64,000 nt of DNA. It comes from Candidatus Nitrosocosmicus arcticus. GTDB taxonomy: Archaea; Thermoproteota; Nitrososphaeria; Nitrososphaerales; Nitrososphaeraceae. The DNA lies in the NCBI RefSeq assembly GCF_007826885.1, contig NZ_ML675584.1:62001-126000 (forward strand), given 5' to 3'. Shown piece by piece: positions 1 to 64,000 of the stretch (position 1 is the first letter of the stretch; every line of letters begins with the position of its first letter). The position numbers were made by a program, and so were the translations under genes. Below the pieces are notes generated by a model. It did not search any database. It was not told the origin of the DNA and saw nothing but the letters and a program-made list of their open reading frames with translations.

Positions 1-358
1 ATCGTAGAATGAATACGAGTCCAAGACCCAGAAGGTAGCTTTATTCTTTTTAGGAAGATGACCTTCTTGAAAACTTGCGGACCACGATGACGTTTTTGAA
101 ATCAGTTTGATAAAAATAGTTGTCTTATTTGGATTATCCGATCACTTTAATTTTATGGTCGAGAAATTAATTAAAAAACTATATATATTTTCTCTGTATG
201 TGTTCAAAATGATGGTCTTTGAGTGGTTGAACCCCTATCGCGTGAACACCTTAGCCAATAACTTTGCATAATCAGAATGCTGGTTTACTACTTGTGCTAA
301 GGAAGTTCTTTTTGAAAGGGCTTGTTTATATATTATTAAACTGATACTATTTAGCCAT

Positions 359-676
359 TCATGTTTCTTTCCAATGTCTTTCTAAATCTCCGAGTCTATT
401 CATTGCATCAAGATTATTCTGTAAATCACAGAATAGGGGTTCATTTCGGATTTTTATGAATACTTCCATAACCTGATCATTAGTAACGCCATGTTTGATG
501 TCATAATGAATATTTCTAATTATATTTGATAATTTGCCATATTTTTTGTGTTTCCTTATCTCCCATTTCGATGCATCCTCGGGGAGTCCTTTAACATATT
601 TTATAACGGTTTTTTCCATATTTTCAATATGCCAACTTTTTAGGGGAAAATTATTTTGGGTCAAAAAATCATCCAT
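359..676 (-). CDS. small hypothetical protein (105 aa)
   Basis: I do not recognise this protein. It is charged, soluble and probably helical, with no signal peptide, membrane segment or cysteine pair. The ATG at 674-676 lies 19-27 bases downstream (minus strand) of a TATA-like box at 695-703, which fits a leaderless archaeal transcript and supports a real gene. The region upstream holds the long hairpin at 905-996, which could belong to its control region but is more than 200 bases away. Confidence 0.55.
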   Translation of the reverse strand: MDDFLTQNNFPLKSWHIENMEKTVIKYVKGLPEDASKWEIRKHKKYGKLSNIIRNIHYDIKHGVTNDQVMEVFIKIRNEPLFCDLQNNLDAMNRLGDLERHWKET

Positions 677-904
677 TATACTATATGTAAAGAGGTATAT
701 AATGTTGACAAATTATTTCCGATTCTGCTTAATAAATGAGGCCGTAGTTTACTGGTCTATGTAAATCGTTGCCATGATTTTTTCTTCAATATCCTGATAA
801 GCTTTCTCAAATATGCGCGTGAAGTTTCTAATGTGAAACAAATTCATAATTTCCTTATCTCTTAATTATCAAAATACATGTGTACATCTAGTAAATATTG
901 CTTC

Positions 905-996
905 AGGGATCACCTTTGGGCATTCTGACCTACCCTCGAGTGGCAGGGTCATAATGTTCGAGGTAAATGCCTTAGTTTTTAATTGAGGCGATCCCT
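905..996. ncRNA. candidate structured RNA (long nested hairpin)
   Basis: Three nested inverted repeats share one axis. AGGGATC (905-911) pairs with GATCCCT (990-996) and continues after one mismatch with CCT/AGG (913-915/986-988). GGCATT (919-924) pairs with AATGCC (966-971). CCTCGA (934-939) pairs with TCGAGG (958-963). About 22 base pairs in a 92-base AT-rich intergenic stretch is more than I expect by chance. It matches no RNA family I know. It could be a small RNA, a 3' structure of the yjbQ transcript (which ends at 1059) or the trace of a palindromic element. The strand is undecided because a hairpin reads both ways. Confidence 0.4.
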
Positions 997-1058
997 TACC
1001 CGCAGTCTAATATGGGTTACCAAACTTGGAAATTAACATGTAATATTTTGATAACCTG

Positions 1059-1493
1059 TTACTCACCAATAATCTTGACTAGAACCCTTTTCTTTCTATT
1101 TCCATCAAATTCACCATAAAAAATTTGTTCCCAAGGACCAAAGTCTAATTTGCTTTTGGTAACTGCGACAACGACTTCCCTTCCCATGATTTGCCGCTTT
1201 AGGTGGGCGTCAGCATTTTCTTCGCCCGTATCATTATGTCTATACTTATTAATAGGCTCATGCGGTGCTAAATTTTCTAACCATTCATGAAAATCATGAT
1301 GTAACCCTTCTTCATCATCGTTGATAAAAATGCTAGAAGAGATGTGCATTGAATTAATTAAACACAAACCTTCTTTGATCCCGCTTCGATTTAAGATCTT
1401 TTCCACATCAAGGGTTATATTAATTAGGTTAAATCTTGATTTTGTATTAAACGTTAGATATTCAGTAATCGATTTCATTTCTTTAAAAAACAA
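1059..1493 (-). CDS. YjbQ/UPF0047 family protein
   Basis: This 144-aa protein is a full-length member of the YjbQ (UPF0047) family, a compact beta-rich trimer; some members show weak thiamine-phosphate synthase activity, but the physiological role is not settled. Family signatures are the [14 protein letters not shown] stretch, [14 protein letters not shown], the [20 protein letters not shown] block holding the conserved histidines, and the C-terminal [16 protein letters not shown] followed by a basic strand. The second Met (MKS, residue 6) is an equally possible start. It sits alone on the minus strand, with the structured element at 905-996 just past its stop. Confidence 0.9.
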
Positions 1494-1561
1494 TTTATCA
1501 ATATAATAACCTAATCATTTTTTGCTCTGATTTAGACGATCTCTAATCCGATATATATTCT

Positions 1562-1614
1562 AAAAAACTAAAAAAACCAAAAACAAAGAAAAAATAGTAA
1601 AACCCCTGAGGGGT
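1562..1614 (-). terminator. hairpin plus T-tract terminator of the 119-aa secreted protein gene
   Basis: On the minus strand ACCCC-TCA-GGGGT (1602-1614) forms a five-pair stem with a three-base loop, about 10 bases after the stop at 1625. A long T-rich run follows (1562-1600 read in reverse). This resembles an intrinsic terminator; archaeal RNA polymerase responds mainly to the T-tract. Confidence 0.6.
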
Positions 1615-1624
1615 ATTTGTTATA

Positions 1625-1984
1625 TTAGTTGGTGCTGTTTTGGAGAGCTGCTGTAGATGCTAATGGATTTTCGCTTTCAAGTCCGTCAGAGGGAACTTCG
1701 TTGAGTCCGTTTAATGGTGATAAGCAATCGCCATTTTGTTGACTGTTCAAATTAAGACTGTTACCAGTTAAAGCGTTAAATTCTGGTCCTATCGATTGTG
1801 CATCAGAACCACTTGCTTGGTCTTGCATTGGGCCTTGTTCTGCTGAACTACTTGCTTCTTGTCCTAGTGCACTGTTACCAGTACAGGATTCGCCCATAAG
1901 GGTTGCTGACACATTTGGAACATACATTCCAACAATTCCCGCTACGAGTAAGGCTGAAACTATTCCTGTTAATATTTTTTTCAT
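1625..1984 (-). CDS. small secreted low-complexity protein
   Basis: The N-terminus is a clear Sec signal peptide: MKK, a hydrophobic core to about residue 20, then a VSA-T cleavage-like site near residue 27. The mature part is about 90 residues rich in Ser, Asn, Gln, Gly and Leu, with two cysteines (in ESCTGN and GDCLSP) that could form one disulfide. It contains no domain I recognise. It has its own terminator and a long upstream gap, so it is probably transcribed alone. A role at the cell surface is inferred only from the signal peptide. Confidence 0.7.
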   Translation of the reverse strand: MKKILTGIVSALLVAGIVGMYVPNVSATLMGESCTGNSALGQEASSSAEQGPMQDQASGSDAQSIGPEFNALTGNSLNLNSQQNGDCLSPLNGLNEVPSDGLESENPLASTAALQNSTN

Positions 1985-2864
1985 CAGGTTGAAAAGTCTT
2001 CTATCCTATTTACCTATTTTTTAACAATGTTTGGATGAATTATCTTGACCAATCGTAGATAGCAATATTAGTATAGCAATCTATTTTATTTTATTCTTAT
2101 AAAATAAAAGCAATGTACTCTCATTCGATCATTTAGTCTGCTTCCTTTTTTTTACTCTAGATTTTTATCCCTACGCTAAAGATCATATAATGCTTTTAGA
2201 ATACTTGGAAATGCTACAGTTCTTTATACAGGAACTAATCGTATTATCTCAAAAAGAAATAATTCTATTTTGAATAATTAGAGTGTGAGGATAATAGGAG
2301 TATATAATGGATTTATGGACTAATTCGTATCTAAATAATTGAAGATGAAATTGAATTCTTTAATGAACGAACTTAAAATCAAACTAAAGGCGACACAAGA
2401 TGATCTGACTCTCAACTCTGTTCGCCCTTCTTGTTGCTATTGCTGGCATAAGAGTGTAGTTTTGTTGATGTCTTAGTTACTAAATTACTGGTTACCTTGG
2501 CACAAAAGCAAGTAATATTTTAAATTGCTTGTATTACTTTAAAGTTACACTGCTTGGATGGCTTTTTTGCATGCGATTCTTGCAGCAGCTGTGCTTAGAA
2601 CATGTCATTATAAAAAAATCAAATGTGGTCCTCAATAAAGAACCAAATATCGGCACAAATCACAACGTAGCTTTCCATATCACTATGAATATAGTACAAC
2701 AGCTGATCCCTCTTTGTACTACAAATAACTTTACTACCTATGCTGAACTAGCATCCTCGTCAATTTTGGGAGGGTAGTTATTTGTGATGGACAAATGTTT
2801 GAAATTAATATATCAAAGTAAACCATTGAGTATAAATCAGATCAAATAATTTAATACCTAAAAA
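1985..2864. other. 880-base intergenic region with one strong inverted repeat
   Basis: I see no supportable gene. An open frame at 2529-2777 has odd composition and no family resemblance. The main structure is a perfect 10-base inverted repeat at 2721-2730 and 2776-2785. TATA-like sequence near 2830-2838 probably serves the amidase gene. Confidence 0.5.
2721..2785. repeat. inverted repeat ACAAATAACT / AGTTATTTGT
   Basis: Two perfect 10-base arms (2721-2730 and 2776-2785) enclose 45 bases. A second overlapping pairing, ACTACC (2733-2738) with GGTAGT (2773-2778), extends the complementarity. No transposase lies nearby, so it may be a hairpin in the amidase upstream region or an eroded mobile-element end. 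Confidence 0.4.
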
Positions 2865-4319
2865 GTGGTTGGTATGAATGGACTTATGATTGATTTGGAA
2901 CCTCCCATTTTTCCCTTTACTATAGAACATCTATCCAAATCCATTAGGACTGGGGAGTTGCTCCCTTCAGAATTGGCAGCACTCTGCCTGGACAGAATTA
3001 AGAAATTCAACCATAAACTAAATTCTTTCATAACTGTGATTAGCGATGAAGTAATTTTCGAATTTGCTGAAAAATGTGATAAACGGGTAAAACAAAATGA
3101 ACTGTTGGACCCATTACATGGAATTCCATACTCTATTAAAGATATTATTCATGTAAAGAACCTCAAATTTACTGCAGGATCAAAATTTTATTCTAATTAC
3201 ATATCTAATACCACCGCATCAATTGTAAAAATCTTAAACAAAAAAGGGGCAATTCTTATCGGCACCAATAATCTAAACGAATTTGCATCAGGAATAACGG
3301 GTAAAAATTCAATCTTCGGAGACTCCAAAAATCCTTGGGATTTATCTAGAATATCCGGAGGTTCTAGTGGCGGTTCTGCAGTAGCCGTGGCTGCTGGCAT
3401 GGTTGTATTCTCTTTAGGAACAGATACAGGTGGTTCTGTAAGAGTTCCAGCGTCTCTCTGTGGTATGGTTGGAATGAAGCCTACTTTTGGCATGATAAGT
3501 ACATCGGGCGTATTTCCGCTTTCACCTTCTTTAGATCATATCGGGTGGCTAACAAGAAGTGTGTGGGACGCCAATTCTGTTTTTAACAGTCTATGTAATC
3601 ATAAAAATTGCATGAAAATAAAAAAAAATACATTGCTTAACAACAAACCTTTGAGTAGGTCATTAGTTATAGGAATTCCAAAAGGATATTTCCTTCAAGT
3701 CATAGATTCTCGTATCAAAAAAATGTTTTTTGATTTCTTAAAGATAGTGTCACAATCTCCAATATTGGTAAAGAAATTTGACATTAAGTATACAAATAAC
3801 TTTTTCTCTAGCTGGAAAACGGTGAGATTATATGAGGCTTCTAAGGTTCATGCTAAAAGGCTTGCATCAAATACGGGCCAATTTGGGTCTGATGTGATGA
3901 AAATGCTCTTAGAGGGAACTCACATTACTACTGATGATTACACTCAGGCCAAAAAACAAATAACAAAAACTAAGCATGAATTTATGAAACTTTTTCATAG
4001 CGGAATTAACGCGATTCTAATACCAACCACTGTTATCCTGGCGCCCAAACTACGGAAAGTTGATATAAAATCTGATGATCTCCAACTAAACGTCCGGGAG
4101 GCTTTACTAAGGAATACCCTATTATTCAACAGTATTGGAATACCTGCAATTACAATTCCACTGGGATTTGTTACCGAAAAGGAAATTATACTTCCAGTGG
4201 GCCTTCAAATAATCGGCCCCCCTCGTGGAGATCATTTAGTTTTGTTTGTGGCACAAAAGTTGGAGGAACTTGTTGGATCAAGTGGTATGTTGAATCCTGT
4301 TATTAGGAAAGATGTCTAG
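2865..4319 (+). CDS. amidase signature family hydrolase
   Basis: This 484-aa enzyme hydrolyses a carbon-nitrogen amide bond; substrate unknown. The amidase-signature triad is visible: Lys92 in PYSIKD, the cis-Ser 167 in GGSSGGSA, and nucleophile Ser191 in GTDTGGSVR. Length and domain order match GatA and other amidases. It is probably not the Glu-tRNA amidotransferase subunit, because no gatB or gatC accompanies it. The start could be GTG 2865, ATG 2874 or ATG 2886; the family domain begins around residue 12, so all are possible. A creatininase-family amidohydrolase follows 200 bases later on the same strand, so the two may act on related amides or lactams. Confidence 0.88.
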   Translation: MVGMNGLMIDLEPPIFPFTIEHLSKSIRTGELLPSELAALCLDRIKKFNHKLNSFITVISDEVIFEFAEKCDKRVKQNELLDPLHGIPYSIKDIIHVKNLKFTAGSKFYSNYISNTTASIVKILNKKGAILIGTNNLNEFASGITGKNSIFGDSKNPWDLSRISGGSSGGSAVAVAAGMVVFSLGTDTGGSVRVPASLCGMVGMKPTFGMISTSGVFPLSPSLDHIGWLTRSVWDANSVFNSLCNHKNCMKIKKNTLLNNKPLSRSLVIGIPKGYFLQVIDSRIKKMFFDFLKIVSQSPILVKKFDIKYTNNFFSSWKTVRLYEASKVHAKRLASNTGQFGSDVMKMLLEGTHITTDDYTQAKKQITKTKHEFMKLFHSGINAILIPTTVILAPKLRKVDIKSDDLQLNVREALLRNTLLFNSIGIPAITIPLGFVTEKEIILPVGLQIIGPPRGDHLVLFVAQKLEELVGSSGMLNPVIRKDV

Positions 4320-4520
4320 TTTTAATTCAACTATTTATCATCAAGGAAAAAGATCAAAATTTAGTTTATTAATTTTTACATGCAATGATTGACTGTATCT
4401 TGTTATTTGATACTTTCACATGATGCCCCACAGATAATCCATCAATGGAGTATAGTATCTAACTTTAGATCAATATGTATTGAGAATGAAAATTTAAAGT
4501 ATAGTAAATTCAATTAGAAG

Positions 4521-5333
4521 ATGAGTAATCTAATGGACAAAAAACTACTTCTAGAAGAAATGAATGCAGCTCAGGTTAAAAATGTGGTCAATACCAATTC
4601 AATTGCTTTCATTGTTCTCGGTTCATGTGAAAATCACGGGGACCACCTACCTTTTGGCTCTGACTCTATATTTCCCTCTAATCTTGCTAAAATCATATTA
4701 GAAAATATTAGCAAGAATAATCCTTCTTCAGATCATAACTATTTAATTTTACCAGTCATGCCTTACGGAGTTAGTATACATCACAATGATTTTCAAATGA
4801 CTTTGAGTCTAAAATTTTCTACAATGATATCTGTGATCGAAGACGTACTAGATAGCCTGGCAAAAAATGAAATCAAAAAAGTACTTATAATAAATGGTCA
4901 TGACGGTAATATTGCACCAATAGAAGTAGCTTCTCGAAATTTAAAAGACAAGTATTCCGATATGGTTATTGCTTGTCTTGAATCATGGTGGGTACTCGTT
5001 GGACAAAAAAACAAGAATATTTTCAATATATGGAATGGGCTAGGTCATGGTGGAGAAGCAGAAACTTCTGCGATGATGACCATAAGACCTGATCTAGTTG
5101 ACATAAAGTCTGCTCCGGAACAGATTATTCCAAACCTACCGGGAGATGATATTCGACTCTACTGGAAATTTAGTGAATTAACCAGAACTGGAGCAACTGG
5201 TGCCCCCAAAGAGGCATCAGTTCAAAAGGGACAGGAAATCATAAATATTCTTGAAAGGGTTGTTTTAGATTTCATAAACAAGATGAATCATAGCAATTGG
5301 AAATATGGTGTATCAACAAATAATTTAGAATAG
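4521..5333 (+). CDS. creatininase family amidohydrolase
   Basis: The 270-aa protein carries creatininase-family metal ligands: Glu37 and His39 in the CENHGDHLPFGSD stretch, Asp48, the NGHDGN loop near residue 130, and a Glu in GHGGEAETS. Known members open cyclic amides (creatinine), deformylate purine-pathway intermediates in archaea, or trim mycofactocin precursor, so the substrate here cannot be assigned. No mycofactocin genes are nearby. The ATG lies about 30 bases after an AT-rich TTTAAAG promoter-like element. It follows the amidase in the same direction, which suggests shared amide catabolism. Confidence 0.85.
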   Translation: MSNLMDKKLLLEEMNAAQVKNVVNTNSIAFIVLGSCENHGDHLPFGSDSIFPSNLAKIILENISKNNPSSDHNYLILPVMPYGVSIHHNDFQMTLSLKFSTMISVIEDVLDSLAKNEIKKVLIINGHDGNIAPIEVASRNLKDKYSDMVIACLESWWVLVGQKNKNIFNIWNGLGHGGEAETSAMMTIRPDLVDIKSAPEQIIPNLPGDDIRLYWKFSELTRTGATGAPKEASVQKGQEIINILERVVLDFINKMNHSNWKYGVSTNNLE

Positions 5334-5512
5334 CTTATTATCAAGGCCGGGAGAATCATTTTTTATCAATTTTTGGTACTTTCTTAATTGCCGTCCACAG
5401 GCCTAATTGCCGACCACCGTTTAGGAGGAAGTAAATTAATCAAAGGAGAAACTTGTTTGCATTTTGACCAAATAGCAAGTATCTGTATTATTTTTCCAAT
5501 AGGGGACTTTTT

Positions 5513-6145
5513 CTATGATAGTTTCTTTGCCAATTCGGAGATTCTTTTTCCTAGCGCTCTTGCTACCTTGATGTCTGCCTCAGTAATTTCTTTGTTTGAC
5601 ATCCGTCCTACAATTCTGCTAGGACCATATGGACTTCCACTCTGAGTTAGTTCGGGAACGGCGTACGGAACACCTACGATGATCATTCCATGGTGAAGCA
5701 TAGGAAACATCATTGAAATAGCAGTTGTTTCTTGACCACCATGAACCGAAGCAGCTGCGGTAAATACCGCACCCAGTTTACCTATCAGCGATCCTTTCAT
5801 CCATAAGTCACTCGTTCGATCCCAAAGAGCCTTCATTGGTGCAGCCATATTTCCGAACCTTGTGGGTGATCCAAAAATAATTGCATCATAATTGGGCATT
5901 TCGTTTACCAAATCATCAACTTTGTTAGTTGGATATGTATTAGTCAGGTCTTCAACAATTTTTGACCACTCGGGGTTTTGCGAAACTACTTCTGCTGGAA
6001 CGTCGTCTGCAATTCTTCGAAGAGTCACGCTCGTATTTGAAACCTCCTTTGCTCCGTATGCAATCTCCTCGGCCATTCCAGCTGTGTTTCCATATCTTGA
6101 ATAAAAAAGAATAAGAATTTTTGAAATTCTTTCAGACATTATCAA
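5513..6145 (-). CDS. wrbA: WrbA-type NAD(P)H:quinone oxidoreductase
   Basis: A 210-aa flavodoxin-like protein that reduces quinones by two electrons, using FMN and NAD(P)H. The FMN phosphate loop SRYGNTAGMAEEI lies near the N-terminus, followed by FGSPTRFGNMAAPMKALWD (around residues 92-110), the WrbA-specific HGGQETT loop, and a C-terminal MSNKEITEADIKVARALGKRI segment. Full length and well conserved. It stands alone, convergent with the creatininase gene. Its role is probably protection from semiquinone redox cycling. Confidence 0.92.
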   Translation of the reverse strand: MIMSERISKILILFYSRYGNTAGMAEEIAYGAKEVSNTSVTLRRIADDVPAEVVSQNPEWSKIVEDLTNTYPTNKVDDLVNEMPNYDAIIFGSPTRFGNMAAPMKALWDRTSDLWMKGSLIGKLGAVFTAAASVHGGQETTAISMMFPMLHHGMIIVGVPYAVPELTQSGSPYGPSRIVGRMSNKEITEADIKVARALGKRISELAKKLS

Positions 6146-6349
6146 ATGGTTCTTCTAAAGTTATATAAATTATATATAACCTAACAAAAGTTAGAATACC
6201 TTAACCTCGCAACTTCAACGGTGCTAAAAAAGGAACTGTCTAGACTTATCATGCCTTGATATCTTATACTAGTTTATTTCTGAGGCCGAGGACTTCCTCT
6301 TTATTGGATAAAACTTAATATTTGTAATTCTTAATATCAAGTCTTATAG

Positions 6350-6667
6350 TTGGGAATTCTTAGTTTCTTAATAGGTTTAGTGATATCCACTTTCTTAATT
6401 TATGTGGTTACGAAATTGCTGGGTGAAAAAGAGGGATTTAAAACTGCCTTTTTTGCTGCTCTTTTAGGTTCAATTATGTTTGGAATTGTTTCTTACATAT
6501 TTGGAAATGGCGTTTTTGCGGCAGCAATAGGGGGTATTATCTGGTTAATATCACTCAAGTGGCTTTATAGCACAGGATGGCTCAAGGCGATTTTGATTGC
6601 AGTTGTTATCTGGATTGTAGTATCTATAGTTGGCATCTTTTTGCCAACTTTTCCAAATCCCTTTTAG
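6350..6667 (+). CDS. small membrane protein
   Basis: A 105-aa protein with three or four hydrophobic segments that cover nearly the whole chain: an N-terminal segment, the FFAALLGSIMFGIVSYIF region, the AAIGGIIWLISL region and a C-terminal ILIAVVIWIVVSIVGIF helix. The TTG start is chosen because a TATA-like CTTAATATTT lies about 25 bases upstream and no ATG precedes the first membrane segment. I recognise no family, and no neighbour suggests a partner. Confidence 0.6.
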   Translation: MGILSFLIGLVISTFLIYVVTKLLGEKEGFKTAFFAALLGSIMFGIVSYIFGNGVFAAAIGGIIWLISLKWLYSTGWLKAILIAVVIWIVVSIVGIFLPTFPNPF

Positions 6668-7005
6668 CATTTCCAAATCTTTTCAAAATCTAGAACATGG
6701 ACCATAAGAATTGCTAATATCTTACATCAATTTCACCTTGCATCATCGAATTTTTGCTTGTAGTAATCTAACCGAGATATTAGACCCTGCAATTTTTACC
6801 CAACATATTAATTAACATGTTTTTCTATCTCTGAGCATGTTTTTAGTTCAATAGAATGAGTAATCTGGGATCATATTCAATCAAAATGACCTCAATCCAG
6901 CTTTAGAATCATAAAGTGTAATCATTAACAATTGCCCAACCAAATCTATTATTTATCTCATCCGATGCGATCTCAAATAAATCTTATTCTAGTTAATGGA
7001 TGTAG

Positions 7006-7644
7006 ATGTTCGACTTGCACTATGTCTTAATTTTTTATCCTGAGATAATACTTTTTCTCGATTATTTTGGCACGGTAGCATTTGCAGTTACGGGAGCCTT
7101 CAAAGCAATAGAACAAAAAGCCGACATTCTAGGAGTAGTTATCCTTTCCAGTGTTACAGGGCTCGCAGGCGGGTTGATGCGAGATGTTATTTTTGGAAAA
7201 TACCCTCCAACTGCCTTATCAGATCCTATGTACCTAATCTTATCAATCATTACAGGCTTTTCTGTTTTTTTCTTATATCCTCGATTAAAAAAACACTGGG
7301 GTTTATTTCTAAATTGTGATGCGGTGGGATTAGGGGTATTCACAGTAATCGGAGCAAGCACAGCTTATTCGATTTTTGGCCCAAACTTACTTCTCGTTTC
7401 TATTGGAGGGCTGCTGACCGCTACGGGCGGAGGAATCCTGAGAGACATCCTTGTAAATGAAATTCCATTGGTATTTGTTAGGGAACTATATGCAACAGCT
7501 AGCTTCGTCGGAGTCGTAGTTTTTTTTATCTTGATAATTTTGTCTGATCCAGTTATAGCAGTAATCAGCGGATTAATTTCAGCTACGGGAATTCGGTTAT
7601 TAGCCATAAAGTATGACTGGAATTTACCAAAAGTTAAAACTTGA
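7006..7644 (+). CDS. TRIC/UPF0126 family cation channel-like membrane protein
   Basis: Two tandem repeats of three transmembrane helices are visible. Each has a glycine motif: VTGLAGGLMRD with FGKYPPTA in the first half (around residues 48-68) and ATGGGILRD with NEIPLVF in the second (around 138-155). This is the signature of prokaryotic TRIC (trimeric intracellular cation, formerly UPF0126/YadS) proteins, which form trimeric K+-permeable channels in studied members. At 212 aa it is full length. No neighbouring gene suggests the transported ion. Confidence 0.9.
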   Translation: MFDLHYVLIFYPEIILFLDYFGTVAFAVTGAFKAIEQKADILGVVILSSVTGLAGGLMRDVIFGKYPPTALSDPMYLILSIITGFSVFFLYPRLKKHWGLFLNCDAVGLGVFTVIGASTAYSIFGPNLLLVSIGGLLTATGGGILRDILVNEIPLVFVRELYATASFVGVVVFFILIILSDPVIAVISGLISATGIRLLAIKYDWNLPKVKT

Positions 7645-7861
7645 CATTTAAAAACAACGATTCCTTCAAAATTTTATCACATTCAAACTAAAAAATTCAA
7701 TGAGTCTGCCCTAAAAGAAGGAGAGGCAATCGCTTTCAATAGACAACTTCACTATTTTATGCCTGACTACCAAAATTGAGTTGCTTGAAAATATAAAATT
7801 GCATTCCCCAAGACATTTTGGAAGACATTAGCAACGTTTAATTCCAATAATCGTTAAAAGT

Positions 7862-7872
7862 ACTATATAAAT
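7862..7872 (+). promoter_or_regulatory. TATA-box promoter of the aldehyde dehydrogenase gene
   Basis: ACTATATAAAT sits about 20-30 bases before the ATG at 7892, the distance expected between an archaeal TATA box and a leaderless start. The AGGAG at 7887-7891 touches the ATG and is too close to act as a ribosome-binding site. Confidence 0.55.
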
Positions 7873-7891
7873 TGCAGTACATGAATAGGAG

Positions 7892-9379
7892 ATGCTTGAA
7901 TATCCATTGAATTCTAATAATGTTCCTTTAAAAGAAAATAATATACCAAGAAGTAAAGAAAAAAATCATAATATTATAACCACTGTTAATCCTGCTACTG
8001 AAGAAATTATTAAAGAATACCAACTCATATCAAAGGATGAAATTACAACTTTAGCTACAAAATCTAAAAAAGCTTTCAAAGAATGGAAAAAGGACTATCG
8101 AAAGAGAACAAGCTTTCTATATGCCTTTGCCAATGAATTTAAAAAGGAAAGGGAAAGCCTTGCTCGAATAGCTACTTCAGAGATGGGAAAAACCATTAAA
8201 GAAGCAAGGTCTGAAATAGACAAGTGTATTTGGGCTGTAGAATATTTTGCTGACAACGGCGGTGTCTTTTTACATGATGAAGTTATCAATACTGACGCTA
8301 GGAAATCTATTGTCACATTTGAACCGTTAGGGGTAATTGCAAGCCTGATGCCCTGGAATTTTCCCTACTGGCAGGCTCTTAGATTCGCTGCACCATCCTT
8401 GATAGCAGGTAATACAATTATCTTGAAACCTTCCAGTGTTACTATGCAATGCGGATTGGAAATAGAGAAGGTTTTTGAAAAAATTGGTTTACCCGATAAT
8501 GTTTTTAAAACAATTATTGCTTCCTCTGTTGAAGCGGAATATTTAATCAACTCTGAAGATGTTAGTGCCGTTACTTTTACTGGTAGTGTACCTGTGGGTG
8601 CAAAGGTGGCCAAGCATGCAGCAGCTAACTTAAAAAAAATCGTATTAGAGTTAGGAGGTAGCGATCCATTTATCGTTTGTGAAGATGCAGATATAGAGAA
8701 AGCGTCAAGTGGAGCTGTAAAAGGACGCTTTATTAATTGTGGACAGAGTTGTATAGCCTCGAAGCGCTTTATTGTTGTCAAGAACGTTGCTTCGCAATTT
8801 ATTGAAAAATTTGTTGAAAAGACCGAAAAATTAAGGATTGGAGATCCGCTATCAGAGGATACAGATATCGGACCCCTGGTAAACTCTTCTTCGCTAGAAA
8901 ACATAGACGAAATGGTAAAGAGATCTTTGAAAGAAGGTGCAGAATTGGTAACGGGTGGACAACGGTTGAGCCAGAAAAATGGAGGTAAAGAAAAAGGATT
9001 TTTCTACAGACCCACCATTTTAAAAAATGTTACTCCTAAAATGGAAGTGGCGCGAGAAGAGACATTTGGTCCAGTTGCGCCCGTAATAGTGGTAGAAGAT
9101 GAACAAGAAGCATTAGAAGTAGCAAACGATACACAATTTGGCCTCGGTGCAAGCATTTGGACCCAAAATTTGGGGAAAGCTGAAAGATACTCAAAATTAC
9201 TCCAGGCAGGAATTGTTACGGTCAATAATGTTGTTGTTTCAGATCCTAGGGTTCCCTTTGGTGGAATCAAAAATAGTGGATTTGGTCGGGAATTATCTAA
9301 ACATGGAATGTTTGAATTTGTAAACATCAAGTCTATAAGATTCTATGATCAGTTGATACATCACCACTATGTTGAATAA
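7892..9379 (+). CDS. NAD(P)-dependent aldehyde dehydrogenase (succinate-semialdehyde dehydrogenase-like)
   Basis: A 495-aa aldehyde dehydrogenase with all key residues: Asn156 in PWNFPYW, the Rossmann region TFTGSVPVGAKV (about 228-239), general base Glu253 in LELGGSDPF, and nucleophile Cys287 in GQSCIASKRF. Closest in character to succinate-semialdehyde dehydrogenases of the GabD/YneI type, with a roughly 28-residue polar N-terminal extension. In thaumarchaea such an enzyme could handle succinic or malonic semialdehyde around the 3-hydroxypropionate/4-hydroxybutyrate cycle; that role is inference. It is preceded by its own TATA box and lies between unrelated genes, so it is probably monocistronic. 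Confidence 0.88.
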   Translation: MLEYPLNSNNVPLKENNIPRSKEKNHNIITTVNPATEEIIKEYQLISKDEITTLATKSKKAFKEWKKDYRKRTSFLYAFANEFKKERESLARIATSEMGKTIKEARSEIDKCIWAVEYFADNGGVFLHDEVINTDARKSIVTFEPLGVIASLMPWNFPYWQALRFAAPSLIAGNTIILKPSSVTMQCGLEIEKVFEKIGLPDNVFKTIIASSVEAEYLINSEDVSAVTFTGSVPVGAKVAKHAAANLKKIVLELGGSDPFIVCEDADIEKASSGAVKGRFINCGQSCIASKRFIVVKNVASQFIEKFVEKTEKLRIGDPLSEDTDIGPLVNSSSLENIDEMVKRSLKEGAELVTGGQRLSQKNGGKEKGFFYRPTILKNVTPKMEVAREETFGPVAPVIVVEDEQEALEVANDTQFGLGASIWTQNLGKAERYSKLLQAGIVTVNNVVVSDPRVPFGGIKNSGFGRELSKHGMFEFVNIKSIRFYDQLIHHHYVE

Positions 9380-9589
9380 AAAGTAAGGATCACTCTTAAA
9401 GGGATTCTATCTCTTGCTCTAGTGAATTAGGGAACTTTGGCCATTTTGCCGTCAAAAAAGTATTCTATAAATAAACAATGTTCTAGTCGTAAAATGGTCC
9501 CCCTATATCTCTTATTTTCCTAAAGCCGCTAAATTTCTAAATTATTTCATGGTGAGGTTTTAATATATTATTTATCGCTTTTTGTATTA

Positions 9590-10558
9590 TTGAACGATGT
9601 TCGATTTTGCCTTGAAATCTGGGGAACGGATTATGAAAAAATAAAGCAAACATGTTTGTTAGCTGAAGATCTTGGATATTATGGATTTTATTATGGTGAA
9701 TCATTAACCGAAATCGACCTTGACTGTTGGACAGTTCTTTCCACACTGATTCCACTCACTAATAAAATTAAGCTCGGCCCTGTTATCACTTATATACTTC
9801 CGGATTATAGAAGCCTGGCCTTACTTGTTAAGCAATCAATTACATTTCAAGACATTTCAAATGGACGACTTGAATTAAGAACTGGGGCAGGCGCAAGTCT
9901 CGAATATTCTATTCAATGGTGGTATCCTTTTGGAATCAACTATTCTGGTGCAAGTATACGTGTGGCTTTATTCAAAGAAGGTATACAATTACTGTCAAAA
10001 TTGCTGGGACACTCTGACATGAATTACAGCCAATCTGGGAGCAGTAATTCTATTGCTAATTTTGAAGGAAGATTTTTCACGATACCTGGGGCTTCATTTG
10101 TTAAACCAAAAACTAGAATTCCTATAACGATAGCCGCCAAACAGGATAGAATGATGAAAATAGCTGCAAATTATGGGGATGTGTGGGAATGTTCCTATTT
10201 GTCTCCTGATGAATTCTTTACACTAAACGAAAGGTTTGAAAGATTATCAAAAAAAGTGGGAGACATTGACGTGTCTGAAAAGCCTCAGAACAGAGTGGTA
10301 GAGAAATCGATTGAATTGGATGTTATTATTGATAGTAACGAAGTAGAACTAGATTACAAAAAAAAAGTATTTGCCATGGAGAGGGGACCAGGTATTCACA
10401 ATCAATTACTAAAAAAGGGTCTTGTGGGAAATCCTGATGAAATAAGATCAAGGATACAAGAATACGTGAATTTAGGCATCAACCAGTTTTTTCTTGCATT
10501 CCAGGATCCTTTTGACCTCAATTCAATAGAATTATTCATGGATGCAGTACAAAGTTGA
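9590..10558 (+). CDS. luciferase-like (LLM) flavin-dependent oxidoreductase
   Basis: A 322-aa TIM-barrel protein of the bacterial-luciferase-like family, which uses FMN or, often in archaea, coenzyme F420. Landmarks are the AEDLGYYGFYYGE strand after the first helix, KIKLGPVITYI, QDISNGRLELRTGAG (about residues 95-110), the IPITIAAKQDRMMKIAANYGDVW block and a C-terminal LVGNPDEIRSRIQEYVNLGINQFFLAF motif. The TTG start lies 24 bases after a TTTAATATA promoter-like box, and no ATG precedes the first barrel strand. The substrate cannot be predicted. Confidence 0.85.
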   Translation: MNDVRFCLEIWGTDYEKIKQTCLLAEDLGYYGFYYGESLTEIDLDCWTVLSTLIPLTNKIKLGPVITYILPDYRSLALLVKQSITFQDISNGRLELRTGAGASLEYSIQWWYPFGINYSGASIRVALFKEGIQLLSKLLGHSDMNYSQSGSSNSIANFEGRFFTIPGASFVKPKTRIPITIAAKQDRMMKIAANYGDVWECSYLSPDEFFTLNERFERLSKKVGDIDVSEKPQNRVVEKSIELDVIIDSNEVELDYKKKVFAMERGPGIHNQLLKKGLVGNPDEIRSRIQEYVNLGINQFFLAFQDPFDLNSIELFMDAVQS

Positions 10559-10795
10559 AAATCCTATCACCTTATCTAAGCTTTTAAATGGTCTCAAAAT
10601 TAGCATACCTTAATTGGCTAGCTTTTTTTTCAATTAATGAATTAACTCAACCTTACTTACTCTGTTGTAACATTTTTGGTGTCTTTAAAACAATAGTCAT
10701 AATGTTGAGAATCGCTTACTGAAGGACCAGAAATGATTGGTCAACTAGGATTAGCAAAGATTTTTTACTTCTTTTACAACGGTTATGAGTAGACA

Positions 10796-11563
10796 ATGAA
10801 TATAGAAACTGCATATAACGGGAAACAAAATGTTGTGCTAGGAAAAACAGGTATCGTATCACTCATTTTTATGGCGGCAATGATATTTTTTTCATATCAA
10901 GTTTCGGACGCTCAACTAGATACATCTAGTAACTTTAGCAGTACGGGCGCTGGTGATAGTAATGAAACAAGTACACCTGCATTAATAGAGAATGGAAACG
11001 TATCAGTTGGGTCCTATTCGAGTTTTGTTAATGACATAAACAGCCTTTTAGATTCTAACTCCTCCAAATCCATTTCAAAGGTGAGCACAAATTCTCCAAC
11101 TGAAATGCCATCATTTAACCTGCTAGCTTTGGATGAAATAACGCTTCAAAACACTTCAATGTCTGTACCCGCACCGGTTAGACATACTGGCCAGCCATCA
11201 CACGAAGTAGTCTTTGCTCTTCCACTTAGGAATGACGGGAATATTTGGTCAGGCACAGTTACATTTACAGCAAGTAAACCGATAGAAGTCGAGGTTCTTC
11301 ACACTTATGCACCAGCAAAGAATCTCGATTCAATCCACGGGGAGCCTTATCATGCAGTATTGCCCGGAAATAAGAGTATTGCAATAACCCATCTCCGACA
11401 TTTGGTTGACGTGCCGATTGAAATCAAGGGAACCGGAATAAGCTCGGGGACACTTAATTTCGCAGGTAACGCATTAGTATTTCACAAGACCAGCGGGGAG
11501 CCTTTCACCGTAACCTATACTATTGATGCTGTTGCAAAGGAACTAACTAAACCCCGAAAATAG
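10796..11563 (+). CDS. secreted or membrane-anchored protein of unknown function
   Basis: A single hydrophobic helix (about residues 19-36, IVSLIFMAAMIFFSYQV) is followed by SDAQ, so this is a signal peptide or an N-terminal anchor. A Ser/Thr/Asn-rich linker runs to about residue 110. A beta-rich domain follows, with LPLRNDGNIWSGTVTFTASKPIEVEVLHTY and a C-terminal FHKTSGEPFTVTYTIDA strand; the pattern resembles an immunoglobulin-like sandwich. I do not recognise the family. The T-rich sequence downstream (after 11610) probably ends transcription. A surface location is inferred. Confidence 0.7.
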   Translation: MNIETAYNGKQNVVLGKTGIVSLIFMAAMIFFSYQVSDAQLDTSSNFSSTGAGDSNETSTPALIENGNVSVGSYSSFVNDINSLLDSNSSKSISKVSTNSPTEMPSFNLLALDEITLQNTSMSVPAPVRHTGQPSHEVVFALPLRNDGNIWSGTVTFTASKPIEVEVLHTYAPAKNLDSIHGEPYHAVLPGNKSIAITHLRHLVDVPIEIKGTGISSGTLNFAGNALVFHKTSGEPFTVTYTIDAVAKELTKPRK

Positions 11564-11855
11564 ATCAGATATCCGAGTAGTGCAGCTTATCATCTAGAAA
11601 ATCGATCCTAATTCCCTTTTTTTACTCGACTGCAAATCAACGGATGTAGAGTAGATTTTTTTGGGAGATTGTTTTAATTGAGATCGCAAAACTTTTCTTT
11701 TTTTTTATTGCAATTTGAGTGATCGAAGCCTTTTTTCGATGAAATTAAGTCAATTAAAAAGCCATGATGTTATTCCATTTCTTTACATTTATGAAAAATA
11801 TGAACACAATGAGCGAGTGAATAAATCTAATAGGGCGACCATCTAGATTATTTAT

Positions 11856-12434
11856 ATGAATGACCCAGCAGAAAATTCAAAAAAGTCCAATAGTTTTGAA
11901 GAGATAACTCTGGCAAACGGTTGTTTTTGGTGCACAGAGGCCATTTTTAAGCGAGTTCGAGGAATCCTGTCTGTCGTACCTGGGTATTCGGGGGGATTTC
12001 TAAATAACCCATCATATGACCAAGTTTGTACAGGCGAAACTGGTCATGCTGAAGCTATCCAAATCCGATTCGATCCGAAAATCATTCCATTAGAAAAACT
12101 CCTTGAAATATTCTGGTATACACACGATCCAACGACACTTAATAGACAGGGAAGTGATGTAGGGACACAATATCGATCTGCCATTTTTTATCAAACACCA
12201 CAACAACAAGACATAATAACGGCCGTGAAAGAAGATATTGAGGAAAAAAAAGTATACTCTAATCCCATTGTCACTGAAATCAGCCCTTTCAAGAATTTTT
12301 ATCCTGCCGAAAAATATCACAAAGATTACTACGACAACAATAAGAGTGTACCCTATTGTAGTTATGTGATTGATCCAAAAGTAGAAAAATTATTGTCGAA
12401 ATTTCAGGACAATGTAAAGGACGAATACTTGTAA
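11856..12434 (+). CDS. msrA: peptide methionine-S-sulfoxide reductase
   Basis: MsrA reduces methionine S-sulfoxide in oxidised proteins. The catalytic motif GCFWCTE (Cys23 nucleophile, with Cys26) is present, followed by VPGYSGG, the YDQVCTGETGHAEAIQIRFDP block, DPTTLNRQGSDVGTQYRSAIFY and the PAEKYHKDYYDNN segment. The Cys in VPYCSYVI near the C-terminus is a candidate resolving cysteine. At 192 aa it is full length. Translation starts at an ATG directly after TTATTTAT. It stands alone, with no msrB nearby. Confidence 0.95.
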   Translation: MNDPAENSKKSNSFEEITLANGCFWCTEAIFKRVRGILSVVPGYSGGFLNNPSYDQVCTGETGHAEAIQIRFDPKIIPLEKLLEIFWYTHDPTTLNRQGSDVGTQYRSAIFYQTPQQQDIITAVKEDIEEKKVYSNPIVTEISPFKNFYPAEKYHKDYYDNNKSVPYCSYVIDPKVEKLLSKFQDNVKDEYL

Positions 12435-12800
12435 CTTTTATCATTTACTTGTTATTAGTGATATTTTTTTTCAGCCATCATAATCATTTACTACCATTTC
12501 GAAGAAAATAATCTTCTTAAATAAAAATTCACTAATTTCGGGTAAACAATGATTGAACTTCGGACATTGATCTATATCGTGTTACCGACTTTTTCGTACA
12601 TTGTAAGAATGGCTTGAGCCCTCGACAACAATGTAGATGTTTAGAGGACAGTTAAAATTTGTATCTCGCTTTTCTTTCCGAGAAAACGATTTATTCGTCT
12701 GTTTTAATAGAAATCTAATGCCATCCTCGGGGTCTCTAATGCTTTTCAAACATTTAGAAACCAGATACGTTTATGAATTTGGATTCTTTCGAAATAAGTA

Positions 12801-13580
12801 ATGAGTAAGGGGGGCATTCAGGGCGATTATATAAAAGATGTGGCTCAAATCCGCAAAATAATTAAAGAATCAGAAAATTTTGTATTTTTTACAGGAGCTG
12901 GGATTTCAAGGGAAAGTGGAATTCCTACATTTCGGGATAAAGATGGACTATGGAAAAAGTACGACCCATCAAAACTTGCTTCACGCACTGCCTTCATTTC
13001 AAATCCAAAATTGGTTTGGGATTTCTTTTACTCCAGACAAAGACTGGTATGCCAAGCTGAATGTAATGATGCCCATTCAGCCATCGAAAGATTTGAAAAA
13101 ACAATACAAGAAAGGAGTTGTTGGGTGATAACTCAAAACATTGATCGATTGCACCAACGTGCCGGATCCCAAAATGTTATTGAGCTACATGGAAACATTT
13201 TTGGAGTACTTTGTATAGAGTGTGGAAAAAGAGAACAGTATAATCATGACAATTTCTTCAATAACTTTAGTGAAGAAAAAATTCCAATTTGTACAAGTTG
13301 TAATAATATATTAAAGCCTGATGTAGTACTTTTTGAGGAACAATTGCCCCCAGACGAGTGGAGACAAGCCGTCCAATTATCATCTGAATGTGACGTGATG
13401 TTTATTATTGGATCATCATTAAACGTTTCCCCAGCTAATACTTTACCATATCATGCTCTCAAGAACCAAGCTGTACTAATAGAGATAAATCCCAATGTTA
13501 CTGAGATGACTTCTATAATGGATTTTTCATTAAGAGAAAGCGCGCCAAACATTTTATCAAAAATATTTGATCTCGTTTAA
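12801..13580 (+). CDS. sirtuin NAD-dependent protein deacylase
   Basis: A 259-aa Sir2-family enzyme that removes acyl groups from lysine using NAD. It shows GAGIS (32-36) and FRDKDGLW for NAD binding, TQNIDRLHQRAG (111-121), catalytic His130 in ELHGN, a zinc knuckle with Cys138, Cys141, Cys164 and Cys167, and KPDVVLFEE. The residues around the acyl pocket are not the Tyr/Arg pair I associate with desuccinylases, so deacetylation is more likely. Two TTG- and ATG-started neighbours on the same strand (MsrA before, ASCH after) are separated by more than 200 bases and probably have their own promoters. Confidence 0.93.
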   Translation: MSKGGIQGDYIKDVAQIRKIIKESENFVFFTGAGISRESGIPTFRDKDGLWKKYDPSKLASRTAFISNPKLVWDFFYSRQRLVCQAECNDAHSAIERFEKTIQERSCWVITQNIDRLHQRAGSQNVIELHGNIFGVLCIECGKREQYNHDNFFNNFSEEKIPICTSCNNILKPDVVLFEEQLPPDEWRQAVQLSSECDVMFIIGSSLNVSPANTLPYHALKNQAVLIEINPNVTEMTSIMDFSLRESAPNILSKIFDLV

Positions 13581-13813
13581 TATTGTCATTGTGCAGGAGA
13601 GAAAACAGCTTCGAGTTTGGTAGTTTGGATATGAATTGACAGGTGCTTCAATGGGAGAAGTGACCGGTTGATTCTTGGATATAATACTCGAATGTTCATT
13701 ACTAAGTATGCGAATTCTTGAATAAATGAAATCACAACCATTTTGATGTGAACCTTTACGAAATATGAATATTATCATGATTTAAATATCATAAATTTCA
13801 GAATTTTCAATAT

Positions 13814-14212
13814 TTGAAATGCCTTTCATTAAAACAGCCTTATGCTGTTTTGCTTGCAACTGGAAAAAAAACCATCGAAATCAGAAAATGGAATACTAAC
13901 TTTCGAGGTACTTTTTTGATACACGCCTCAAAAAATGTCAACAGAGATGCTTGCTCTGCTCTGGGTTTTGATGAATACAAACTAGTTAAGGGTGCAATTA
14001 TAGGAAAAGCATTCGTATACGACGTTATCAAATATACAACAAAGGATATATTTTTGCGTGACCACCAGAAGCATTTCTCAATTGAGGATATAAACTCAAA
14101 TCAATCATTTAAGAGGTATGGTTTTTTAGTAAAAGACCATCTAGAATTCGGAGAAGAAATTCCTTACTTGGGGAAATTAGGTTTTTTTGAGGTCTCTGAT
14201 TTGAGCATTTAA
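13814..14212 (+). CDS. ASCH-domain (PUA-like) protein
   Basis: The protein is a stand-alone ASCH domain of 132 aa. It begins with the characteristic LSLKQPYAVLLATGKKTIEIRKW segment, followed by FRGTFLIHASKNV and KGAIIGKAFVYDV. ASCH domains have a PUA-like barrel and are predicted to bind RNA or modified nucleotides; some hydrolyse N4-acetylcytidine. The TTG start lies 25 bases after TTTAAATAT (13781-13789), and the domain starts immediately, so no upstream start is needed. Substrate and partner are unknown. Confidence 0.85.
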   Translation: MKCLSLKQPYAVLLATGKKTIEIRKWNTNFRGTFLIHASKNVNRDACSALGFDEYKLVKGAIIGKAFVYDVIKYTTKDIFLRDHQKHFSIEDINSNQSFKRYGFLVKDHLEFGEEIPYLGKLGFFEVSDLSI

Positions 14213-14388
14213 GATAAAAGTATTATTTTGCATTGATAATTAAACTCTTGTTAGGGCAAATCCGATGCACATGTTACCCGTTTTGTGATATCGACAATAA
14301 TAAAAAAAGAACAAATAAAGTAATGTAAAGTTAATGGTATGTTTCTTTATTTTTCAGAAGTTTGGCATCCAAATTGAAAGAAGATGAT

Positions 14389-14426
14389 GGTGGTGGTAGT
14401 GTGGATGGAGTGGAGTGGAGTGGAGT
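14389..14426 (+). repeat. G-rich tandem repeat downstream of aconitase
   Basis: GGTGGTGGTAGTGTGGAT is followed by four exact GGAGT units (14407-14426). The tract lies 15-50 bases past the aconitase stop, so its transcript would carry the C-rich strand. Repeated GG pairs could form a two-layer quadruplex on the plus strand. Confidence 0.7.
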
Positions 14427-14441
14427 GCTGAAATAGACTCT

Positions 14442-16763
14442 TTAATTTGCTCTAAGAATATTAAGGGCAGAACCAGCACGAAACCACTTTAGTTGAGCGT
14501 CATTATACGAATGTATTAAAGGTATTTGTTCTTCTGTTCCATCGCTATGGTACAGTATAGCTGTTAGCACGCCTTTAGGTCTAAGATCTTGCAAGTTAAT
14601 TATGCTTATTCTATCGTCCTCTCTTATTTTTTCATAATCCGAAGATTCAACGAATGTTAAAGCAAGAATCCCTTGTTTTTTTAGGTTTGTTTCGTGAATT
14701 CTAGCAAAACTTTTTGCAATTACTGTAGCACATCCTAAATACCTGGGAGACATTGCTGCGTGTTCACGGCTGCTACCTTCACCATAGTTTTTATCCCCAA
14801 TGATTATCCATTTTAATCCATTCTGTTTGTACTCTCTAGCAATATGTGAAAAAGTTTCAATGTTGTTATTTAAGAGATTCGTTCCTTTGCCTACTTCTCC
14901 ATCTCTAAATGCATTTACTGCGCCTAGTAACAAATTATCGCTTAGTCTGTCCAAGTGACCTCTATACATTAACCAAGGGCCTGCCGGAGAAATATGATCA
15001 GTTGTGCATTTTCCCTTGACCTTGGTCAATACCGGTAATTGGATAAAGTCGTTTCCAGCCCATTTTAAAAAGGGCTCTAATGCTTGAAGTCTTTGACTAT
15101 TCTTGTCAATTACCACTGCCACGCTTTCTGGGTCAATAGCAGGAGGAACATAGATATCCACTGTGTCTTTGAAACCATCCTTTGGTACTTCGGGGGCTAC
15201 TTTAGGAGGGTTTAGTTTGAATTTTGTCCCGTCGCTTGCTACAAGCTCATCCTTTAACGGATTAAATGAAAGTCGACCACTTAAGGCAAGTGCGATCACA
15301 AGTTCTGGACTACCAATAAAGTTCATGGTTTCCCTCATGCCATCATTTCGTCCTGGAAAGTTTCTGTTATAGGAGGTGACTATCGTATTTGGTTCGCCTT
15401 TTTTTATTTCGGGTCTGCTCCATTGTCCTATACATGGTCCACATGCATTAGCTAATACATTAGCTCCAATGTCTCTTAATAATTGGATCTGACCGTCTCT
15501 CTCTATTGTTTCTCTTATCATTTCTGAGCCCGGTGTAACTTGAAGAGGCGTTCTTGTCCTGATTCCTTTTTCTATTGCCTGCTTGGCGATATCAGCTGCA
15601 CGAGACATGTCTTCATAAGATGAATTTGTGCAACTTCCTATCAATGAGACCGAAATGGTGTCTAGGTAGTTATTTTTTAGAATGTCTTCAGCCATTTTTG
15701 AAATGGGTCGAGCGAGATCCGGGGTGTGCGGGCCAACAATGTAGGGCTCTAGTTCGTCTAGGTTTATTTCAATAAGCTCATCAAAATATTTGGTGGCGTT
15801 TTGGCGATTCTCGCTGATTTCTTTTTCAATTAATGGGTCTTGTGTAAGCAAGTCTTTGTGTTTATTTGCAATATCTGCAAGATCCTTTCTACCAGTAGAA
15901 ATCAAATAGGATTCCATTTTGGCGTCGTATGAAAAAACTGAACATGTAGCGCCTATTTCTGCTCCCATATTTGTAATGGTGGCTTTTCCTGTGCAACTAA
16001 CATTTCTTGCCCCTGGCCCAAAGTATTCTATTATTGCGTTAGTTCCGCCAGATACGGTTAACTTTGAGGCAACATATAGAATGATGTCTTTAGCAGATGC
16101 CCAACCGTTTAGTTTTCCAGTTAAATATACTCCGATTCTTTTTGGATACAAAACTTCCCAAGGCAGCCCTGCCATAACTTCGGCAGCGTCTAGTCCGCCT
16201 ACTCCTATGGCAAGCATTCCGAGTCCTCCGGCATTTGGAGTATGGGAATCTGTTCCAATCATCAGGCCACCTGGAAATGCATAGTTTTCTAGGACAACCT
16301 GGTGTATTATTCCAGCACCAGGTTTCCAAAATCCAATTCCATATTTTCTACACGCAGATTCTAAAAATTGATAAACTTCATTATTTTCGTAAATAGCAGC
16401 TTTTGTGTCAGATTCACTTCCCACTCTTGCTTGGATTAAATGATCGCAATGAACCGTGGTGGGAGCTAAAACCTGTTTTATATCTGCCTGCATAAACTGA
16501 AGAATAGTTGTTTGTCCTGTAACGTCTTGAAGGGCAACTCTGTCTGGATTTAACAAGATATATCCATTTCCAGGGGTTAAACCATTAAAGGTCATAAAAT
16601 CAGTTGATTCATCGAGGTGGCCTATTAGAATTTTCTCTCCAAGTGTAAGTGGTTTATCTGAAACCTGTTTAAATTTTAGAATATTTTTTTGTAATTTTTC
16701 ATATACTTTGGAAACCAAGTCTGTCTTGGTTATTTTTCCTTTCAAAGAATTTTGCTCTGACAT
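14442..16763 (-). CDS. acn: aconitate hydratase
   Basis: Aconitase interconverts citrate and isocitrate in the TCA cycle. All three 4Fe-4S cysteines are visible: one in GSCTNSSYEDM and two in ANACGPCIGQW. The substrate-binding GSSREHAAMSPRYLG of the swivelling domain lies near the C-terminus, after VKGKCTTDHISPAGPW. I start at the ATG at 16763 (MSEQ, 773 aa) rather than the in-frame ATG 14 codons earlier, because the shorter form begins at the usual family position. Gene order is isolated: topoisomerase lies upstream on the same strand across a gap with a pseudogene. Confidence 0.95.
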   Translation of the reverse strand: MSEQNSLKGKITKTDLVSKVYEKLQKNILKFKQVSDKPLTLGEKILIGHLDESTDFMTFNGLTPGNGYILLNPDRVALQDVTGQTTILQFMQADIKQVLAPTTVHCDHLIQARVGSESDTKAAIYENNEVYQFLESACRKYGIGFWKPGAGIIHQVVLENYAFPGGLMIGTDSHTPNAGGLGMLAIGVGGLDAAEVMAGLPWEVLYPKRIGVYLTGKLNGWASAKDIILYVASKLTVSGGTNAIIEYFGPGARNVSCTGKATITNMGAEIGATCSVFSYDAKMESYLISTGRKDLADIANKHKDLLTQDPLIEKEISENRQNATKYFDELIEINLDELEPYIVGPHTPDLARPISKMAEDILKNNYLDTISVSLIGSCTNSSYEDMSRAADIAKQAIEKGIRTRTPLQVTPGSEMIRETIERDGQIQLLRDIGANVLANACGPCIGQWSRPEIKKGEPNTIVTSYNRNFPGRNDGMRETMNFIGSPELVIALALSGRLSFNPLKDELVASDGTKFKLNPPKVAPEVPKDGFKDTVDIYVPPAIDPESVAVVIDKNSQRLQALEPFLKWAGNDFIQLPVLTKVKGKCTTDHISPAGPWLMYRGHLDRLSDNLLLGAVNAFRDGEVGKGTNLLNNNIETFSHIAREYKQNGLKWIIIGDKNYGEGSSREHAAMSPRYLGCATVIAKSFARIHETNLKKQGILALTFVESSDYEKIREDDRISIINLQDLRPKGVLTAILYHSDGTEEQIPLIHSYNDAQLKWFRAGSALNILRAN

Positions 16764-17040
16764 ACAAAAGACGTACTTTAAAATGAACTTGCCAATATTT
16801 ATCACTAATGCATCCTGACATCTTAGGAATATTCAAAATGTAATAATTTGAATTCAGGGTAGACTTTGTTTGTATCTATGTTGGCTCTCTTTCTCTGTAT
16901 TTTATATCTTGTTCATCAGAATGAAAGTAAAGATCCGACAATTATTTCGTAATGAGGCAGTTATTATATTACAAAATAAAATAACAACATAATTGATCAA
17001 ATAATTAAAATAATTTATAGTTTATACAAAAAGCCTGAAG

Positions 17041-17182
17041 TTTTCAAAGATCTTGGTTGCATTTGATGGGTCAAAACCTTCAATGGATGCAGGGCAGAAC
17101 TGGTTTGAAAAAAATGCTAGGTGGAAGTACTGCATCAGAAGTAGTGAAATATGCACACTGTCCTGTCCTTATAGTAAGATAG
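17041..17182 (+). pseudogene. universal stress protein remnant with internal deletion
   Basis: Frame one (from 17041) reads FSKILVAFDGSKPSMDA, the classic N-terminal strand and ATP-loop of a universal stress protein (UspA fold). From 17096 a second frame reads RTGLKKMLGGSTASEVV and ends in CPVLIVR-stop (17180-17182), the classic C-terminus including the G-2x-G-9x-G(S/T)-type loop. About 100 central residues are missing, the two ends are in different frames, and no ATG, GTG or TTG opens the first part. The gene has collapsed through an internal deletion. Confidence 0.8.
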
Positions 17183-17251
17183 CTTTAAGGAAATATAGAC
17201 CGGACAGATGAACCTGCGTAGTCTATGAGGTACTTATACATTGATGATCTA

Positions 17252-17265
17252 TGTCGACGTCGACA
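17252..17265. promoter_or_regulatory. 14-base perfect palindrome TGTCGACGTCGACA
   Basis: Two overlapping GTCGAC units make a perfect palindrome, strikingly GC-rich for this AT-rich gap. It lies 50 bases past the topoisomerase stop. It could be a protein-binding site or a short hairpin; no other copy was noticed in the window. Confidence 0.35.
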
Positions 17266-17314
17266 AAGTTACTATATATCTAGCTGCATGATTTTTGATG
17301 TTGTATCAGACCTT

Positions 17315-19723
17315 TCAAATTTGTTTTGAAGAATTATCTTGATTGTTGATGTTACTACTTGATAGTTTCAAAGGACATTGTGAATTAATACAAAACTCCC
17401 ATTGGTATCTTCTACCCTGATTATTGCCACTAGCCGAGATAATGGGCCAGCTACACTTCTCACACTTTTTCCCAGTACTTTTTATTATACCTTTTTGAGG
17501 TAATGAAGATGTAGCCAAGCATTTTGCTGATGAATAGTTTGTACACCCTGCAAACCTTTTTTTGGATTTTATCGCCTTTTTGACGGTTAGCTTCCCACTC
17601 TTGCAAACAGGACAAGTGCCTAATGTGACAACGGCTGTAGATGTGGGTCGTGGGCTTGTTGTTCTATTAGCTTCTAAGGCTAAAGATATTTCTTGGCCTA
17701 TTTTACTTTCATTCAGATTAAAAGACTGTATTGCTTCTTTGATTTGATTGCGTGCTTTATCAACCACTTGTACACTTGTAGTATTACCTGATTCAACTTG
17801 TTCTAACTGTGCCTCCATATCTCGTGTTAGACTCGTTGAAACAATGTTTGGTATGTATTTTTTCATAGAACTTACAATTGCTATTCCTATTTCTGTAGGT
17901 CTTAATCCTGATCTTTGGATACCTGAAAATTCGTCTTTGTTTATTTGTTCCTTTTGAATACTAGAATTTGGGGAACTTTTTGATACTATCTTTGAATTAT
18001 AAGTAACGGACTGATTGCTAGCAGAGGGTACATAATTATCTATATAATTTCGCTTAAAAAGTGTACTAATTATTTCGGATCTAGTGGCTTTGGTACCTAT
18101 TTTTTCCTTTTCCATTTTTTGTAACAATGTTGATTGATTGTATCTGGGAGGGGGCTGGGTAAACTTTTCTAACAATTCTATTTTTACATTTCTTAAAATG
18201 TCACTTCTTTTTAGAAATGATAGTGAATCTAGAATTACAAAACCTGATACATCAAAATAAGGTCTATAATATTCAATCCATCCTTCAAATACAATTTTTT
18301 TCTCCTCTGCTTTAAAAGTAAATTTGTCTTTAACCGTTATCGTGACAGAAATTTGACTAGATGTAGCCTCCTCTCCAAATGAAGAGAAAAATCTCCTAAT
18401 TATCAGATCTAGTAGTTTTATTTCTGAATCTTCAAGGTTTCGTTTTGGCTTTTCACCTGTAGGATAAATGGCCGGGTGCGCAGGATCAGTCTCTTTTCCT
18501 TCATTTGGTTTGAGGACTTTATTGGATAATAATTTTGAAGAGATATTGGAGTAAGAAAGGATTGATTTAGTTTTGTTACCATATGAACTATTATGATGTA
18601 AATTATTATCCACTAGCTTTGAAACTGCCTTTATGATTTTTTCATAATTAATTGAGGAGGGTAACTTTTGGCTTGATGTTCTTGGATATGAAATAAGGGC
18701 GCCTAGATATAATTTCTCAGCGATTGAAAGGGTGTAACTTGGAGTAAACCTAAAAAGCCTATAAGCTTCTTTTTGAAGGTCTCCAAGGCTAAAAGGGATT
18801 GGAGGTTTTATTGATGTTTTTTGAATATTGATGTCTGTTACTTTACCTAGTTGATTTTTGCAAGCGTTGATAATATTTTCGGCAGTTGACTTTGAATCTA
18901 TGCGTTGAGGATAATACTGGGTGCGGATGGTTTGATTATTCTTTAGAAAATCTGCCCTAACATTCCAATAGGGTTCAAATATATGATTTTCTATTTCTGC
19001 TTCCCGTTCTATAACAAATGCAAGAGTTGGGCCTTGGACTCTGCCTATTGATAGTTGCCGATAACCCTTCTTTTCTCTTGATGACTCTTTCTTAATGGAA
19101 TTGGTGAGGGCTCTTGAAAGATTAATACCGTAAATAAAATCTATCATGTGTCGAGATACACCTGCATCTTTTAGCTTTTCATTCGGAGGTAACAAATTGT
19201 TAAACGATTGTATTATCTCTTCGTCCGTAAGTGATGAAAACTTGGCTCTCTTTGATATCGAATATTTGTTGTGACATGTGTGCTCTAGTATATTATATCC
19301 AATTACTTCTCCTTCTTGGTCATAGTCGCAGGCATGGATAAAGCCGGCGGCATTTTTAGATATTTCAGAAATTTCCCTAAGTATTTTATCAATCTTGTAA
19401 GAGAGAAATTTGGAAGCTGAACCTTTACTTTTCAGTATGGACAACGGTAACCAGGTTGGATCAAGAACTGGGAATACTTTTGTATTTCCTTTTTTAGAAT
19501 CTGACAGTCCATATAAATGCCCTAAAGCATGACAGATGATATAATTTTGACCATTCATCCCCTTAATGGTGGTAAATGATGTGGAAGATGCTGGAGACGC
19601 TGGAGATTGATCTTTTTGTTCTTGGTCTAAAGGTTTGTCTGAATAATTATTATTTTGGTGATGTGTACTCAGCGCTTGTGCTATTCTTTTTGCAACAGAA
19701 GGTTTCTCACATATTACGACCAT
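17315..19723 (-). CDS. type IA DNA topoisomerase (topo III-like)
   Basis: An 802-aa enzyme that relaxes or decatenates DNA by transient single-strand cleavage. The Toprim domain has Glu6 in ICEKPSVAKRIAQ and the acidic triad Asp133, Asp135, Glu137 in DYDQEGEV. The catalytic Tyr346 is in ISYPRTSS. ERE-like and SIGRVQGPTLAFV segments complete the core. A serine/asparagine-rich insert interrupts the region around residues 580-610. The C-terminus has two four-cysteine zinc modules (CPVC...C...C and CEKC...C...C). A low-complexity insert (residues 22-50) inside the Toprim domain is unusual. It has no reverse-gyrase helicase domain. Confidence 0.92.
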   Translation of the reverse strand: MVVICEKPSVAKRIAQALSTHHQNNNYSDKPLDQEQKDQSPASPASSTSFTTIKGMNGQNYIICHALGHLYGLSDSKKGNTKVFPVLDPTWLPLSILKSKGSASKFLSYKIDKILREISEISKNAAGFIHACDYDQEGEVIGYNILEHTCHNKYSISKRAKFSSLTDEEIIQSFNNLLPPNEKLKDAGVSRHMIDFIYGINLSRALTNSIKKESSREKKGYRQLSIGRVQGPTLAFVIEREAEIENHIFEPYWNVRADFLKNNQTIRTQYYPQRIDSKSTAENIINACKNQLGKVTDINIQKTSIKPPIPFSLGDLQKEAYRLFRFTPSYTLSIAEKLYLGALISYPRTSSQKLPSSINYEKIIKAVSKLVDNNLHHNSSYGNKTKSILSYSNISSKLLSNKVLKPNEGKETDPAHPAIYPTGEKPKRNLEDSEIKLLDLIIRRFFSSFGEEATSSQISVTITVKDKFTFKAEEKKIVFEGWIEYYRPYFDVSGFVILDSLSFLKRSDILRNVKIELLEKFTQPPPRYNQSTLLQKMEKEKIGTKATRSEIISTLFKRNYIDNYVPSASNQSVTYNSKIVSKSSPNSSIQKEQINKDEFSGIQRSGLRPTEIGIAIVSSMKKYIPNIVSTSLTRDMEAQLEQVESGNTTSVQVVDKARNQIKEAIQSFNLNESKIGQEISLALEANRTTSPRPTSTAVVTLGTCPVCKSGKLTVKKAIKSKKRFAGCTNYSSAKCLATSSLPQKGIIKSTGKKCEKCSWPIISASGNNQGRRYQWEFCINSQCPLKLSSSNINNQDNSSKQI

Positions 19724-19885
19724 TAATTTATTTGCGATAGAAAAAGCACCAACCCGGGTAGATTATTAGGTTTCATTTCTATTATAAATATCGGTTATTG
19801 TAATATACTTAACAGAAATATATTTTAATATATTCATAAAGATAGGTAAAGCCCATTTTTGAAATATTAAATTCCACTTGATTGA

Positions 19886-20455
19886 TTACTTCCATTTCCA
19901 AACCTTGGTAAGACCATTTCCATCTGGATCTACTGTTTTCTTGTAGATGCCAAGTAAATTGTCAAATTGCGTATATAGTGAATTTGTTGAATTCGAGGAG
20001 AAGCTAGTAGAACCAGATGAATTTATTTTGAGAGGCAAATTGAATGACATTACCCCGCTATCTGAGAAACTTCCGTCAGGATTGTAGGTGCCAATTGATT
20101 CTGATCTGTAAGTTATGACTTGACCAGATGCTGTCAATATTATCGCTAGACCTTTAGAAGAAATTGTTCCGTCAGTATTCATCTTATCTACTATTGTACC
20201 AATAGTTTGGGTTGATGATCCACCAATTGAACTGTTACCAGTGTAAGTAACCTCAACAGTGGGATTGACATCAATATTTGTAACTCGGATGTTGGTTGAT
20301 TTTGTACTCTCGGTGTAAAAGGGAGATCCAAGTATACCCAAAATATCATTACTATCATTCTTAGAATTCGAGCTGTCCGTTTGCATGATACTGGTCTGTC
20401 CGTAAACGAATGAAAATATAAAATTTGAAAATGCTAGTAAGATCTAAGAAAACAT
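19886..20455 (-). pseudogene. secreted protein gene with an in-frame TAG in the signal peptide
   Basis: The ATG-initiated frame from 20386 gives 166 residues of Ser/Asn/Thr-rich beta-type sequence with no recognised domain. Translating upstream in the same frame gives MFS-stop-ILLAFSNFIFSFVYGQTS directly joined to it. That is a signal peptide with a hydrophobic core and a YGQ-T cleavage-like site, broken by TAG at 20444-20446 after only three codons. Either the secreted protein is a recent pseudogene, or translation restarts at Met 20386 and gives a cytosolic form. The remaining 180 codons are intact, which suggests the lesion is young. Confidence 0.6.
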
Positions 20456-21650
20456 AATACTACAAATCATAAATGTGCAAATTGTGTGCTTGTTTGGAAG
20501 GCTGCCTCCTCCTCCAGTTATATTCATTATTTAAAAAGGTGAATTAGAAAAATATAAAGATTTGATAATTAGATCTATCAACTCTCAAATACGATATTGA
20601 GTAATTCTGCTTGGCTATTCGTTAATATAACACCCTATTCAAACTCGCTATAATTGAGGGTTCAAATTGTTATAATGACTTGCTTGATCTAAACTCATTT
20701 TGATGTGGTATTTTTTTAAAGGATTCAGTAGGTGCAGTCAAATAGACATTCTTATAATCTTGATAAATATTGATTATAGTTTCAAGCTATGATGAGGTGC
20801 TCAATTATGAAACAAACGCATCTTCTCCAGAATAAAAATGGAAGCAAAGGGCTCATAAAAATAGACTCGAATTTGATGTAGTAGTTAAGATCTACAAAAA
20901 GGTTGTATTGACAGGCCAAATTTAGTTTCAGCCTTGGTTCTCCTATATGTAGGGTCTGGGAACACATGCTCTACACATAGCTGAACTCTCGATGAATTTT
21001 CAAAATTTTCATTAGATTCATCGATTAAATTATAAATTATTATGGTACGATAGAGGGCTCGACTGATTTAAGCATCTAAATTATGGTGTATTTCATATTA
21101 GTCACGAAGAATCCCACCCCTGCAAATCGTCATACTACCGCGTTTGTTTGTCCATCATTTTAACAGGTTTCTAGGCTTATTACGACCTGAAAATCAGTAC
21201 ATACTGAGTGAACAATATATGCAAGTCTATTTGTCCAGAAAGTAAATTTCTAAATGTTTTTTCAATCTATGTTATTTGAGGGTATTAATTTTTGATAAAT
21301 AAATTGGCAACAATGCATATTCACCCCATTAAAATTCAAAATTTCATTCATAAATTTTTGGGGGATGTTTTCTAGTTTGACATTATAACTTTTCAATATA
21401 TTTCGAATTTGCAAGTGAATGCATTTGTATGACAAGGTTAACTTGGAATAGCACAGGAGCAACTAGTTCCATAATGATAGTAAGATGATTGGGATTTTGT
21501 ATTTTTAAAAGTCTTGGAATTTGGAACCCCTTGAAATAACATTATTTTAGTTTGGCAATTATCATTGTTATGAGGCTGGATTTAGGACTAATGAGGTAAC
21601 AGTTCCAGGCTTACACATCTTTTAAGTATTACCAATTACAACTCTAAAAT
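20456..21650. other. 1.2-kb region without a supportable gene
   Basis: Short minus-strand frames at 20782-20967 and 21262-21462 have no family resemblance or convincing start context. I see no tRNA or repeat. A TTTTAAGTA box at 21620-21628 probably drives the peroxidase gene. The lack of genes and the neighbouring damaged gene suggest decaying DNA. Confidence 0.5.
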
Positions 21651-23168
21651 GTGAGTTGGTACCAGACTAACGATACTAAAGAGTCGGATATAACAAACCT
21701 TGAAAAATTATATAGAGGGAAAAAACGAAGACAAGCGGGTGTTGAATTTCCTTCAGCAAGAAAACAAGAACAGCTACTTATAATTAGATTTAATATCTCC
21801 CCACCTGTACTTGAGAAAGACCATTTAGATGAGGTAAGATCTGGGCTAAAACAGCTCTGTATTATGTTTGAAGAGATGGATAAAGGGAACATCAAAATTG
21901 ATAACCTTTTACCTAATGGCGAAATGAAAATGGTAAAGTTGTCAGATTTTAACTTCTCAGCTACCGTCGGGTTCGGTAAGGGATTTTTTGAAAAATTAAA
22001 AATAAACCCAAGAAATTATCCCAAGAAGCTGAAGAAAATGCCTGATCATATTGGACTTGGTGATTCTAAACCTTATAGTATGTGGCAAACAGATTTTATT
22101 ATTCAGCTATGTTCAACCCATGAAGATGTTAATCGTTGGGTATTTCAACATTTTACTGCCAAGTCAATAGACGACGAAAATTCAAATGCTACTACAAATA
22201 CTTCATATCTTAACCAGAAAAAAAGGGATGACATCGGAAAAATCCCTAGTGAAATATACTCGGCAATTTCTAATTGGGCCCAGATTGTTGACATGCATGC
22301 AGGGTTTCAACGAATTGACGGCAGAAATCTGTTGGGCTTTAATGATGGAATCTCTAACCCTCGAAGATTATCTAATGATGTAGTATGGACGACCATTCAA
22401 GAAGAGGATCAAAAGTTTACTGATGGCACTTATATGGTTTTTCAAAAAATCGAACATGATCTTGAGAAGTGGAGAATTATGAGTGTGGACGAGCAAGAAG
22501 AATTGATGGGTCGAAGCAAGGGTACCGGTCTTTTGCTAGGGACTTTGCCCAAGGAGGAGGATCGAAAACTAGCTTCAGCCATGCATTCAGAAATACCATT
22601 TGTCCGAAACCGAGCACTCAGAACTTGGAAGAAATTATATGATGAGCAGAAGGACCCAGACAGAAAATATTTTGATATTAAGCAACGACAGTATAGGAAT
22701 ATTCAGCTTCAATGTCCAGTTTGGTGTCATGTTCGAAAGTCCAATCCAAGACAATATCAAGGTGCGGCTAGGAGCCTTATCTATAGACGGGGTTATCTTT
22801 TCATCGATAGGGGAGGAGATGACGTGTCTAATTCCGGTCTCTTATTCATTTGCTTTCAGAAGGATATTGAGAAAGGATTTGAATATATTAAGAAAGAATT
22901 TCTCAACAACAAGAATTTCCCACCATCTACGTCCAAGAAAGATCTCAACAGGGATTCCAGTATGGCTGCTACTTATTCCGCTTTTCACAAGGCTGGATAT
23001 TCTAAGAACGGGAGTAAATTGAATCCCGGCCAGTCTGAGCCTGAAACTGCTCTTAAACATCCCGGGGGCGAAATTCCCGCAACTGTTACACTTGGCGGAG
23101 GTTATTACTTTGTTCCTCCTATACCCGATAAGAGAATCTCCGATCTTAGTGAACAGTTTTTTACATAG
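21651..23168 (+). CDS. Dyp-type heme peroxidase
   Basis: A 505-aa dye-decolorising peroxidase that oxidises organic substrates with hydrogen peroxide. The family GxxDG motif is GFNDG (229-233, catalytic Asp232). The proximal heme ligand is His360 in CHVRKSNPR, and the distal Arg is Arg380 in RRGYLF. Its length fits the longer class of Dyp peroxidases (roughly 450-520 aa) rather than the short encapsulin-associated type, and no encapsulin gene is near. I see no signal peptide. The GTG start lies 23 bases after a TTTTAAGTA box and opens at the usual family position. Confidence 0.9.
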   Translation: MSWYQTNDTKESDITNLEKLYRGKKRRQAGVEFPSARKQEQLLIIRFNISPPVLEKDHLDEVRSGLKQLCIMFEEMDKGNIKIDNLLPNGEMKMVKLSDFNFSATVGFGKGFFEKLKINPRNYPKKLKKMPDHIGLGDSKPYSMWQTDFIIQLCSTHEDVNRWVFQHFTAKSIDDENSNATTNTSYLNQKKRDDIGKIPSEIYSAISNWAQIVDMHAGFQRIDGRNLLGFNDGISNPRRLSNDVVWTTIQEEDQKFTDGTYMVFQKIEHDLEKWRIMSVDEQEELMGRSKGTGLLLGTLPKEEDRKLASAMHSEIPFVRNRALRTWKKLYDEQKDPDRKYFDIKQRQYRNIQLQCPVWCHVRKSNPRQYQGAARSLIYRRGYLFIDRGGDDVSNSGLLFICFQKDIEKGFEYIKKEFLNNKNFPPSTSKKDLNRDSSMAATYSAFHKAGYSKNGSKLNPGQSEPETALKHPGGEIPATVTLGGGYYFVPPIPDKRISDLSEQFFT

Positions 23169-23596
23169 TTTTTTAACATGAAACAGGATAATTAGCAGAT
23201 ACTATAACTACATCGAAAGATCGAAAACTAAGAATTAGCATGCAGAATACGACTCAATAATGAAAGCCTTATGCACATACATGGATTTGGTTATCCAAAC
23301 ATTGGCAATCTTAAAGGTATTTTATTGACAATGACAAATTCCATCCTAAAAACATCAAATTCGCGCGTCTTATTGACGTAGGTGTCAATGAACACGAATT
23401 GAGACAACGTGTAGAAAATTCTGTTCGCCTAGGTAGGGTTGTAATCCTATATGATTGCTAAAATCAAGTATTCTCTTGACCAGGTGAGCACATTTAACAA
23501 ATACATTCAATATCCTTCTTCTCAAAATAATCTTACCAATGAAAAGACGTTTGATATGGCTACATGGTTCTAATGTATTATAAAACAAATAGAATG
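23169..23596. other. intergenic region with ATTGAC-6-GTCAAT inverted repeat
   Basis: No gene is supportable here; a short minus frame at 23385-23588 has no resemblance. The clearest element is ATTGAC-GTAGGT-GTCAAT (23372-23389), a six-six-six inverted repeat of operator shape. It lies downstream of both flanking genes, so its role is unclear. Confidence 0.4.
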
Positions 23597-24319
23597 TTAG
23601 GGTTTGACTATTAAATGATATGTCAGAGTTGAAGCATAATTATATTCAGGTGAAACAGGATTCAATACACTTACGGTGGTACGGATAGTATGATTTCCAG
23701 CGGGCAATGGTTCCAAGAATAGATAGAAACCATCGGCAATTGCTTTCCATTCTCCTGCCATTGCGTTGTCGAATATGGGGTTTTCAGGAACGGTAATATT
23801 AAAAAATGGAGACTGTGCTCTATATCTCTTCGGATCCTTGATTTCCTTACCATCCACGGTTGCGCTAATCACCCCATACTCATTACCTTCCATGGCACAT
23901 TCCATTAATTCTTGATCATTCATTAGGATCGCATCTGCTGTATCTTCCCAACAGATTCCATTCAAAATGGGTAGAAGTATAGCCTTATCTGAAGGTATCA
24001 TACAAGTACGTTCTTCATCGCCCACTAGATTATCTGGAAGAAACCACACGGGACCGCTTTGAGCTATAGTGCATTTTTCAGGAGTATACTGTTCTCTTAA
24101 ATTCACATCCTTAGGGAATTGGATAAGCCAATTCCAATACTTTGATGGCCACTCTCCATAAGAGACGCCAAAAGGCTTTGAATCTTTGAAGTAAACACCA
24201 GGATTCGTTTCATCGGCATTTACAAAGATATTGAGAAATGATGCATTAGAAAAAATAGTTAAAATGCTTAAGGTAATAAGAAAAAATAATCGCCGTTTTA
24301 AGTCGCTACAATATTTCAT
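23597..24319 (-). CDS. secreted YGEW-motif family protein (copy A)
   Basis: A 240-aa protein with a signal peptide (basic MKYCSDLKRR, hydrophobic core to about residue 33, cleavage near NADE). The mature N-terminus has SYGEWPSKYWNWL (about 52-64), a motif of regularly spaced aromatic residues. It is followed by GPVWFLPDNLVGDEERTC, ILLPILNGICWEDT, a GYNEYG-like strand pair, and a C-terminal ADGFYLFLEPLPAGNHTIR beta motif ending in YHLIVKP. Three related genes lie within 6 kb (25942, 27015, 28889). The function is unknown. It is beta-rich and extracellular, which suggests binding or a surface role. Confidence 0.75.
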   Translation of the reverse strand: MKYCSDLKRRLFFLITLSILTIFSNASFLNIFVNADETNPGVYFKDSKPFGVSYGEWPSKYWNWLIQFPKDVNLREQYTPEKCTIAQSGPVWFLPDNLVGDEERTCMIPSDKAILLPILNGICWEDTADAILMNDQELMECAMEGNEYGVISATVDGKEIKDPKRYRAQSPFFNITVPENPIFDNAMAGEWKAIADGFYLFLEPLPAGNHTIRTTVSVLNPVSPEYNYASTLTYHLIVKP

Positions 24320-24465
24320 AATATCATAATGTATTAAATTAGAATTATATATCCATTTTCTACATTAATCGAGGTGTTTGGACCTGTCTTTCCAATTTCA
24401 CAATGATCTCCCCATTTATATAAAAGCTTTTTATAAATTTGGTTGTTTCTAATAAGTAGAGCGAA

Positions 24466-25788
24466 TTGAAGGTAACCAATTTTCGTTTCCAGCTGTCAAA
24501 AGCCTGGATAGTGGGAGTGCTGTCGATTATGATAGCTGCTTCTATAATAGACACCTCCCTAATCAAACTTTCTGTTTTCATAGGCGGTATGACTTCTATA
24601 TGGAATATTACTGCATTTTCGATTCTGGTTGTCATCTATACCTTAGGACAATACATAATTCTTCGTTTTATCAAGAGAAAAATCGAGATTAGCAAAATTA
24701 CGCCAGTCCATTCAGTCTCCAAGATCATATCGGCAATCCAGTATTTCCTGATCGCAGTGCTTGTGCTTATTATATCGCAAATGATTTTTACCACCTCATA
24801 TTCCCTTGTGCTTCTAGAGGTAGTGGTATGGACAAATTGTGGGTTATCTATCTTTCTTTTGGGGTTCTTAGCTAAAAAATTCTTCTCCTGGTTTCTATCG
24901 AACCGTGATATTATAGTGATAGTGTATGCTTTAGCCATGGTAGTACTTGCTGTAAATATTTTTTTCATGGCAGTGTTCTTTACAGAAGTCTTAAATGACC
25001 ATGGGGATAAGATACGATATACCAAAAGTCCAGTAACCAGTGTTAACAATGTTAGTAATGTTTTTAATTTAATATACGTTATAAGTTCTGTTTTATCTTT
25101 TATTTTTGTCTGGTTGGCTACTGTCCTCCTACTACGTTATTATTCTAAAAAGATCGGAACAGCAAAATATTGGATCATAGTTACCGCACCACTATTCTAC
25201 TTTTTGAGTCAATTTCAATCTATTTTTCTTAATTTGTTTGATTCATTTCGAATTTCTGATCCTATCTTATTTGGCATTATTTTTACTTTGATTTTTACTA
25301 TGAGTAAGCCAATTGGGGGTATTTTGTTTGGTATTGCTTTTTGGATGGCATCCAGAAGGGTTACCAAATATGCAGTTAAAGACTATTTGATGGTTTCAGC
25401 ATTTGGCGTCGTTCTCCTGTTTACATCAAATCAAATTACAATTTTGATATTTGCCCCTTATCCACCGTTTGGACTTATCACTGCATCATTAATAGGACTA
25501 TCGTCATATATGTTACTGATTGGCATTTATTCCTCAGCCATGTCTGTATCACGGGATATCGAACTACGTAAATTTATTCATACGGTAGCAGAGAAAGAGG
25601 CTAAATTGTTGGACCGTATTGGATATGCTCAGGTGGAGCAAGAACTTGCTACGAAGGTGATCCCTTTAGTACATATTAAGGCACAGAACATTGAGCAGGA
25701 CACTGGGATCAGGACATCGCTTACTGATGCAGAGATAAAACAATATCTTGATGATGTTTTGGCAGAAGTTAGAAATTTTAAGAAATAA
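24466..25788 (+). CDS. multi-pass membrane protein of unknown function
   Basis: A 440-aa protein with about ten transmembrane helices in residues 10-365, loops of mixed charge, and a soluble C-terminal tail of about 70 residues with helix-forming, acidic sequence (VAEKEAKLLDRIGYAQVEQE, then a DAEIKQYLDDVLAEVR helix). I recognise no transporter motif. TTG is used as the start because a TTATAAATT box lies about 27 bases upstream and the first membrane segment begins soon after. It is divergent from copy A, shares its intergenic space, and lies next to copy B, so it may be functionally tied to that family. Confidence 0.7.
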   Translation: MKVTNFRFQLSKAWIVGVLSIMIAASIIDTSLIKLSVFIGGMTSIWNITAFSILVVIYTLGQYIILRFIKRKIEISKITPVHSVSKIISAIQYFLIAVLVLIISQMIFTTSYSLVLLEVVVWTNCGLSIFLLGFLAKKFFSWFLSNRDIIVIVYALAMVVLAVNIFFMAVFFTEVLNDHGDKIRYTKSPVTSVNNVSNVFNLIYVISSVLSFIFVWLATVLLLRYYSKKIGTAKYWIIVTAPLFYFLSQFQSIFLNLFDSFRISDPILFGIIFTLIFTMSKPIGGILFGIAFWMASRRVTKYAVKDYLMVSAFGVVLLFTSNQITILIFAPYPPFGLITASLIGLSSYMLLIGIYSSAMSVSRDIELRKFIHTVAEKEAKLLDRIGYAQVEQELATKVIPLVHIKAQNIEQDTGIRTSLTDAEIKQYLDDVLAEVRNFKK

Positions 25789-25941
25789 TAATCTAATATT
25801 GATATTTGATTTCTGAATGGATGCTAAGAAAGGCACATTTTGGCAGTAGACTCATCATAAAAGTATGAATTAGGTTTACATGTGATAACCCGTATTTCAT
25901 GAAATGATCTAGCTTATTAAATAGGTCTCATAAAACTAAAC

Positions 25942-26784
25942 ATGACTAATTCAAAAGATTTGATATATAGAGCAATGTTACCGGCTGAATCTTTTAAAGG
26001 TAAAGGATATTCAGAATGGGTACAAGACTGGTCAAATTGGTTTTATCAGCCCTATCCAGAACGTAATAACATAGGTGATGTAGTGTTTCTTAGAAGTATG
26101 CCTTTAAGTGAAGGAATTTATCAAAACGAAGCTATGGTAATGGTTGGAACTGAATCCCTTGAGCTTGCTGCAAATCAGAGAGTTCTAATTCCAATTATTA
26201 CCTCAACTTACATAGCTACCGAATCGGAACTTCCGGAATACTTGTATGGAATGGTGAGGTCCCATATTTCAAATGGGGATAACCCTCCTACTTTAAATCA
26301 GCTCAAGATTAATGGTGAGCCAATAGAACTTCCTGAAGGTGCCGTTATTAGTGGATATGACATAGAAACTCCAGTATACATGATAAGTATACCTGATGAT
26401 TCTGCTGGTAAGTCCTTAAAAAATCAGGTGGAAATGCCTATAGGAGCTGGGGGCCTGTATCCTGCAGTAACTCGGGGATATTTTGTGATACTGGAGTTGA
26501 AGCCTAGAAAAGCGCAAGAGCACTACTATATAGAGTGCGAGGCCACAGGTGCGACAACAGCAAAGGGACCATATCATGTCTCATTATTTTATCACATTAT
26601 TGCAAACAAAGATCAAGCGGAGATAGAGATGGTACCAATGAAACCGCCACAAAGGTTGAGCGAGAACATTAGAATTAGGATAGATAAGAAGTTTATTGAT
26701 AACGAACTAGGTGAAGATGAGTATGGTAAAATCATGGAATATCTTAAGATACCGGTGAAGGAGCGAGTAAAGAAAAATAAATGA
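25942..26784 (+). CDS. YGEW-motif family protein without signal peptide (copy B)
   Basis: A 280-aa relative of copies A and C. Its GYSEWVQDWSNWF (about 21-33) matches their SYGEW/SYGAW motif, and the core LIPIITSTYIATE, RGYFVILELKPRKAQEHYYIECEATG and a terminal YHVSLFYHIIA match their beta blocks in order. It lacks a signal peptide and has a charged C-terminal extension of about 45 residues ending in KKNK, unlike the others. It may act inside the cell or be anchored through partners. It follows the membrane protein by 150 bases on the same strand. Confidence 0.7.
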   Translation: MTNSKDLIYRAMLPAESFKGKGYSEWVQDWSNWFYQPYPERNNIGDVVFLRSMPLSEGIYQNEAMVMVGTESLELAANQRVLIPIITSTYIATESELPEYLYGMVRSHISNGDNPPTLNQLKINGEPIELPEGAVISGYDIETPVYMISIPDDSAGKSLKNQVEMPIGAGGLYPAVTRGYFVILELKPRKAQEHYYIECEATGATTAKGPYHVSLFYHIIANKDQAEIEMVPMKPPQRLSENIRIRIDKKFIDNELGEDEYGKIMEYLKIPVKERVKKNK

Positions 26785-27014
26785 TGGTCCCGCGCATTCA
26801 GTTATGACCGCCGGGCACCATTTGATTTCCAACAATTTGTATACGACCTGTTACCATGGCAAGCAGTACAATCACAAATTTGTGCATATAAAGCGAATGA
26901 AATAGGCTCTTAATATACTTTTAATTGGTTAGAGGTTGACGTATTTTGGCTATTGGTTATAATTAAGACTGAATAGTACACACAAATAGCGAAGATGTTT
27001 ATAGTGGCATTATT

Positions 27015-27623
27015 TTAGTTTACTGTGATTTGATATCGGGCTGAGGCATTTCTTATACCTCCAGAACAAGCGCCATGAAAATAGACATCGTGTTGTCCGC
27101 AATTTAGAGACTTTATAAATACCCAGTAACCATCGGCAGATGCGATCGTTGTTCCAACAGGAATGCCTAACTTGTTCTCTTCTTTAACACTCAAGCTAAA
27201 TAAACAAGGATTAGAATTTACTCGGTAACTTGGAACTGTATAGCCATCTATCACAGCCTCATTTATGACAATATCATCTATGTCCTTTCGGACATGATTT
27301 ACCATTTCACTTGTAGATTTGAATCTTGGTTCCGTGGTGCGGATATAATTTATTACAGGAAATAGAATGGGCGTCTGCTTCGGGATAGTGCAAGTCCTGT
27401 GAGCAATCTTATTTTCGTCACCGATAGTGCCTGCAAGGAACCAAACCGGATAGTGTTGATTTCTATCCGCATATTGCCCCGTATCATCAAGGACGGGGTT
27501 AACGGGCATTGGTACGGACAAGGCCCATTCCCACCATTTGGCCGTCCACGCCCCATAACTTAATTCACAAATTGTGTCTCTCGGAGTAAAACATTGTATT
27601 ATGTTATTATCGCTTTCATTCAC
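27015..27623 (-). CDS. YGEW-motif family protein (copy C)
   Basis: A 202-aa protein with SYGAWTAKWWEWAL (about 22-35), the best example of the tryptophan motif. It continues with YPVWFLAGTIGDEN, RTCTIPKQTPILFPVIN, GTTIASADGYWVFIKSLNCGQHDVYFHGACSGG and a terminal ARYQITVN. The order is the same as in copy A, but no signal peptide precedes it. The start ATG lies just before the family domain. Tandem duplication followed by divergence is the likely origin of the cluster. Confidence 0.72.
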   Translation of the reverse strand: MNESDNNIIQCFTPRDTICELSYGAWTAKWWEWALSVPMPVNPVLDDTGQYADRNQHYPVWFLAGTIGDENKIAHRTCTIPKQTPILFPVINYIRTTEPRFKSTSEMVNHVRKDIDDIVINEAVIDGYTVPSYRVNSNPCLFSLSVKEENKLGIPVGTTIASADGYWVFIKSLNCGQHDVYFHGACSGGIRNASARYQITVN

Positions 27624-28888
27624 AAATATCTCGACTAGATGGTACGCATCCTTTCTTAAAAATATAATGCTTTGGAGAAGAGGTGCAAAACTTATCGAAA
27701 TATGGGACTAATTGATCTAATAGCGACGTATACTACATTAAACCGAGCAACCTAATATACCTCCTTATTAAAATCATTAAATTAAAATTAACTGCGAAAT
27801 TTTTAATACTCCTAGCAAGATCACAGTAAATACGATTTTAGTAGGGTTTGAATGTTGAAGAGTTAAAGGTAATCACATTAGAAAATTAAGTACAAATTAG
27901 TATTGATTTATTCAGGTTGCTACTAATAGATGCTTTTTTACTTTATCTTAACAAATTATGTTTATGCATAAGTTATTTGAACCAAGGTCAAGGAATCGAT
28001 TAATGGCGAAATAACTAATTTGTCTTTATTTAAGAGCCTGGAAAAAATAAAAGGAAGAATTACTGGAAGTAAATCTATATTTCTGATATTTCATCGGCAT
28101 ATTTTATTTATTTTACTTCTAGATGATATGTCCTCTTACTCTAATTCTTATTATGAAGGTTTTGACAAAAAACATAACTTACTTCTCCAGGCGATAAACT
28201 TTATTAATTTGGCTCTTGACATATTTACCAAATCACAATTCTTGAATTCAAACAAGATAATTATATCAACTATTTACACAAAAAATTTAGGACAGCGAGT
28301 ACTAAATCAACCATGATATTTATTTCATAAGTATTTTCATGGATGTTGGAACTCTTAGACGAGTCATTGTCAATCAAATTTCATTTCAGAATTTGTTACT
28401 ACCTTGTGATATCCAGTATTGGGTGTTGCTAACGATGATGGTAAAGATTTTTTGAATAATTACCAATTTTATTCTATTTATTACTTCTTTTCTATTTCGT
28501 CATCAATAACTTCAAAAAAAATAGAAGACTAAACATTGGTAACTTAAATATGTAATTTTAAACAAAACATAAAATAGATCCTTAATAACGCCAGCCTACC
28601 ATTCCACTAAGTTGCATCGACATTGAGTTTATTACAATACTTCGTAATATTGCCAAAGCCCTGAGATTCCAAAGGCCGCAATCATCGATAAATCGTTAAT
28701 TAGTTTCTTGAATCCTTCATTATCAAAATATTTTTTTAAAGAACAATATATGCCGTATTTAAGACTATATCCTCTGTGTATATAACCAGTTTACTTTTTA
28801 TAACAATTTCCAGAAAACTTTAGTAATGCCAGTAATGTTATGAAACAAATTGAGTATACGAAAAATATAAGTTATTATACCCATAACT
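27624..28888. other. 1.26-kb AT-rich region without a confident gene
   Basis: A plus-strand frame at 28020-28316 (98 aa, TTG start) and scattered short minus frames show no family resemblance. On the minus strand about 28650-28790 encodes a 44-residue run without a start codon that looks somewhat protein-like, but I cannot place it. The region separates two members of the same family and may contain decayed copies. Confidence 0.4.
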
Positions 28889-29521
28889 ATGATTGTGATA
28901 GGTCAATTCACAGTATCAACCAATTTCGCGCGGGCATTACAATTTTCTCCCGATTCAAAATGTTGCCCGCCTTTGTTTTCAGATTGCACTTTTAATGTTT
29001 GGAGGTGTACAAATCGATACCTTAGAAATATAGATACGGCAATTAGTAATATCAGTAGTCACGCTTTAGAATTTGCTCATAATAATCAACTTAATGGAGG
29101 GTGCGTTTTCATCTTTTTTGGTGATCCTGTCCACCTCGAGAATACATTTATAACAATCCTTTCCAAAAAAGCAAATTTCTTTTTGACTCTTGGTTTCAAC
29201 GGGGCATATACAGACATTACTAATATTCTTCCTGAAAATGGTCCAACTCAAGATCTAAAAGTACGCATCGATAAAGTCATACATTGTGAATACGAATTGT
29301 ATGGTGAGACAATAGCATTTGTTAGTGTTCTGTTTACTTTCTTTGAGTGGCAAATTCCCACATGCAATATGCCCGTTCTAGTTGAAACTAAAGTAATAGA
29401 GTTCGATGGAAGATGGCTCTATCTCAAACAATTATCGGTTGGAAATTATAGGTGTCTATGGAAGAGAATATCTTTTAATTGTCATAGCGAAATGAACTAT
29501 TCTCGATGTTCCATTGTCTAA
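28889..29521 (+). CDS. eroded YGEW-motif family member (copy D)
   Basis: A 210-aa frame that aligns with copies A and C from its middle to its end. It shows GGCVFIFFGDPVHLENT (compare GPVWFLPDNLVGDEERT), then FNGAYTDITNI (compare LNGICWEDTADAI), an HCEYELYGETI strand and FDGRWLYLKQLSVGNYR (compare ADGFYLFLEPLPAGNHTIR). The N-terminal motif is reduced to FNVWRCTNRYL and most tryptophans are lost. It has no signal peptide and many unpaired cysteines. It is either a diverged member or a gene losing function. The PRTase gene begins 16 bases after its stop. Confidence 0.55.
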   Translation: MIVIGQFTVSTNFARALQFSPDSKCCPPLFSDCTFNVWRCTNRYLRNIDTAISNISSHALEFAHNNQLNGGCVFIFFGDPVHLENTFITILSKKANFFLTLGFNGAYTDITNILPENGPTQDLKVRIDKVIHCEYELYGETIAFVSVLFTFFEWQIPTCNMPVLVETKVIEFDGRWLYLKQLSVGNYRCLWKRISFNCHSEMNYSRCSIV

Positions 29522-29537
29522 AATAGGGTCCTCCTAG

Positions 29538-30266
29538 TTGATATTTAGTAAGATTTTTCGGAATATTCAGATCAAGTTTAAAGATCGAACTGCTGCTGCT
29601 GTTGCTTTAAGTGAAATACTGAAAGGTACCATTAAAAGAGATGATAGAAAAGATACTTTAGTACTTGCAATACCTCGGGCTGGAATAATCACTGCTGATA
29701 TAGTATCCAAAAAACTATCAATACCTAATTTTGGTATTGTTATTCCTAGAAAATTAACTGATCCTGATAACAAAGAACAGGCCATTGGTGCCGTTATTGA
29801 TGATGGTTTTACATTCATACAGCATGATTTGGTCAAGGATTTTCACATAACTCCTGAGTATCTAAAAAAAGAGATAAGTTTTCAGATCCAAGAAATCAAT
29901 CTAAGAAAGAGAAAATACGATCTGAATCTTCAAAGCAGTGTTCTTCCTGAAAAAATCAAAAAGTATAAAATAATTCTGCTGGTAGATGACGGAATAGCAA
30001 CTGGTGCTACTATGATGGTAACGGCTAAATGGATAGGTCAGTTTGTCAAAAATCCCACTATTAATCGAAAGAGAGTGATTATTGCAGTCCCCGTAGCCCC
30101 AAAAAATATTACCGAACATATAAAAAAGGAATGTAGTGTAGAAGTAGAGACAGTATTTCATCCATTACAAATAAAATTTCATTCGGTTGAGCAATATCAT
30201 CAAAATTTTGAACAAGTAACTGATGAAAGAGTTATCCAGATAATAAAGGGGCGATCAATGGATTAG
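29538..30266 (+). CDS. phosphoribosyltransferase-domain protein (copy 1)
   Basis: A 242-aa type I phosphoribosyltransferase domain. The PRPP-binding motif is IILLVDDGIATGATM (about residues 146-160), and VLAIPRAGIITADIVSKKL forms the early strand and loop. The family (COG1926-like) is common in bacteria and archaea and is often fused or adjacent to an alpha/beta hydrolase; the substrate is unknown. Here the hydrolase lies convergent at 30311-31021. A paralogue is at 59963. TTG is taken as the start because nothing better precedes the domain. Confidence 0.85.
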   Translation: MIFSKIFRNIQIKFKDRTAAAVALSEILKGTIKRDDRKDTLVLAIPRAGIITADIVSKKLSIPNFGIVIPRKLTDPDNKEQAIGAVIDDGFTFIQHDLVKDFHITPEYLKKEISFQIQEINLRKRKYDLNLQSSVLPEKIKKYKIILLVDDGIATGATMMVTAKWIGQFVKNPTINRKRVIIAVPVAPKNITEHIKKECSVEVETVFHPLQIKFHSVEQYHQNFEQVTDERVIQIIKGRSMD

Positions 30267-30310
30267 AACATTGATATGGATTATGATCGCATGGAGAAAA
30301 GAATGGCATT

Positions 30311-31021
30311 CTATTTACCTGATAAACTATCTCTTAACCATCCGGATGCGATCCTCCCAATCTGTTCAATTTTTCCTGGTTCCGCAAAAAGATGAGTGGC
30401 TCCGGGTATTAAAATCATTTTTTTTGAATAAGCTTTGTTTAATTTTTTCATAACTTTGTTACTAGTGTCAATTACAGGCAGATCATTACCTCCAACCATC
30501 AGCAATATGGATGATCTTAAATTCATTAAAGAATCTGAATCCAGTAAATCAAGTCTCCCTGAGCGAGAGACTATTGTAATTATTCTACTAGGCCTTTTAA
30601 CAGCAGCTTTGATAGCAACTGCTGTACCAGTGCTGGACCCAAAATAACCAAATTTGAACGACTTTGTAAACTCGTTTTGTGACATTGCATCCGTTATCAT
30701 GAGTAGCCTTCCTGCCAGTAATTCTATGTTAAATCTATACTCTTTTGTCTTCTTATCAATCCTTGCTTCCCTTGTACTAAGCAAATCTATTAAAAGCGTG
30801 GGAATCCTTGATTCATTTAGTATTTCTGAAAGACTTTCATTTCTGGAGCTGTGTCCAGAACTGCCACTGCCGTGAACAAAAATTACAAGACCGCCGATGT
30901 CATTTTCAGGTATAGTTAAAATGCCTTCAAAATAATCTGCGTCAATCAGAAATTTTATTCTACTTTTTCCTGAAACAATGACTAAATTACAACCTAATTC
31001 GTTATTAGTCTTTTGCGAAAT
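30311..31021 (-). pseudogene. alpha/beta hydrolase lacking a standard start codon
   Basis: The frame encodes a complete dienelactone-hydrolase-like protein. It has a first strand LVIFVHGSGSSGHSSRNE (oxyanion hole), nucleophile elbow FGSSTGTAVAI, catalytic Asp in GGNDLPV and His in ATHLFAEPG. A TTG at 30784 would delete the first strand and oxyanion hole, so it cannot be the functional start. Upstream in frame to the stop near 31055 there is no ATG, GTG or TTG; an ATT at 31019-31021 sits where a start is expected (I-S-Q-K-T). Either ATT is used or the start was lost by one substitution. The partner PRTase is convergent. Confidence 0.6.
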
Positions 31022-31332
31022 GACTCTAGTATATTGGAAAAATCAGGATCGTACGGGTGTCAGATTTATTTATGAACTCTTGGATTGAATTACTGGTCGA
31101 CTCTTTAATCGCTCCTTAATACTGAAAATTTTAAATTTTGATTTCCATGACTTATCCATGAGTAATTACTTGACTACTTCTTTACTACCTTTAATCCGAA
31201 AACGTTTCTAACTGTTTCCTTTTATATATTGAATCACTTTGTTTACCCGGTCCGTATACTCCTAATTTTACGGTATTGGACATAAAGAGTAACTCCGAGT
31301 AACTCTTAAGAATGTATATGATAATCTGTTAT

Positions 31333-31887
31333 ATGCTAGAAAATAGTTATCAATGCGATACCTGCGATAAGAAATTTAGTCGAAGATCAAATGCAAAGAG
31401 GCACATAAAGGTCGTTCATGAGGGGAGAGCACGGGCATTCAATAAGATTACAGGTAAAAGTACCGTGGAAGTGCTCCAACATCCAGACAAATCGCGAACA
31501 GGTTCATTGCCTCTTGGTATGGATGCCGGTAAACACATAGACCTACTAAGTTCTGATATGGAAGAAGAATTATTGTCCGAGATTTTGGAAAAAATTAGGA
31601 AACCTTTTGAAGAGTTAGAATCATTAGTTGCAGACCAAAGTGAGATTCCAAAAGCACTATATCTTTCTAGACAGATCACGGCCTCATTTCTTTCATCTGA
31701 TCCAGTAAAGATTCTGCAAGAGTTAGTTAATTTCATAAGAATTTTCAAATTAAAGATAAAACTCGTGAATTACATTTCAAAAAGTGACAATATTGACTCA
31801 AAAAAAGCCGAAAGTTTTTTTATTGAAACATTTAAGACTGGAAAGTATTACATGAATAGGATAAAATCTAGGACCAATACAGTTTAA
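31333..31887 (+). CDS. C2H2 zinc-finger protein
   Basis: A 184-aa protein with one classical C2H2 finger at its N-terminus: Cys8, Cys11, His24 and His29 (C-X2-C-X12-H-X4-H, CDTCDKKFSRRSNAKRH). The rest is helical and charged, with an acidic middle and no second finger. I start at ATG 31333 (MLENSYQ) rather than the ATG seven codons earlier, because the finger normally begins near the N-terminus. Stand-alone C2H2 proteins occur in many archaea and are probable transcription regulators. It precedes the protease island and could regulate it, but there is no direct evidence. Confidence 0.85.
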   Translation: MLENSYQCDTCDKKFSRRSNAKRHIKVVHEGRARAFNKITGKSTVEVLQHPDKSRTGSLPLGMDAGKHIDLLSSDMEEELLSEILEKIRKPFEELESLVADQSEIPKALYLSRQITASFLSSDPVKILQELVNFIRIFKLKIKLVNYISKSDNIDSKKAESFFIETFKTGKYYMNRIKSRTNTV

Positions 31888-32413
31888 CGATCTACTGTTC
31901 CTAAATCCTGCCAAATCATTTATAGTTATATTGGATAGAATGATGTATTCGTAAAGCGGCGAAGAATAAATCAGATATGTTATCTTTAGAATCATCTGAT
32001 GGGACATAAAAATAACCTTAAATAAATTATTAATGGTGAATCTCGAGGAGCGAATTCAGGAACTCGGGTTAAAGGATTGAATATTAGGTGCCAATATTCT
32101 GATATACTCATCTTTATTTCTAGCCTCATGTCTCAAAATATATGCCACTAGAGACGTGAACTATTGAAGATATCGTCATCCGAGGTTTAAGCCTATGTTA
32201 GAATCCTATTACTCCACTTTAAGATAATAAAAGATTTGATTCCCACCTCATTGCAAATTTTCTAGTCTATAATGGTAAATATCCTTACCCTATCTAAGAT
32301 CGAATATTTGACCTAAAAGAAAACGTTTCTAAGGCCAGAAGGAACTGTAAGTAGAATAACGGAGCATAAACCATATGTCTTAAAGGAAAATGGATATATT
32401 TGTCCTGACATAA
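31888..32413. other. 526-base intergenic region
   Basis: I see no gene, tRNA or clear repeat between the zinc-finger gene and the convergent protease-nuclease gene. Only scattered short direct repeats and T-rich stretches are visible. Confidence 0.5.
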
Positions 32414-34315
32414 TCAAGACCAGTCTATATCCTTTACATGTTCAATTGGATTTCTTTGAGGTGTTTGAATTCCCTTACGATTTAATTTGGTGCCGAAAGA
32501 ATCGACTGTTTTGATCTTTGCATCAAATATTAATCCACACCTTGCTTCGATCTCCGCCAAACCTACTTGAAAAACCTTGAAATCATCTAAATCTAAAGCC
32601 TCTAATTCATCAAGGTTTTGAGTAAGCAGAAAGCCCTTTGCTCTTAATACTTGATTTTCTACATACATTAGTATCTTCCAGAATTCCCTGGGGAGTTTTG
32701 TATTCCTATATATCTTATCGTCTTGGTGAAATACTGGACCACCAAATAAACTAACCCTTAAATTCTCGACGTCTACTTCATCAAAAACTGCATCTTCTAG
32801 CTTTCCCCAAATTCCTCCCTTATTACCTTGGTTAAACTTGTCCATCTGTGGGGATATATTTGTAAAGTAAAATGAATCCTTGTTTGCCTTTTCTGCTTCT
32901 GCTAGGGTTCCCCACACCAGGTCAGCCCTTCGAGCAATGTGACCACGATCCAGTTTATTTGTTCTATACAACTCATCTCCCGCTTGAAATTCAGATGGGA
33001 TTCTTGGATCGTTTATAAAGGGAATACCACTTCGACTTATTTTCTTAATGTTACCGCCGTCAATATTCCAACCAACCCAAAAAGGAAATTTTCTTTCTTT
33101 ATTAAGTACTAGTGAGAAATGCGTATAATCAATTATTTCTGATTCGTTTAAGACATACCTATCTTCTTTGTTTTCCTCGACTAAGCCAGGATTCTCAATG
33201 TGAACAGATAAAAAGTCGGTAGCAAAACCCCGATTAGGCTTAGTTTCCAATAGATTTGGCCCGTCAAGGGTTATCTGGAGTTTTTCAAAAATTGATTTCG
33301 GATAACATGCAATCGCATATTCAGTGGGATTTCCAGATGATTCGCCGGCAAAGTGTAATCCTGCCATAACACCAGATGGTTTACCGTTACTTGATTTGAA
33401 TATCCATACTGAGCCAGAATCTCCGCCCATACTTATCTCACCATTTTCTGGAGGGTTGGTAAGGTCTATCCCAATCTCAAAACCGCCTATTTCTTGTTCT
33501 CCGATCGACCCACCATAATCTATTTTCACAATAGTATTGACTCTTGAAACTACGCCGTGAGTAACTCCAGTTGTTCTACCACTTTTTATGACCTTGTCGC
33601 CTAACTCTGGTTCTCCTATTTTGTCTATTGATATTCCCAAATCAATAACGGCATTGTTAAAGCTCCGATCTTCGATTGTGGTAATTGCACAATCACCAGC
33701 GTGTCCCAAGTGTGATCTTACTAGCTTTCCCATTTTGTTCAAATGAGCGCGGTTATCATCATGAGGACCAGGTTGCACTATATCATCACCAATCACTCCG
33801 TTTGATCCATGAAGTACGTGCCAATTGCTCAGAATATAAGGCGAACCTGATGCTTTGTCATAAACCATACATCCAATTGTACCTGCACTTCCATGGACAT
33901 TTGATATGCTTATGCCAGGTACCATTGGATCCATACGCCTCTTGCGATCACTCACTACTAGTTCAGATACTAACCTAAAATCTGCAGCATACTTTCTCTG
34001 GATTACATCCGTAGGAACCTCTGTTCCATTTAATTTAAAGTATTTTGGAATCAGTGTACTGCCGAGTCCCTTAATGTCTTCTGGCTGGGCTTTCATCTCT
34101 ACAGTGAACTGAATCGATATTTCATCAGTAAGTTTGTCTTCTTTTTGCTTGTAACCAATTCCTACTGATGAGATATTGGGATCCTTTAGAAATTCAGCTC
34201 CTCTAGTCCTGACGAAATCTCTTAATACATTCATTGAGACTACTTGACTATCTTTTGCGCTGGCCTGTTTTTTGATCAAATTTCTAGACTTCGAATTTTT
34301 AATCTTTTTAGCCAT
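32414..34315 (-). CDS. NAL1-like serine protease fused to DNA/RNA non-specific endonuclease
   Basis: A 633-aa fusion. Residues 30-125 form an N-terminal module (VGIGYK and VPTDVI motifs) typical of NAL1-type trypsin-like proteins. Residues about 140-350 are the chymotrypsin-fold protease, with His166 in SNWHVL, Asp208 in GDCA and Ser300 in GGDSGSV, plus the NAL1-like VIKSGRTTGVTHG strand. Residues about 385-620 are a beta-beta-alpha metal nuclease (NucA/NUC1 family), with DRGHIARR (456-463, catalytic His459) and NISPQMDKFNQG (486-497, metal ligand Asn495). No signal peptide is visible; the N-terminus is basic. It is divergent from the M6 protease gene, and both catalytic sites look intact. 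Confidence 0.88.
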   Translation of the reverse strand: MAKKIKNSKSRNLIKKQASAKDSQVVSMNVLRDFVRTRGAEFLKDPNISSVGIGYKQKEDKLTDEISIQFTVEMKAQPEDIKGLGSTLIPKYFKLNGTEVPTDVIQRKYAADFRLVSELVVSDRKRRMDPMVPGISISNVHGSAGTIGCMVYDKASGSPYILSNWHVLHGSNGVIGDDIVQPGPHDDNRAHLNKMGKLVRSHLGHAGDCAITTIEDRSFNNAVIDLGISIDKIGEPELGDKVIKSGRTTGVTHGVVSRVNTIVKIDYGGSIGEQEIGGFEIGIDLTNPPENGEISMGGDSGSVWIFKSSNGKPSGVMAGLHFAGESSGNPTEYAIACYPKSIFEKLQITLDGPNLLETKPNRGFATDFLSVHIENPGLVEENKEDRYVLNESEIIDYTHFSLVLNKERKFPFWVGWNIDGGNIKKISRSGIPFINDPRIPSEFQAGDELYRTNKLDRGHIARRADLVWGTLAEAEKANKDSFYFTNISPQMDKFNQGNKGGIWGKLEDAVFDEVDVENLRVSLFGGPVFHQDDKIYRNTKLPREFWKILMYVENQVLRAKGFLLTQNLDELEALDLDDFKVFQVGLAEIEARCGLIFDAKIKTVDSFGTKLNRKGIQTPQRNPIEHVKDIDWS

Positions 34316-34328
34316 GAAAAAAAGATAA

Positions 34329-34341
34329 TGTCTATATACTT
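34329..34341 (-). promoter_or_regulatory. TATA-like promoter of the protease-nuclease gene
   Basis: AAGTATATAGA, read on the minus strand, lies about 15-27 bases before the ATG at 34315. It is part of the 430-base divergent promoter region shared with the M6 protease. The distance fits a leaderless transcript. Confidence 0.45.
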
Positions 34342-34749
34342 AATCTTTTGTTAATTATTGGGATATTAAAGAAAAATCATGTTCTCAACCAATTCAGAAG
34401 TTACCTCCAGAAGAAGATTTAGATCTAATTAATTATCATTACAGGGGGATATTTCCTAGTTCTCTTCTTGTAATTTTTTTGGAAAATACTTGAAATAGTA
34501 ATAAAGGGGGGGAATGAAACTCCTCCTATTAAACTCTCTGATGTCAAAAATTTTATTGGTGAATTGTTGTGAATGCGTGGGCGTTTCGGCATGTTAATAT
34601 GCTAAAGTACGGTATTAACATCCAATAATCTGATTTCTTGATGATTTCTCAATTAAGAGTTACAACAATATTAAGCACTTGTATAATCGTTATTGATGGA
34701 TGATTCAAATCTATAGAAAATATTAATATCACTTGAAATCAATATCTCT

Positions 34750-36174
34750 ATGAAAAAACAGAAATTTAATGTTCCTCGTACAATAAAACCGCATTCTATT
34801 CATAGTCGATGCATGATGCCTCCGTCGCCTGGGGTAATCGCTTCTCTAAAGAGTGAATTCGATCGCTCTGGAGAAACTGACATAAAAAAATTCTTACGAG
34901 ACGTGGGCTTAGAACCTGGGTATAATCCACTAGGAAAAGACGACCCTGTAAGACCTAACGTTGCAGCAATGGAAAGAGGTATTTTAAAACTTGAAAGAAT
35001 AGATGTTCCGACTTTTAAACCACAGGGGGAAATTAATGCATTAGTTGTTCTTATTGATTTTGAGGATAACGTTGCAAAAACTCCACCTTCTCATTTTGAG
35101 GAATTGTTATTTTCTAAGGATACATATCTGACTGGAAGTCTCCGCGATTACTATGATGAAGTTAGTAATGGTAGAGTAGATATTGTTGGCCAGGTTTCGG
35201 GTTGGCACAGAATGAAGGAAAATTATTCATTTTATGTGGGAAAGGACAGTGGAGGAGATATTGAAGGTTATCCTAATAACGCCAGGCGCATGGTAGAGGA
35301 GGCAGTAGCCATCGCTTTAGACCGGGATTCTAACATACAATGGGATAAGTACGATTTGAATGGGGATAAAACAATTGATGCTTTATTTATTGTCCATGCC
35401 GGTCCTGGGGCAGAAGTTCAACAGACCGAAGAAGGAAGAAAAAAACACATTTGGTCTCATAAATGGATAGTCCAGAACCCACTTAAGGTGACTGACAACA
35501 TTTGGGCCTCAATCTATTTGACAGTCCCTGAGGATGGTCTCCTTGGTGTATATGCGCATGAAGCAGGTCATTTAATTTTTGGCTGGCCCGATTTATATGA
35601 TGCTTGTACCGACCAAAATAGAACGGCTGGTGTTGGTGAATGGTCTCTAATGGCATCAGGAAGTTGGACTAATGGTGGTGTTACTCCATCTTATCCTGAC
35701 GCTTGGTGTAGAATGGTTCAACAATGGCCTGCCATAACCAAAATAAGAGGAATTAAGGAATTGAGTCTAAAACCAATCGAAGAAGTAGATCAAGTGGTTA
35801 TGATCCCAATAAGAGGAAAACTTAAAGAGTATTTCATACTCGAAAATCGGAGAAGAGTAAAATTTGATAAATACCTACCTGGGGATGGGCTGTTGGTTTA
35901 TCATATAGATGAGGGAGCAGAAAACAATTGTGATGAAAATCATTTGGCTGTTGGAGTAGTTCAGGCTGATGGACAACAGGATCTTGAAAGAATAGGGTTA
36001 TTTGGAAATCAAGGAGACGATGGAGATCCATTTCCCGGGACAGGCAGCAGAACAAATCTGGATTCATCTAATTTCCCAAATACTTTAGATTATGGTGGTA
36101 ACAATACTGGGATAAGCTTAAGCAATATAAGATGGGTTGAAAATAGTCTGGATTTTACGGTGAATATGACCTAA
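34750..36174 (+). CDS. M6-family zinc metalloprotease
   Basis: A 474-aa peptidase of the immune-inhibitor-A type (MEROPS M6). The extended zinc motif is YAHEAGHLIFGWPDLYD: His270, His274, catalytic Glu271 and Asp281. A Met-turn follows (SLMASGSWTNGG). The N-terminal 90 residues are a polar, propeptide-like region, and a beta-rich C-terminal domain (GDGLLVYHIDE and GFPNTLDYGG-like strands) follows. No signal peptide is present, although M6 enzymes are normally secreted. It is divergent from the protease-nuclease gene. Confidence 0.9.
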   Translation: MKKQKFNVPRTIKPHSIHSRCMMPPSPGVIASLKSEFDRSGETDIKKFLRDVGLEPGYNPLGKDDPVRPNVAAMERGILKLERIDVPTFKPQGEINALVVLIDFEDNVAKTPPSHFEELLFSKDTYLTGSLRDYYDEVSNGRVDIVGQVSGWHRMKENYSFYVGKDSGGDIEGYPNNARRMVEEAVAIALDRDSNIQWDKYDLNGDKTIDALFIVHAGPGAEVQQTEEGRKKHIWSHKWIVQNPLKVTDNIWASIYLTVPEDGLLGVYAHEAGHLIFGWPDLYDACTDQNRTAGVGEWSLMASGSWTNGGVTPSYPDAWCRMVQQWPAITKIRGIKELSLKPIEEVDQVVMIPIRGKLKEYFILENRRRVKFDKYLPGDGLLVYHIDEGAENNCDENHLAVGVVQADGQQDLERIGLFGNQGDDGDPFPGTGSRTNLDSSNFPNTLDYGGNNTGISLSNIRWVENSLDFTVNMT

Positions 36175-36221
36175 GGTAAGAGCAAGCAAAATAGTCTATT
36201 TCCTGATTCGGTTCAAAAGAG

Positions 36222-36503
36222 TTAGGGCTTGATTCTTGCAGTGTAGGATTGTTGTTTTTCATCACCGATAAATGAAACTAGAACATTCACTTCCTCGCTT
36301 TCAAAATATTTAAGATCATTTTTTGATACTGTTATTTCTATTTCTTGCCCTATCTTATCTTTGACAAAATTAGGCATCTGGTTATAATCTTTGGCTTCGA
36401 GAACAAGTAATCTTACTTTGCCCAACTCTCCGTTTATAGTCTTTCCTTTCACCTTTGCATACACATCACTAGCATTGGGCGCGACACTGATCCCGTAACC
36501 CAT
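36222..36503 (-). CDS. small beta-rich protein in the protease island
   Basis: A 93-aa protein beginning MGYGISVAPNASDV, with about five predicted strands and a conserved-looking VNVLVSFIGDEKQQSYTARI end. I do not recognise it. It sits between the M6 and M14 protease genes, on the M14 strand and 110 bases downstream of it. Size, composition and position suggest a protease partner, such as an inhibitor or chaperone, but this is inference. Confidence 0.6.
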   Translation of the reverse strand: MGYGISVAPNASDVYAKVKGKTINGELGKVRLLVLEAKDYNQMPNFVKDKIGQEIEITVSKNDLKYFESEEVNVLVSFIGDEKQQSYTARIKP

Positions 36504-36612
36504 AAGACCTCTATGATTTACAATAAATTAAACATTGATAGAATTAATTAATTCGATTTACCTATCCGATCATGAATTATATGCACGCGGCAAAGCCTTC
36601 TCAGAAGATACT

Positions 36613-37713
36613 TCACTCTATAGATGAATTGAGCACAATGGAGTCACAAAAAGCTACCAATCCCGAGCATACTTCTACAATGATTTCTTTCATTTCTGAC
36701 CACGGGGGCTGAAAGTCATCCTTTCCAAATTCTAGTGTAAAACTGTAAACCTTATTTTTATCAACATCCAAAAAATGCCTACTAAAAGCATAGTCATCAC
36801 CAGCACCAGAAGTCGGGTATAAACCAAACGATTGCTCAACAGAATACCTTGTACCACGTACGTTCTCTAAAGCGTTTGCAAAGGTAGATGCCAGATCCTT
36901 TACGTAATTGTAATCTGTTAGGGGAATGTACTCTTTATACTCCTTATCATTTTCAATACCTCGAACTTTATCGTACTGTGCATTTCTAAAATTTTGTTTG
37001 GCTTCTAAAACTTGATTCTGGTCAATTCCCCAACAATAATAAATGGCCCCCACTGCACAATGAATATCCATATAATGACCAATTCCCTCAAATTCATCTA
37101 GTAGCCACTTTATGTTTCTTGTTTCTGGTTCAGAAAATACTGCTGATCCCCTATATCTCTGTCTAGGATCACAGGGATCAGCAGATGTTTCCACTCTAGC
37201 ATCCGGAGCAAAACATTCTGTGAAATCCCATAGCAAATCGTAGTTTCTATTCAAATCTACTCCGATACAATCTGGTTCTCCATGACTTTCATCAGGGTTA
37301 CGGTTTCGACGCCACAACACATTGGCTGGGCCACCTTGACTGTATGCTTTACCATCCGGATTTACGTCGGGGACTATAATTATATTAGTTTCCTCAATAA
37401 TCCTTCTAATTTGACTGGATTCAAAATATTGATCTTGGTACCTTAAACCCGTATCCTTTGAATATGCCTCCAATAGATCTGCCGCAAAATAAACACAAAT
37501 ATCAGAACCGCCCCATTCTCTGGCGTGAACGGATCCAGTAAAAAGGATTGACTTATTCTTCCTGTTTGCTTTATTCTTTCCTATAATTAAAGCGTGAATA
37601 GTCCTTCCTTCAATACTCTTGTTTGGAAGTTCAACGATTTGGGAAGTATTGCTATACGTCCTTGATAAAGATGTCAAAGCATCTTCAACCTCATCAACAT
37701 TAAGGTAAGTCAC
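36613..37713 (-). CDS. M14 zinc carboxypeptidase
   Basis: A 366-aa metallocarboxypeptidase of family M14, which removes C-terminal residues. Zinc ligands are His63 and Glu66 in VHAREW and His218 in MDIHC. Arginine clusters WRRNRN and GVDLNRNYD (152-159) bind the substrate carboxylate, and the catalytic Glu lies in FTLEFGKDD near residue 340. Several cysteine pairs (WDFTECFAP, DPCDP, IHCA) resemble secreted carboxypeptidases, yet no signal peptide or propeptide precedes the catalytic domain. The gene for the 121-aa protein ends 8 bases upstream of its start, so the two are almost certainly co-transcribed. Confidence 0.92.
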   Translation of the reverse strand: MTYLNVDEVEDALTSLSRTYSNTSQIVELPNKSIEGRTIHALIIGKNKANRKNKSILFTGSVHAREWGGSDICVYFAADLLEAYSKDTGLRYQDQYFESSQIRRIIEETNIIIVPDVNPDGKAYSQGGPANVLWRRNRNPDESHGEPDCIGVDLNRNYDLLWDFTECFAPDARVETSADPCDPRQRYRGSAVFSEPETRNIKWLLDEFEGIGHYMDIHCAVGAIYYCWGIDQNQVLEAKQNFRNAQYDKVRGIENDKEYKEYIPLTDYNYVKDLASTFANALENVRGTRYSVEQSFGLYPTSGAGDDYAFSRHFLDVDKNKVYSFTLEFGKDDFQPPWSEMKEIIVEVCSGLVAFCDSIVLNSSIE

Positions 37714-37721
37714 TAAGTCAT

Positions 37722-38087
37722 CTACTCCTTGACTCCAAATCCCTTTACCATTGGATTAGGATCAGCATCTTTGGATTTTGCTTTTGAATACCTATTCTCC
37801 TTAGAAATATCATCTTGTTTTTTAACGGCTGACTGCATCAAATCCTCATGAATTTCTATATCCAATAAATTACTTTTACGACTTATCATCGCATTCTTTT
37901 GTTTATCTTTTGTATACGCTTCGATCTCATAAGTTCCATCACCCAACTTTTTTGGCCCGCCACAAGAAGTGTCCAATCTCTCATTAAAAATATAGTCTAT
38001 CAATGCTTTCTTATCCTTGGATCTTATCTTAATCTTCCAAACAGGTTCCATTACTGTAGTAATGTATTTTATCTTATATACTTTCAC
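37722..38087 (-). CDS. small protein co-transcribed with M14 carboxypeptidase
   Basis: A 121-aa protein that ends 8 bases before the carboxypeptidase start. Residues 14-80 (WKIKIRSKDKKALIDYIF, DGTYEIEAYTKDKQ, LLDIEIHED) suggest a beta-alpha-beta-beta ferredoxin-like fold, as seen in M14 and subtilase propeptides. A charged, flexible tail follows, ending in NPMVKGFGVKE. It may be a separately encoded prodomain that folds or inhibits the carboxypeptidase. That is inference from the tight linkage and fold pattern. Confidence 0.7.
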   Translation of the reverse strand: MKVYKIKYITTVMEPVWKIKIRSKDKKALIDYIFNERLDTSCGGPKKLGDGTYEIEAYTKDKQKNAMISRKSNLLDIEIHEDLMQSAVKKQDDISKENRYSKAKSKDADPNPMVKGFGVKE

Positions 38088-38349
38088 GCTTCTTCAGAGT
38101 AATTATTCGGATTAAGATCCTGAAATATTGATTACAAGATTTTGGATGTTCATAAATATCTGGTAACAAATAATCACAGTTTTACTGATTGATGCGCAAT
38201 TGGCGATTAATTACTTGATTGTCTGAATCGGAGGGATATTTTCTAAATCAATAACCAGAGCATATCTTTTATTTGTTTACAAGATCTGTGATTTCACCAT
38301 TGATGAATCTTCTTTACTAGTTCTGAGTGGGCCTCATTTCTCTAATGAG

Positions 38350-38730
38350 TTACGTGGGATCAAATTCTATTATTTTGTCCCCAATCACTAATTTTATGGC
38401 TTCTTTTTGCTTGAATGGGGGAATTACTTTGGCTAAAGGTGACAAATCAAATACTAAATTATCAGTTACTATCCTTTTGCACTTGTCCCCATTATCATCA
38501 TGTGAAAGGTTCAAATGAATACGTGTAGGTTGTAAATCCAAGAATTTATCTGCAACAAGAATAAATTCGTGCGTTTTGCATCCACCAATATAGGAAACTT
38601 TAATTTCAATTTCATTTCCAACTAATTCTATTGACTTTATTGTAAAAGGAGCCTTATTCAATTCTTTTATTTCATCCGAATTTAGTATCATCAACATCTT
38701 TTTTTCTTTGGTTGATATCGGTGGATGCAT
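38350..38730 (-). CDS. conserved GGC-motif beta protein
   Basis: A 126-aa beta-rich protein with VSYIGGCKTHEFILVAD, LNLSHDDNGDKCKRIVTDN and LVFDLSPL blocks. I have seen this pattern (GGC..H.F, a DDNG..C pair, FDLSPL) in small bacterial lipoprotein-like proteins of unknown function; here there is no lipobox or signal peptide. The two cysteines may form a disulfide. Met12 or Met14 could be alternative starts. It is divergent from the serine protease at 39030, sharing a promoter region with repeated TTGTTGATA. Confidence 0.65.
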   Translation of the reverse strand: MHPPISTKEKKMLMILNSDEIKELNKAPFTIKSIELVGNEIEIKVSYIGGCKTHEFILVADKFLDLQPTRIHLNLSHDDNGDKCKRIVTDNLVFDLSPLAKVIPPFKQKEAIKLVIGDKIIEFDPT

Positions 38731-38731
38731 G

Positions 38732-38998
38732 TTGTTGATACTAACTTTATTTTATTAAACATTGTTGATATTTGACTCACTCATTGAGAATTAATTAGCT
38801 GGAGTAAGAACAAGATCGTTTTTGAACAATACTTGTATTAGTTACCTTTAAGATGGTTGAGTGGGCATTTTACTTTGAATGAATCGCCGGGTTCAAATGA
38901 ACTTTGAAAAAAGGTTTCAAATTTGAATTCTCTACAGGATTTTACAGATCATATCTTTTTTCTACGAATAAAAGGTTCAAATCATAATCTATCAACAA
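38732..38998. promoter_or_regulatory. divergent control region with repeated TTGTTGATA 9-mers
   Basis: TTGTTGATA occurs at 38732-38740 and 38762-38770, exactly 30 bases apart, and in inverted form (TATCAACAA) at 38990-38998. The copies lie next to the start of the 126-aa gene and about 30 bases before the serine protease start. A regulator binding both promoters would explain the arrangement. Confidence 0.35.
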
Positions 38999-39029
38999 TC
39001 TTAAATAATATTAATATTATTATTTAAAA

Positions 39030-40085
39030 ATGTCTAATCCTGCCGAAAAAAATGACAATGTAAATAAGGAACTAAAAAAATTTTCACTCTGGGAAATAAA
39101 TAGAGAATTGGCTGATAGAGAGAAAAATATAGCCATTGAGCCACAGTCTGATGGGCCAAGTCGGACAAGTCCGACGGCTAATACTCGTAGTAGCAGAAGA
39201 ATCGGTATTGCTGGATTTAATACCTCGGAGCTTCATGATGCTAAGAAAAGTAGACAAAAAGTAATCTATGGTGTTGATAATAGACAAGACTATTATCAAC
39301 TAGATGAACAATCAGAGTCAAAAATTAAAGAACAGTGTGGTAGTGTTGTTTCTTTATTTAACAATGATGATCTCGTTCCTGTCCAAACAGATGGCGGACA
39401 AAAGTTTAGCCTAGGAACTTCAAAATTTGGTGAGGCTTACGGTCTATGTGAACAGGAAGTATTTTTTAATCAACCAGTGGGTGCATTTTGTTCTGGATTT
39501 TTGGTAGCAGATGATTTGGTAGCGACAGCGGGTCATTGCGTTACGGAAGATGACGTTACTAATGTAAGTTTTGTATTTGGATATCGAATGAATTCTGAAA
39601 ATCAAGCCCAAACTACAATCAGCTCCTCTGAAATATATCATGGTAAAGAGCTTGTTGGCAGGAAGCTTACTGATGATGGAACCGATTGGGCATTGGTGAG
39701 ACTAGACCGGACTGTAGAAAACCACAAGCCATTTAAGATTCGGAGAGATGGAAAAATTAAAGATCAACAACGCGTTTACGTAATTGGCCACCCGTGTGGA
39801 TTGCCTTTAAAGTATGCGGCCGGGTCAAGAGTTAGAAACAACCAAGAAGAATCATACTTCGTAGCAAATTTGGATACTTTTGGTGGAAATTCTGGATCAT
39901 GTGTATTTCATGCCGGTGATGAAACTGATTTGGAAAACGGTATAGTTGAAGGAATTTTGGTAAGAGGTGAAACCGATTTTGATGATATAAATGGATGCAA
40001 GCGATCTAACGTGTGTCCTGATGATAAATGTAGGGGAGAGGATTGCACTCGCACAACTGAATTTGCTCATCTCGTTCCAGAATAG
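39030..40085 (+). CDS. trypsin-like serine protease
   Basis: A 351-aa S1-type (V8/trypsin-like) protease. The triad is His169 in ATAGHC, Asp219 in GTDWALVRL and Ser288 in FGGNSGS. Residues 1-140 are a polar region with a Ser/Thr/Arg stretch near 42-58, and two cysteine-rich ends (GLCEQEVFF before the fold and the CKRSNVCPDDKCRGEDC tail near 330) suggest disulfides. There is again no signal peptide. A long AT-rich promoter stretch precedes the ATG. It is the second trypsin-fold enzyme of the island. Confidence 0.88.
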   Translation: MSNPAEKNDNVNKELKKFSLWEINRELADREKNIAIEPQSDGPSRTSPTANTRSSRRIGIAGFNTSELHDAKKSRQKVIYGVDNRQDYYQLDEQSESKIKEQCGSVVSLFNNDDLVPVQTDGGQKFSLGTSKFGEAYGLCEQEVFFNQPVGAFCSGFLVADDLVATAGHCVTEDDVTNVSFVFGYRMNSENQAQTTISSSEIYHGKELVGRKLTDDGTDWALVRLDRTVENHKPFKIRRDGKIKDQQRVYVIGHPCGLPLKYAAGSRVRNNQEESYFVANLDTFGGNSGSCVFHAGDETDLENGIVEGILVRGETDFDDINGCKRSNVCPDDKCRGEDCTRTTEFAHLVPE

Positions 40086-40535
40086 AAAAGTAAAATTTTG
40101 AAGTACTCTGTCTACACACTTTTTATTCATCGGTGTAATTCGAGTTGCTTAGTTTTTATACTAAATCGTTTTTATTGATAAACTTTAAGAAAATTTTTAA
40201 ACGAGGGCCGAAATTACTATGCTGACTAGGTAGATTAATATTTTTTCAAATAAATGAATAACTTCATTAACAATCCATATTGATTAAAAATCAATTTTAA
40301 AATTTGTCTGAAACTGCAAAAACAATTGATATATGATTTTATTTATACTACTACCTTCAGATTGAATGGCTTTACATACATTAAATGTCTTCTCCGTGAT
40401 GCTAAATGGATCAATTAAAGATGAAGAAAGATTAACTGAAATAGAAAATAACCACTAATTAAATATATTTGGATTTTGAGCCCACAAGGTATTGACTTGG
40501 ATCGGATAGTCTAGGAAACTAATACCCTCTCATTC
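40086..40535. other. 450-base intergenic region
   Basis: I see no gene, RNA or strong repeat. The sequence is AT-rich with T-tracts that could end both convergent transcripts. Confidence 0.5.
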
Positions 40536-41747
40536 TTATTTATTCCTTGCAATTTTCCTTTTGGATTGTCTTTTCCATATTCGCCATCCAAGAATTCCAG
40601 TAGCTATTGTAGTTAGAGTAGTCCAAGTTCCGGTTAAAGGATTGAACCAATCTGTGAGCCAGGTCCTGACAATATTGGAAAAGGGAACCGGGTCTGTAAT
40701 TGTCATAACTAGAGGGAACCTTTTCATTATGCTTTCGGAATTGATTTTCAAGATGGGATTTTTGTGGGTTTCGGGATTGGTTATTGGACTATAGAATGTA
40801 GAATTAATGAAACTTATGTTTGCCAATATGAAAAACGTTCTAGATCCAGCAGGGACGGTCTCTTCAGCATTTAACGTTAAAGTTGTAGTAGCAAATCCAT
40901 ATGGAGGCACCGGTATTATTGTATCTCCTGTGGTAAGATTGATACCTTTGGGAATGTTTTCGACATCCAATCTTACCACGGGCTGAAATCCTGTCGTTGA
41001 ATTTATCAATACATCGACATTCTTCTTCTGCCCGGGCACCAATACAAGAAGTTCGGGTTTGGTTGAGACAGTGAATTCGGGCGGTGGTACATACACCCAT
41101 CTAACAGCATCTAGCAAATAATTTCCATTTGAAAGAGAGTAAGAATAAAAGAACAAGCGGTATTTATCCGGAAAAAGCATGGATTTGAGATCCACACCCA
41201 GTATGACGGATCCACTTTTTTTGTTGAAGAAATTTTTGTGGTCATCAACTATGTCAGTTATATTTCGAGTATGACCGTTCGCCGAAAACTCATTAAACGA
41301 TCTGTTCCATTTCTTTGAAGTATCATTCCATTTTATTTCGACCTGATAATCTATGCCTTGATAGCCAGTGTCATTGTTAAAGTCTGAATCAATCAATATG
41401 CCGTAATATAGCTGCTTGGTATTTGAAATAGCATTACCAGTAATTAGATCTGAGATTGAAGACAACCAGAAAGTTGCATTGAGCGTATTACCATCAGAAA
41501 AATAATTTATAGAGGCTATATCTGTGTAGGACGGTCCCTTTGAGTCATTACTGCCCAAAGTCTCCCCAGTCAACATATTTACCCAATCAGAGTTATCATC
41601 TCTTACTTCCTGACGTTCAAATTGCGGAGAATTGATGCCTGAAACGCTGTCAAAGGTTTCAAAACATAGTAGAATGAAGAGAATTACCGGAATAATACAA
41701 TACTTTAACGATTGAAAATATGAACATCCATCGACTAGGTATTTCAT
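40536..41747 (-). CDS. surface protein with signal peptide and C-terminal membrane anchor
   Basis: A 403-aa protein. An N-terminal hydrophobic stretch (YCIIPVILFILLCFETF, about 17-33) is the signal. The extracellular part has many N-x-S/T glycosylation sequons and a GIDYQVEIKWND-containing domain that may bind a ligand, followed by an Ig-like stretch (FTVSTKPELLVLVPGQKKNVDVLINSTTGFQP, shortened) of NEW1/NPCBM-like character. A C-terminal helix (WTTLTTIATGILGWRIW) and a basic tail anchor it. I do not know the function; the architecture is common among thaumarchaeal surface proteins. Confidence 0.7.
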   Translation of the reverse strand: MKYLVDGCSYFQSLKYCIIPVILFILLCFETFDSVSGINSPQFERQEVRDDNSDWVNMLTGETLGSNDSKGPSYTDIASINYFSDGNTLNATFWLSSISDLITGNAISNTKQLYYGILIDSDFNNDTGYQGIDYQVEIKWNDTSKKWNRSFNEFSANGHTRNITDIVDDHKNFFNKKSGSVILGVDLKSMLFPDKYRLFFYSYSLSNGNYLLDAVRWVYVPPPEFTVSTKPELLVLVPGQKKNVDVLINSTTGFQPVVRLDVENIPKGINLTTGDTIIPVPPYGFATTTLTLNAEETVPAGSRTFFILANISFINSTFYSPITNPETHKNPILKINSESIMKRFPLVMTITDPVPFSNIVRTWLTDWFNPLTGTWTTLTTIATGILGWRIWKRQSKRKIARNK

Positions 41748-41863
41748 AGTATTTTGATGTTGGTTGCTTCTTAATTTAGATTATTCAATAATGCAATATT
41801 TTAGGTATAATTTCAAATACGCTCCTAAAAATAAATATATTCACGTTATTGGTCATTATAATA

Positions 41864-42052
41864 ATGAAACTTTTTCTCCTTCCAGCCATAATTGTAACAA
41901 CAGGTTTGTTTTCTGTATTGTTGATCGATGTTCAAAGTGCCACATCATTTCTAAATCCTGATTTTGAAACTTTCCAATCCCTCTCTAACTCTTCATCCCT
42001 CTCTAACTCTTCATCCCTCTCTAACTCTTCATCCCTCTCTAACTCTTCATAA
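41864..42052 (+). CDS. tiny secreted protein ending in SLSNSS repeats
   Basis: From the ATG at 41864 the frame gives 62 residues: a signal peptide (MKLFLLPAIIVTTGLFSVLL, cleavage near VQSA-T), a short spacer with DFETFQ, then four exact SLSNSS copies up to the stop. Repeats are identical at DNA level (18 bases), so the expansion is recent. The N-x-S sequons within them could be glycosylated. A TTG five codons upstream is less likely than the ATG. No function is assignable, and it may be a gene fragment. Confidence 0.5.
   Translation: MKLFLLPAIIVTTGLFSVLLIDVQSATSFLNPDFETFQSLSNSSSLSNSSSLSNSSSLSNSS
41981..42050 (+). repeat. 18-base tandem repeat, about four copies
   Basis: CTCTCTAACTCTTCATCC repeats exactly from 41981, 41999 and 42017, with a last partial unit from 42035 to 42050. 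The unit length is a multiple of three, so copy number changes keep the frame. The last unit reads into a TAA stop. Confidence 0.95.
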
Positions 42053-42645
42053 TCTGAGTTCGATTACAAATTAGTTAATAGAATTTGAGACTCCTAATTG
42101 ATTTGTTAGGAATATACCTGGTGAAATGATAATTGAATCTTGTATGGTTCTAAAAGGTTATATTCACAATAATATTGATATTCTAGAATCCGCATTTTCG
42201 ATTCAATGTATGACGTCAACATTAAAATCGAATCTCAAAGCTTCCAGAATGACAACTAGAACAATTTATCCCAAATTTAGAAGGCAAAATTTAAAGAAAA
42301 TCTTCAAAATTTTATGATTCAATTGGAGATCGGTAATAGCAGTGTTGGGCATCTCAATAACCAAAAGAAATAACTGAATATTTAGAGCCGAATAGGAAAA
42401 AAATGGGGGATTTCTGAGTATATTGGTATTTCGTACTTTAACAAAGTAATTTTATTTGGAAGTAGCTTTTTCGTAAACAAAAAGCTAGATTGATTTAACA
42501 CCTTGTAAGGAGAAAATGTTATTTTTGTTATATGTATGATACTGTAATGTATTTTAGATCATCCCCTTGACTTTTTTATATGTTTGTATACGTTTTTTCT
42601 CTCTGGCCCAATATGTATAAAATTTACATGCTGTAGGGTTATTAT
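42053..42645. other. 593-base intergenic region
   Basis: A plus frame at 42126-42317 has no resemblance to any family. I see no RNA gene or repeat; AT-rich sequence near 42540-42600 could serve as terminator for the aminopeptidase gene. Confidence 0.45.
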
Positions 42646-45423
42646 CTATCTCAAGTTACCATTTCCAACATCCAATTTAGTATCAATTTTCAAGGGTTTG
42701 TTGGCCCATTTTGCTATCCATTGTCTTATGATATTAGCACTAACCTCTGCCTTTCTCCTAACAAATCCATCTTTATCGCTCCTCGCGATAGTAATTAATT
42801 CTTCAATTGAGTCGTATGTTCTCTTGTCAGGGAATATATCGAACTTAGCGTCATCATCCGAAAGTGCAGTACAAGCATTCATCTTTATCTTGCGTCTATC
42901 GTCTCTTAACAATTCTTTAAGCCTATTAAAAACTCCTAGATTCATATTTGTCACAATGGGATTAATAGGGTCAGACTTGTATGTCAGAAATTTGCCCAGA
43001 CAAGCTGTAGCTTTTGCCCTCACAAAATACTCCTTTGATTGATCAGTATTTTCTAGAAAAAAATTCACAACTTCCAAGTAAATATCTTGATCTTTTTCTT
43101 TCGATAGTTCCTTTAGTCCTTCTAATGCACCTGTTGCCAAATTGCTCTGAAATGTATTAGTGGTATCGACCAATTTTTTTAATACGGAAATAATTCCTTC
43201 TTTTTCTTTTTTATTGAGTAATCCTTTACAACTTTTACCTATGGCAGTCGCTGCAACAGACTTTACGAAAATACTATCTGTATTTGACGTCTGAATAAAG
43301 TTTTCAAGCAATTCGATTGAATTAGATCTTTCAAATATTCCAATATTCTTTACAATCGCTTTTTTTATTTCCGGTCGGAAATTGTCAAAGGATGCTCTGT
43401 TTTTAAGAATTGATATTAATGCCTGATATGCTCTATCGGATTTTTCGTAATTATTCTTGTCATAAAAAGAACCAATAGCATTTGCAGCCTCTACTGATAC
43501 TCCATAGAATATGTCGCCCGTTATCCTATCTTGTAATGCTGTAATTATTTCTTCTGAATACAGATTCTTGAGTAAACGTACCGCGTTAACCCGTTCTATG
43601 ACTGTATCTCCATTCTTCATTTGATTGACGAGTAATCTCTTTAGTTGAAAGTCTTCAGTTTCATTTAGGATTTTAATAGAATTTATGTTTTTGAGAACTT
43701 TAAAATCTGGATCGATTGAGATTATACCTAATGACAAGTTCCTATCGATAAAAACAGTACTTTCTGAAGTATATGTATCCACATCCATTAAATGCAATAT
43801 CTGTCGTTTCTTTCCAGTACCATCTAAGAGGTTAATTTTGATCTCTAACTGGAATTTATAGTGAATAGACTTTTCAGCACCGTTCAAATTATCGTTACCT
43901 TGTCTGATTTTTACAGTTAAATTTTTGGTGGAATTTCCATCAGCTTTTGAGTCAATATCTTCTAGGATAAAATCTATTTGCAAGTCGGGATGTCCTTCTC
44001 TATAGATCCATTGATCAAAGAAAGAATGCATTTCAATGCCGGAAGTTTCCTCCAAAATTCTCAACAAGTCAAGGGATTCAGCGGATTTGTGTTGATATTG
44101 TGTTAAATACGTTTTTAACGACTTTCTGAAATTAAATTCTCCTAGATAGGAACGAAGCATGTGAAGAATAAATCCTGCCTTCTCGTACGCATGAGCATCA
44201 AATAATTCGTCAGGATGTTTATAGAATTTGGTAACTATTGGTCTATGATATTGGTCCTTGGCTTCTTCAAAATATATATCTGTATTTTTAATCAGGTTGT
44301 AATGGAATTCATCCATTCCTCTTGTTCTTTCCCAATATAATAACTCGCAATAAGTAGCAAACCCTTCGTTTAACCAAATGTGCGACCAGTCTTTACATGT
44401 TACCATATCACCGAACCATTGATGCGCAAGCTCGTGGACAACCAAAAAAATGTCATTTCGATAGTCCATGGATGTTATTTTATCATGTAGGACGTTTCTT
44501 GTTAACGTGGTACAACTACTATTTTCCATGCCGCCAAATTCAAAATTATCAACTGCGCTCTGAGAATATTTTTGAAAAGGAAATTTAGTATTAAAATATT
44601 CTTCAAAGAAACCTATCATGTGGGGAGTTTCTGCAAAGGTCAGCATTGCATCATCCTTATTGATTTCTTCTGGCCAGTAGTAGTAAAGAGGAATATTATT
44701 GTAGTTAGATTCAACCACTGAAAACCTGCCAATTACAACTGAAACAAGATAGGAAGGGAGTGGATTTTTTTCTATAAATTTCCATACTGTTATCTCATGT
44801 TCAGTTAATTTGGATGCCAGTATTCCATTTGAGATAACCATAAACTCACGAGGGCAGATTACTTCAATGTCTAAAGTAAATTTCATTTGCGGGCTATCTA
44901 CGCACGGAAACCAGTAGGGTGATTCAGTAGCTTGACCTTGCGTCCATGTTTGATAAGCGGGAATTTGTCTATCTTGACTATTCTTTGTAATAAAATGAAA
45001 ACCATTTCTAGGTGAAGTGAACCCACTGCTACTTTCGATTTCATTATAACCGGTTGAATATGAGATGTTGATATCAACAGTACTTCCTCTTCTAAATAAT
45101 TCTGAAAATTCTATGATCAATTTTTGATCATTAGTACATCGAAAATTTGAAATATCTATTGACAAAGATTCGATCTCATTTATCCTTATTTCTGAAATAT
45201 CTAAACTAATATGTGAAATATCTTGAAAAGCTCTAACCCTTAACTGTTGGTTACAATCTACCAGAGTCTGTTTAACAAAGTCCGGTTGGATCCTTAATGA
45301 CATGTGCTCTATTGTAAAGGAAAATATAGGAACTTCGTGCATCTCGCTACCGGGAAATGCAAAATTCTTTTTGGATGGCTCTCTACTTAGATTTTTATTA
45401 TGATTTTCATTGAACTGTTTCAT
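42646..45423 (-). CDS. M1-family aminopeptidase with C-terminal repeat domain
   Basis: A zinc aminopeptidase of family M1, 925 aa from the ATG at 45423 (13 residues shorter than the longest frame). The exopeptidase motif GGMEN and the zinc site HELAHQWFGDMV with WLNEGFATY (His, His and Glu ligands) are intact, about 300-365 residues from the N-terminus. After the catalytic domains (to about residue 600) comes a helical repeat domain resembling HEAT repeats (AANAIGSFYD, ATAIGKSCKG, ATACLGKFL, ACTALSDDD, each with a repeated Ala-Leu/Ile pattern). It is divergent from the Png1-like gene across 270 bases. Confidence 0.9.
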   Translation of the reverse strand: MKQFNENHNKNLSREPSKKNFAFPGSEMHEVPIFSFTIEHMSLRIQPDFVKQTLVDCNQQLRVRAFQDISHISLDISEIRINEIESLSIDISNFRCTNDQKLIIEFSELFRRGSTVDINISYSTGYNEIESSSGFTSPRNGFHFITKNSQDRQIPAYQTWTQGQATESPYWFPCVDSPQMKFTLDIEVICPREFMVISNGILASKLTEHEITVWKFIEKNPLPSYLVSVVIGRFSVVESNYNNIPLYYYWPEEINKDDAMLTFAETPHMIGFFEEYFNTKFPFQKYSQSAVDNFEFGGMENSSCTTLTRNVLHDKITSMDYRNDIFLVVHELAHQWFGDMVTCKDWSHIWLNEGFATYCELLYWERTRGMDEFHYNLIKNTDIYFEEAKDQYHRPIVTKFYKHPDELFDAHAYEKAGFILHMLRSYLGEFNFRKSLKTYLTQYQHKSAESLDLLRILEETSGIEMHSFFDQWIYREGHPDLQIDFILEDIDSKADGNSTKNLTVKIRQGNDNLNGAEKSIHYKFQLEIKINLLDGTGKKRQILHLMDVDTYTSESTVFIDRNLSLGIISIDPDFKVLKNINSIKILNETEDFQLKRLLVNQMKNGDTVIERVNAVRLLKNLYSEEIITALQDRITGDIFYGVSVEAANAIGSFYDKNNYEKSDRAYQALISILKNRASFDNFRPEIKKAIVKNIGIFERSNSIELLENFIQTSNTDSIFVKSVAATAIGKSCKGLLNKKEKEGIISVLKKLVDTTNTFQSNLATGALEGLKELSKEKDQDIYLEVVNFFLENTDQSKEYFVRAKATACLGKFLTYKSDPINPIVTNMNLGVFNRLKELLRDDRRKIKMNACTALSDDDAKFDIFPDKRTYDSIEELITIARSDKDGFVRRKAEVSANIIRQWIAKWANKPLKIDTKLDVGNGNLR

Positions 45424-45696
45424 GTTTTTTACTTTAATACTCACTATGACGTCATAGATCAAACATAAGTTTATTGAAAATAGAATCGAATCTATTGTAT
45501 TACATCACATGCTATGATTGCTAAAGTTTTATCACCATTTCAAGATTCATTACTGATTATGAAGTTGCCTAACACAATTATTAACAATGTTCAATCTTAT
45601 GCAAATATTTTAATGAATTCAATATTTGCTAGATATTGAAAGACACTGCATTAATTAACTAATGTTTATACTTCAGAAACCATTAGTATCTACCGC

Positions 45697-46455
45697 GTGC
45701 TAAATCTTCCTGATTTAACAAGAAATAGGCTTTCTTTTCCCCTTACTAAGGATATTCTTTTTTTATATAAACAGGTAACCAAACAATATCTAGACAAAAC
45801 TCTCCTTAAATCTGTAAATGATCAAGTGCCAATAAAGATAAGAAAGGAATTTGATAAAGATTTAAAGCAATATTCTGATTATCTGATTCCTACAAAATTA
45901 CTACTCGATTGGTTTAAAAATGACTTTATGAAATGGATGAGCAAGACGCCATTATGTCCAACCTGTGGGAAACCTATGATCCTTAGATTTGTTCAAGGAA
46001 ACTCATGGATAGTAAGAAGTGTAGAGTACTATAATTGTCCCCATTGCAATTTTTCACAAAATTTCCCAAGATACGGTGAAATAGAAAATATATCGTTTCA
46101 CAGGATAGGTAGATGTACTGAATGGTCATTTCTTTTTGGAGCAATATTGAATTCATTAGGCATAAGTACAAGAATTGTTCATGATTTCCTCGATCATTGC
46201 TGGAATGAATCACTGATCGATGGACAATGGATACATGTGGATTCCACTCTTGAATATCCTATTTCTTTAAATCATCCTAGTTATTATGAAAAAAATTGGA
46301 ATAAACAGTATCTCTATGTTTTAGCATTTTCGGATAACAAAGTGGTGGATGTTACGATGAACTATACTAATATGTGGACTGCTATAATTGAACGTAGAAA
46401 AAAACTAAAGTTAAGTACTATTCCTAGTATCCAGGATTATTATGGCAAATTATAG
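45697..46455 (+). CDS. Png1-like peptide:N-glycanase (transglutaminase fold)
   Basis: A 252-aa protein that closely matches the catalytic core of eukaryotic peptide:N-glycanase (Png1/NGLY1), which strips N-glycans from misfolded glycoproteins. A zinc module (Cys87, Cys90, Cys114, Cys117) precedes NFPRYGE, then GRCTEWSF with nucleophile Cys140, DFLDHCWNE with His167 and HVDSTLE with Asp182. The 27-residue Cys-His spacing equals that of yeast Png1 (C191/H218), as I recall it. The downstream YEKNWNKQYLYVLAF and VVDVTMNY also match. The GTG start lies about 26 bases after TGTTTATAC. No signal peptide; likely cytosolic. Activity is not proven. Confidence 0.85.
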   Translation: MLNLPDLTRNRLSFPLTKDILFLYKQVTKQYLDKTLLKSVNDQVPIKIRKEFDKDLKQYSDYLIPTKLLLDWFKNDFMKWMSKTPLCPTCGKPMILRFVQGNSWIVRSVEYYNCPHCNFSQNFPRYGEIENISFHRIGRCTEWSFLFGAILNSLGISTRIVHDFLDHCWNESLIDGQWIHVDSTLEYPISLNHPSYYEKNWNKQYLYVLAFSDNKVVDVTMNYTNMWTAIIERRKKLKLSTIPSIQDYYGKL

Positions 46456-46493
46456 ATTGTTATTTATTTAAATATCGGATTTTTTAGAATGTT

Positions 46494-46952
46494 CTATTCT
46501 TTTTGCTTTCTTCTATTAGCATTAAGAAATTCTTCTAGTTTTTCTAGTGTTTCGGAATGAAGATGATGCTCTATGCCTTCGGCATCTGAGTTTGCAATAT
46601 CCTCTCTGACACCAATAAAAGTAAAGAACTCTGTCAATAATTCATGTTTTCTTTTAATATTTTGGGCGACATTTGTCCCTTGTTGGGTTAATCGGACACC
46701 TCTGTATTTTTCATATTCTAAATATCCCGTAGTATCTAATCTTCTCATCATTTTGGTAACACTAGGGGCCGAGACATTCAAGCATTCGGTAATATCGACG
46801 CTTGTGGCATATCCTTTTTGTTGAACTAACTCATAAATAATCTCAAGATAGTCTTCCATCCTGTCTGTACGTTCCTTTCTCTGTGAACTATTTACCCTTC
46901 TAATAGAGTCAATTATCGTATTCTCCCCAAAAGATGAAGTGTTATTTGACAT
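46494..46952 (-). CDS. DtxR/MntR-family metalloregulator
   Basis: A 152-aa metal-responsive repressor. The N-terminal winged helix (about residues 25-85; MEDYLEIIYELVQQKGYATSVDITECLNVSAPSVTKMMRRL) is typical of DtxR, and the second domain has the metal and dimer segment ending in EGIEHHLHSETLEKLEEF. There is no SH3-like third domain, which makes it closer to MntR than full DtxR. It lies 63 bases downstream of the ZIP gene on the same strand and is probably the last gene of the MCO-ZIP operon. It likely represses that operon in response to iron or manganese. Confidence 0.9.
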   Translation of the reverse strand: MSNNTSSFGENTIIDSIRRVNSSQRKERTDRMEDYLEIIYELVQQKGYATSVDITECLNVSAPSVTKMMRRLDTTGYLEYEKYRGVRLTQQGTNVAQNIKRKHELLTEFFTFIGVREDIANSDAEGIEHHLHSETLEKLEEFLNANRRKQKE

Positions 46953-47015
46953 CTCTCTAGTTCACCTAGTTAGATATATAGAAACCAAGGTCTGATAAAA
47001 AACTTTGCAAGATAA

Positions 47016-48647
47016 TCACACTAACAATCCAGTTATATACATTATTAACAATCCTACGATGAAGCCTGCTATTATTGCCGTACTGGGACTTGTCTCCTGG
47101 GAAGTCAATACCCCCGTCGCGGATCGAACTACTTTGTCTCCAAGCTTCTTGCTTTCGGCGTTGTTAATTTTGCTAGTTTGCCTTAATGATTTAGTCATAA
47201 ATACCACAAGAGCGTAAACAACCTGAAATATTGCACCTGCTCCAACCGACAAGAATATGATGGAGGCCAAGGGCGAATATACAAATCCACCGATCCAGGT
47301 ACCTACAATAGTAGGAACCCCTGCAATAAGCCCCATTAAAATTAATCGTCTTATCATTAACCTTCCTGTTTTTGCAAGGGGTGCAACAATAGCTAGTCCT
47401 TCTGTTGTATTGTGTATTGTGAAGCCTATAATTAAAAAGGTGCTTAATGCGATTTCCCCAAGTAAAACTGCTGCTCCTATTGCTAAGCCCTCACCAAAAT
47501 TATGTAAGCCTATTCCAATTGCAACCATTAGAGATAGAGTAAGTGGTCTGATGATTTCACGCTTATCCATCAATCGAGTCAATTGCTCTTCTTTTTTCTT
47601 CTTCTCATGCTCTCCTTGTGTTTGATCTATAGTATCATTTGAAAGCGGATTTGTCAGAGATAATGATGAAAGCCTTGTTTTTGATAAGGATTTCTCGGGG
47701 GATTTTAAAGAATGATTTTGAGAACCCAAATGTCTTGACTCCTCATCATATTCATTTGATATCTTTGACTCTGCCCTCTTGCTAAAATATTCTGAGAGAT
47801 AGAATAGTCCAAGGAAAGTCGTGATGATTATGACTGGTATTAAAAGTTGACCGTTAAATGTTGCCGCTAAATTATTCGCAGCAATTTCATTACTTTCTAA
47901 GAATGCATCGATACCCAAAAATACTAGCAACCCGGCGGTTAAACTCAAAAAGAAATTATACTGATTTCTAGTTATTTTTCTCAGGAACGGATACCATACA
48001 AGTCCAATGAGTACTGGTATCACACCTACAAAGACTCCCAACATTGCAAATACTGCAAACTGATTGATGTTTGGAACTGGAGCAGGTGCTGCAGCATCAA
48101 TAATCTTGCTAAATCTCGTTCCGTCAGAAGTGGTAATGCCGACTTCATAAGGTTCTGCTGAATTCCAAAAAAAAGGTATTATGACTTTAGCTTCTGAAAG
48201 CCTTGATAATACTTGAGAGGGTTCGATTGCCGCAGATTGTATCCTGTCATTAATATCTGCCTGCGAGATCGTAACTTGTTCGGGACCAGTATTGCGAATA
48301 AAAGCTACCACTTGATTCTCATGAAACTCTACTTTTTCTATAGAGACTTCCGGCAGGGGAACACCTGTGTTTATCAAATTCTGACCATATGGACTTGAAA
48401 GAAAATAAATCATACCTGCCAAAATGATCAGCGGTGTGATGGCTAGAACCAAAGATACCATTTTTTTTCTTTTGGTATTTGGATTATCTGCATTAATACC
48501 AATACTGGGCAGCTCTTCCGTATTCCGAATATTTAATTTCTTTTCACCTGGTTCAGTAGTACTGTCAAAAGTCTTGGAAATTTTATTTTCCTCATCCATA
48601 CCTAGTTCTTCATCCTTTGTTGTTTTTTCTATTTTATTTTCCTTCAC
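47016..48647 (-). CDS. ZIP-family metal transporter with N-terminal membrane domain
   Basis: A 543-aa transporter. The C-terminal half (from about residue 365) is a ZIP permease with metal-site motifs HNFGEG and HNTTEG in successive helices, normally importing Zn, Fe or Mn. Before it comes a variable loop rich in Lys, Ser and Glu (around 285-360). The N-terminal part has one helix (SLVLAITPLIILAGMIYFL), an extracellular beta domain (about 95-185) and further helices. This long two-part form is longer than the 250-300 aa of simple ZIP proteins. Its start codon overlaps the multicopper oxidase stop. Confidence 0.88.
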   Translation of the reverse strand: MKENKIEKTTKDEELGMDEENKISKTFDSTTEPGEKKLNIRNTEELPSIGINADNPNTKRKKMVSLVLAITPLIILAGMIYFLSSPYGQNLINTGVPLPEVSIEKVEFHENQVVAFIRNTGPEQVTISQADINDRIQSAAIEPSQVLSRLSEAKVIIPFFWNSAEPYEVGITTSDGTRFSKIIDAAAPAPVPNINQFAVFAMLGVFVGVIPVLIGLVWYPFLRKITRNQYNFFLSLTAGLLVFLGIDAFLESNEIAANNLAATFNGQLLIPVIIITTFLGLFYLSEYFSKRAESKISNEYDEESRHLGSQNHSLKSPEKSLSKTRLSSLSLTNPLSNDTIDQTQGEHEKKKKEEQLTRLMDKREIIRPLTLSLMVAIGIGLHNFGEGLAIGAAVLLGEIALSTFLIIGFTIHNTTEGLAIVAPLAKTGRLMIRRLILMGLIAGVPTIVGTWIGGFVYSPLASIIFLSVGAGAIFQVVYALVVFMTKSLRQTSKINNAESKKLGDKVVRSATGVLTSQETSPSTAIIAGFIVGLLIMYITGLLV

Positions 48648-49981
48648 TATCTAGTTGCCCCTTGGCTTGAGTTTGTACTGTTCTGATAAGAAACTGCACC
48701 ATTTGGATCGTTTGCGTGTTGTTGGTTCGTATGCAGTGAGTTGTTCCCAACCTTATACGAAGAATAATCATATGATATTTTGATATTTTCTAAACCAATA
48801 TCCTTGCCATCCTGATTAGAATCTGCTTTGAAAAATGACTGATTGTTGAAAACGGTTACATTACCTGGGTTTTCTGCAGTATTGCTCCTCAGACCATCAT
48901 CATGATCAGGTTGGCTATTCTCTACCACTTTGAATACTCCCATCCACCCCTTTTCGGCAAATTCTGTTTTATGAGCGTGAAACATGTAATTCCCTGGATA
49001 TTTATACTTGAATTCTAAAATACCTCTTTCTCCTTGACTCATGGTTACGATGTCATTTAGCTCAACAGGGGTTTGACTAGTCCCACTTGGATAATAGTTA
49101 AACATGTTAGCGTGCAGATGAAAGTTGTTTATTGGATCAAACTCTAACATGTTAACGAGATAAACCCTTACTGGCTCATTCTTATTGATCTCTATTGGGT
49201 TATGCATATAGAAATATGGGATTCCATTTACAGTGTAAAAGTTATTTTCCGTGTCAAAGTCGGTATCATATCCATTCATAACCATGACCATTTCGTCTGC
49301 CTGTGGTCTTGGAGTCTTTGGATCAATAATCATTACACCATAGAGTCCATGCGTTATATGCTCTTCTAGAGGCGTCATGTGGCAATGGTAAGGATAAACC
49401 CCATATGGTTCGGCTGTAAATTCATATGTAAACTTGCCCTTCGAACCAATCATGTCAAAAACGCCGTCCATCTCTGATGGATGAATCCCGTGGGTGTGTA
49501 TTGAATGAGGTTTTGAACCGTTATTTATGAAATTGATCTTTATCTTGTCACCTTCTGTAGCTCGAATTGTCGGACCAGGTATTGTTCCGTTATATGTCCA
49601 AACATTATAAAAAACCCCTGGTGACACTTCCTTTATTTCTGAATCCGAAGCAACTAGTGTAAATTCTCTTAGATTGGTTCCATTTGATAATTCTGAAACG
49701 TGTCCATAATTAAATTCACGCAAATATTGTGTCGGATCTACCACTGCATTTTTTGAGTTGCCTGGAATAGAAATAGGATCCAATATATCTCCAGTTGATT
49801 GGAATACAGGGTAGCCTGGTGTATGACTACCAATCATTTTTCTATTGTCGGTCGAGTTTTGAGCATGGGTATCAAAAGATGGATTTAATGGGTTAAATTG
49901 ATAGGTAGACATTATCAAAGCTACCGTGATAGCCAATACAATTAAACAAAGAGGTAAAGCCAATCGCCTAAAATATTGCAT
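48647..49981 (-). CDS. two-domain multicopper oxidase (nitrite reductase-like)
   Basis: A 444-aa exported copper enzyme: N-terminal membrane helix (LALPLCLIVLAITVALIM), then two cupredoxin domains. Domain 1 has IHTHGIH (His162, His164) and YPYHCHM (His199, Cys200, His201) followed by EEHITHG, giving a type 1 copper site plus ligands of the interdomain site. Domain 2 has NFHLHANMF (His288, His290) and MFHAHKTEF. This is the arrangement of archaeal NirK-like MCOs. It may oxidise Fe or Cu for the ZIP protein encoded immediately after it, or act in nitrogen metabolism. The overlap with ZIP shows co-translation. Confidence 0.88.
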   Translation of the reverse strand: MQYFRRLALPLCLIVLAITVALIMSTYQFNPLNPSFDTHAQNSTDNRKMIGSHTPGYPVFQSTGDILDPISIPGNSKNAVVDPTQYLREFNYGHVSELSNGTNLREFTLVASDSEIKEVSPGVFYNVWTYNGTIPGPTIRATEGDKIKINFINNGSKPHSIHTHGIHPSEMDGVFDMIGSKGKFTYEFTAEPYGVYPYHCHMTPLEEHITHGLYGVMIIDPKTPRPQADEMVMVMNGYDTDFDTENNFYTVNGIPYFYMHNPIEINKNEPVRVYLVNMLEFDPINNFHLHANMFNYYPSGTSQTPVELNDIVTMSQGERGILEFKYKYPGNYMFHAHKTEFAEKGWMGVFKVVENSQPDHDDGLRSNTAENPGNVTVFNNQSFFKADSNQDGKDIGLENIKISYDYSSYKVGNNSLHTNQQHANDPNGAVSYQNSTNSSQGATR

Positions 49982-49993
49982 GATCTATATTAC

Positions 49994-50026
49994 TTAACCA
50001 GGTTAATAAATGTTAGCCATGGTTAA
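49994..50026 (-). promoter_or_regulatory. paired palindromic operators around the MCO TATA box
   Basis: TTAACCAGGTTAA (49994-50006) is a perfect palindrome with one central base. TTAGCCATGGTTAA (50013-50026) is a near-perfect second one, 7 bases away. Between them, read on the minus strand, lies a TTTATTAA TATA box about 23-31 bases before the MCO ATG at 49981. The half-sites resemble DtxR-type boxes (TTAGG.TAACC). The operon's own DtxR-like protein is the obvious candidate regulator. Confidence 0.55.
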
Positions 50027-50321
50027 GTTTTCGAGCCTTAGATTCTATGCATACCGAACATATTAGGCCAACTTTTAATCCTGCTGTATGGCACAGATGA
50101 AATTATCTCTGAATCGAGTGCTTACCGTCTCTATTTTCTGTTGAACTTCCAAAGAATTGCTACTTGCCTATTGAAAAAATTGCAATGATCTGAAAAATCC
50201 TGAAAAATCACAGTATTCATGGATTCTTATCTTTAATCTTTGTCTGTCAGATCAACCTAGTAACCAAAAATCAAAATCTCACTTCCCCCCTGAGAATTTC
50301 AAAAAAAGGTTTAAAATTATT

Positions 50322-51245
50322 TTAAGCAGGCTGAATCTCTCTAATGCTAAGATTCTTAAAATCAAGCGCTATGTTGTCCGCTCTAAAAGTTGCTATAGGT
50401 CCTGAATTAGTAATTATGTAGTCCTTAACCCTATTGCAATTTGCACTGTTGAATTCTTCGTCAGAACTATTGGCAAACCAACCGCCTTCATCGGTAACTT
50501 CGTTAACCTTTTTCCATACATTGTCATTATTATCATCAATAAAAGATTCCATTTTCACACTAGTATTGTTATCAAGGTTGTACATTATTGTCTTCCACCC
50601 GATCCATCTGTCTAGCAGGGCGTTCTCAGTTGCCTGAGCTGAACCTCTAGAATCGGTGTACCCACCGGTATGCCAAATTTCTTTCTTCCAGGCCGCTTCC
50701 ATATTTACTATGTCGATTCCTCCATTTAATGCTGTTCCCTCACAAGGATTTTGATTATTATGTGAGCCTCCACGTGCACGCCATGTCAAATCAGGAGCGA
50801 GAGATTCTGAATCCGTATTACTGATTCCTCCTTCATTTTCTTGATTAATATCATAAACTGACCTTATTTTGACATACCCAGTCATCTCGATGTTTTTCCA
50901 TGGTTGTGCGTTATCTGGAGTACCTACATTCATTCTTATCTGAGTATCATTGATTGACCAGGCCAAACCGTCCTCCACATTCTTGACTATAGGAACATCT
51001 GATGTGATTGAGAAGGACTTGTCACTTAGAGGATCTTCCATGTTGAGAAACCACTCTCTTCCATCCTCTACAGTGGGATAAATTTCGTTAACTCCAAAAA
51101 TGCCTTTGTTTTCCGGAGTAATTACTTGCTCAGGCTGTGGTTGCTTCTCTTGCAATACAACCATCTCATAGTAATAGTAATATATTAGAATAACCGTTAT
51201 GACTGTCAAACCTACTATTAACAGATGAGGTTTTGTAATATTCAA
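50322..51245 (-). CDS. secreted lectin-like beta-sandwich protein
   Basis: A 307-aa protein with an N-terminal hydrophobic helix (LLIVGLTVITVILIYYYYY, about 8-26) as signal or anchor. The outer part is rich in beta strands: GREWFLNMED, the ITSDVPIVKNVEDG turn, WKNIEMTGYVKI, a TWRARGGSHNN stretch, WIGWKTIMYNL, a DDNNDNVWKKVNEVTDEGGW strand pair and a C-terminal RADNIALDFKNLSIREI. The layout resembles concanavalin-like carbohydrate-binding domains (polysaccharide lyase 7 or LamG type). No catalytic motif can be named. A surface role with glycans is inferred. Confidence 0.65.
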   Translation of the reverse strand: MNITKPHLLIVGLTVITVILIYYYYYEMVVLQEKQPQPEQVITPENKGIFGVNEIYPTVEDGREWFLNMEDPLSDKSFSITSDVPIVKNVEDGLAWSINDTQIRMNVGTPDNAQPWKNIEMTGYVKIRSVYDINQENEGGISNTDSESLAPDLTWRARGGSHNNQNPCEGTALNGGIDIVNMEAAWKKEIWHTGGYTDSRGSAQATENALLDRWIGWKTIMYNLDNNTSVKMESFIDDNNDNVWKKVNEVTDEGGWFANSSDEEFNSANCNRVKDYIITNSGPIATFRADNIALDFKNLSIREIQPA

Positions 51246-51463
51246 CCTATAATTTGTTATTTTGAACCATTTTTAAACTTTGATTCTTACATTTAGTTGA
51301 GGTTCGCTTTTGTCGGGAGACAATGATTGATGCGCTCATATAGTTTATACTTTTGGGTTAATCGCTTTAAGGCAGAACTTTGATTAAGTGATATCTGAAT
51401 CTACTTGATTAATCATCCACGAACTAGTTGTATAGCTAATTAATAAACCAAATTGTATATAAA

Positions 51464-51478
51464 TTAGGAGGGTCCTAA
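51464..51478 (+). promoter_or_regulatory. palindromic operator TTAGGA-GGG-TCCTAA
   Basis: A perfect six-base inverted repeat with a three-base centre lies a few bases after the TATATAAA box (about 51456-51463) of the regulator gene at 51537. The position downstream of the TATA box suits a repressor that blocks polymerase, most simply autoregulation. Confidence 0.5.
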
Positions 51479-51513
51479 TAAAGCATCTCAAATGGACTAC
51501 AAAAAGGGAGTAT

Positions 51514-51545
51514 GATAAAAATGAAGTCTGATAAAAATGAAGTCT
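51514..51545 (+). repeat. 16-base tandem duplication across the regulator start codon
   Basis: GATAAAAATGAAGTCT occurs twice in succession (51514-51529 and 51530-51545). Each copy carries an ATG. The second ATG (51537) opens the regulator, while the first is in another frame and gives an eight-codon peptide (MKSDKNEV) that stops at 51545-51547. Confidence 0.85.
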
Positions 51546-52187
51546 GAAACCTTTTCACAATCTGATCCAAAAAGAAAAATATTGTATTTTCTTAAAGTCA
51601 TGAGACAAGCAGGGTTAAAGGACTTGTCAAAAGTTATGAAGATTTCTAGAATGGGTGTACACAAGCATTTGAGTGATTTGCAAGATAGAGGTTTGGTTGA
51701 AAGTATTGAAATTCGAAAAGGTGTAGGAAGACCAATAATGCAGTACTCGTTAACGAGTAATGGAAAAACTGCATTTCCAAAATCCTACGGTGAAATAGCA
51801 ACGCATGCTTTGGACTATCTTGAAAAAAGAATGGGCAAAGGGGCAGTGGAATCCGTATTGCGTGAACGTCAAAAGGAACTATTTGAAAAATATAGTACTC
51901 GTCTAAAGGATATGAAATTCAACGAAAAGGTAAAAGAGTTAGCAAGAATTAGGGATGAAGAAGGTTATATTGCCGAATCCAAAAAAGACGGAAAAAACAA
52001 TTCTCACACTCTCCTAGAGTATAATTGCCCGATAATAATGATAGCGGAAAAACATTGGGAGGCATGTTCAATTGAAACAGAATTATTTGAAAATGTTTTG
52101 GATGCTAACGTAGAAGTCACTCATAGAGCAGCGAAAGGAGATTCGATTTGTAAGTTCTTAATTAAGGAAAAGACTGGCTTTCTTTAA
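51537..52187 (+). CDS. SufR-like winged-helix regulator
   Basis: A 216-aa regulator. Residues about 11-75 are an ArsR-like winged helix (LKDLSKVMKISRMGVHKHLSDLQDRGLVES). The C-terminal region has Cys164, Cys177 and Cys205 (C-X12-C-X27-C) in a YNCPIIMIAEKHWEAC context, close to the cysteine arrangement of SufR-type iron-sulfur sensors, though a third cysteine of the usual four is missing (Asn191). A bound cluster or heme would make it redox- or oxygen-responsive. Operator-like palindromes lie before it, and an FMN reductase gene follows 147 bases later on the same strand. Confidence 0.82.
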   Translation: MKSETFSQSDPKRKILYFLKVMRQAGLKDLSKVMKISRMGVHKHLSDLQDRGLVESIEIRKGVGRPIMQYSLTSNGKTAFPKSYGEIATHALDYLEKRMGKGAVESVLRERQKELFEKYSTRLKDMKFNEKVKELARIRDEEGYIAESKKDGKNNSHTLLEYNCPIIMIAEKHWEACSIETELFENVLDANVEVTHRAAKGDSICKFLIKEKTGFL

Positions 52188-52334
52188 CATTTCATTACTA
52201 ATAATCATTTAACATCTAAATATCTAATTTATATAATTTGTAAACTATTATATTTATAAATTACTATAACGTAAATAATATGTGAGTAGAACAAACAATA
52301 TCTTTCAGATTAGAGGGGGGGATAGTTACTAGAA

Positions 52335-52925
52335 ATGCCATTAAAGGTCCTAGGTGTTGGGTCTAGCATGAGAAAAGACTCTTTTAGTACAGAAACTTTG
52401 AAGATTATATTAGACAAAGTTAACAAAAATGATGGAGATACTAGATTATTGAATCTCTATTCAAATCCTGTACCCATGTATACGGCTGAATTCAATGAAA
52501 AATTAGGTGGCATTAAGCATGCCGTGGAATTGGTTAACTGGGCTGACGCTATAATCCTTGCAACACCAGACTACCATGGCTCAATGGCCGGCTCACTGAA
52601 AAACTTTTTAGATTACTTTTGGGCAGAGTTTGCTGGAAAGACATTTGGTTACCTTTGTTCTTCCCATGAAAAGGGCTTAACCGTAATGGATCAGATGAGG
52701 ACTGCTATAAGACAATGCTATGGTTGGAGTTTGCCATATGGGATATCAATAAATTCAAGTCAGGATTTTAATAAAGACCGCGAAATCATAAATGAGCGAT
52801 TGCTAGGCAGACTTGAAAGCTTTGCTAGAGATTTAGTAGTATATGGTAGCTTAATTAGCAATCAATTCAAAAAGGATTTGAATTCGACAATACAAAATTC
52901 ATATGCAGTCCACTACAGAAAGTAA
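52335..52925 (+). CDS. NAD(P)H-dependent FMN reductase
   Basis: A 196-aa flavodoxin-fold reductase of the SsuE/ArsH group. The phosphate loop is GVGSSMRKDSFSTE near the N-terminus, and the flavin loop is TPDYHGSMAGSLKNFLDYFW (about residues 78-97), with ICSSHEKG-like sequence after it. It reduces FMN or quinones with NAD(P)H. The start ATG follows a purine-rich GGGGGGATAG run that is not a clear ribosome site. It is likely controlled by the upstream SufR-like regulator and ends in a strong terminator. Confidence 0.88.
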   Translation: MPLKVLGVGSSMRKDSFSTETLKIILDKVNKNDGDTRLLNLYSNPVPMYTAEFNEKLGGIKHAVELVNWADAIILATPDYHGSMAGSLKNFLDYFWAEFAGKTFGYLCSSHEKGLTVMDQMRTAIRQCYGWSLPYGISINSSQDFNKDREIINERLLGRLESFARDLVVYGSLISNQFKKDLNSTIQNSYAVHYRK

Positions 52926-52943
52926 TAGCGCATTTGATTGTGC

Positions 52944-52973
52944 ACTCTAGATAAAGTATATCTAGAGTTTGTT
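52944..52973 (+). terminator. hairpin terminator of the FMN reductase gene
   Basis: ACTCTAGATA (52944-52953) pairs perfectly with TATCTAGAGT (52959-52968) around the loop AAGTA, and T-rich sequence follows. It lies 18 bases after the stop codon. Confidence 0.7.
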
Positions 52974-53138
52974 TACTAGTAACACACTAAAATCGTCCAT
53001 AATCCTTGATATCTTTACAGATGAAAGACACAATTTGGGGGTGGTATTGGTCTGTAGGGTCAACTTATGATAAAGTAAAAAAAACTATGTAATCCTTGCA
53101 TCTTTGAAACCATGGAGAAATGTGGTAGCAACGAAAAT

Positions 53139-54092
53139 TTATTTCGCCGTCAAAATCTTCTTTAGTAGTAATATCCCCACGTAATAAGGGATGTTAAAAA
53201 ATGCAGATAATGCCGCGATTTCAGTTCCAAAGAACTGTTGAGCAAATACTACTATCAAAATATTATTAATATATATCATTGAAATCATTGCTGATACTCT
53301 ATCATCCTTTGATAATTTCATTGACCTCGAGATGCCATATCCAGTCAATCCATAGTAACCAAATAGTATAAACGCTAAAGTGATATTTTCTACAGTTATG
53401 ATGGAATTGGAAAAAAAGAAAAAAGAGTATTTAGCAAAAATGCCTAGATTGATTAAAAAAATGAATACAATTGAAAGGTTTAGCGATTTTTTATTAATCT
53501 GATTGGTAAGTGTGGGGGAAATTTTTTTTAGAATCTGACTGGCTATCAAAGGTAGAAAAAGGGCAACTAAAAGAAGTATTATCATGTCGATAATGGGAAT
53601 CGAAAAGTTACTGCTAAAAAAAAGAAATATCAAAATAGGTAATATGAAGGGGACAGATAATGAAGTTGTTATTATTAACCCAACTACTATTGGTAATCTG
53701 CCTCCCACAAAGTTTACAACAAATGGTGATCCAAGCCCTGTAGAAATACCAGATAATAAAAACACTGACAGCATTAAACTTGCGCTTACAGGAAGAATGG
53801 TAACAGAAATCAGGTACATTAATGCATATATACCGACTGGAATTAAGACCAGTTTGGCTACGGTAAGTATAATAAGATTCTTCGGATGAGAAAATATTGT
53901 TAAAAGTTCTGACACATTCATCTTCATCAAATTTAACAAAAGTAAAAGTCCAAGCCACAATAACAAATAAGGTTCTACCAGAATTCCTATATTTGGGAAT
54001 GAAAGGCCTATTGCTGTTGAGGATAGAATTGATAGAATTAGGTAATAAAAAATATGATTAGAATTCATTATTCGTATATTTCCTATGGACAT
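53139..54092 (-). CDS. BASS/SBF-family transporter
   Basis: A 317-aa membrane protein with nine or ten transmembrane helices and the glycine-rich crossing segments of the bile acid:sodium symporter (BASS/SBF, ACR3-related) superfamily, for example LSGISTGLGSPFVVNFVGGRLPIVVGL (about 110-136) and the C-terminal IYINNILIVVFAQQFFG block. Organic anions are typical substrates; this one is unknown. Met9 is an alternative start. It is convergent with the FMN reductase. Confidence 0.85.
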   Translation of the reverse strand: MSIGNIRIMNSNHIFYYLILSILSSTAIGLSFPNIGILVEPYLLLWLGLLLLLNLMKMNVSELLTIFSHPKNLIILTVAKLVLIPVGIYALMYLISVTILPVSASLMLSVFLLSGISTGLGSPFVVNFVGGRLPIVVGLIITTSLSVPFILPILIFLFFSSNFSIPIIDMIILLLVALFLPLIASQILKKISPTLTNQINKKSLNLSIVFIFLINLGIFAKYSFFFFSNSIITVENITLAFILFGYYGLTGYGISRSMKLSKDDRVSAMISMIYINNILIVVFAQQFFGTEIAALSAFFNIPYYVGILLLKKILTAK

Positions 54093-54351
54093 TTGTATCT
54101 ATTACTAAATATCTTGAAAAAGAGAGAGAAAAGTCAAATGTTGCAACTATCTGGACTAATTTTCTATATCCTTTCAAGAGTTTTTTTAATGTATTCGTCT
54201 TCTCGCTACTACTGGAGATCAATTTTTGCAATGAATGCCGGATCACTCAACACAATGATGAATGTCTTTTGTCGGGTCATCGAATTTGAACTGAAAAATT
54301 TTTTTAATGCAAAAAACCAGATACATCTTCTATTCAACAGCTTTGTTACCA

Positions 54352-54711
54352 CTATAGTAATTTTAAATGTCCAGTCAATTTATCCAATTTTGTTGAATAA
54401 TCCGGACCAAACCCACAACATGTCATGGTGTTAGGTTCAATTTGGGTTTTTCCAGCGTCTCTAATAACTGTAGTTATGATACCATATGCTTGAGCCTTTT
54501 TTATTATTTCAATTAATTCACTTTCTGATTGAATCTTTAATACTGCTTTTTTTTGACCACCGTAATTAAACCAGGCAGCAACATGATCTGGGTTTTGCCA
54601 CACTACTGAACTGCATGCATGTCCTACTTGGCCAGCAATTTTTCCGACACCCATTCCAAGATCTTTTCTTACTACCACAACGTATTTTATGTCGTCACTG
54701 CTGCTGTTCAA
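54352..54711 (-). CDS. pth2: peptidyl-tRNA hydrolase, Pth2 type
   Basis: A 119-aa archaeal/eukaryotic-type peptidyl-tRNA hydrolase, which frees tRNA from peptides that drop off ribosomes. Family blocks are KYVVVVRKDLGMGVGKIAGQVGHA at the N-terminus, GQKKAVLKIQSESEL, ITTVIRDAGKTQIEPNTMTCCGFGP with the conserved Asp, and KLDKLTGHLKLL at the end. Full length. It is a single-copy housekeeping gene and supports the archaeal assignment. Confidence 0.95.
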   Translation of the reverse strand: MNSSSDDIKYVVVVRKDLGMGVGKIAGQVGHACSSVVWQNPDHVAAWFNYGGQKKAVLKIQSESELIEIIKKAQAYGIITTVIRDAGKTQIEPNTMTCCGFGPDYSTKLDKLTGHLKLL

Positions 54712-55095
54712 TACTCTAAAAATGAGAATGAATTATATAAATTAAACAACTAGCTACACATGAATTATTCTTGAAATCACGTACTCGTATTTATCTAATT
54801 CAAATGAAATAATCTTGGTTTTCCGCAATTTGTTAGATTGATTGACTAACTATTCTCTTATTTAGTTATTAGAGGAGATTTAAATATTCCATCCAGGTTG
54901 CAATTGGCAATTTAATTAGGAATAGCATCCCATAAGAAGAACTGTTAGGATTTTATTAATGACTATTTTGTTCCTTATAAGGTTACTACTATGGGGATTT
55001 GATATGCTTGCTCAAATTATTAATCACCTGTGCCCATGTAATTAATTAAAGAACAGTTCATACACTGATAAGCCCCCCCTTTATTTCGTCGGATG
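54712..55095. other. intergenic region
   Basis: A 384-base gap with no supportable gene. The run of seven C at about 55073-55079 is followed by TTTATTT just after the DUF421 gene's end, and might help terminate. Confidence 0.4.
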
Positions 55096-55851
55096 TCATT
55101 TTTCTTTCATTATGAAGCTTATCCTACCGTTAGATTCTAAACGAGCATATTTAATTTCTTTTTCATTTTCTATTCCCTCCAATCTCATTTCGGCTTCAAA
55201 TTCTGTAATATCCATTTTAGCTTTCTTTAAACCCTCCTTAATAATCGACCCGTAATCTACCAACAAAATAGGTTTAGGTTGTAAGGAATTTCTAAATCGC
55301 CTGCTCTTTAAGGTGAGATAGTCAATTGCTTTGAAGAATATTATCGCGATTATTACGGCCGCCATAGCCTGGGGAATTGATATTTCTTTATAAAGCATAG
55401 GATCGCCAATTGCTGAGCCGAGTCCCACTACAATCAGCAATGCAAACGGCGATAACTGGCCAATCCCTTTTCCACCCAGCCATTTCACTATAATAAAAAC
55501 CAAAGATGCGATTATTGCAGTTCTAATAATTACAGATAAAATAACAGAGGGGTCTGGAACTATAGCGCTGTATATCAGATCGTACGGGAATGATTCGGCT
55601 GGCTCATTCGGTGGTCCAATGCCTGTCTCAGAATCCGATGATTCTGATGGAGTTGTAGGTAGTGCGTTAAGTAACGCTAGTTGTTCTGAAATACCATTAT
55701 CGTTTGTACCGTTGTTATTGCTGTTTTGTTCTAATACGGCGTTGAGTGTAACTGAAATACTATTTACCTGATAAACAAGGTATCCAACAACGACTAACAT
55801 TATGGCTAGACTTATGATTATAATTATCCATATTGTTGAATTATTTATCAA
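55096..55851 (-). CDS. DUF421/YetF-type membrane protein
   Basis: A 251-aa protein with an N-terminal membrane helix (WIIIIISLAIMLVVVGYLVY), a linker of about 60 Asn/Ser/Glu-rich residues, three more helices in the DUF421 region (IIRTAIIASLVFIIVKWLGG, LSPFALLIVVGLGSAIGDP, AMAAVIIAIIFFKAIDYL) and a soluble C-terminal domain with PILLVDYGSIIKEGLKKAK and MDITEFEAEMRLEGI. The family includes Bacillus YetF. Its function is not firmly known. The extra N-terminal helix and linker are unusual. Confidence 0.82.
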   Translation of the reverse strand: MINNSTIWIIIIISLAIMLVVVGYLVYQVNSISVTLNAVLEQNSNNNGTNDNGISEQLALLNALPTTPSESSDSETGIGPPNEPAESFPYDLIYSAIVPDPSVILSVIIRTAIIASLVFIIVKWLGGKGIGQLSPFALLIVVGLGSAIGDPMLYKEISIPQAMAAVIIAIIFFKAIDYLTLKSRRFRNSLQPKPILLVDYGSIIKEGLKKAKMDITEFEAEMRLEGIENEKEIKYARLESNGRISFIMKEK

Positions 55852-56315
55852 TGTATCAAAATGGGTACGCTGGCATATATGTTAAAGTTGATACCAGCAA
55901 TCAAATCAAATTTCTAATTACTGACAATAATAAATCATTTGTTGTCTATAGGAATATTTTCAGGATGTACCTTCTATTCCTCTGCGGTATTACTCTATAC
56001 AAATAACCTCGCCTGCTTAAGTTATTTATGTAAGGGTTATTTAATTATCTATTTAATTTAGTAAAATAAAAGGCGTCTCTCTTTATTGATGCTATTTATA
56101 GACATGCGAACTAATTATTCACTATCTTCGATGTGTCTTTTTATGGATAATGTATAAACAACGAAAAATAAGAAAATTCATTGCAAGATAGATTGTTTTT
56201 AAAATATTTTAGCCACTGGAAAAAACAGTATTACTAAGACAGGTGTTTTGTAAAACTGATCGAATTAGTATTCAAATTGATATTTGGTTTCTTATAACCT
56301 TTGTAGAATAAGAAT
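55852..56315. other. 464-base intergenic promoter region
   Basis: No gene is seen. The region is AT-rich and carries promoter elements for the divergent DUF421 and HerA-like genes. A minus frame at 56234-56464 overlaps the HerA-like gene and has no family resemblance. Confidence 0.45.
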
Positions 56316-58112
56316 ATGCAGATGCAAGATACCGAACCTGTTGGAATTACCTTCGTATCTGAAAATTTTTCTAATTCTATTGATGAATTTTGGATCATAA
56401 TTAAACCTGAAATAATGATAAATCCATTTGACTTTATTAGCGTAGAAAATGTTAGAAATACCAAAACTATTGGAATTGTTAAAGAACTAAAGAGAATCTA
56501 TTTTGACCCGGAAACTTTTTCTAAGAATCAATATTTTTCTCAACTTAAACTTCTCATGAATAAGGATGAAATGTTGGGAGATGGCCTCACAGTGGCAAAA
56601 ATTGACGTAATTGCTAACCGTCAATTCCACAAATTTCAAGAAGAATATACTGAAAATGATTCCAGGATTAACAAGCCACCAAAAAAATCAAAAAATTTGA
56701 GCATTAATATGCCAGTTCAGGAAGGGAAACTCGTAAATTTTGCTACTGCCGAGGAGGTCATATCATCTCTGGGAATTCCAGAAATGGAAAATCCAATTCC
56801 CGCAGGTGTGATTTCGATGACTAATGACACCCAAATTCCAATAGATCTAGATGTAACGTACATTTTTGGGCCAGATACCACTCACGTTAATGCGACCGGA
56901 ATTTCAGGAAACATGAAGACTAGTTATCTGTTATTCTTGTTACAGGTTATTTATCAGAAACTTTCGGAAGAAGGCATTTCTATAATCTTATTTAATACTA
57001 AAGAAAAAGATCTCCTCTATATCGATAAAGAAAGAGATGAAGGCTTTACTAGTGAGGATAAACATGTACTTGACCTGCTTGGTTTGAATTTGACTCCATT
57101 TAATAATGTAAAATATTTTCTCCCAAGAGGAAAAAATGGTAAACCAAATTCGGCTCATGTTCCCGAGAAAAACTTTTTAACCTATTCTTTTGAATTAGCT
57201 GATGTTTATGATCGATTGGAATTGTTATTTTCCTCAGAAACAACGCTCGATCCCCAGTATAATATTTCATCAATCTTAAATTACATTTATGAATTTTGGC
57301 CTAACTTAACCCAAGGTGGTAATAGCAAGGGAGATTCCAACAAAATTGCAACTTGGACGGACTTGATTAATTTTAATGAGTATCCAGAAGAAGTTGTTAC
57401 CCACAAGACAACGCTATTAAAGTTTCAGGGGATGATCCAGAGATTTAGGAAACCATCCACTTTGTTTGTAGATAAAAAGGTAACAAGCACGTATCTTGGC
57501 AGAGAAATTAGAAAAATGAACAAAAATGAAGTTTATGTAATAGATATAGCTAGGCTTTCCACATTAGACGAACAAGCATTTGTGGTTGGAGATGTAATGA
57601 AGACTATAGACGAGATGTACTCCCTTGGCCATGTAGATACTCCTGATGCCGCCTTTGGTGGTGATATTGAAATCGATGCTGAAAAAGTAAAAACAAATAC
57701 CGGTATGGCAAAAAAGCCAAAATATATTGTAATCTTTATTGACGAAATTAACCGATTTTTACCACATAGGGTATCTGGTATTAACAATTTTGGGATTTCA
57801 ACGTCTAACCGGTCAGCTGTTGCAGAAGAATTGTTTAAGACTTTAATCACAGGCAAGTCCCGCCACTGTATACTTTTCTCCGCACAACAATTCAAAAGCC
57901 AAATTGACCCAAGCGTTAATGAAAATACTGGTTTACATGTTATCACAAAGCTGGGTTTATCCGAACTATCTTCAAATTCCTATTCAATGATAGACGATGC
58001 TACCAAATCAGTTATTAGCAAACTGCATAAAGGTGAATTTATCCTTGTACATCCCGCCTTTAGGCATCCTGTCAAGATTACTATACCAAAACCCACGTTC
58101 AAAAGACCATAA
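56316..58112 (+). CDS. HerA-like ATPase
   Basis: A 598-aa hexameric-type ATPase of the HerA/FtsK group (DUF87). Residues 1-60 form a HAS-barrel-like N-terminal domain. Walker A is GISGNMKT (195-202) and Walker B is IVIFIDEIN (around residues 470-480), followed by LFKTLITGKSRHCILFSAQQ and a C-terminal arginine region FILVHPAFRHPVKI. HerA normally pumps DNA with nuclease NurA in end resection. No nurA is adjacent; a metallophosphoesterase gene follows instead, at 138 bases. A conflict-system or repair role is possible but unproven. Met3 is an alternative start. Confidence 0.85.
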   Translation: MQMQDTEPVGITFVSENFSNSIDEFWIIIKPEIMINPFDFISVENVRNTKTIGIVKELKRIYFDPETFSKNQYFSQLKLLMNKDEMLGDGLTVAKIDVIANRQFHKFQEEYTENDSRINKPPKKSKNLSINMPVQEGKLVNFATAEEVISSLGIPEMENPIPAGVISMTNDTQIPIDLDVTYIFGPDTTHVNATGISGNMKTSYLLFLLQVIYQKLSEEGISIILFNTKEKDLLYIDKERDEGFTSEDKHVLDLLGLNLTPFNNVKYFLPRGKNGKPNSAHVPEKNFLTYSFELADVYDRLELLFSSETTLDPQYNISSILNYIYEFWPNLTQGGNSKGDSNKIATWTDLINFNEYPEEVVTHKTTLLKFQGMIQRFRKPSTLFVDKKVTSTYLGREIRKMNKNEVYVIDIARLSTLDEQAFVVGDVMKTIDEMYSLGHVDTPDAAFGGDIEIDAEKVKTNTGMAKKPKYIVIFIDEINRFLPHRVSGINNFGISTSNRSAVAEELFKTLITGKSRHCILFSAQQFKSQIDPSVNENTGLHVITKLGLSELSSNSYSMIDDATKSVISKLHKGEFILVHPAFRHPVKITIPKPTFKRP

Positions 58113-58249
58113 CTTGGAATTATGGAAACAGCACGAGTGATGCTAAAGATGCGTATGGTGGGAATAAATCAATTTAATAGTAAAATGTTAGTCCCTTTTT
58201 TTGAGTAAGTATTTAATGTTAGCTTTCAAATATTTAATAAGATAACATT

Positions 58250-59122
58250 ATGAGATTTGTTCAAATATCTGACTTACATATCGGTGGTTTGTTTAAACAA
58301 GATACATTTGATACTTTGGTTGATGAAGTTAATAATGATTTGAAACCTGATGTCATAATTATATCAGGAGACTTAACGGATGATGGACTTTTCTTTCAAT
58401 TTGAACAGGCAAAACAAGAAATAAAAAAATTTTCGTGTAAGAACCTAATAGTATTTCCGGGAAACCATGATTATCGACATACAGGTTATCTTTTATTTAG
58501 ACAGTTCTTTCCTGTTTCTGCACCAAGCGGTTCTAGGGTTTACAAATTTAGTGATCCAAAGAACAAGAATCAAACAGTTGTAGTTACAACTGTTGGAACT
58601 GCAAGAGCAGATAGAGATGAAGGTGAAGTTGGATTTAGACAAAACCTATGGCTAAACAAAATTCTAAAAAAATATCACATTCCAAGACATCCTACTGATC
58701 AGCAACCGCAGCAACCGCAAAATAAGAATAAAACAATAATAAAAATTGTTGCAATGCATCACCACTTGATTGCTATACCTGATACAGGCTATACCAATGT
58801 AGTGGGAATCTCTGATGCAGGTGATGTATTAAGAACTTGCCTCGCTAACGATGTCGATATTGTCATTTGCGGTCACAAGCACAGACCTTGGATCTGGAAC
58901 CTGGGCACTATGAAAATAGCTTATGCCGGCACAGCTTGCTCGTGGAGATATAGAGGGGTTTTTGAAGATACATATAATATTATAGATATTGCAGACGATG
59001 GCAAAATAGAAATAGATATCAAAATAGTTGGTGGAAATAGAATGCCCTTGTCGGAGGTAGTTACTCAATATAATCCTGAGGATAGAGTAACACGAATTGC
59101 AGATATGATGTCCCCAGATTAA
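58250..59122 (+). CDS. calcineurin-like metallophosphoesterase
   Basis: A 290-aa dimetal phosphoesterase. Metal ligands: Asp8 and His10 in SDLHIG, Asp41 in SGDLTDDG, Asn72 and His73 in PGNHDYRH, then MHHHLIA and GHKHRPW near residues 180-215. The layout matches cyclic-nucleotide phosphodiesterase (CpdA-like) or Mre11-like members; the CpdA type is likelier from its length and GNHD context. It follows the HerA-like gene on the same strand, which could place it in DNA metabolism, but the gap may hold a separate promoter. Confidence 0.88.
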   Translation: MRFVQISDLHIGGLFKQDTFDTLVDEVNNDLKPDVIIISGDLTDDGLFFQFEQAKQEIKKFSCKNLIVFPGNHDYRHTGYLLFRQFFPVSAPSGSRVYKFSDPKNKNQTVVVTTVGTARADRDEGEVGFRQNLWLNKILKKYHIPRHPTDQQPQQPQNKNKTIIKIVAMHHHLIAIPDTGYTNVVGISDAGDVLRTCLANDVDIVICGHKHRPWIWNLGTMKIAYAGTACSWRYRGVFEDTYNIIDIADDGKIEIDIKIVGGNRMPLSEVVTQYNPEDRVTRIADMMSPD

Positions 59123-59338
59123 ATAACAGGTTAACTATCATAAGATTTGCTACAGACTTATAAAACCACCACAAAATAATTTTAGATCTTATGATCTTGT
59201 TATAAAGTATATACGTAAAGAAAAATGCAAAATTTGTTGCAATAAGTGCGGACCTTGAGTTCTAAAGGTTTACAGAGATAATTTTTTTGAGTGAGGGAAT
59301 GATTTGCTCTTTATTTAGCCTTCAGACAGTTTGAAGGA

Positions 59339-59665
59339 TCATTTTTTTGAAATATTTAAAATGTATAAAACTACGAGTCGTTCTTTGTTTCCATGGAAAT
59401 GATGTTTTGAGTTCGAAGGAACAAAAATACAAGAGCCTTTTCTTATTTCGTGATCCTCTTCTAATATGTTAATATATCCTTTACCTTCTAAAACAAAATA
59501 GAGTTCATCATCTGAATGAGGCCCCTGTGTGTCCTTTTGACCGGGATCGAGTCTAAGCACTCCAACTTCAAAACTCTCATTATGTAAAAAATCTAGGAAA
59601 TAAGTTGAATTGTCTTTTTTATTAAGCTTTAACAGTATTGAATCAAGGTCAAAAATTTTGTCCAT
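59339..59665 (-). CDS. cupin-fold protein
   Basis: A 108-aa single cupin domain. The metal motif 1 is near GPHSDDELYFVLEGKG (about 48-63), and motif 2 is near FVPSNSKHHFHG (about 82-93). It has an N-terminal helix (FLDFLHNESFEVGVL) and a C-terminal strand. Cupins of this size bind metals or small ligands; some are sensors or dioxygenases. The specific ligand is unknown, and neighbours do not help. Confidence 0.85.
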   Translation of the reverse strand: MDKIFDLDSILLKLNKKDNSTYFLDFLHNESFEVGVLRLDPGQKDTQGPHSDDELYFVLEGKGYINILEEDHEIRKGSCIFVPSNSKHHFHGNKERLVVLYILNISKK

Positions 59666-59962
59666 ATTTTACTAGAATGCATCTTAAATTAGTTTGTTCT
59701 CATGATGTTTGTTTGACCAAATGAAGTAAGTCTGATGGATACTTACTACATATGTGAGTCAACCTCAAAGCATACACGATTTGCTTCCTTCGCTAAAAGA
59801 AATTCATTTGAAATGTAATGATAGTATTTTAGCTGCTTTGAGGGCAAACAGGTTTTGATATGAATTAACCAAAAAAGCGAAAATGCAAGTGCAGAGAGCG
59901 GTGAGGAAAAGTGTTTCCCATGTTTTTGTTTCATTTTAATAATGGAATCGCATAGATAAACT

Positions 59963-60652
59963 ATGAGTGTCTTGTTTCAGGATCGCGAACAAGCTGGACA
60001 CGAGTTAACTAAAGAGTTAGCCATGATACTGAAAAAAAATCAAATAATTTTATCTAATGCTGCAAATGAGTTCATAGTTTTAGCTATACCTAGGGGTGGT
60101 ATCATATTGGGTGATATAATAGCAAATTATTTTCAATGCAGTTTGGACGTTATAATTTCTAGAAAGATCAGGGCCGAATTCAATGAAGAGTTCGCAATAG
60201 GTGCAATGATGCCAGACGGAAGCTACTTTTTAAATGAGGGGGTTACGCGCTTTTTCACTATTTCACAAGCTTACCTAAAAAAAGAGATAGAATTTCAAAA
60301 AAAGGAAATCAGAAGACGCTTGATAGAATTTAGAGGTGATGTTTCCTATCATGCTAAATTCGAGAGAAAAATTGTAGTGCTGGTTGACGATGGAATAGCT
60401 ACAGGATCCACCATCATCGCCTCCGCAGAATGGGTAAAGAGCAATTGTAATTGCAAGAGACTTGTTGTTGCAGTACCTGTAGCTCCAGCCCGAGATGAAA
60501 CGATGAATAAACTTGCTACCATAGCCGATAATGTTGTAATTTTGCATATGGAAGAGGCTTTTTCTGCCGTCGGTCAGTTTTACAGAAACTTTGATCAAGT
60601 AAGTGACGAGACTGTAAAGAAAATAATGATGAAACACCATTTTGACAATTGA
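59963..60652 (+). CDS. phosphoribosyltransferase-domain protein (copy 2)
   Basis: A 229-aa paralogue of the gene at 29538. The PRPP motif VVLVDDGIATGSTI, the AIPRGGIILGDIIA loop and the EEFAIGAMMPDG segment are all clear. Downstream lies the shared motif QFYRNFDQVSDETVKKI. No alpha/beta hydrolase is adjacent, unlike copy 1. It may therefore act alone or with the distant partner. Confidence 0.85.
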   Translation: MSVLFQDREQAGHELTKELAMILKKNQIILSNAANEFIVLAIPRGGIILGDIIANYFQCSLDVIISRKIRAEFNEEFAIGAMMPDGSYFLNEGVTRFFTISQAYLKKEIEFQKKEIRRRLIEFRGDVSYHAKFERKIVVLVDDGIATGSTIIASAEWVKSNCNCKRLVVAVPVAPARDETMNKLATIADNVVILHMEEAFSAVGQFYRNFDQVSDETVKKIMMKHHFDN

Positions 60653-61476
60653 GATTATTTAAATTCTAATAGATGCTAACATGACACAGTATACAGCTGG
60701 ATCTCTTTAGAATAGTACACTAAACTTCGCCTATGATCGTGAAGTCGTCTAGGCTTGAGAGTACATAGAAAAGGTATGGATAGTCATTTGTTTCTCTATT
60801 GAGGTAATAAGTGCCATTTGATTTTGCGATTGAAAAATGATGACCAAATAAATTGAGGTAGCCCATGCTTAACTACTCAAACAAAAACAATTTCATAATT
60901 GTAATCTGTTATGATAGGCAAATTCATTTTCTAAGAAATTAAGCAAAACAAGAATTATTAATAGATAAGATTGAAGCAAGAGGAAAAAAATATAGATTAA
61001 CATAGATCAATTAAAGACCATCATAGATCAGTATACTTGGGCATTGAACATGCATTTATTTTAAAATAATACTGGAAGGTAAGCAGGTAGGTAGATGTAT
61101 TCTTCTTAGGGATCAAAATTAATTTGTCAGATCTCTTCTAATGAATGACTACAAGGAGTAACGTTGAGGATCCAACACATAAGAAACATTTATAGATTTT
61201 AAATCTCTTTTGTCCCACTTCTATCAATTATTAAAGATAGCTCATTGGTCATTACCAATTTTAATCAAGTAAATGGGTTGATAGATTAATCTAGGTAGAT
61301 GTAACTAAACATTTTCTTTTTGCTTAGGGCAATTTATCTACCAATCTAGACGTGTTTTCTATTATCGTTTTACACATACATCGATGCATTAAATACCGCA
61401 GTGTCCAATCCTTTTTTCCATTAATCTAAGTTTGACTAATAACTTTTTATAAAGAATTACAAGTTATAGTTCTAAA
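60653..61476. other. 824-base intergenic region
   Basis: I see no gene on either strand. An imperfect inverted repeat lies at 61290-61350 (TCTAGGTAGAT against ATCTACC-AAT-CTAGA). Short repeated segments (CATAGATCA near 61010-61030) are visible. A TTTATAAA box at about 61446-61453 begins the control region of the next genes. Confidence 0.45.
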
Positions 61477-61548
61477 ATGAGTATAACGTCATCAACCGGA
61501 TGGGTGTATGACCTTGAGGCCGCAATTGTGATTTCAGAAAAAGGCTAA
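61477..61548 (+). CDS. possible 23-codon leader peptide before the PhoD-like gene
   Basis: ATG at 61477 opens MSITSSTGWVYDLEAAIVIS and ends at TAA 61546-61548. A TATA-like TTTATAAA lies about 24 bases upstream, the usual distance for a leaderless start. The phosphatase ATG follows 16 bases after the stop. It may be a real small gene, a leader peptide or a chance frame. Confidence 0.3.
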   Translation: MSITSSTGWVYDLEAAIVISEKG

Positions 61549-61564
61549 CGGGAATCGAGTTAAC

Positions 61565-64000
61565 ATGACTGGATCATCATCCACTATGCCCTTACTACTA
61601 GCTGGACCTATAATTCGCCGAGTTGATAAAACACAGGTGTGTATCTGGATAGCAACAAGCAAACCCGTATATACAGAGGTAGAAATATTCAATATCAAGA
61701 ATTCTATTAACGGCTTTGTATCCAAAGATTTTAATGAACATGTTGATAAGGACCTCAGACAAGAGTTCGCCAAACCTGATATGAATGTAGTAGGAAGTGG
61801 TAATAACACATCTTTAAAACTAGGCGATAACCTTTACGTGAGCCTTATAATTGCGAGGCCTTTTCCTTCAAATGAATTTAATGAATCTAATAAACCAAAC
61901 TTATTACCCACTTTTCCCACAGATGAGATCCTTGCTTATGACTTGGAACTTTTTTTACCAAACGAAAGTAAAGAGAAAGGAATACGCCTAAAAGATCTGG
62001 GATTGTTATCTGGAGAAAATACCATTCTTTATGACAGTCCTAAATCTGAAGAACTGTACAATAACAATGAACAAGGAGACAAACCATTACCTAACCTGTT
62101 CTCTCTTCCTACATTCTATATCCCTGTCGGGAAAAATGGATCTCAGATGAATATTCTATATGGTTCCTGTAGAAAACTACACGGTGAAGATCAAGATAGT
62201 TTGATTATAGGGGATGAGCTTCTTGCATCCTCTATTTCTGATCTAAAAAAAAGGCCAAGCTCACTATTTCTGATAGGTGATCAAATTTACGCTGACGACG
62301 TAGCAGGACCTCTCATAGGGCATCTAACGAGATTAGCAACCGAATTACTAGGATGGGGAGAACTTATTGATGGAATTGATATTGATCTAAAAGATATACG
62401 AATCGGCGGTCGCAAGCAGATAGTAACTTGCAAAGCTCAATTTACTTCAGAAGTATCTGACAATCACTTGCTAGGATTTGGCGAATTCGCTGCAATGTAT
62501 TTGCTAGCATGGAATCCATTGATTTGGCCTAAAGAATTTAAATCCGATCTGGTAAAATCACATCCAAATTCAGAATTAAAGCAAAAATATGAAACAGAAA
62601 TAAAAGAGCTTGAACAGAGTCGCAAAGGTATTCGAAAAATTAGAAGACTTCTTGCTAATGTGCCAACTTATATGATTTTAGATGACCACGAAATTACTGA
62701 TGATTGGAACATAGACCGGAAATGGCGTGACTCTGTACGAAACAGTACAAGCGGATCTCAAATTATTGTCAATGGTCTTATCTCATATTGGGCTTTTCAG
62801 GGATGGGGGAACAATCCAAATTCTTTCGATGATGACTTTATCGAAACTATCAAGGTGTACCTTAATTTGAGAAAACAAAAGAGTTCTCTTAAACTTAAAA
62901 AAACTTTCGGGATTTCAACTCTGGATTACGACAATAAGGTTGACGAATTGCATAAAATCCAAACATTAGAAGACCGAATTTGGAATACTAAAAAATGGAT
63001 ATATGTGGCTCCGACATATCCGCTTTCCATATTTCTAGATTGTAGGACACAGCGAGAATTTGCAAATCCTGATGGACCTCCTATATTATTAAATGATGAA
63101 GCATTGGACTACATAAAATCTGAGGTTTATGACTCTGGATATATAAAGGGCGACCCACTTGTTATTATTTCTCCGACACCTGTTTTTGGTTTTGAACTTG
63201 CCGAGAGCGTACAAAGGTTTTTGACCTCTATTTCAGGAACTTACATGTGGGATCTCGAAACATGGAGAGCTAACGAAATGGGATTTATAAAATTCTTGAC
63301 TTTTGTATCCAATACATTTAGTCCTGATTATTGCCTAATTCTATCAGGTGATGTTCATTATGCTTTTACTATGAAAGCAAGATTTGATATACTCACTGGT
63401 GGGCATCATCCACATCAATCGACTTTGCCTTTGAAGAGTGATAATGCCATATTTAATTATCTACCTGTGGCTCAATTGACAAGTAGTCCGCTGAGAAGTA
63501 ACAGTGTGACAAAACGCAAGTCAGCAATAATGATCCTAAATTTGGCCCATAAAATCATGATTTCAAAGAGGAGGGTATCACGCACAGGATTTATGAATAT
63601 AAACAATATCCCAAGTTACAGTAATCATGGAAGGGCCAGAAAATTAAATGAGAATGCGGAATCATATAAAAAAGATGATCTAGTCACTCGTTTATCTTCT
63701 AAAGAAAATGAAAATTATTCAAAGCACGGGGAGGGGACAACTTTTCTCATCAAAATTAAGACCATATTTACCAGTTTGATTAGCCGGTATTTTATTGATA
63801 AGGAAAGGGGTTCTGTAGAGCGATCTCTAAATTGGCGAGAGTCTCGAATCCTTATAACACCCAAAGGTCATGGTGCTACTCCCGTATTAGCGAATAATAA
63901 CATAAGCTCAGTTTCGTTGAATTTAAAATCACATACTGTTGTTCACACTTTATTTTTTCTTTGGAAAAATAAACTGCGATTTAGCAAGGCCATAATAGAA
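61565..64000 (+). CDS. PhoD-like phosphatase/phosphodiesterase (partial, runs off the window)
   Basis: The frame stays open for 812 codons to the window end, and its stop is outside. The N-terminus (GPIIRRVDKTQVCIWIATSKPVYTEVEI, shortened) is an Ig-like domain, as in PhoD-like proteins. Metal-site motifs follow: LFLIGDQIYADD (Asp239), MILDDHEITDDW (Asp374, His375) and LSGDVHYAF (Asp596, His598). Alkaline phosphatase D family members hydrolyse phosphodiesters or phosphomonoesters with Ca and Fe. No signal peptide is visible, so it may be cytosolic, unlike Bacillus PhoD. A long C-terminal region after residue 650 is not recognised. Confidence 0.88.
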   Translation, partial: MTGSSSTMPLLLAGPIIRRVDKTQVCIWIATSKPVYTEVEIFNIKNSINGFVSKDFNEHVDKDLRQEFAKPDMNVVGSGNNTSLKLGDNLYVSLIIARPFPSNEFNESNKPNLLPTFPTDEILAYDLELFLPNESKEKGIRLKDLGLLSGENTILYDSPKSEELYNNNEQGDKPLPNLFSLPTFYIPVGKNGSQMNILYGSCRKLHGEDQDSLIIGDELLASSISDLKKRPSSLFLIGDQIYADDVAGPLIGHLTRLATELLGWGELIDGIDIDLKDIRIGGRKQIVTCKAQFTSEVSDNHLLGFGEFAAMYLLAWNPLIWPKEFKSDLVKSHPNSELKQKYETEIKELEQSRKGIRKIRRLLANVPTYMILDDHEITDDWNIDRKWRDSVRNSTSGSQIIVNGLISYWAFQGWGNNPNSFDDDFIETIKVYLNLRKQKSSLKLKKTFGISTLDYDNKVDELHKIQTLEDRIWNTKKWIYVAPTYPLSIFLDCRTQREFANPDGPPILLNDEALDYIKSEVYDSGYIKGDPLVIISPTPVFGFELAESVQRFLTSISGTYMWDLETWRANEMGFIKFLTFVSNTFSPDYCLILSGDVHYAFTMKARFDILTGGHHPHQSTLPLKSDNAIFNYLPVAQLTSSPLRSNSVTKRKSAIMILNLAHKIMISKRRVSRTGFMNINNIPSYSNHGRARKLNENAESYKKDDLVTRLSSKENENYSKHGEGTTFLIKIKTIFTSLISRYFIDKERGSVERSLNWRESRILITPKGHGATPVLANNNISSVSLNLKSHTVVHTLFFLWKNKLRFSKAIIE

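What the first reader, a model, noticed from the sequence alone, without database searches (positions are those of the whole stretch)
45697..46455. Close homologue of eukaryotic peptide:N-glycanase in an archaeon
The four-cysteine zinc module, FPRY, GRCTEW, DHCWNE and HVDSTLE occur in the same order as in Png1, and the Cys-His spacing is 27 residues as in the yeast enzyme. Archaea N-glycosylate surface proteins, so a cytosolic or salvage deglycosylase is plausible. Most transglutaminase-fold archaeal proteins are far more distant.
Basis: partly seen in the sequence, partly recalled or inferred. Interest (0 to 1): 0.8.

Follow-up and report, generated by a model that had tools for sequence, protein, structure and literature searches.

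The report
Png1-type deglycosylase in soil ammonia-oxidising archaea
A soil ammonia-oxidising archaeon carries an apparently intact gene for a close cousin of the enzyme that eukaryotic cells use to strip sugar chains from discarded proteins, and the same gene is found in many other soil archaea of this group but not in their sampled marine-type relatives; its activity has not been tested.

Summary
Window 45697-46455(+) encodes a 252-aa protein with a GTG start. Its best solved relatives are mouse and yeast peptide:N-glycanase (E 1e-28 and 2e-24; family profile 3e-41). The four-Cys zinc module, the C140/H167/D182 triad and four further Png1 residues (R159, W169, E171, W178) are invariant in the family alignment. 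The second CXXC lies exactly 26 residues before the catalytic Cys, as in mouse and yeast. A confident model (pLDDT 88) matches PNGase structures first.

In trees it lies far from generic archaeal transglutaminases (100/99). It forms one clade of terrestrial ammonia-oxidising archaea next to eukaryotic Png1 (90/82; not decisive). A pattern-dependent scan of about 85,000 prokaryotic species found the zinc-containing form only there.

The loop after the catalytic Asp is longer than in Png1 and lacks its Cys-Glu, so glycan specificity may differ.

Likely function: a cytosolic thiol amidase that releases N-glycans from glycopeptides. The genome also has AglB, GH38 and GH130, but a salvage pathway is only suggested. 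It is not a generic transglutaminase; activity is unproven.

The parts
45697..46455 (+). Png1-type (PNGase-like) transglutaminase-fold gene, 252 aa, GTG start, no evident signal peptide or membrane helix
45748..45852 (+). N-terminal helices (residues 18-52; invariant K25, Q30, P45), aligned by the family profile to mouse PNGase from residue 30 on
45955..45966 (+). first zinc CXXC (C87, C90), invariant in the family alignment
46036..46047 (+). second zinc CXXC (C114, C117), exactly 26 residues before the catalytic Cys in all zinc-containing archaeal members, mouse and yeast
   Evidence: the equivalent yeast Cys165 is essential for activity (PMC2866665)
46063..46074 (+). FPRY motif
46108..46125 (+). 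GRCTEW with catalytic Cys140
46171..46173 (+). Arg159, equivalent to a conserved Png1 arginine thought to matter for catalysis
   Evidence: PMC3502110
46192..46209 (+). DHCWNE with catalytic His167, Trp169 and Glu171
46228..46230 (+). Trp178, conserved Png1 tryptophan
46234..46254 (+). HVDSTLE with catalytic Asp182
46240..46278 (+). loop after the catalytic Asp (DSTLEYPISLNHP): three residues longer than in Png1 and without its Cys-Glu; the main difference from Png1
42646..45462 (-). divergently transcribed M1-family aminopeptidase; the pair is conserved only in one Nitrosocosmicus subclade, so a functional link is inferred

Best explanation
The gene encodes an archaeal Png1-type peptide:N-glycanase core enzyme: a cytosolic thiol amidase with a transglutaminase fold and a structural zinc module. 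Proposed mechanism: Cys140, activated by His167 and Asp182, attacks the amide carbonyl of a glycosylated asparagine, forms an acyl-enzyme and releases the glycan as a glycosylamine (which breaks down to sugar plus ammonia); hydrolysis leaves Asp in the peptide. The most likely substrates are imported or internally generated glycopeptides and unfolded glycoproteins, which peptidases and mannosidases then degrade. Shown here: fold (predicted), family affinity, all catalytic and zinc residues, distribution, and presence of AglB, GH38 and GH130 genes. Inferred: activity, cytosolic location, substrates and pathway.
For: The only strong PDB sequence matches are mouse and yeast PNGase. The AlphaFold model (pLDDT 87.9, pTM 0.87) matches mouse PNGase at E 9e-17 (TM 0.75-0.77) and yeast PNGase at 3e-14; Rad4/XPC follows only at 2e-6 and transglutaminase 2 at 3e-3. 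Triad, four zinc Cys and the four further Png1 residues are invariant over 19 members down to 41% identity, as expected of a catalytically active family. In trees it is well separated from generic transglutaminases (100/99) and placed next to Png1 (90/82). The genome has one AglB, one GH38 alpha-mannosidase nearest to alpha-mannosidases such as 7ufr and Ams1 and one GH130. A divergent M1 aminopeptidase lies next to the gene.
Against: No activity data exist. The loop after the catalytic Asp differs from Png1: three extra residues, and Cys-Glu replaced by Thr-Leu/Phe. Archaeal N-glycans need not begin with the chitobiose that Png1 binds. AglB acts outside the cell (own knowledge), so a cytosolic enzyme needs imported or returned substrate. 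Members in the second family (g38) lack GH38 and GH130. The association with GH38 and GH130 is not significant once phylogeny is controlled. Gene neighbourhood is conserved only locally.
Confidence: 0.62

Rival explanations
1. A Png1-fold thiol hydrolase with another substrate: an amidase, deamidase or isopeptidase acting on a different asparagine- or glutamine-linked group, not on N-glycans.
For: The loop after the catalytic Asp is rebuilt. The gene is absent from many AglB-bearing relatives. The fold hosts many chemistries.
Against: All residues known to matter in Png1 outside that loop, including the zinc module and the conserved Trp, Arg and Glu, are invariant.
Confidence: 0.25
2. A true PNGase, but used for quality control or recycling of the cell's own AglB-made glycoproteins or glycocalyx rather than for scavenging food (a variant of the best explanation that differs in role, not in chemistry).
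For: One AglB is present. Nitrosocosmicus may have a glycocalyx instead of an S-layer (PMC11559005).
Against: No ERAD-like return route is known in archaea (own knowledge). Many relatives with AglB lack the gene. The protein has no evident export signal.
Confidence: 0.3
3. On origin: the archaeal genes descend from a eukaryotic Png1 acquired by a soil archaeon and then spread and lost repeatedly.
For: Distribution is limited to two families of mostly terrestrial ammonia oxidisers and is patchy, needing 8 changes on an RpoB tree of one family. The zinc module was shared only with eukaryotes in the scan.
Against: The archaeal clade is deep (to about 41% identity) and lies beside, not inside, mouse plus yeast; joining it to either one alone is rejected (p-AU 0.03). 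Zinc-less archaeal relatives give the wider family an archaeal base, and the zinc-less thaumarchaeal L113 shares the archaeal loop. Only two eukaryotic sequences could be included, so this is not settled.
Confidence: 0.35
4. A generic transglutaminase-like protease or a non-functional relic.
For: The Pfam hit is the broad Transglut_core family. Pseudogenes exist in some relatives.
Against: Generic archaeal transglutaminases split off at 100/99. The window copy is intact and its active site is invariant across the family.
Confidence: 0.04

Closest known systems
Eukaryotic cytosolic peptide:N-glycanase Png1/NGLY1 (core domain; PDB 2f4m mouse, 1x3w and 3esw yeast)
   Same: Transglutaminase fold, Cys-His-Asp triad with 27-residue Cys-His spacing, two CXXC zinc pairs with the second 26 residues before the Cys, FPRY and GRCxEW, conserved R/W/E/W, N-terminal helix region; like yeast Png1 it has no PUB or PAW domain
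   Different: His-Asp spacing 15 instead of 17; three-residue longer loop after the Asp without Cys-Glu; no Rad23, ubiquitin or ERAD context; activity untested
Zinc-less soluble archaeal PNGase-like proteins (about 170-190 aa, Thermoproteota families f47 and f57; L060-L065)
   Same: N-terminal helix, Cys-His spacing 27, C-terminal DVT..Y motif; their loop 'DPSEK..DDPEMYERNW' resembles that of Png1
   Different: No zinc module; GKCxEF/GRCGEF instead of GRCxEW; about 33% identity over the core
Rad4/XPC transglutaminase-like domain
   Same: Same fold superfamily; next-best structural match after PNGase
   Different: Inactive DNA-repair protein (Anantharaman 2001, cited in PMC10318531); far larger; E 2e-6 against 9e-17 for PNGase
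PNGase F and PNGase A type bacterial and acidic PNGases
   Same: Same reaction proposed
   Different: Described as very different from the cytosolic enzymes (PMC3502110); no sequence match here

Membership tests
Png1/NGLY1 cytosolic PNGase core | Transglutaminase-fold Cys-His-Asp triad in GRCxEW ... DHxW ... HxD context | tested here: met
   C140, H167, D182 invariant
Png1/NGLY1 cytosolic PNGase core | Two CXXC pairs forming the zinc module needed for activity | tested here: met
   C87/C90 and C114/C117 invariant; second pair 26 residues before the Cys as in mouse and yeast; essentiality in yeast from PMC2866665. Zinc binding itself not tested
Png1/NGLY1 cytosolic PNGase core | Additional conserved Trp, Trp, Arg, Glu reported as possibly essential | tested here: met
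   W169, W178, R159, E171 invariant; residues named in PMC3502110
Png1/NGLY1 cytosolic PNGase core | Fold matches PNGase better than other transglutaminase-fold proteins | tested here: met
   (predicted model)
Png1/NGLY1 cytosolic PNGase core | Phylogenetic grouping with eukaryotic Png1 to the exclusion of all other archaeal relatives | tested here: inconclusive
   Favoured 90/82 with an outgroup; the alternative is not rejected, p-AU 0.234. Exclusion from generic transglutaminases is firm, 100/99
Png1/NGLY1 cytosolic PNGase core | Loop after the catalytic Asp as in mouse and yeast (D-x-C-E, short loop; seen in two sequences, not an established criterion) | tested here: not met
   the reason it is called a variant
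Png1/NGLY1 cytosolic PNGase core | Deglycosylation of denatured N-glycoproteins | not testable with these tools
   needs a biochemical assay
Generic archaeal transglutaminase-like protease | Falls inside generic PF01841 proteins of the phylum | tested here: not met
   14 generic sequences split off at 100/99
Rad4/XPC | Nearest sequence and fold relatives are Rad4/XPC | tested here: not met
   Pfam Rad4 below its cut-off (24.1 against 27 bits); Foldseek rank 5 and below

The most novel reading that the evidence does not exclude
A true archaeal PNGase that opens a cytosolic N-glycan and glycopeptide salvage route (PNGase, then GH38 alpha-mannosidase, then GH130, plus aminopeptidases) in soil ammonia oxidisers. 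This would resemble the eukaryotic free-oligosaccharide pathway and could help explain the unexplained ammonia-independent growth reported for Ca. Nitrosocosmicus arcticus. With it, the zinc-containing Png1 core would have arisen in, or been shared with, archaea rather than being a eukaryotic invention.
Probability: 0.15. Interest if true: 0.8.

Novelty: new variant of a known kind. Interest (0 to 1): 0.55.

Why it matters
Cytosolic PNGase is known as a eukaryotic enzyme tied to ER-associated degradation and to a human disease (NGLY1 deficiency). A close relative with a complete active site in archaea that lack an ER would show that the enzyme core is older than that system, or was transferred across the domain boundary, and would give a small natural version of the core to study. 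It also offers a testable lead on what soil ammonia oxidisers may scavenge from dead biomass. I found no description of it in the open-access papers searched.

Tried and rejected
Viral or mobile origin: no relatives in viral contigs, phage records or plasmids. Contamination: rejected, because the gene recurs in dozens of genomes of the same two families, including single-contig genomes. Generic transglutaminase: rejected. The 27-residue spacing as proof of Png1 affinity: rejected. GH38/GH130 co-occurrence as proof of a pathway: raw Fisher p about 0.002 in 35 genomes, but phylogenetically independent pairs give no significance; one clade (G001, G004, G008, G010) lacks all three. GH20 hexosaminidase as a further pathway member: absent. 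Export signal: none evident by inspection (no predictor available). Operon logic: neighbours differ between clades. The intergenic region shared with the M1 gene was aligned but not interpreted further. Wider eukaryotic sampling was not possible: only mouse and yeast Png1 are in the solved-structure set; Asgard genomes could not be addressed.

Full report
Observation. The ORF at 45697-46455(+) is real, 252 aa, with a GTG start that is the only possible start upstream of the conserved N-terminus in several relatives. The only strong matches among solved structures are mouse PNGase (E 1.1e-28) and yeast Png1 (E 1.6e-24); a profile of 19 archaeal members raises this to 3e-41 and 5e-38 and extends the match into the N-terminal helix. 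Pfam and NCBIfam give only the broad Transglut_core above cut-off, so ordinary annotation would call it 'transglutaminase-like'.

Where it comes from. The assembly (22 contigs, 2.64 Mb, 98% complete) agrees with Ca. Nitrosocosmicus arcticus Kfb as described in PMC6657660 (22 scaffolds, 2.65 Mb, 98%); this identification is inferred. Relatives (43-78% identity over most of the protein) occur in 24 of 61 sampled genomes, all in the same family. In a sample of 250 genomes of the class, matches occur in 19 genomes of that family and in 7 genomes of one genus (g38) of a second family, and nowhere else. A scan of 84,980 species with patterns from both eukaryotic and archaeal sequences returned 41 loci: all Thaumarchaeota, many of them soil assemblies by title, except one weak zinc-less protein from a Nealsonbacteria genome. 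That scan depends on two short patterns and may miss divergent members. In a 349-genome sample of the phylum the next best matches are zinc-less proteins at E 1e-21 and weaker. Nothing was found in viral, phage or plasmid collections.

Anatomy. Over 19 members (41-78% identity to the window protein) the four zinc cysteines C87, C90, C114, C117 and the triad C140, H167, D182 are invariant. So are R159, W169, E171 and W178, which correspond to the residues that PMC3502110 lists as conserved and possibly essential. In yeast, changing one cysteine of the second CXXC abolishes activity (PMC2866665). The second CXXC lies 26 residues before the catalytic Cys in every zinc-containing archaeal protein and in mouse and yeast. 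The main difference from Png1 is the loop after the catalytic Asp: Png1 has D-x-C-E and a short loop, the archaeal proteins mostly D-[S/P]-T-[L/F]-x-[Y/F]-P with three more residues, and His-Asp spacing is mostly 15 instead of 17. From memory, not tested, this region is near the sugar in yeast PNGase, so glycan preference may differ. The AlphaFold model (pLDDT 87.9, pTM 0.87) matches PNGase structures first (E 9e-17, TM 0.77), then Rad4/XPC (2e-6), then transglutaminases.

Phylogeny. In a tree of the full sequences the ammonia-oxidiser proteins form one clade (93/96) and eukaryotic Png1 attaches next to it, away from zinc-less archaeal proteins (100/99). With the transglutaminase core alone the same split stands at 96/99, so it is not driven by the zinc columns. 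These trees are unrooted, so generic archaeal transglutaminases were added as an outgroup. The PNGase-like group is then separated from them at 100/99, and inside it Png1 joins the ammonia-oxidiser clade plus L113 at 90/82, but Png1 with the zinc-less group is not rejected (p-AU 0.234). Placing the archaeal clade with yeast alone or mouse alone is rejected (p-AU 0.03). Only two eukaryotic sequences were available, so transfer from some other eukaryotic lineage cannot be excluded. L113, a thaumarchaeal protein, has the archaeal loop and GRCGEW but no zinc module: either a loss, or a stage before the zinc module was gained.

Context. The gene is divergent from an M1 aminopeptidase (42646-45462). 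This pair is kept in one Nitrosocosmicus subclade, including three copies of the pair on separate contigs of one MAG. The g38-type genomes and two others instead have a convergent MFS transporter downstream. So there is no family-wide operon. The genome has one AglB, but AglB is present in 102 of 120 genomes of the class, most of which lack this gene. The genome also has a GH38 alpha-mannosidase, whose nearest solved relatives are alpha-mannosidases such as 7ufr and Ams1, and a GH130 enzyme, but no GH20. In 35 genomes of the family, intact PNGase genes go with GH38 (11 of 16 against 3 of 19) and GH130 (14 of 16 against 6 of 19), Fisher p about 0.002 each. On an RpoB tree, however, this rests on few events: one clade lacks all three, with PNGase relics still visible in three of its four genomes. 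Independent pairs are not significant.

Most likely function. A Png1-type thiol amidase that removes N-glycans from peptides or unfolded proteins in the cytosol. The catalytic steps are inferred from Png1. Salvage of imported glycopeptides is my preferred role because the protein has no evident export signal, lies beside an aminopeptidase, and the organism is reported to grow at low temperature without ammonia oxidation, probably on recycled biomass, from a substrate that could not be identified (PMC6657660). Turnover of the cell's own glycoproteins is nearly as plausible; Nitrosocosmicus may have a glycocalyx rather than an S-layer (PMC11559005). A changed substrate (25%) remains open because of the loop.

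Novelty. Archaeal transglutaminase homologues in general have been known since 1999 (Makarova et al., cited in PMC3502110 and others). I found no paper in the library that describes a zinc-containing Png1-type protein in archaea, although subscription journals are largely absent. I rate it a new variant of a known kind.

Noticed in passing
window 32414-40085: Cluster of hydrolases upstream of the pair: a DNA/RNA non-specific endonuclease with a long protease-like N-terminal half, an M6 peptidase, an M14 carboxypeptidase and a trypsin-like protease. In L108 the M1-PNGase pair lies next to homologues of window 17.3-20.4 kb, so about 20-42 kb looks like a variable island.
   Followed up: partly
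L113:2481-3053: Thaumarchaeal (TA_20) Png1-like protein with GRCGEWAN and the archaeal loop but no zinc module; a possible transitional or reduced form.
   Followed up: partly
L060-L065: Zinc-less soluble PNGase-like proteins of 167-191 aa in other Thermoproteota families, with a Png1-like loop (DPSEKRIDDPEMYERNW); apparently an uncharacterised family of their own.
   Followed up: partly
L023, L022, L025 (genomes G008, G001, G004): PNGase pseudogenes or remnants in one Nitrosocosmicus clade that also lacks GH38 and GH130.
   Followed up: yes
L009, L012, L014: Members of a second Nitrosocosmicus subclade carry a low-complexity Ser/Asn/Asp-rich insert of roughly 50-60 residues between the N-terminal helices and the WFK helix.
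   Followed up: no
L118 (G000 contig C2, 196937-197686): GH38 alpha-mannosidase in the window's genome; present in 10 of 14 sampled genomes of the genus.
   Followed up: partly
L116:5761-6342: Nealsonbacteria protein with GRCGEW and DHVW motifs, zinc-less, very long branch.
   Followed up: no
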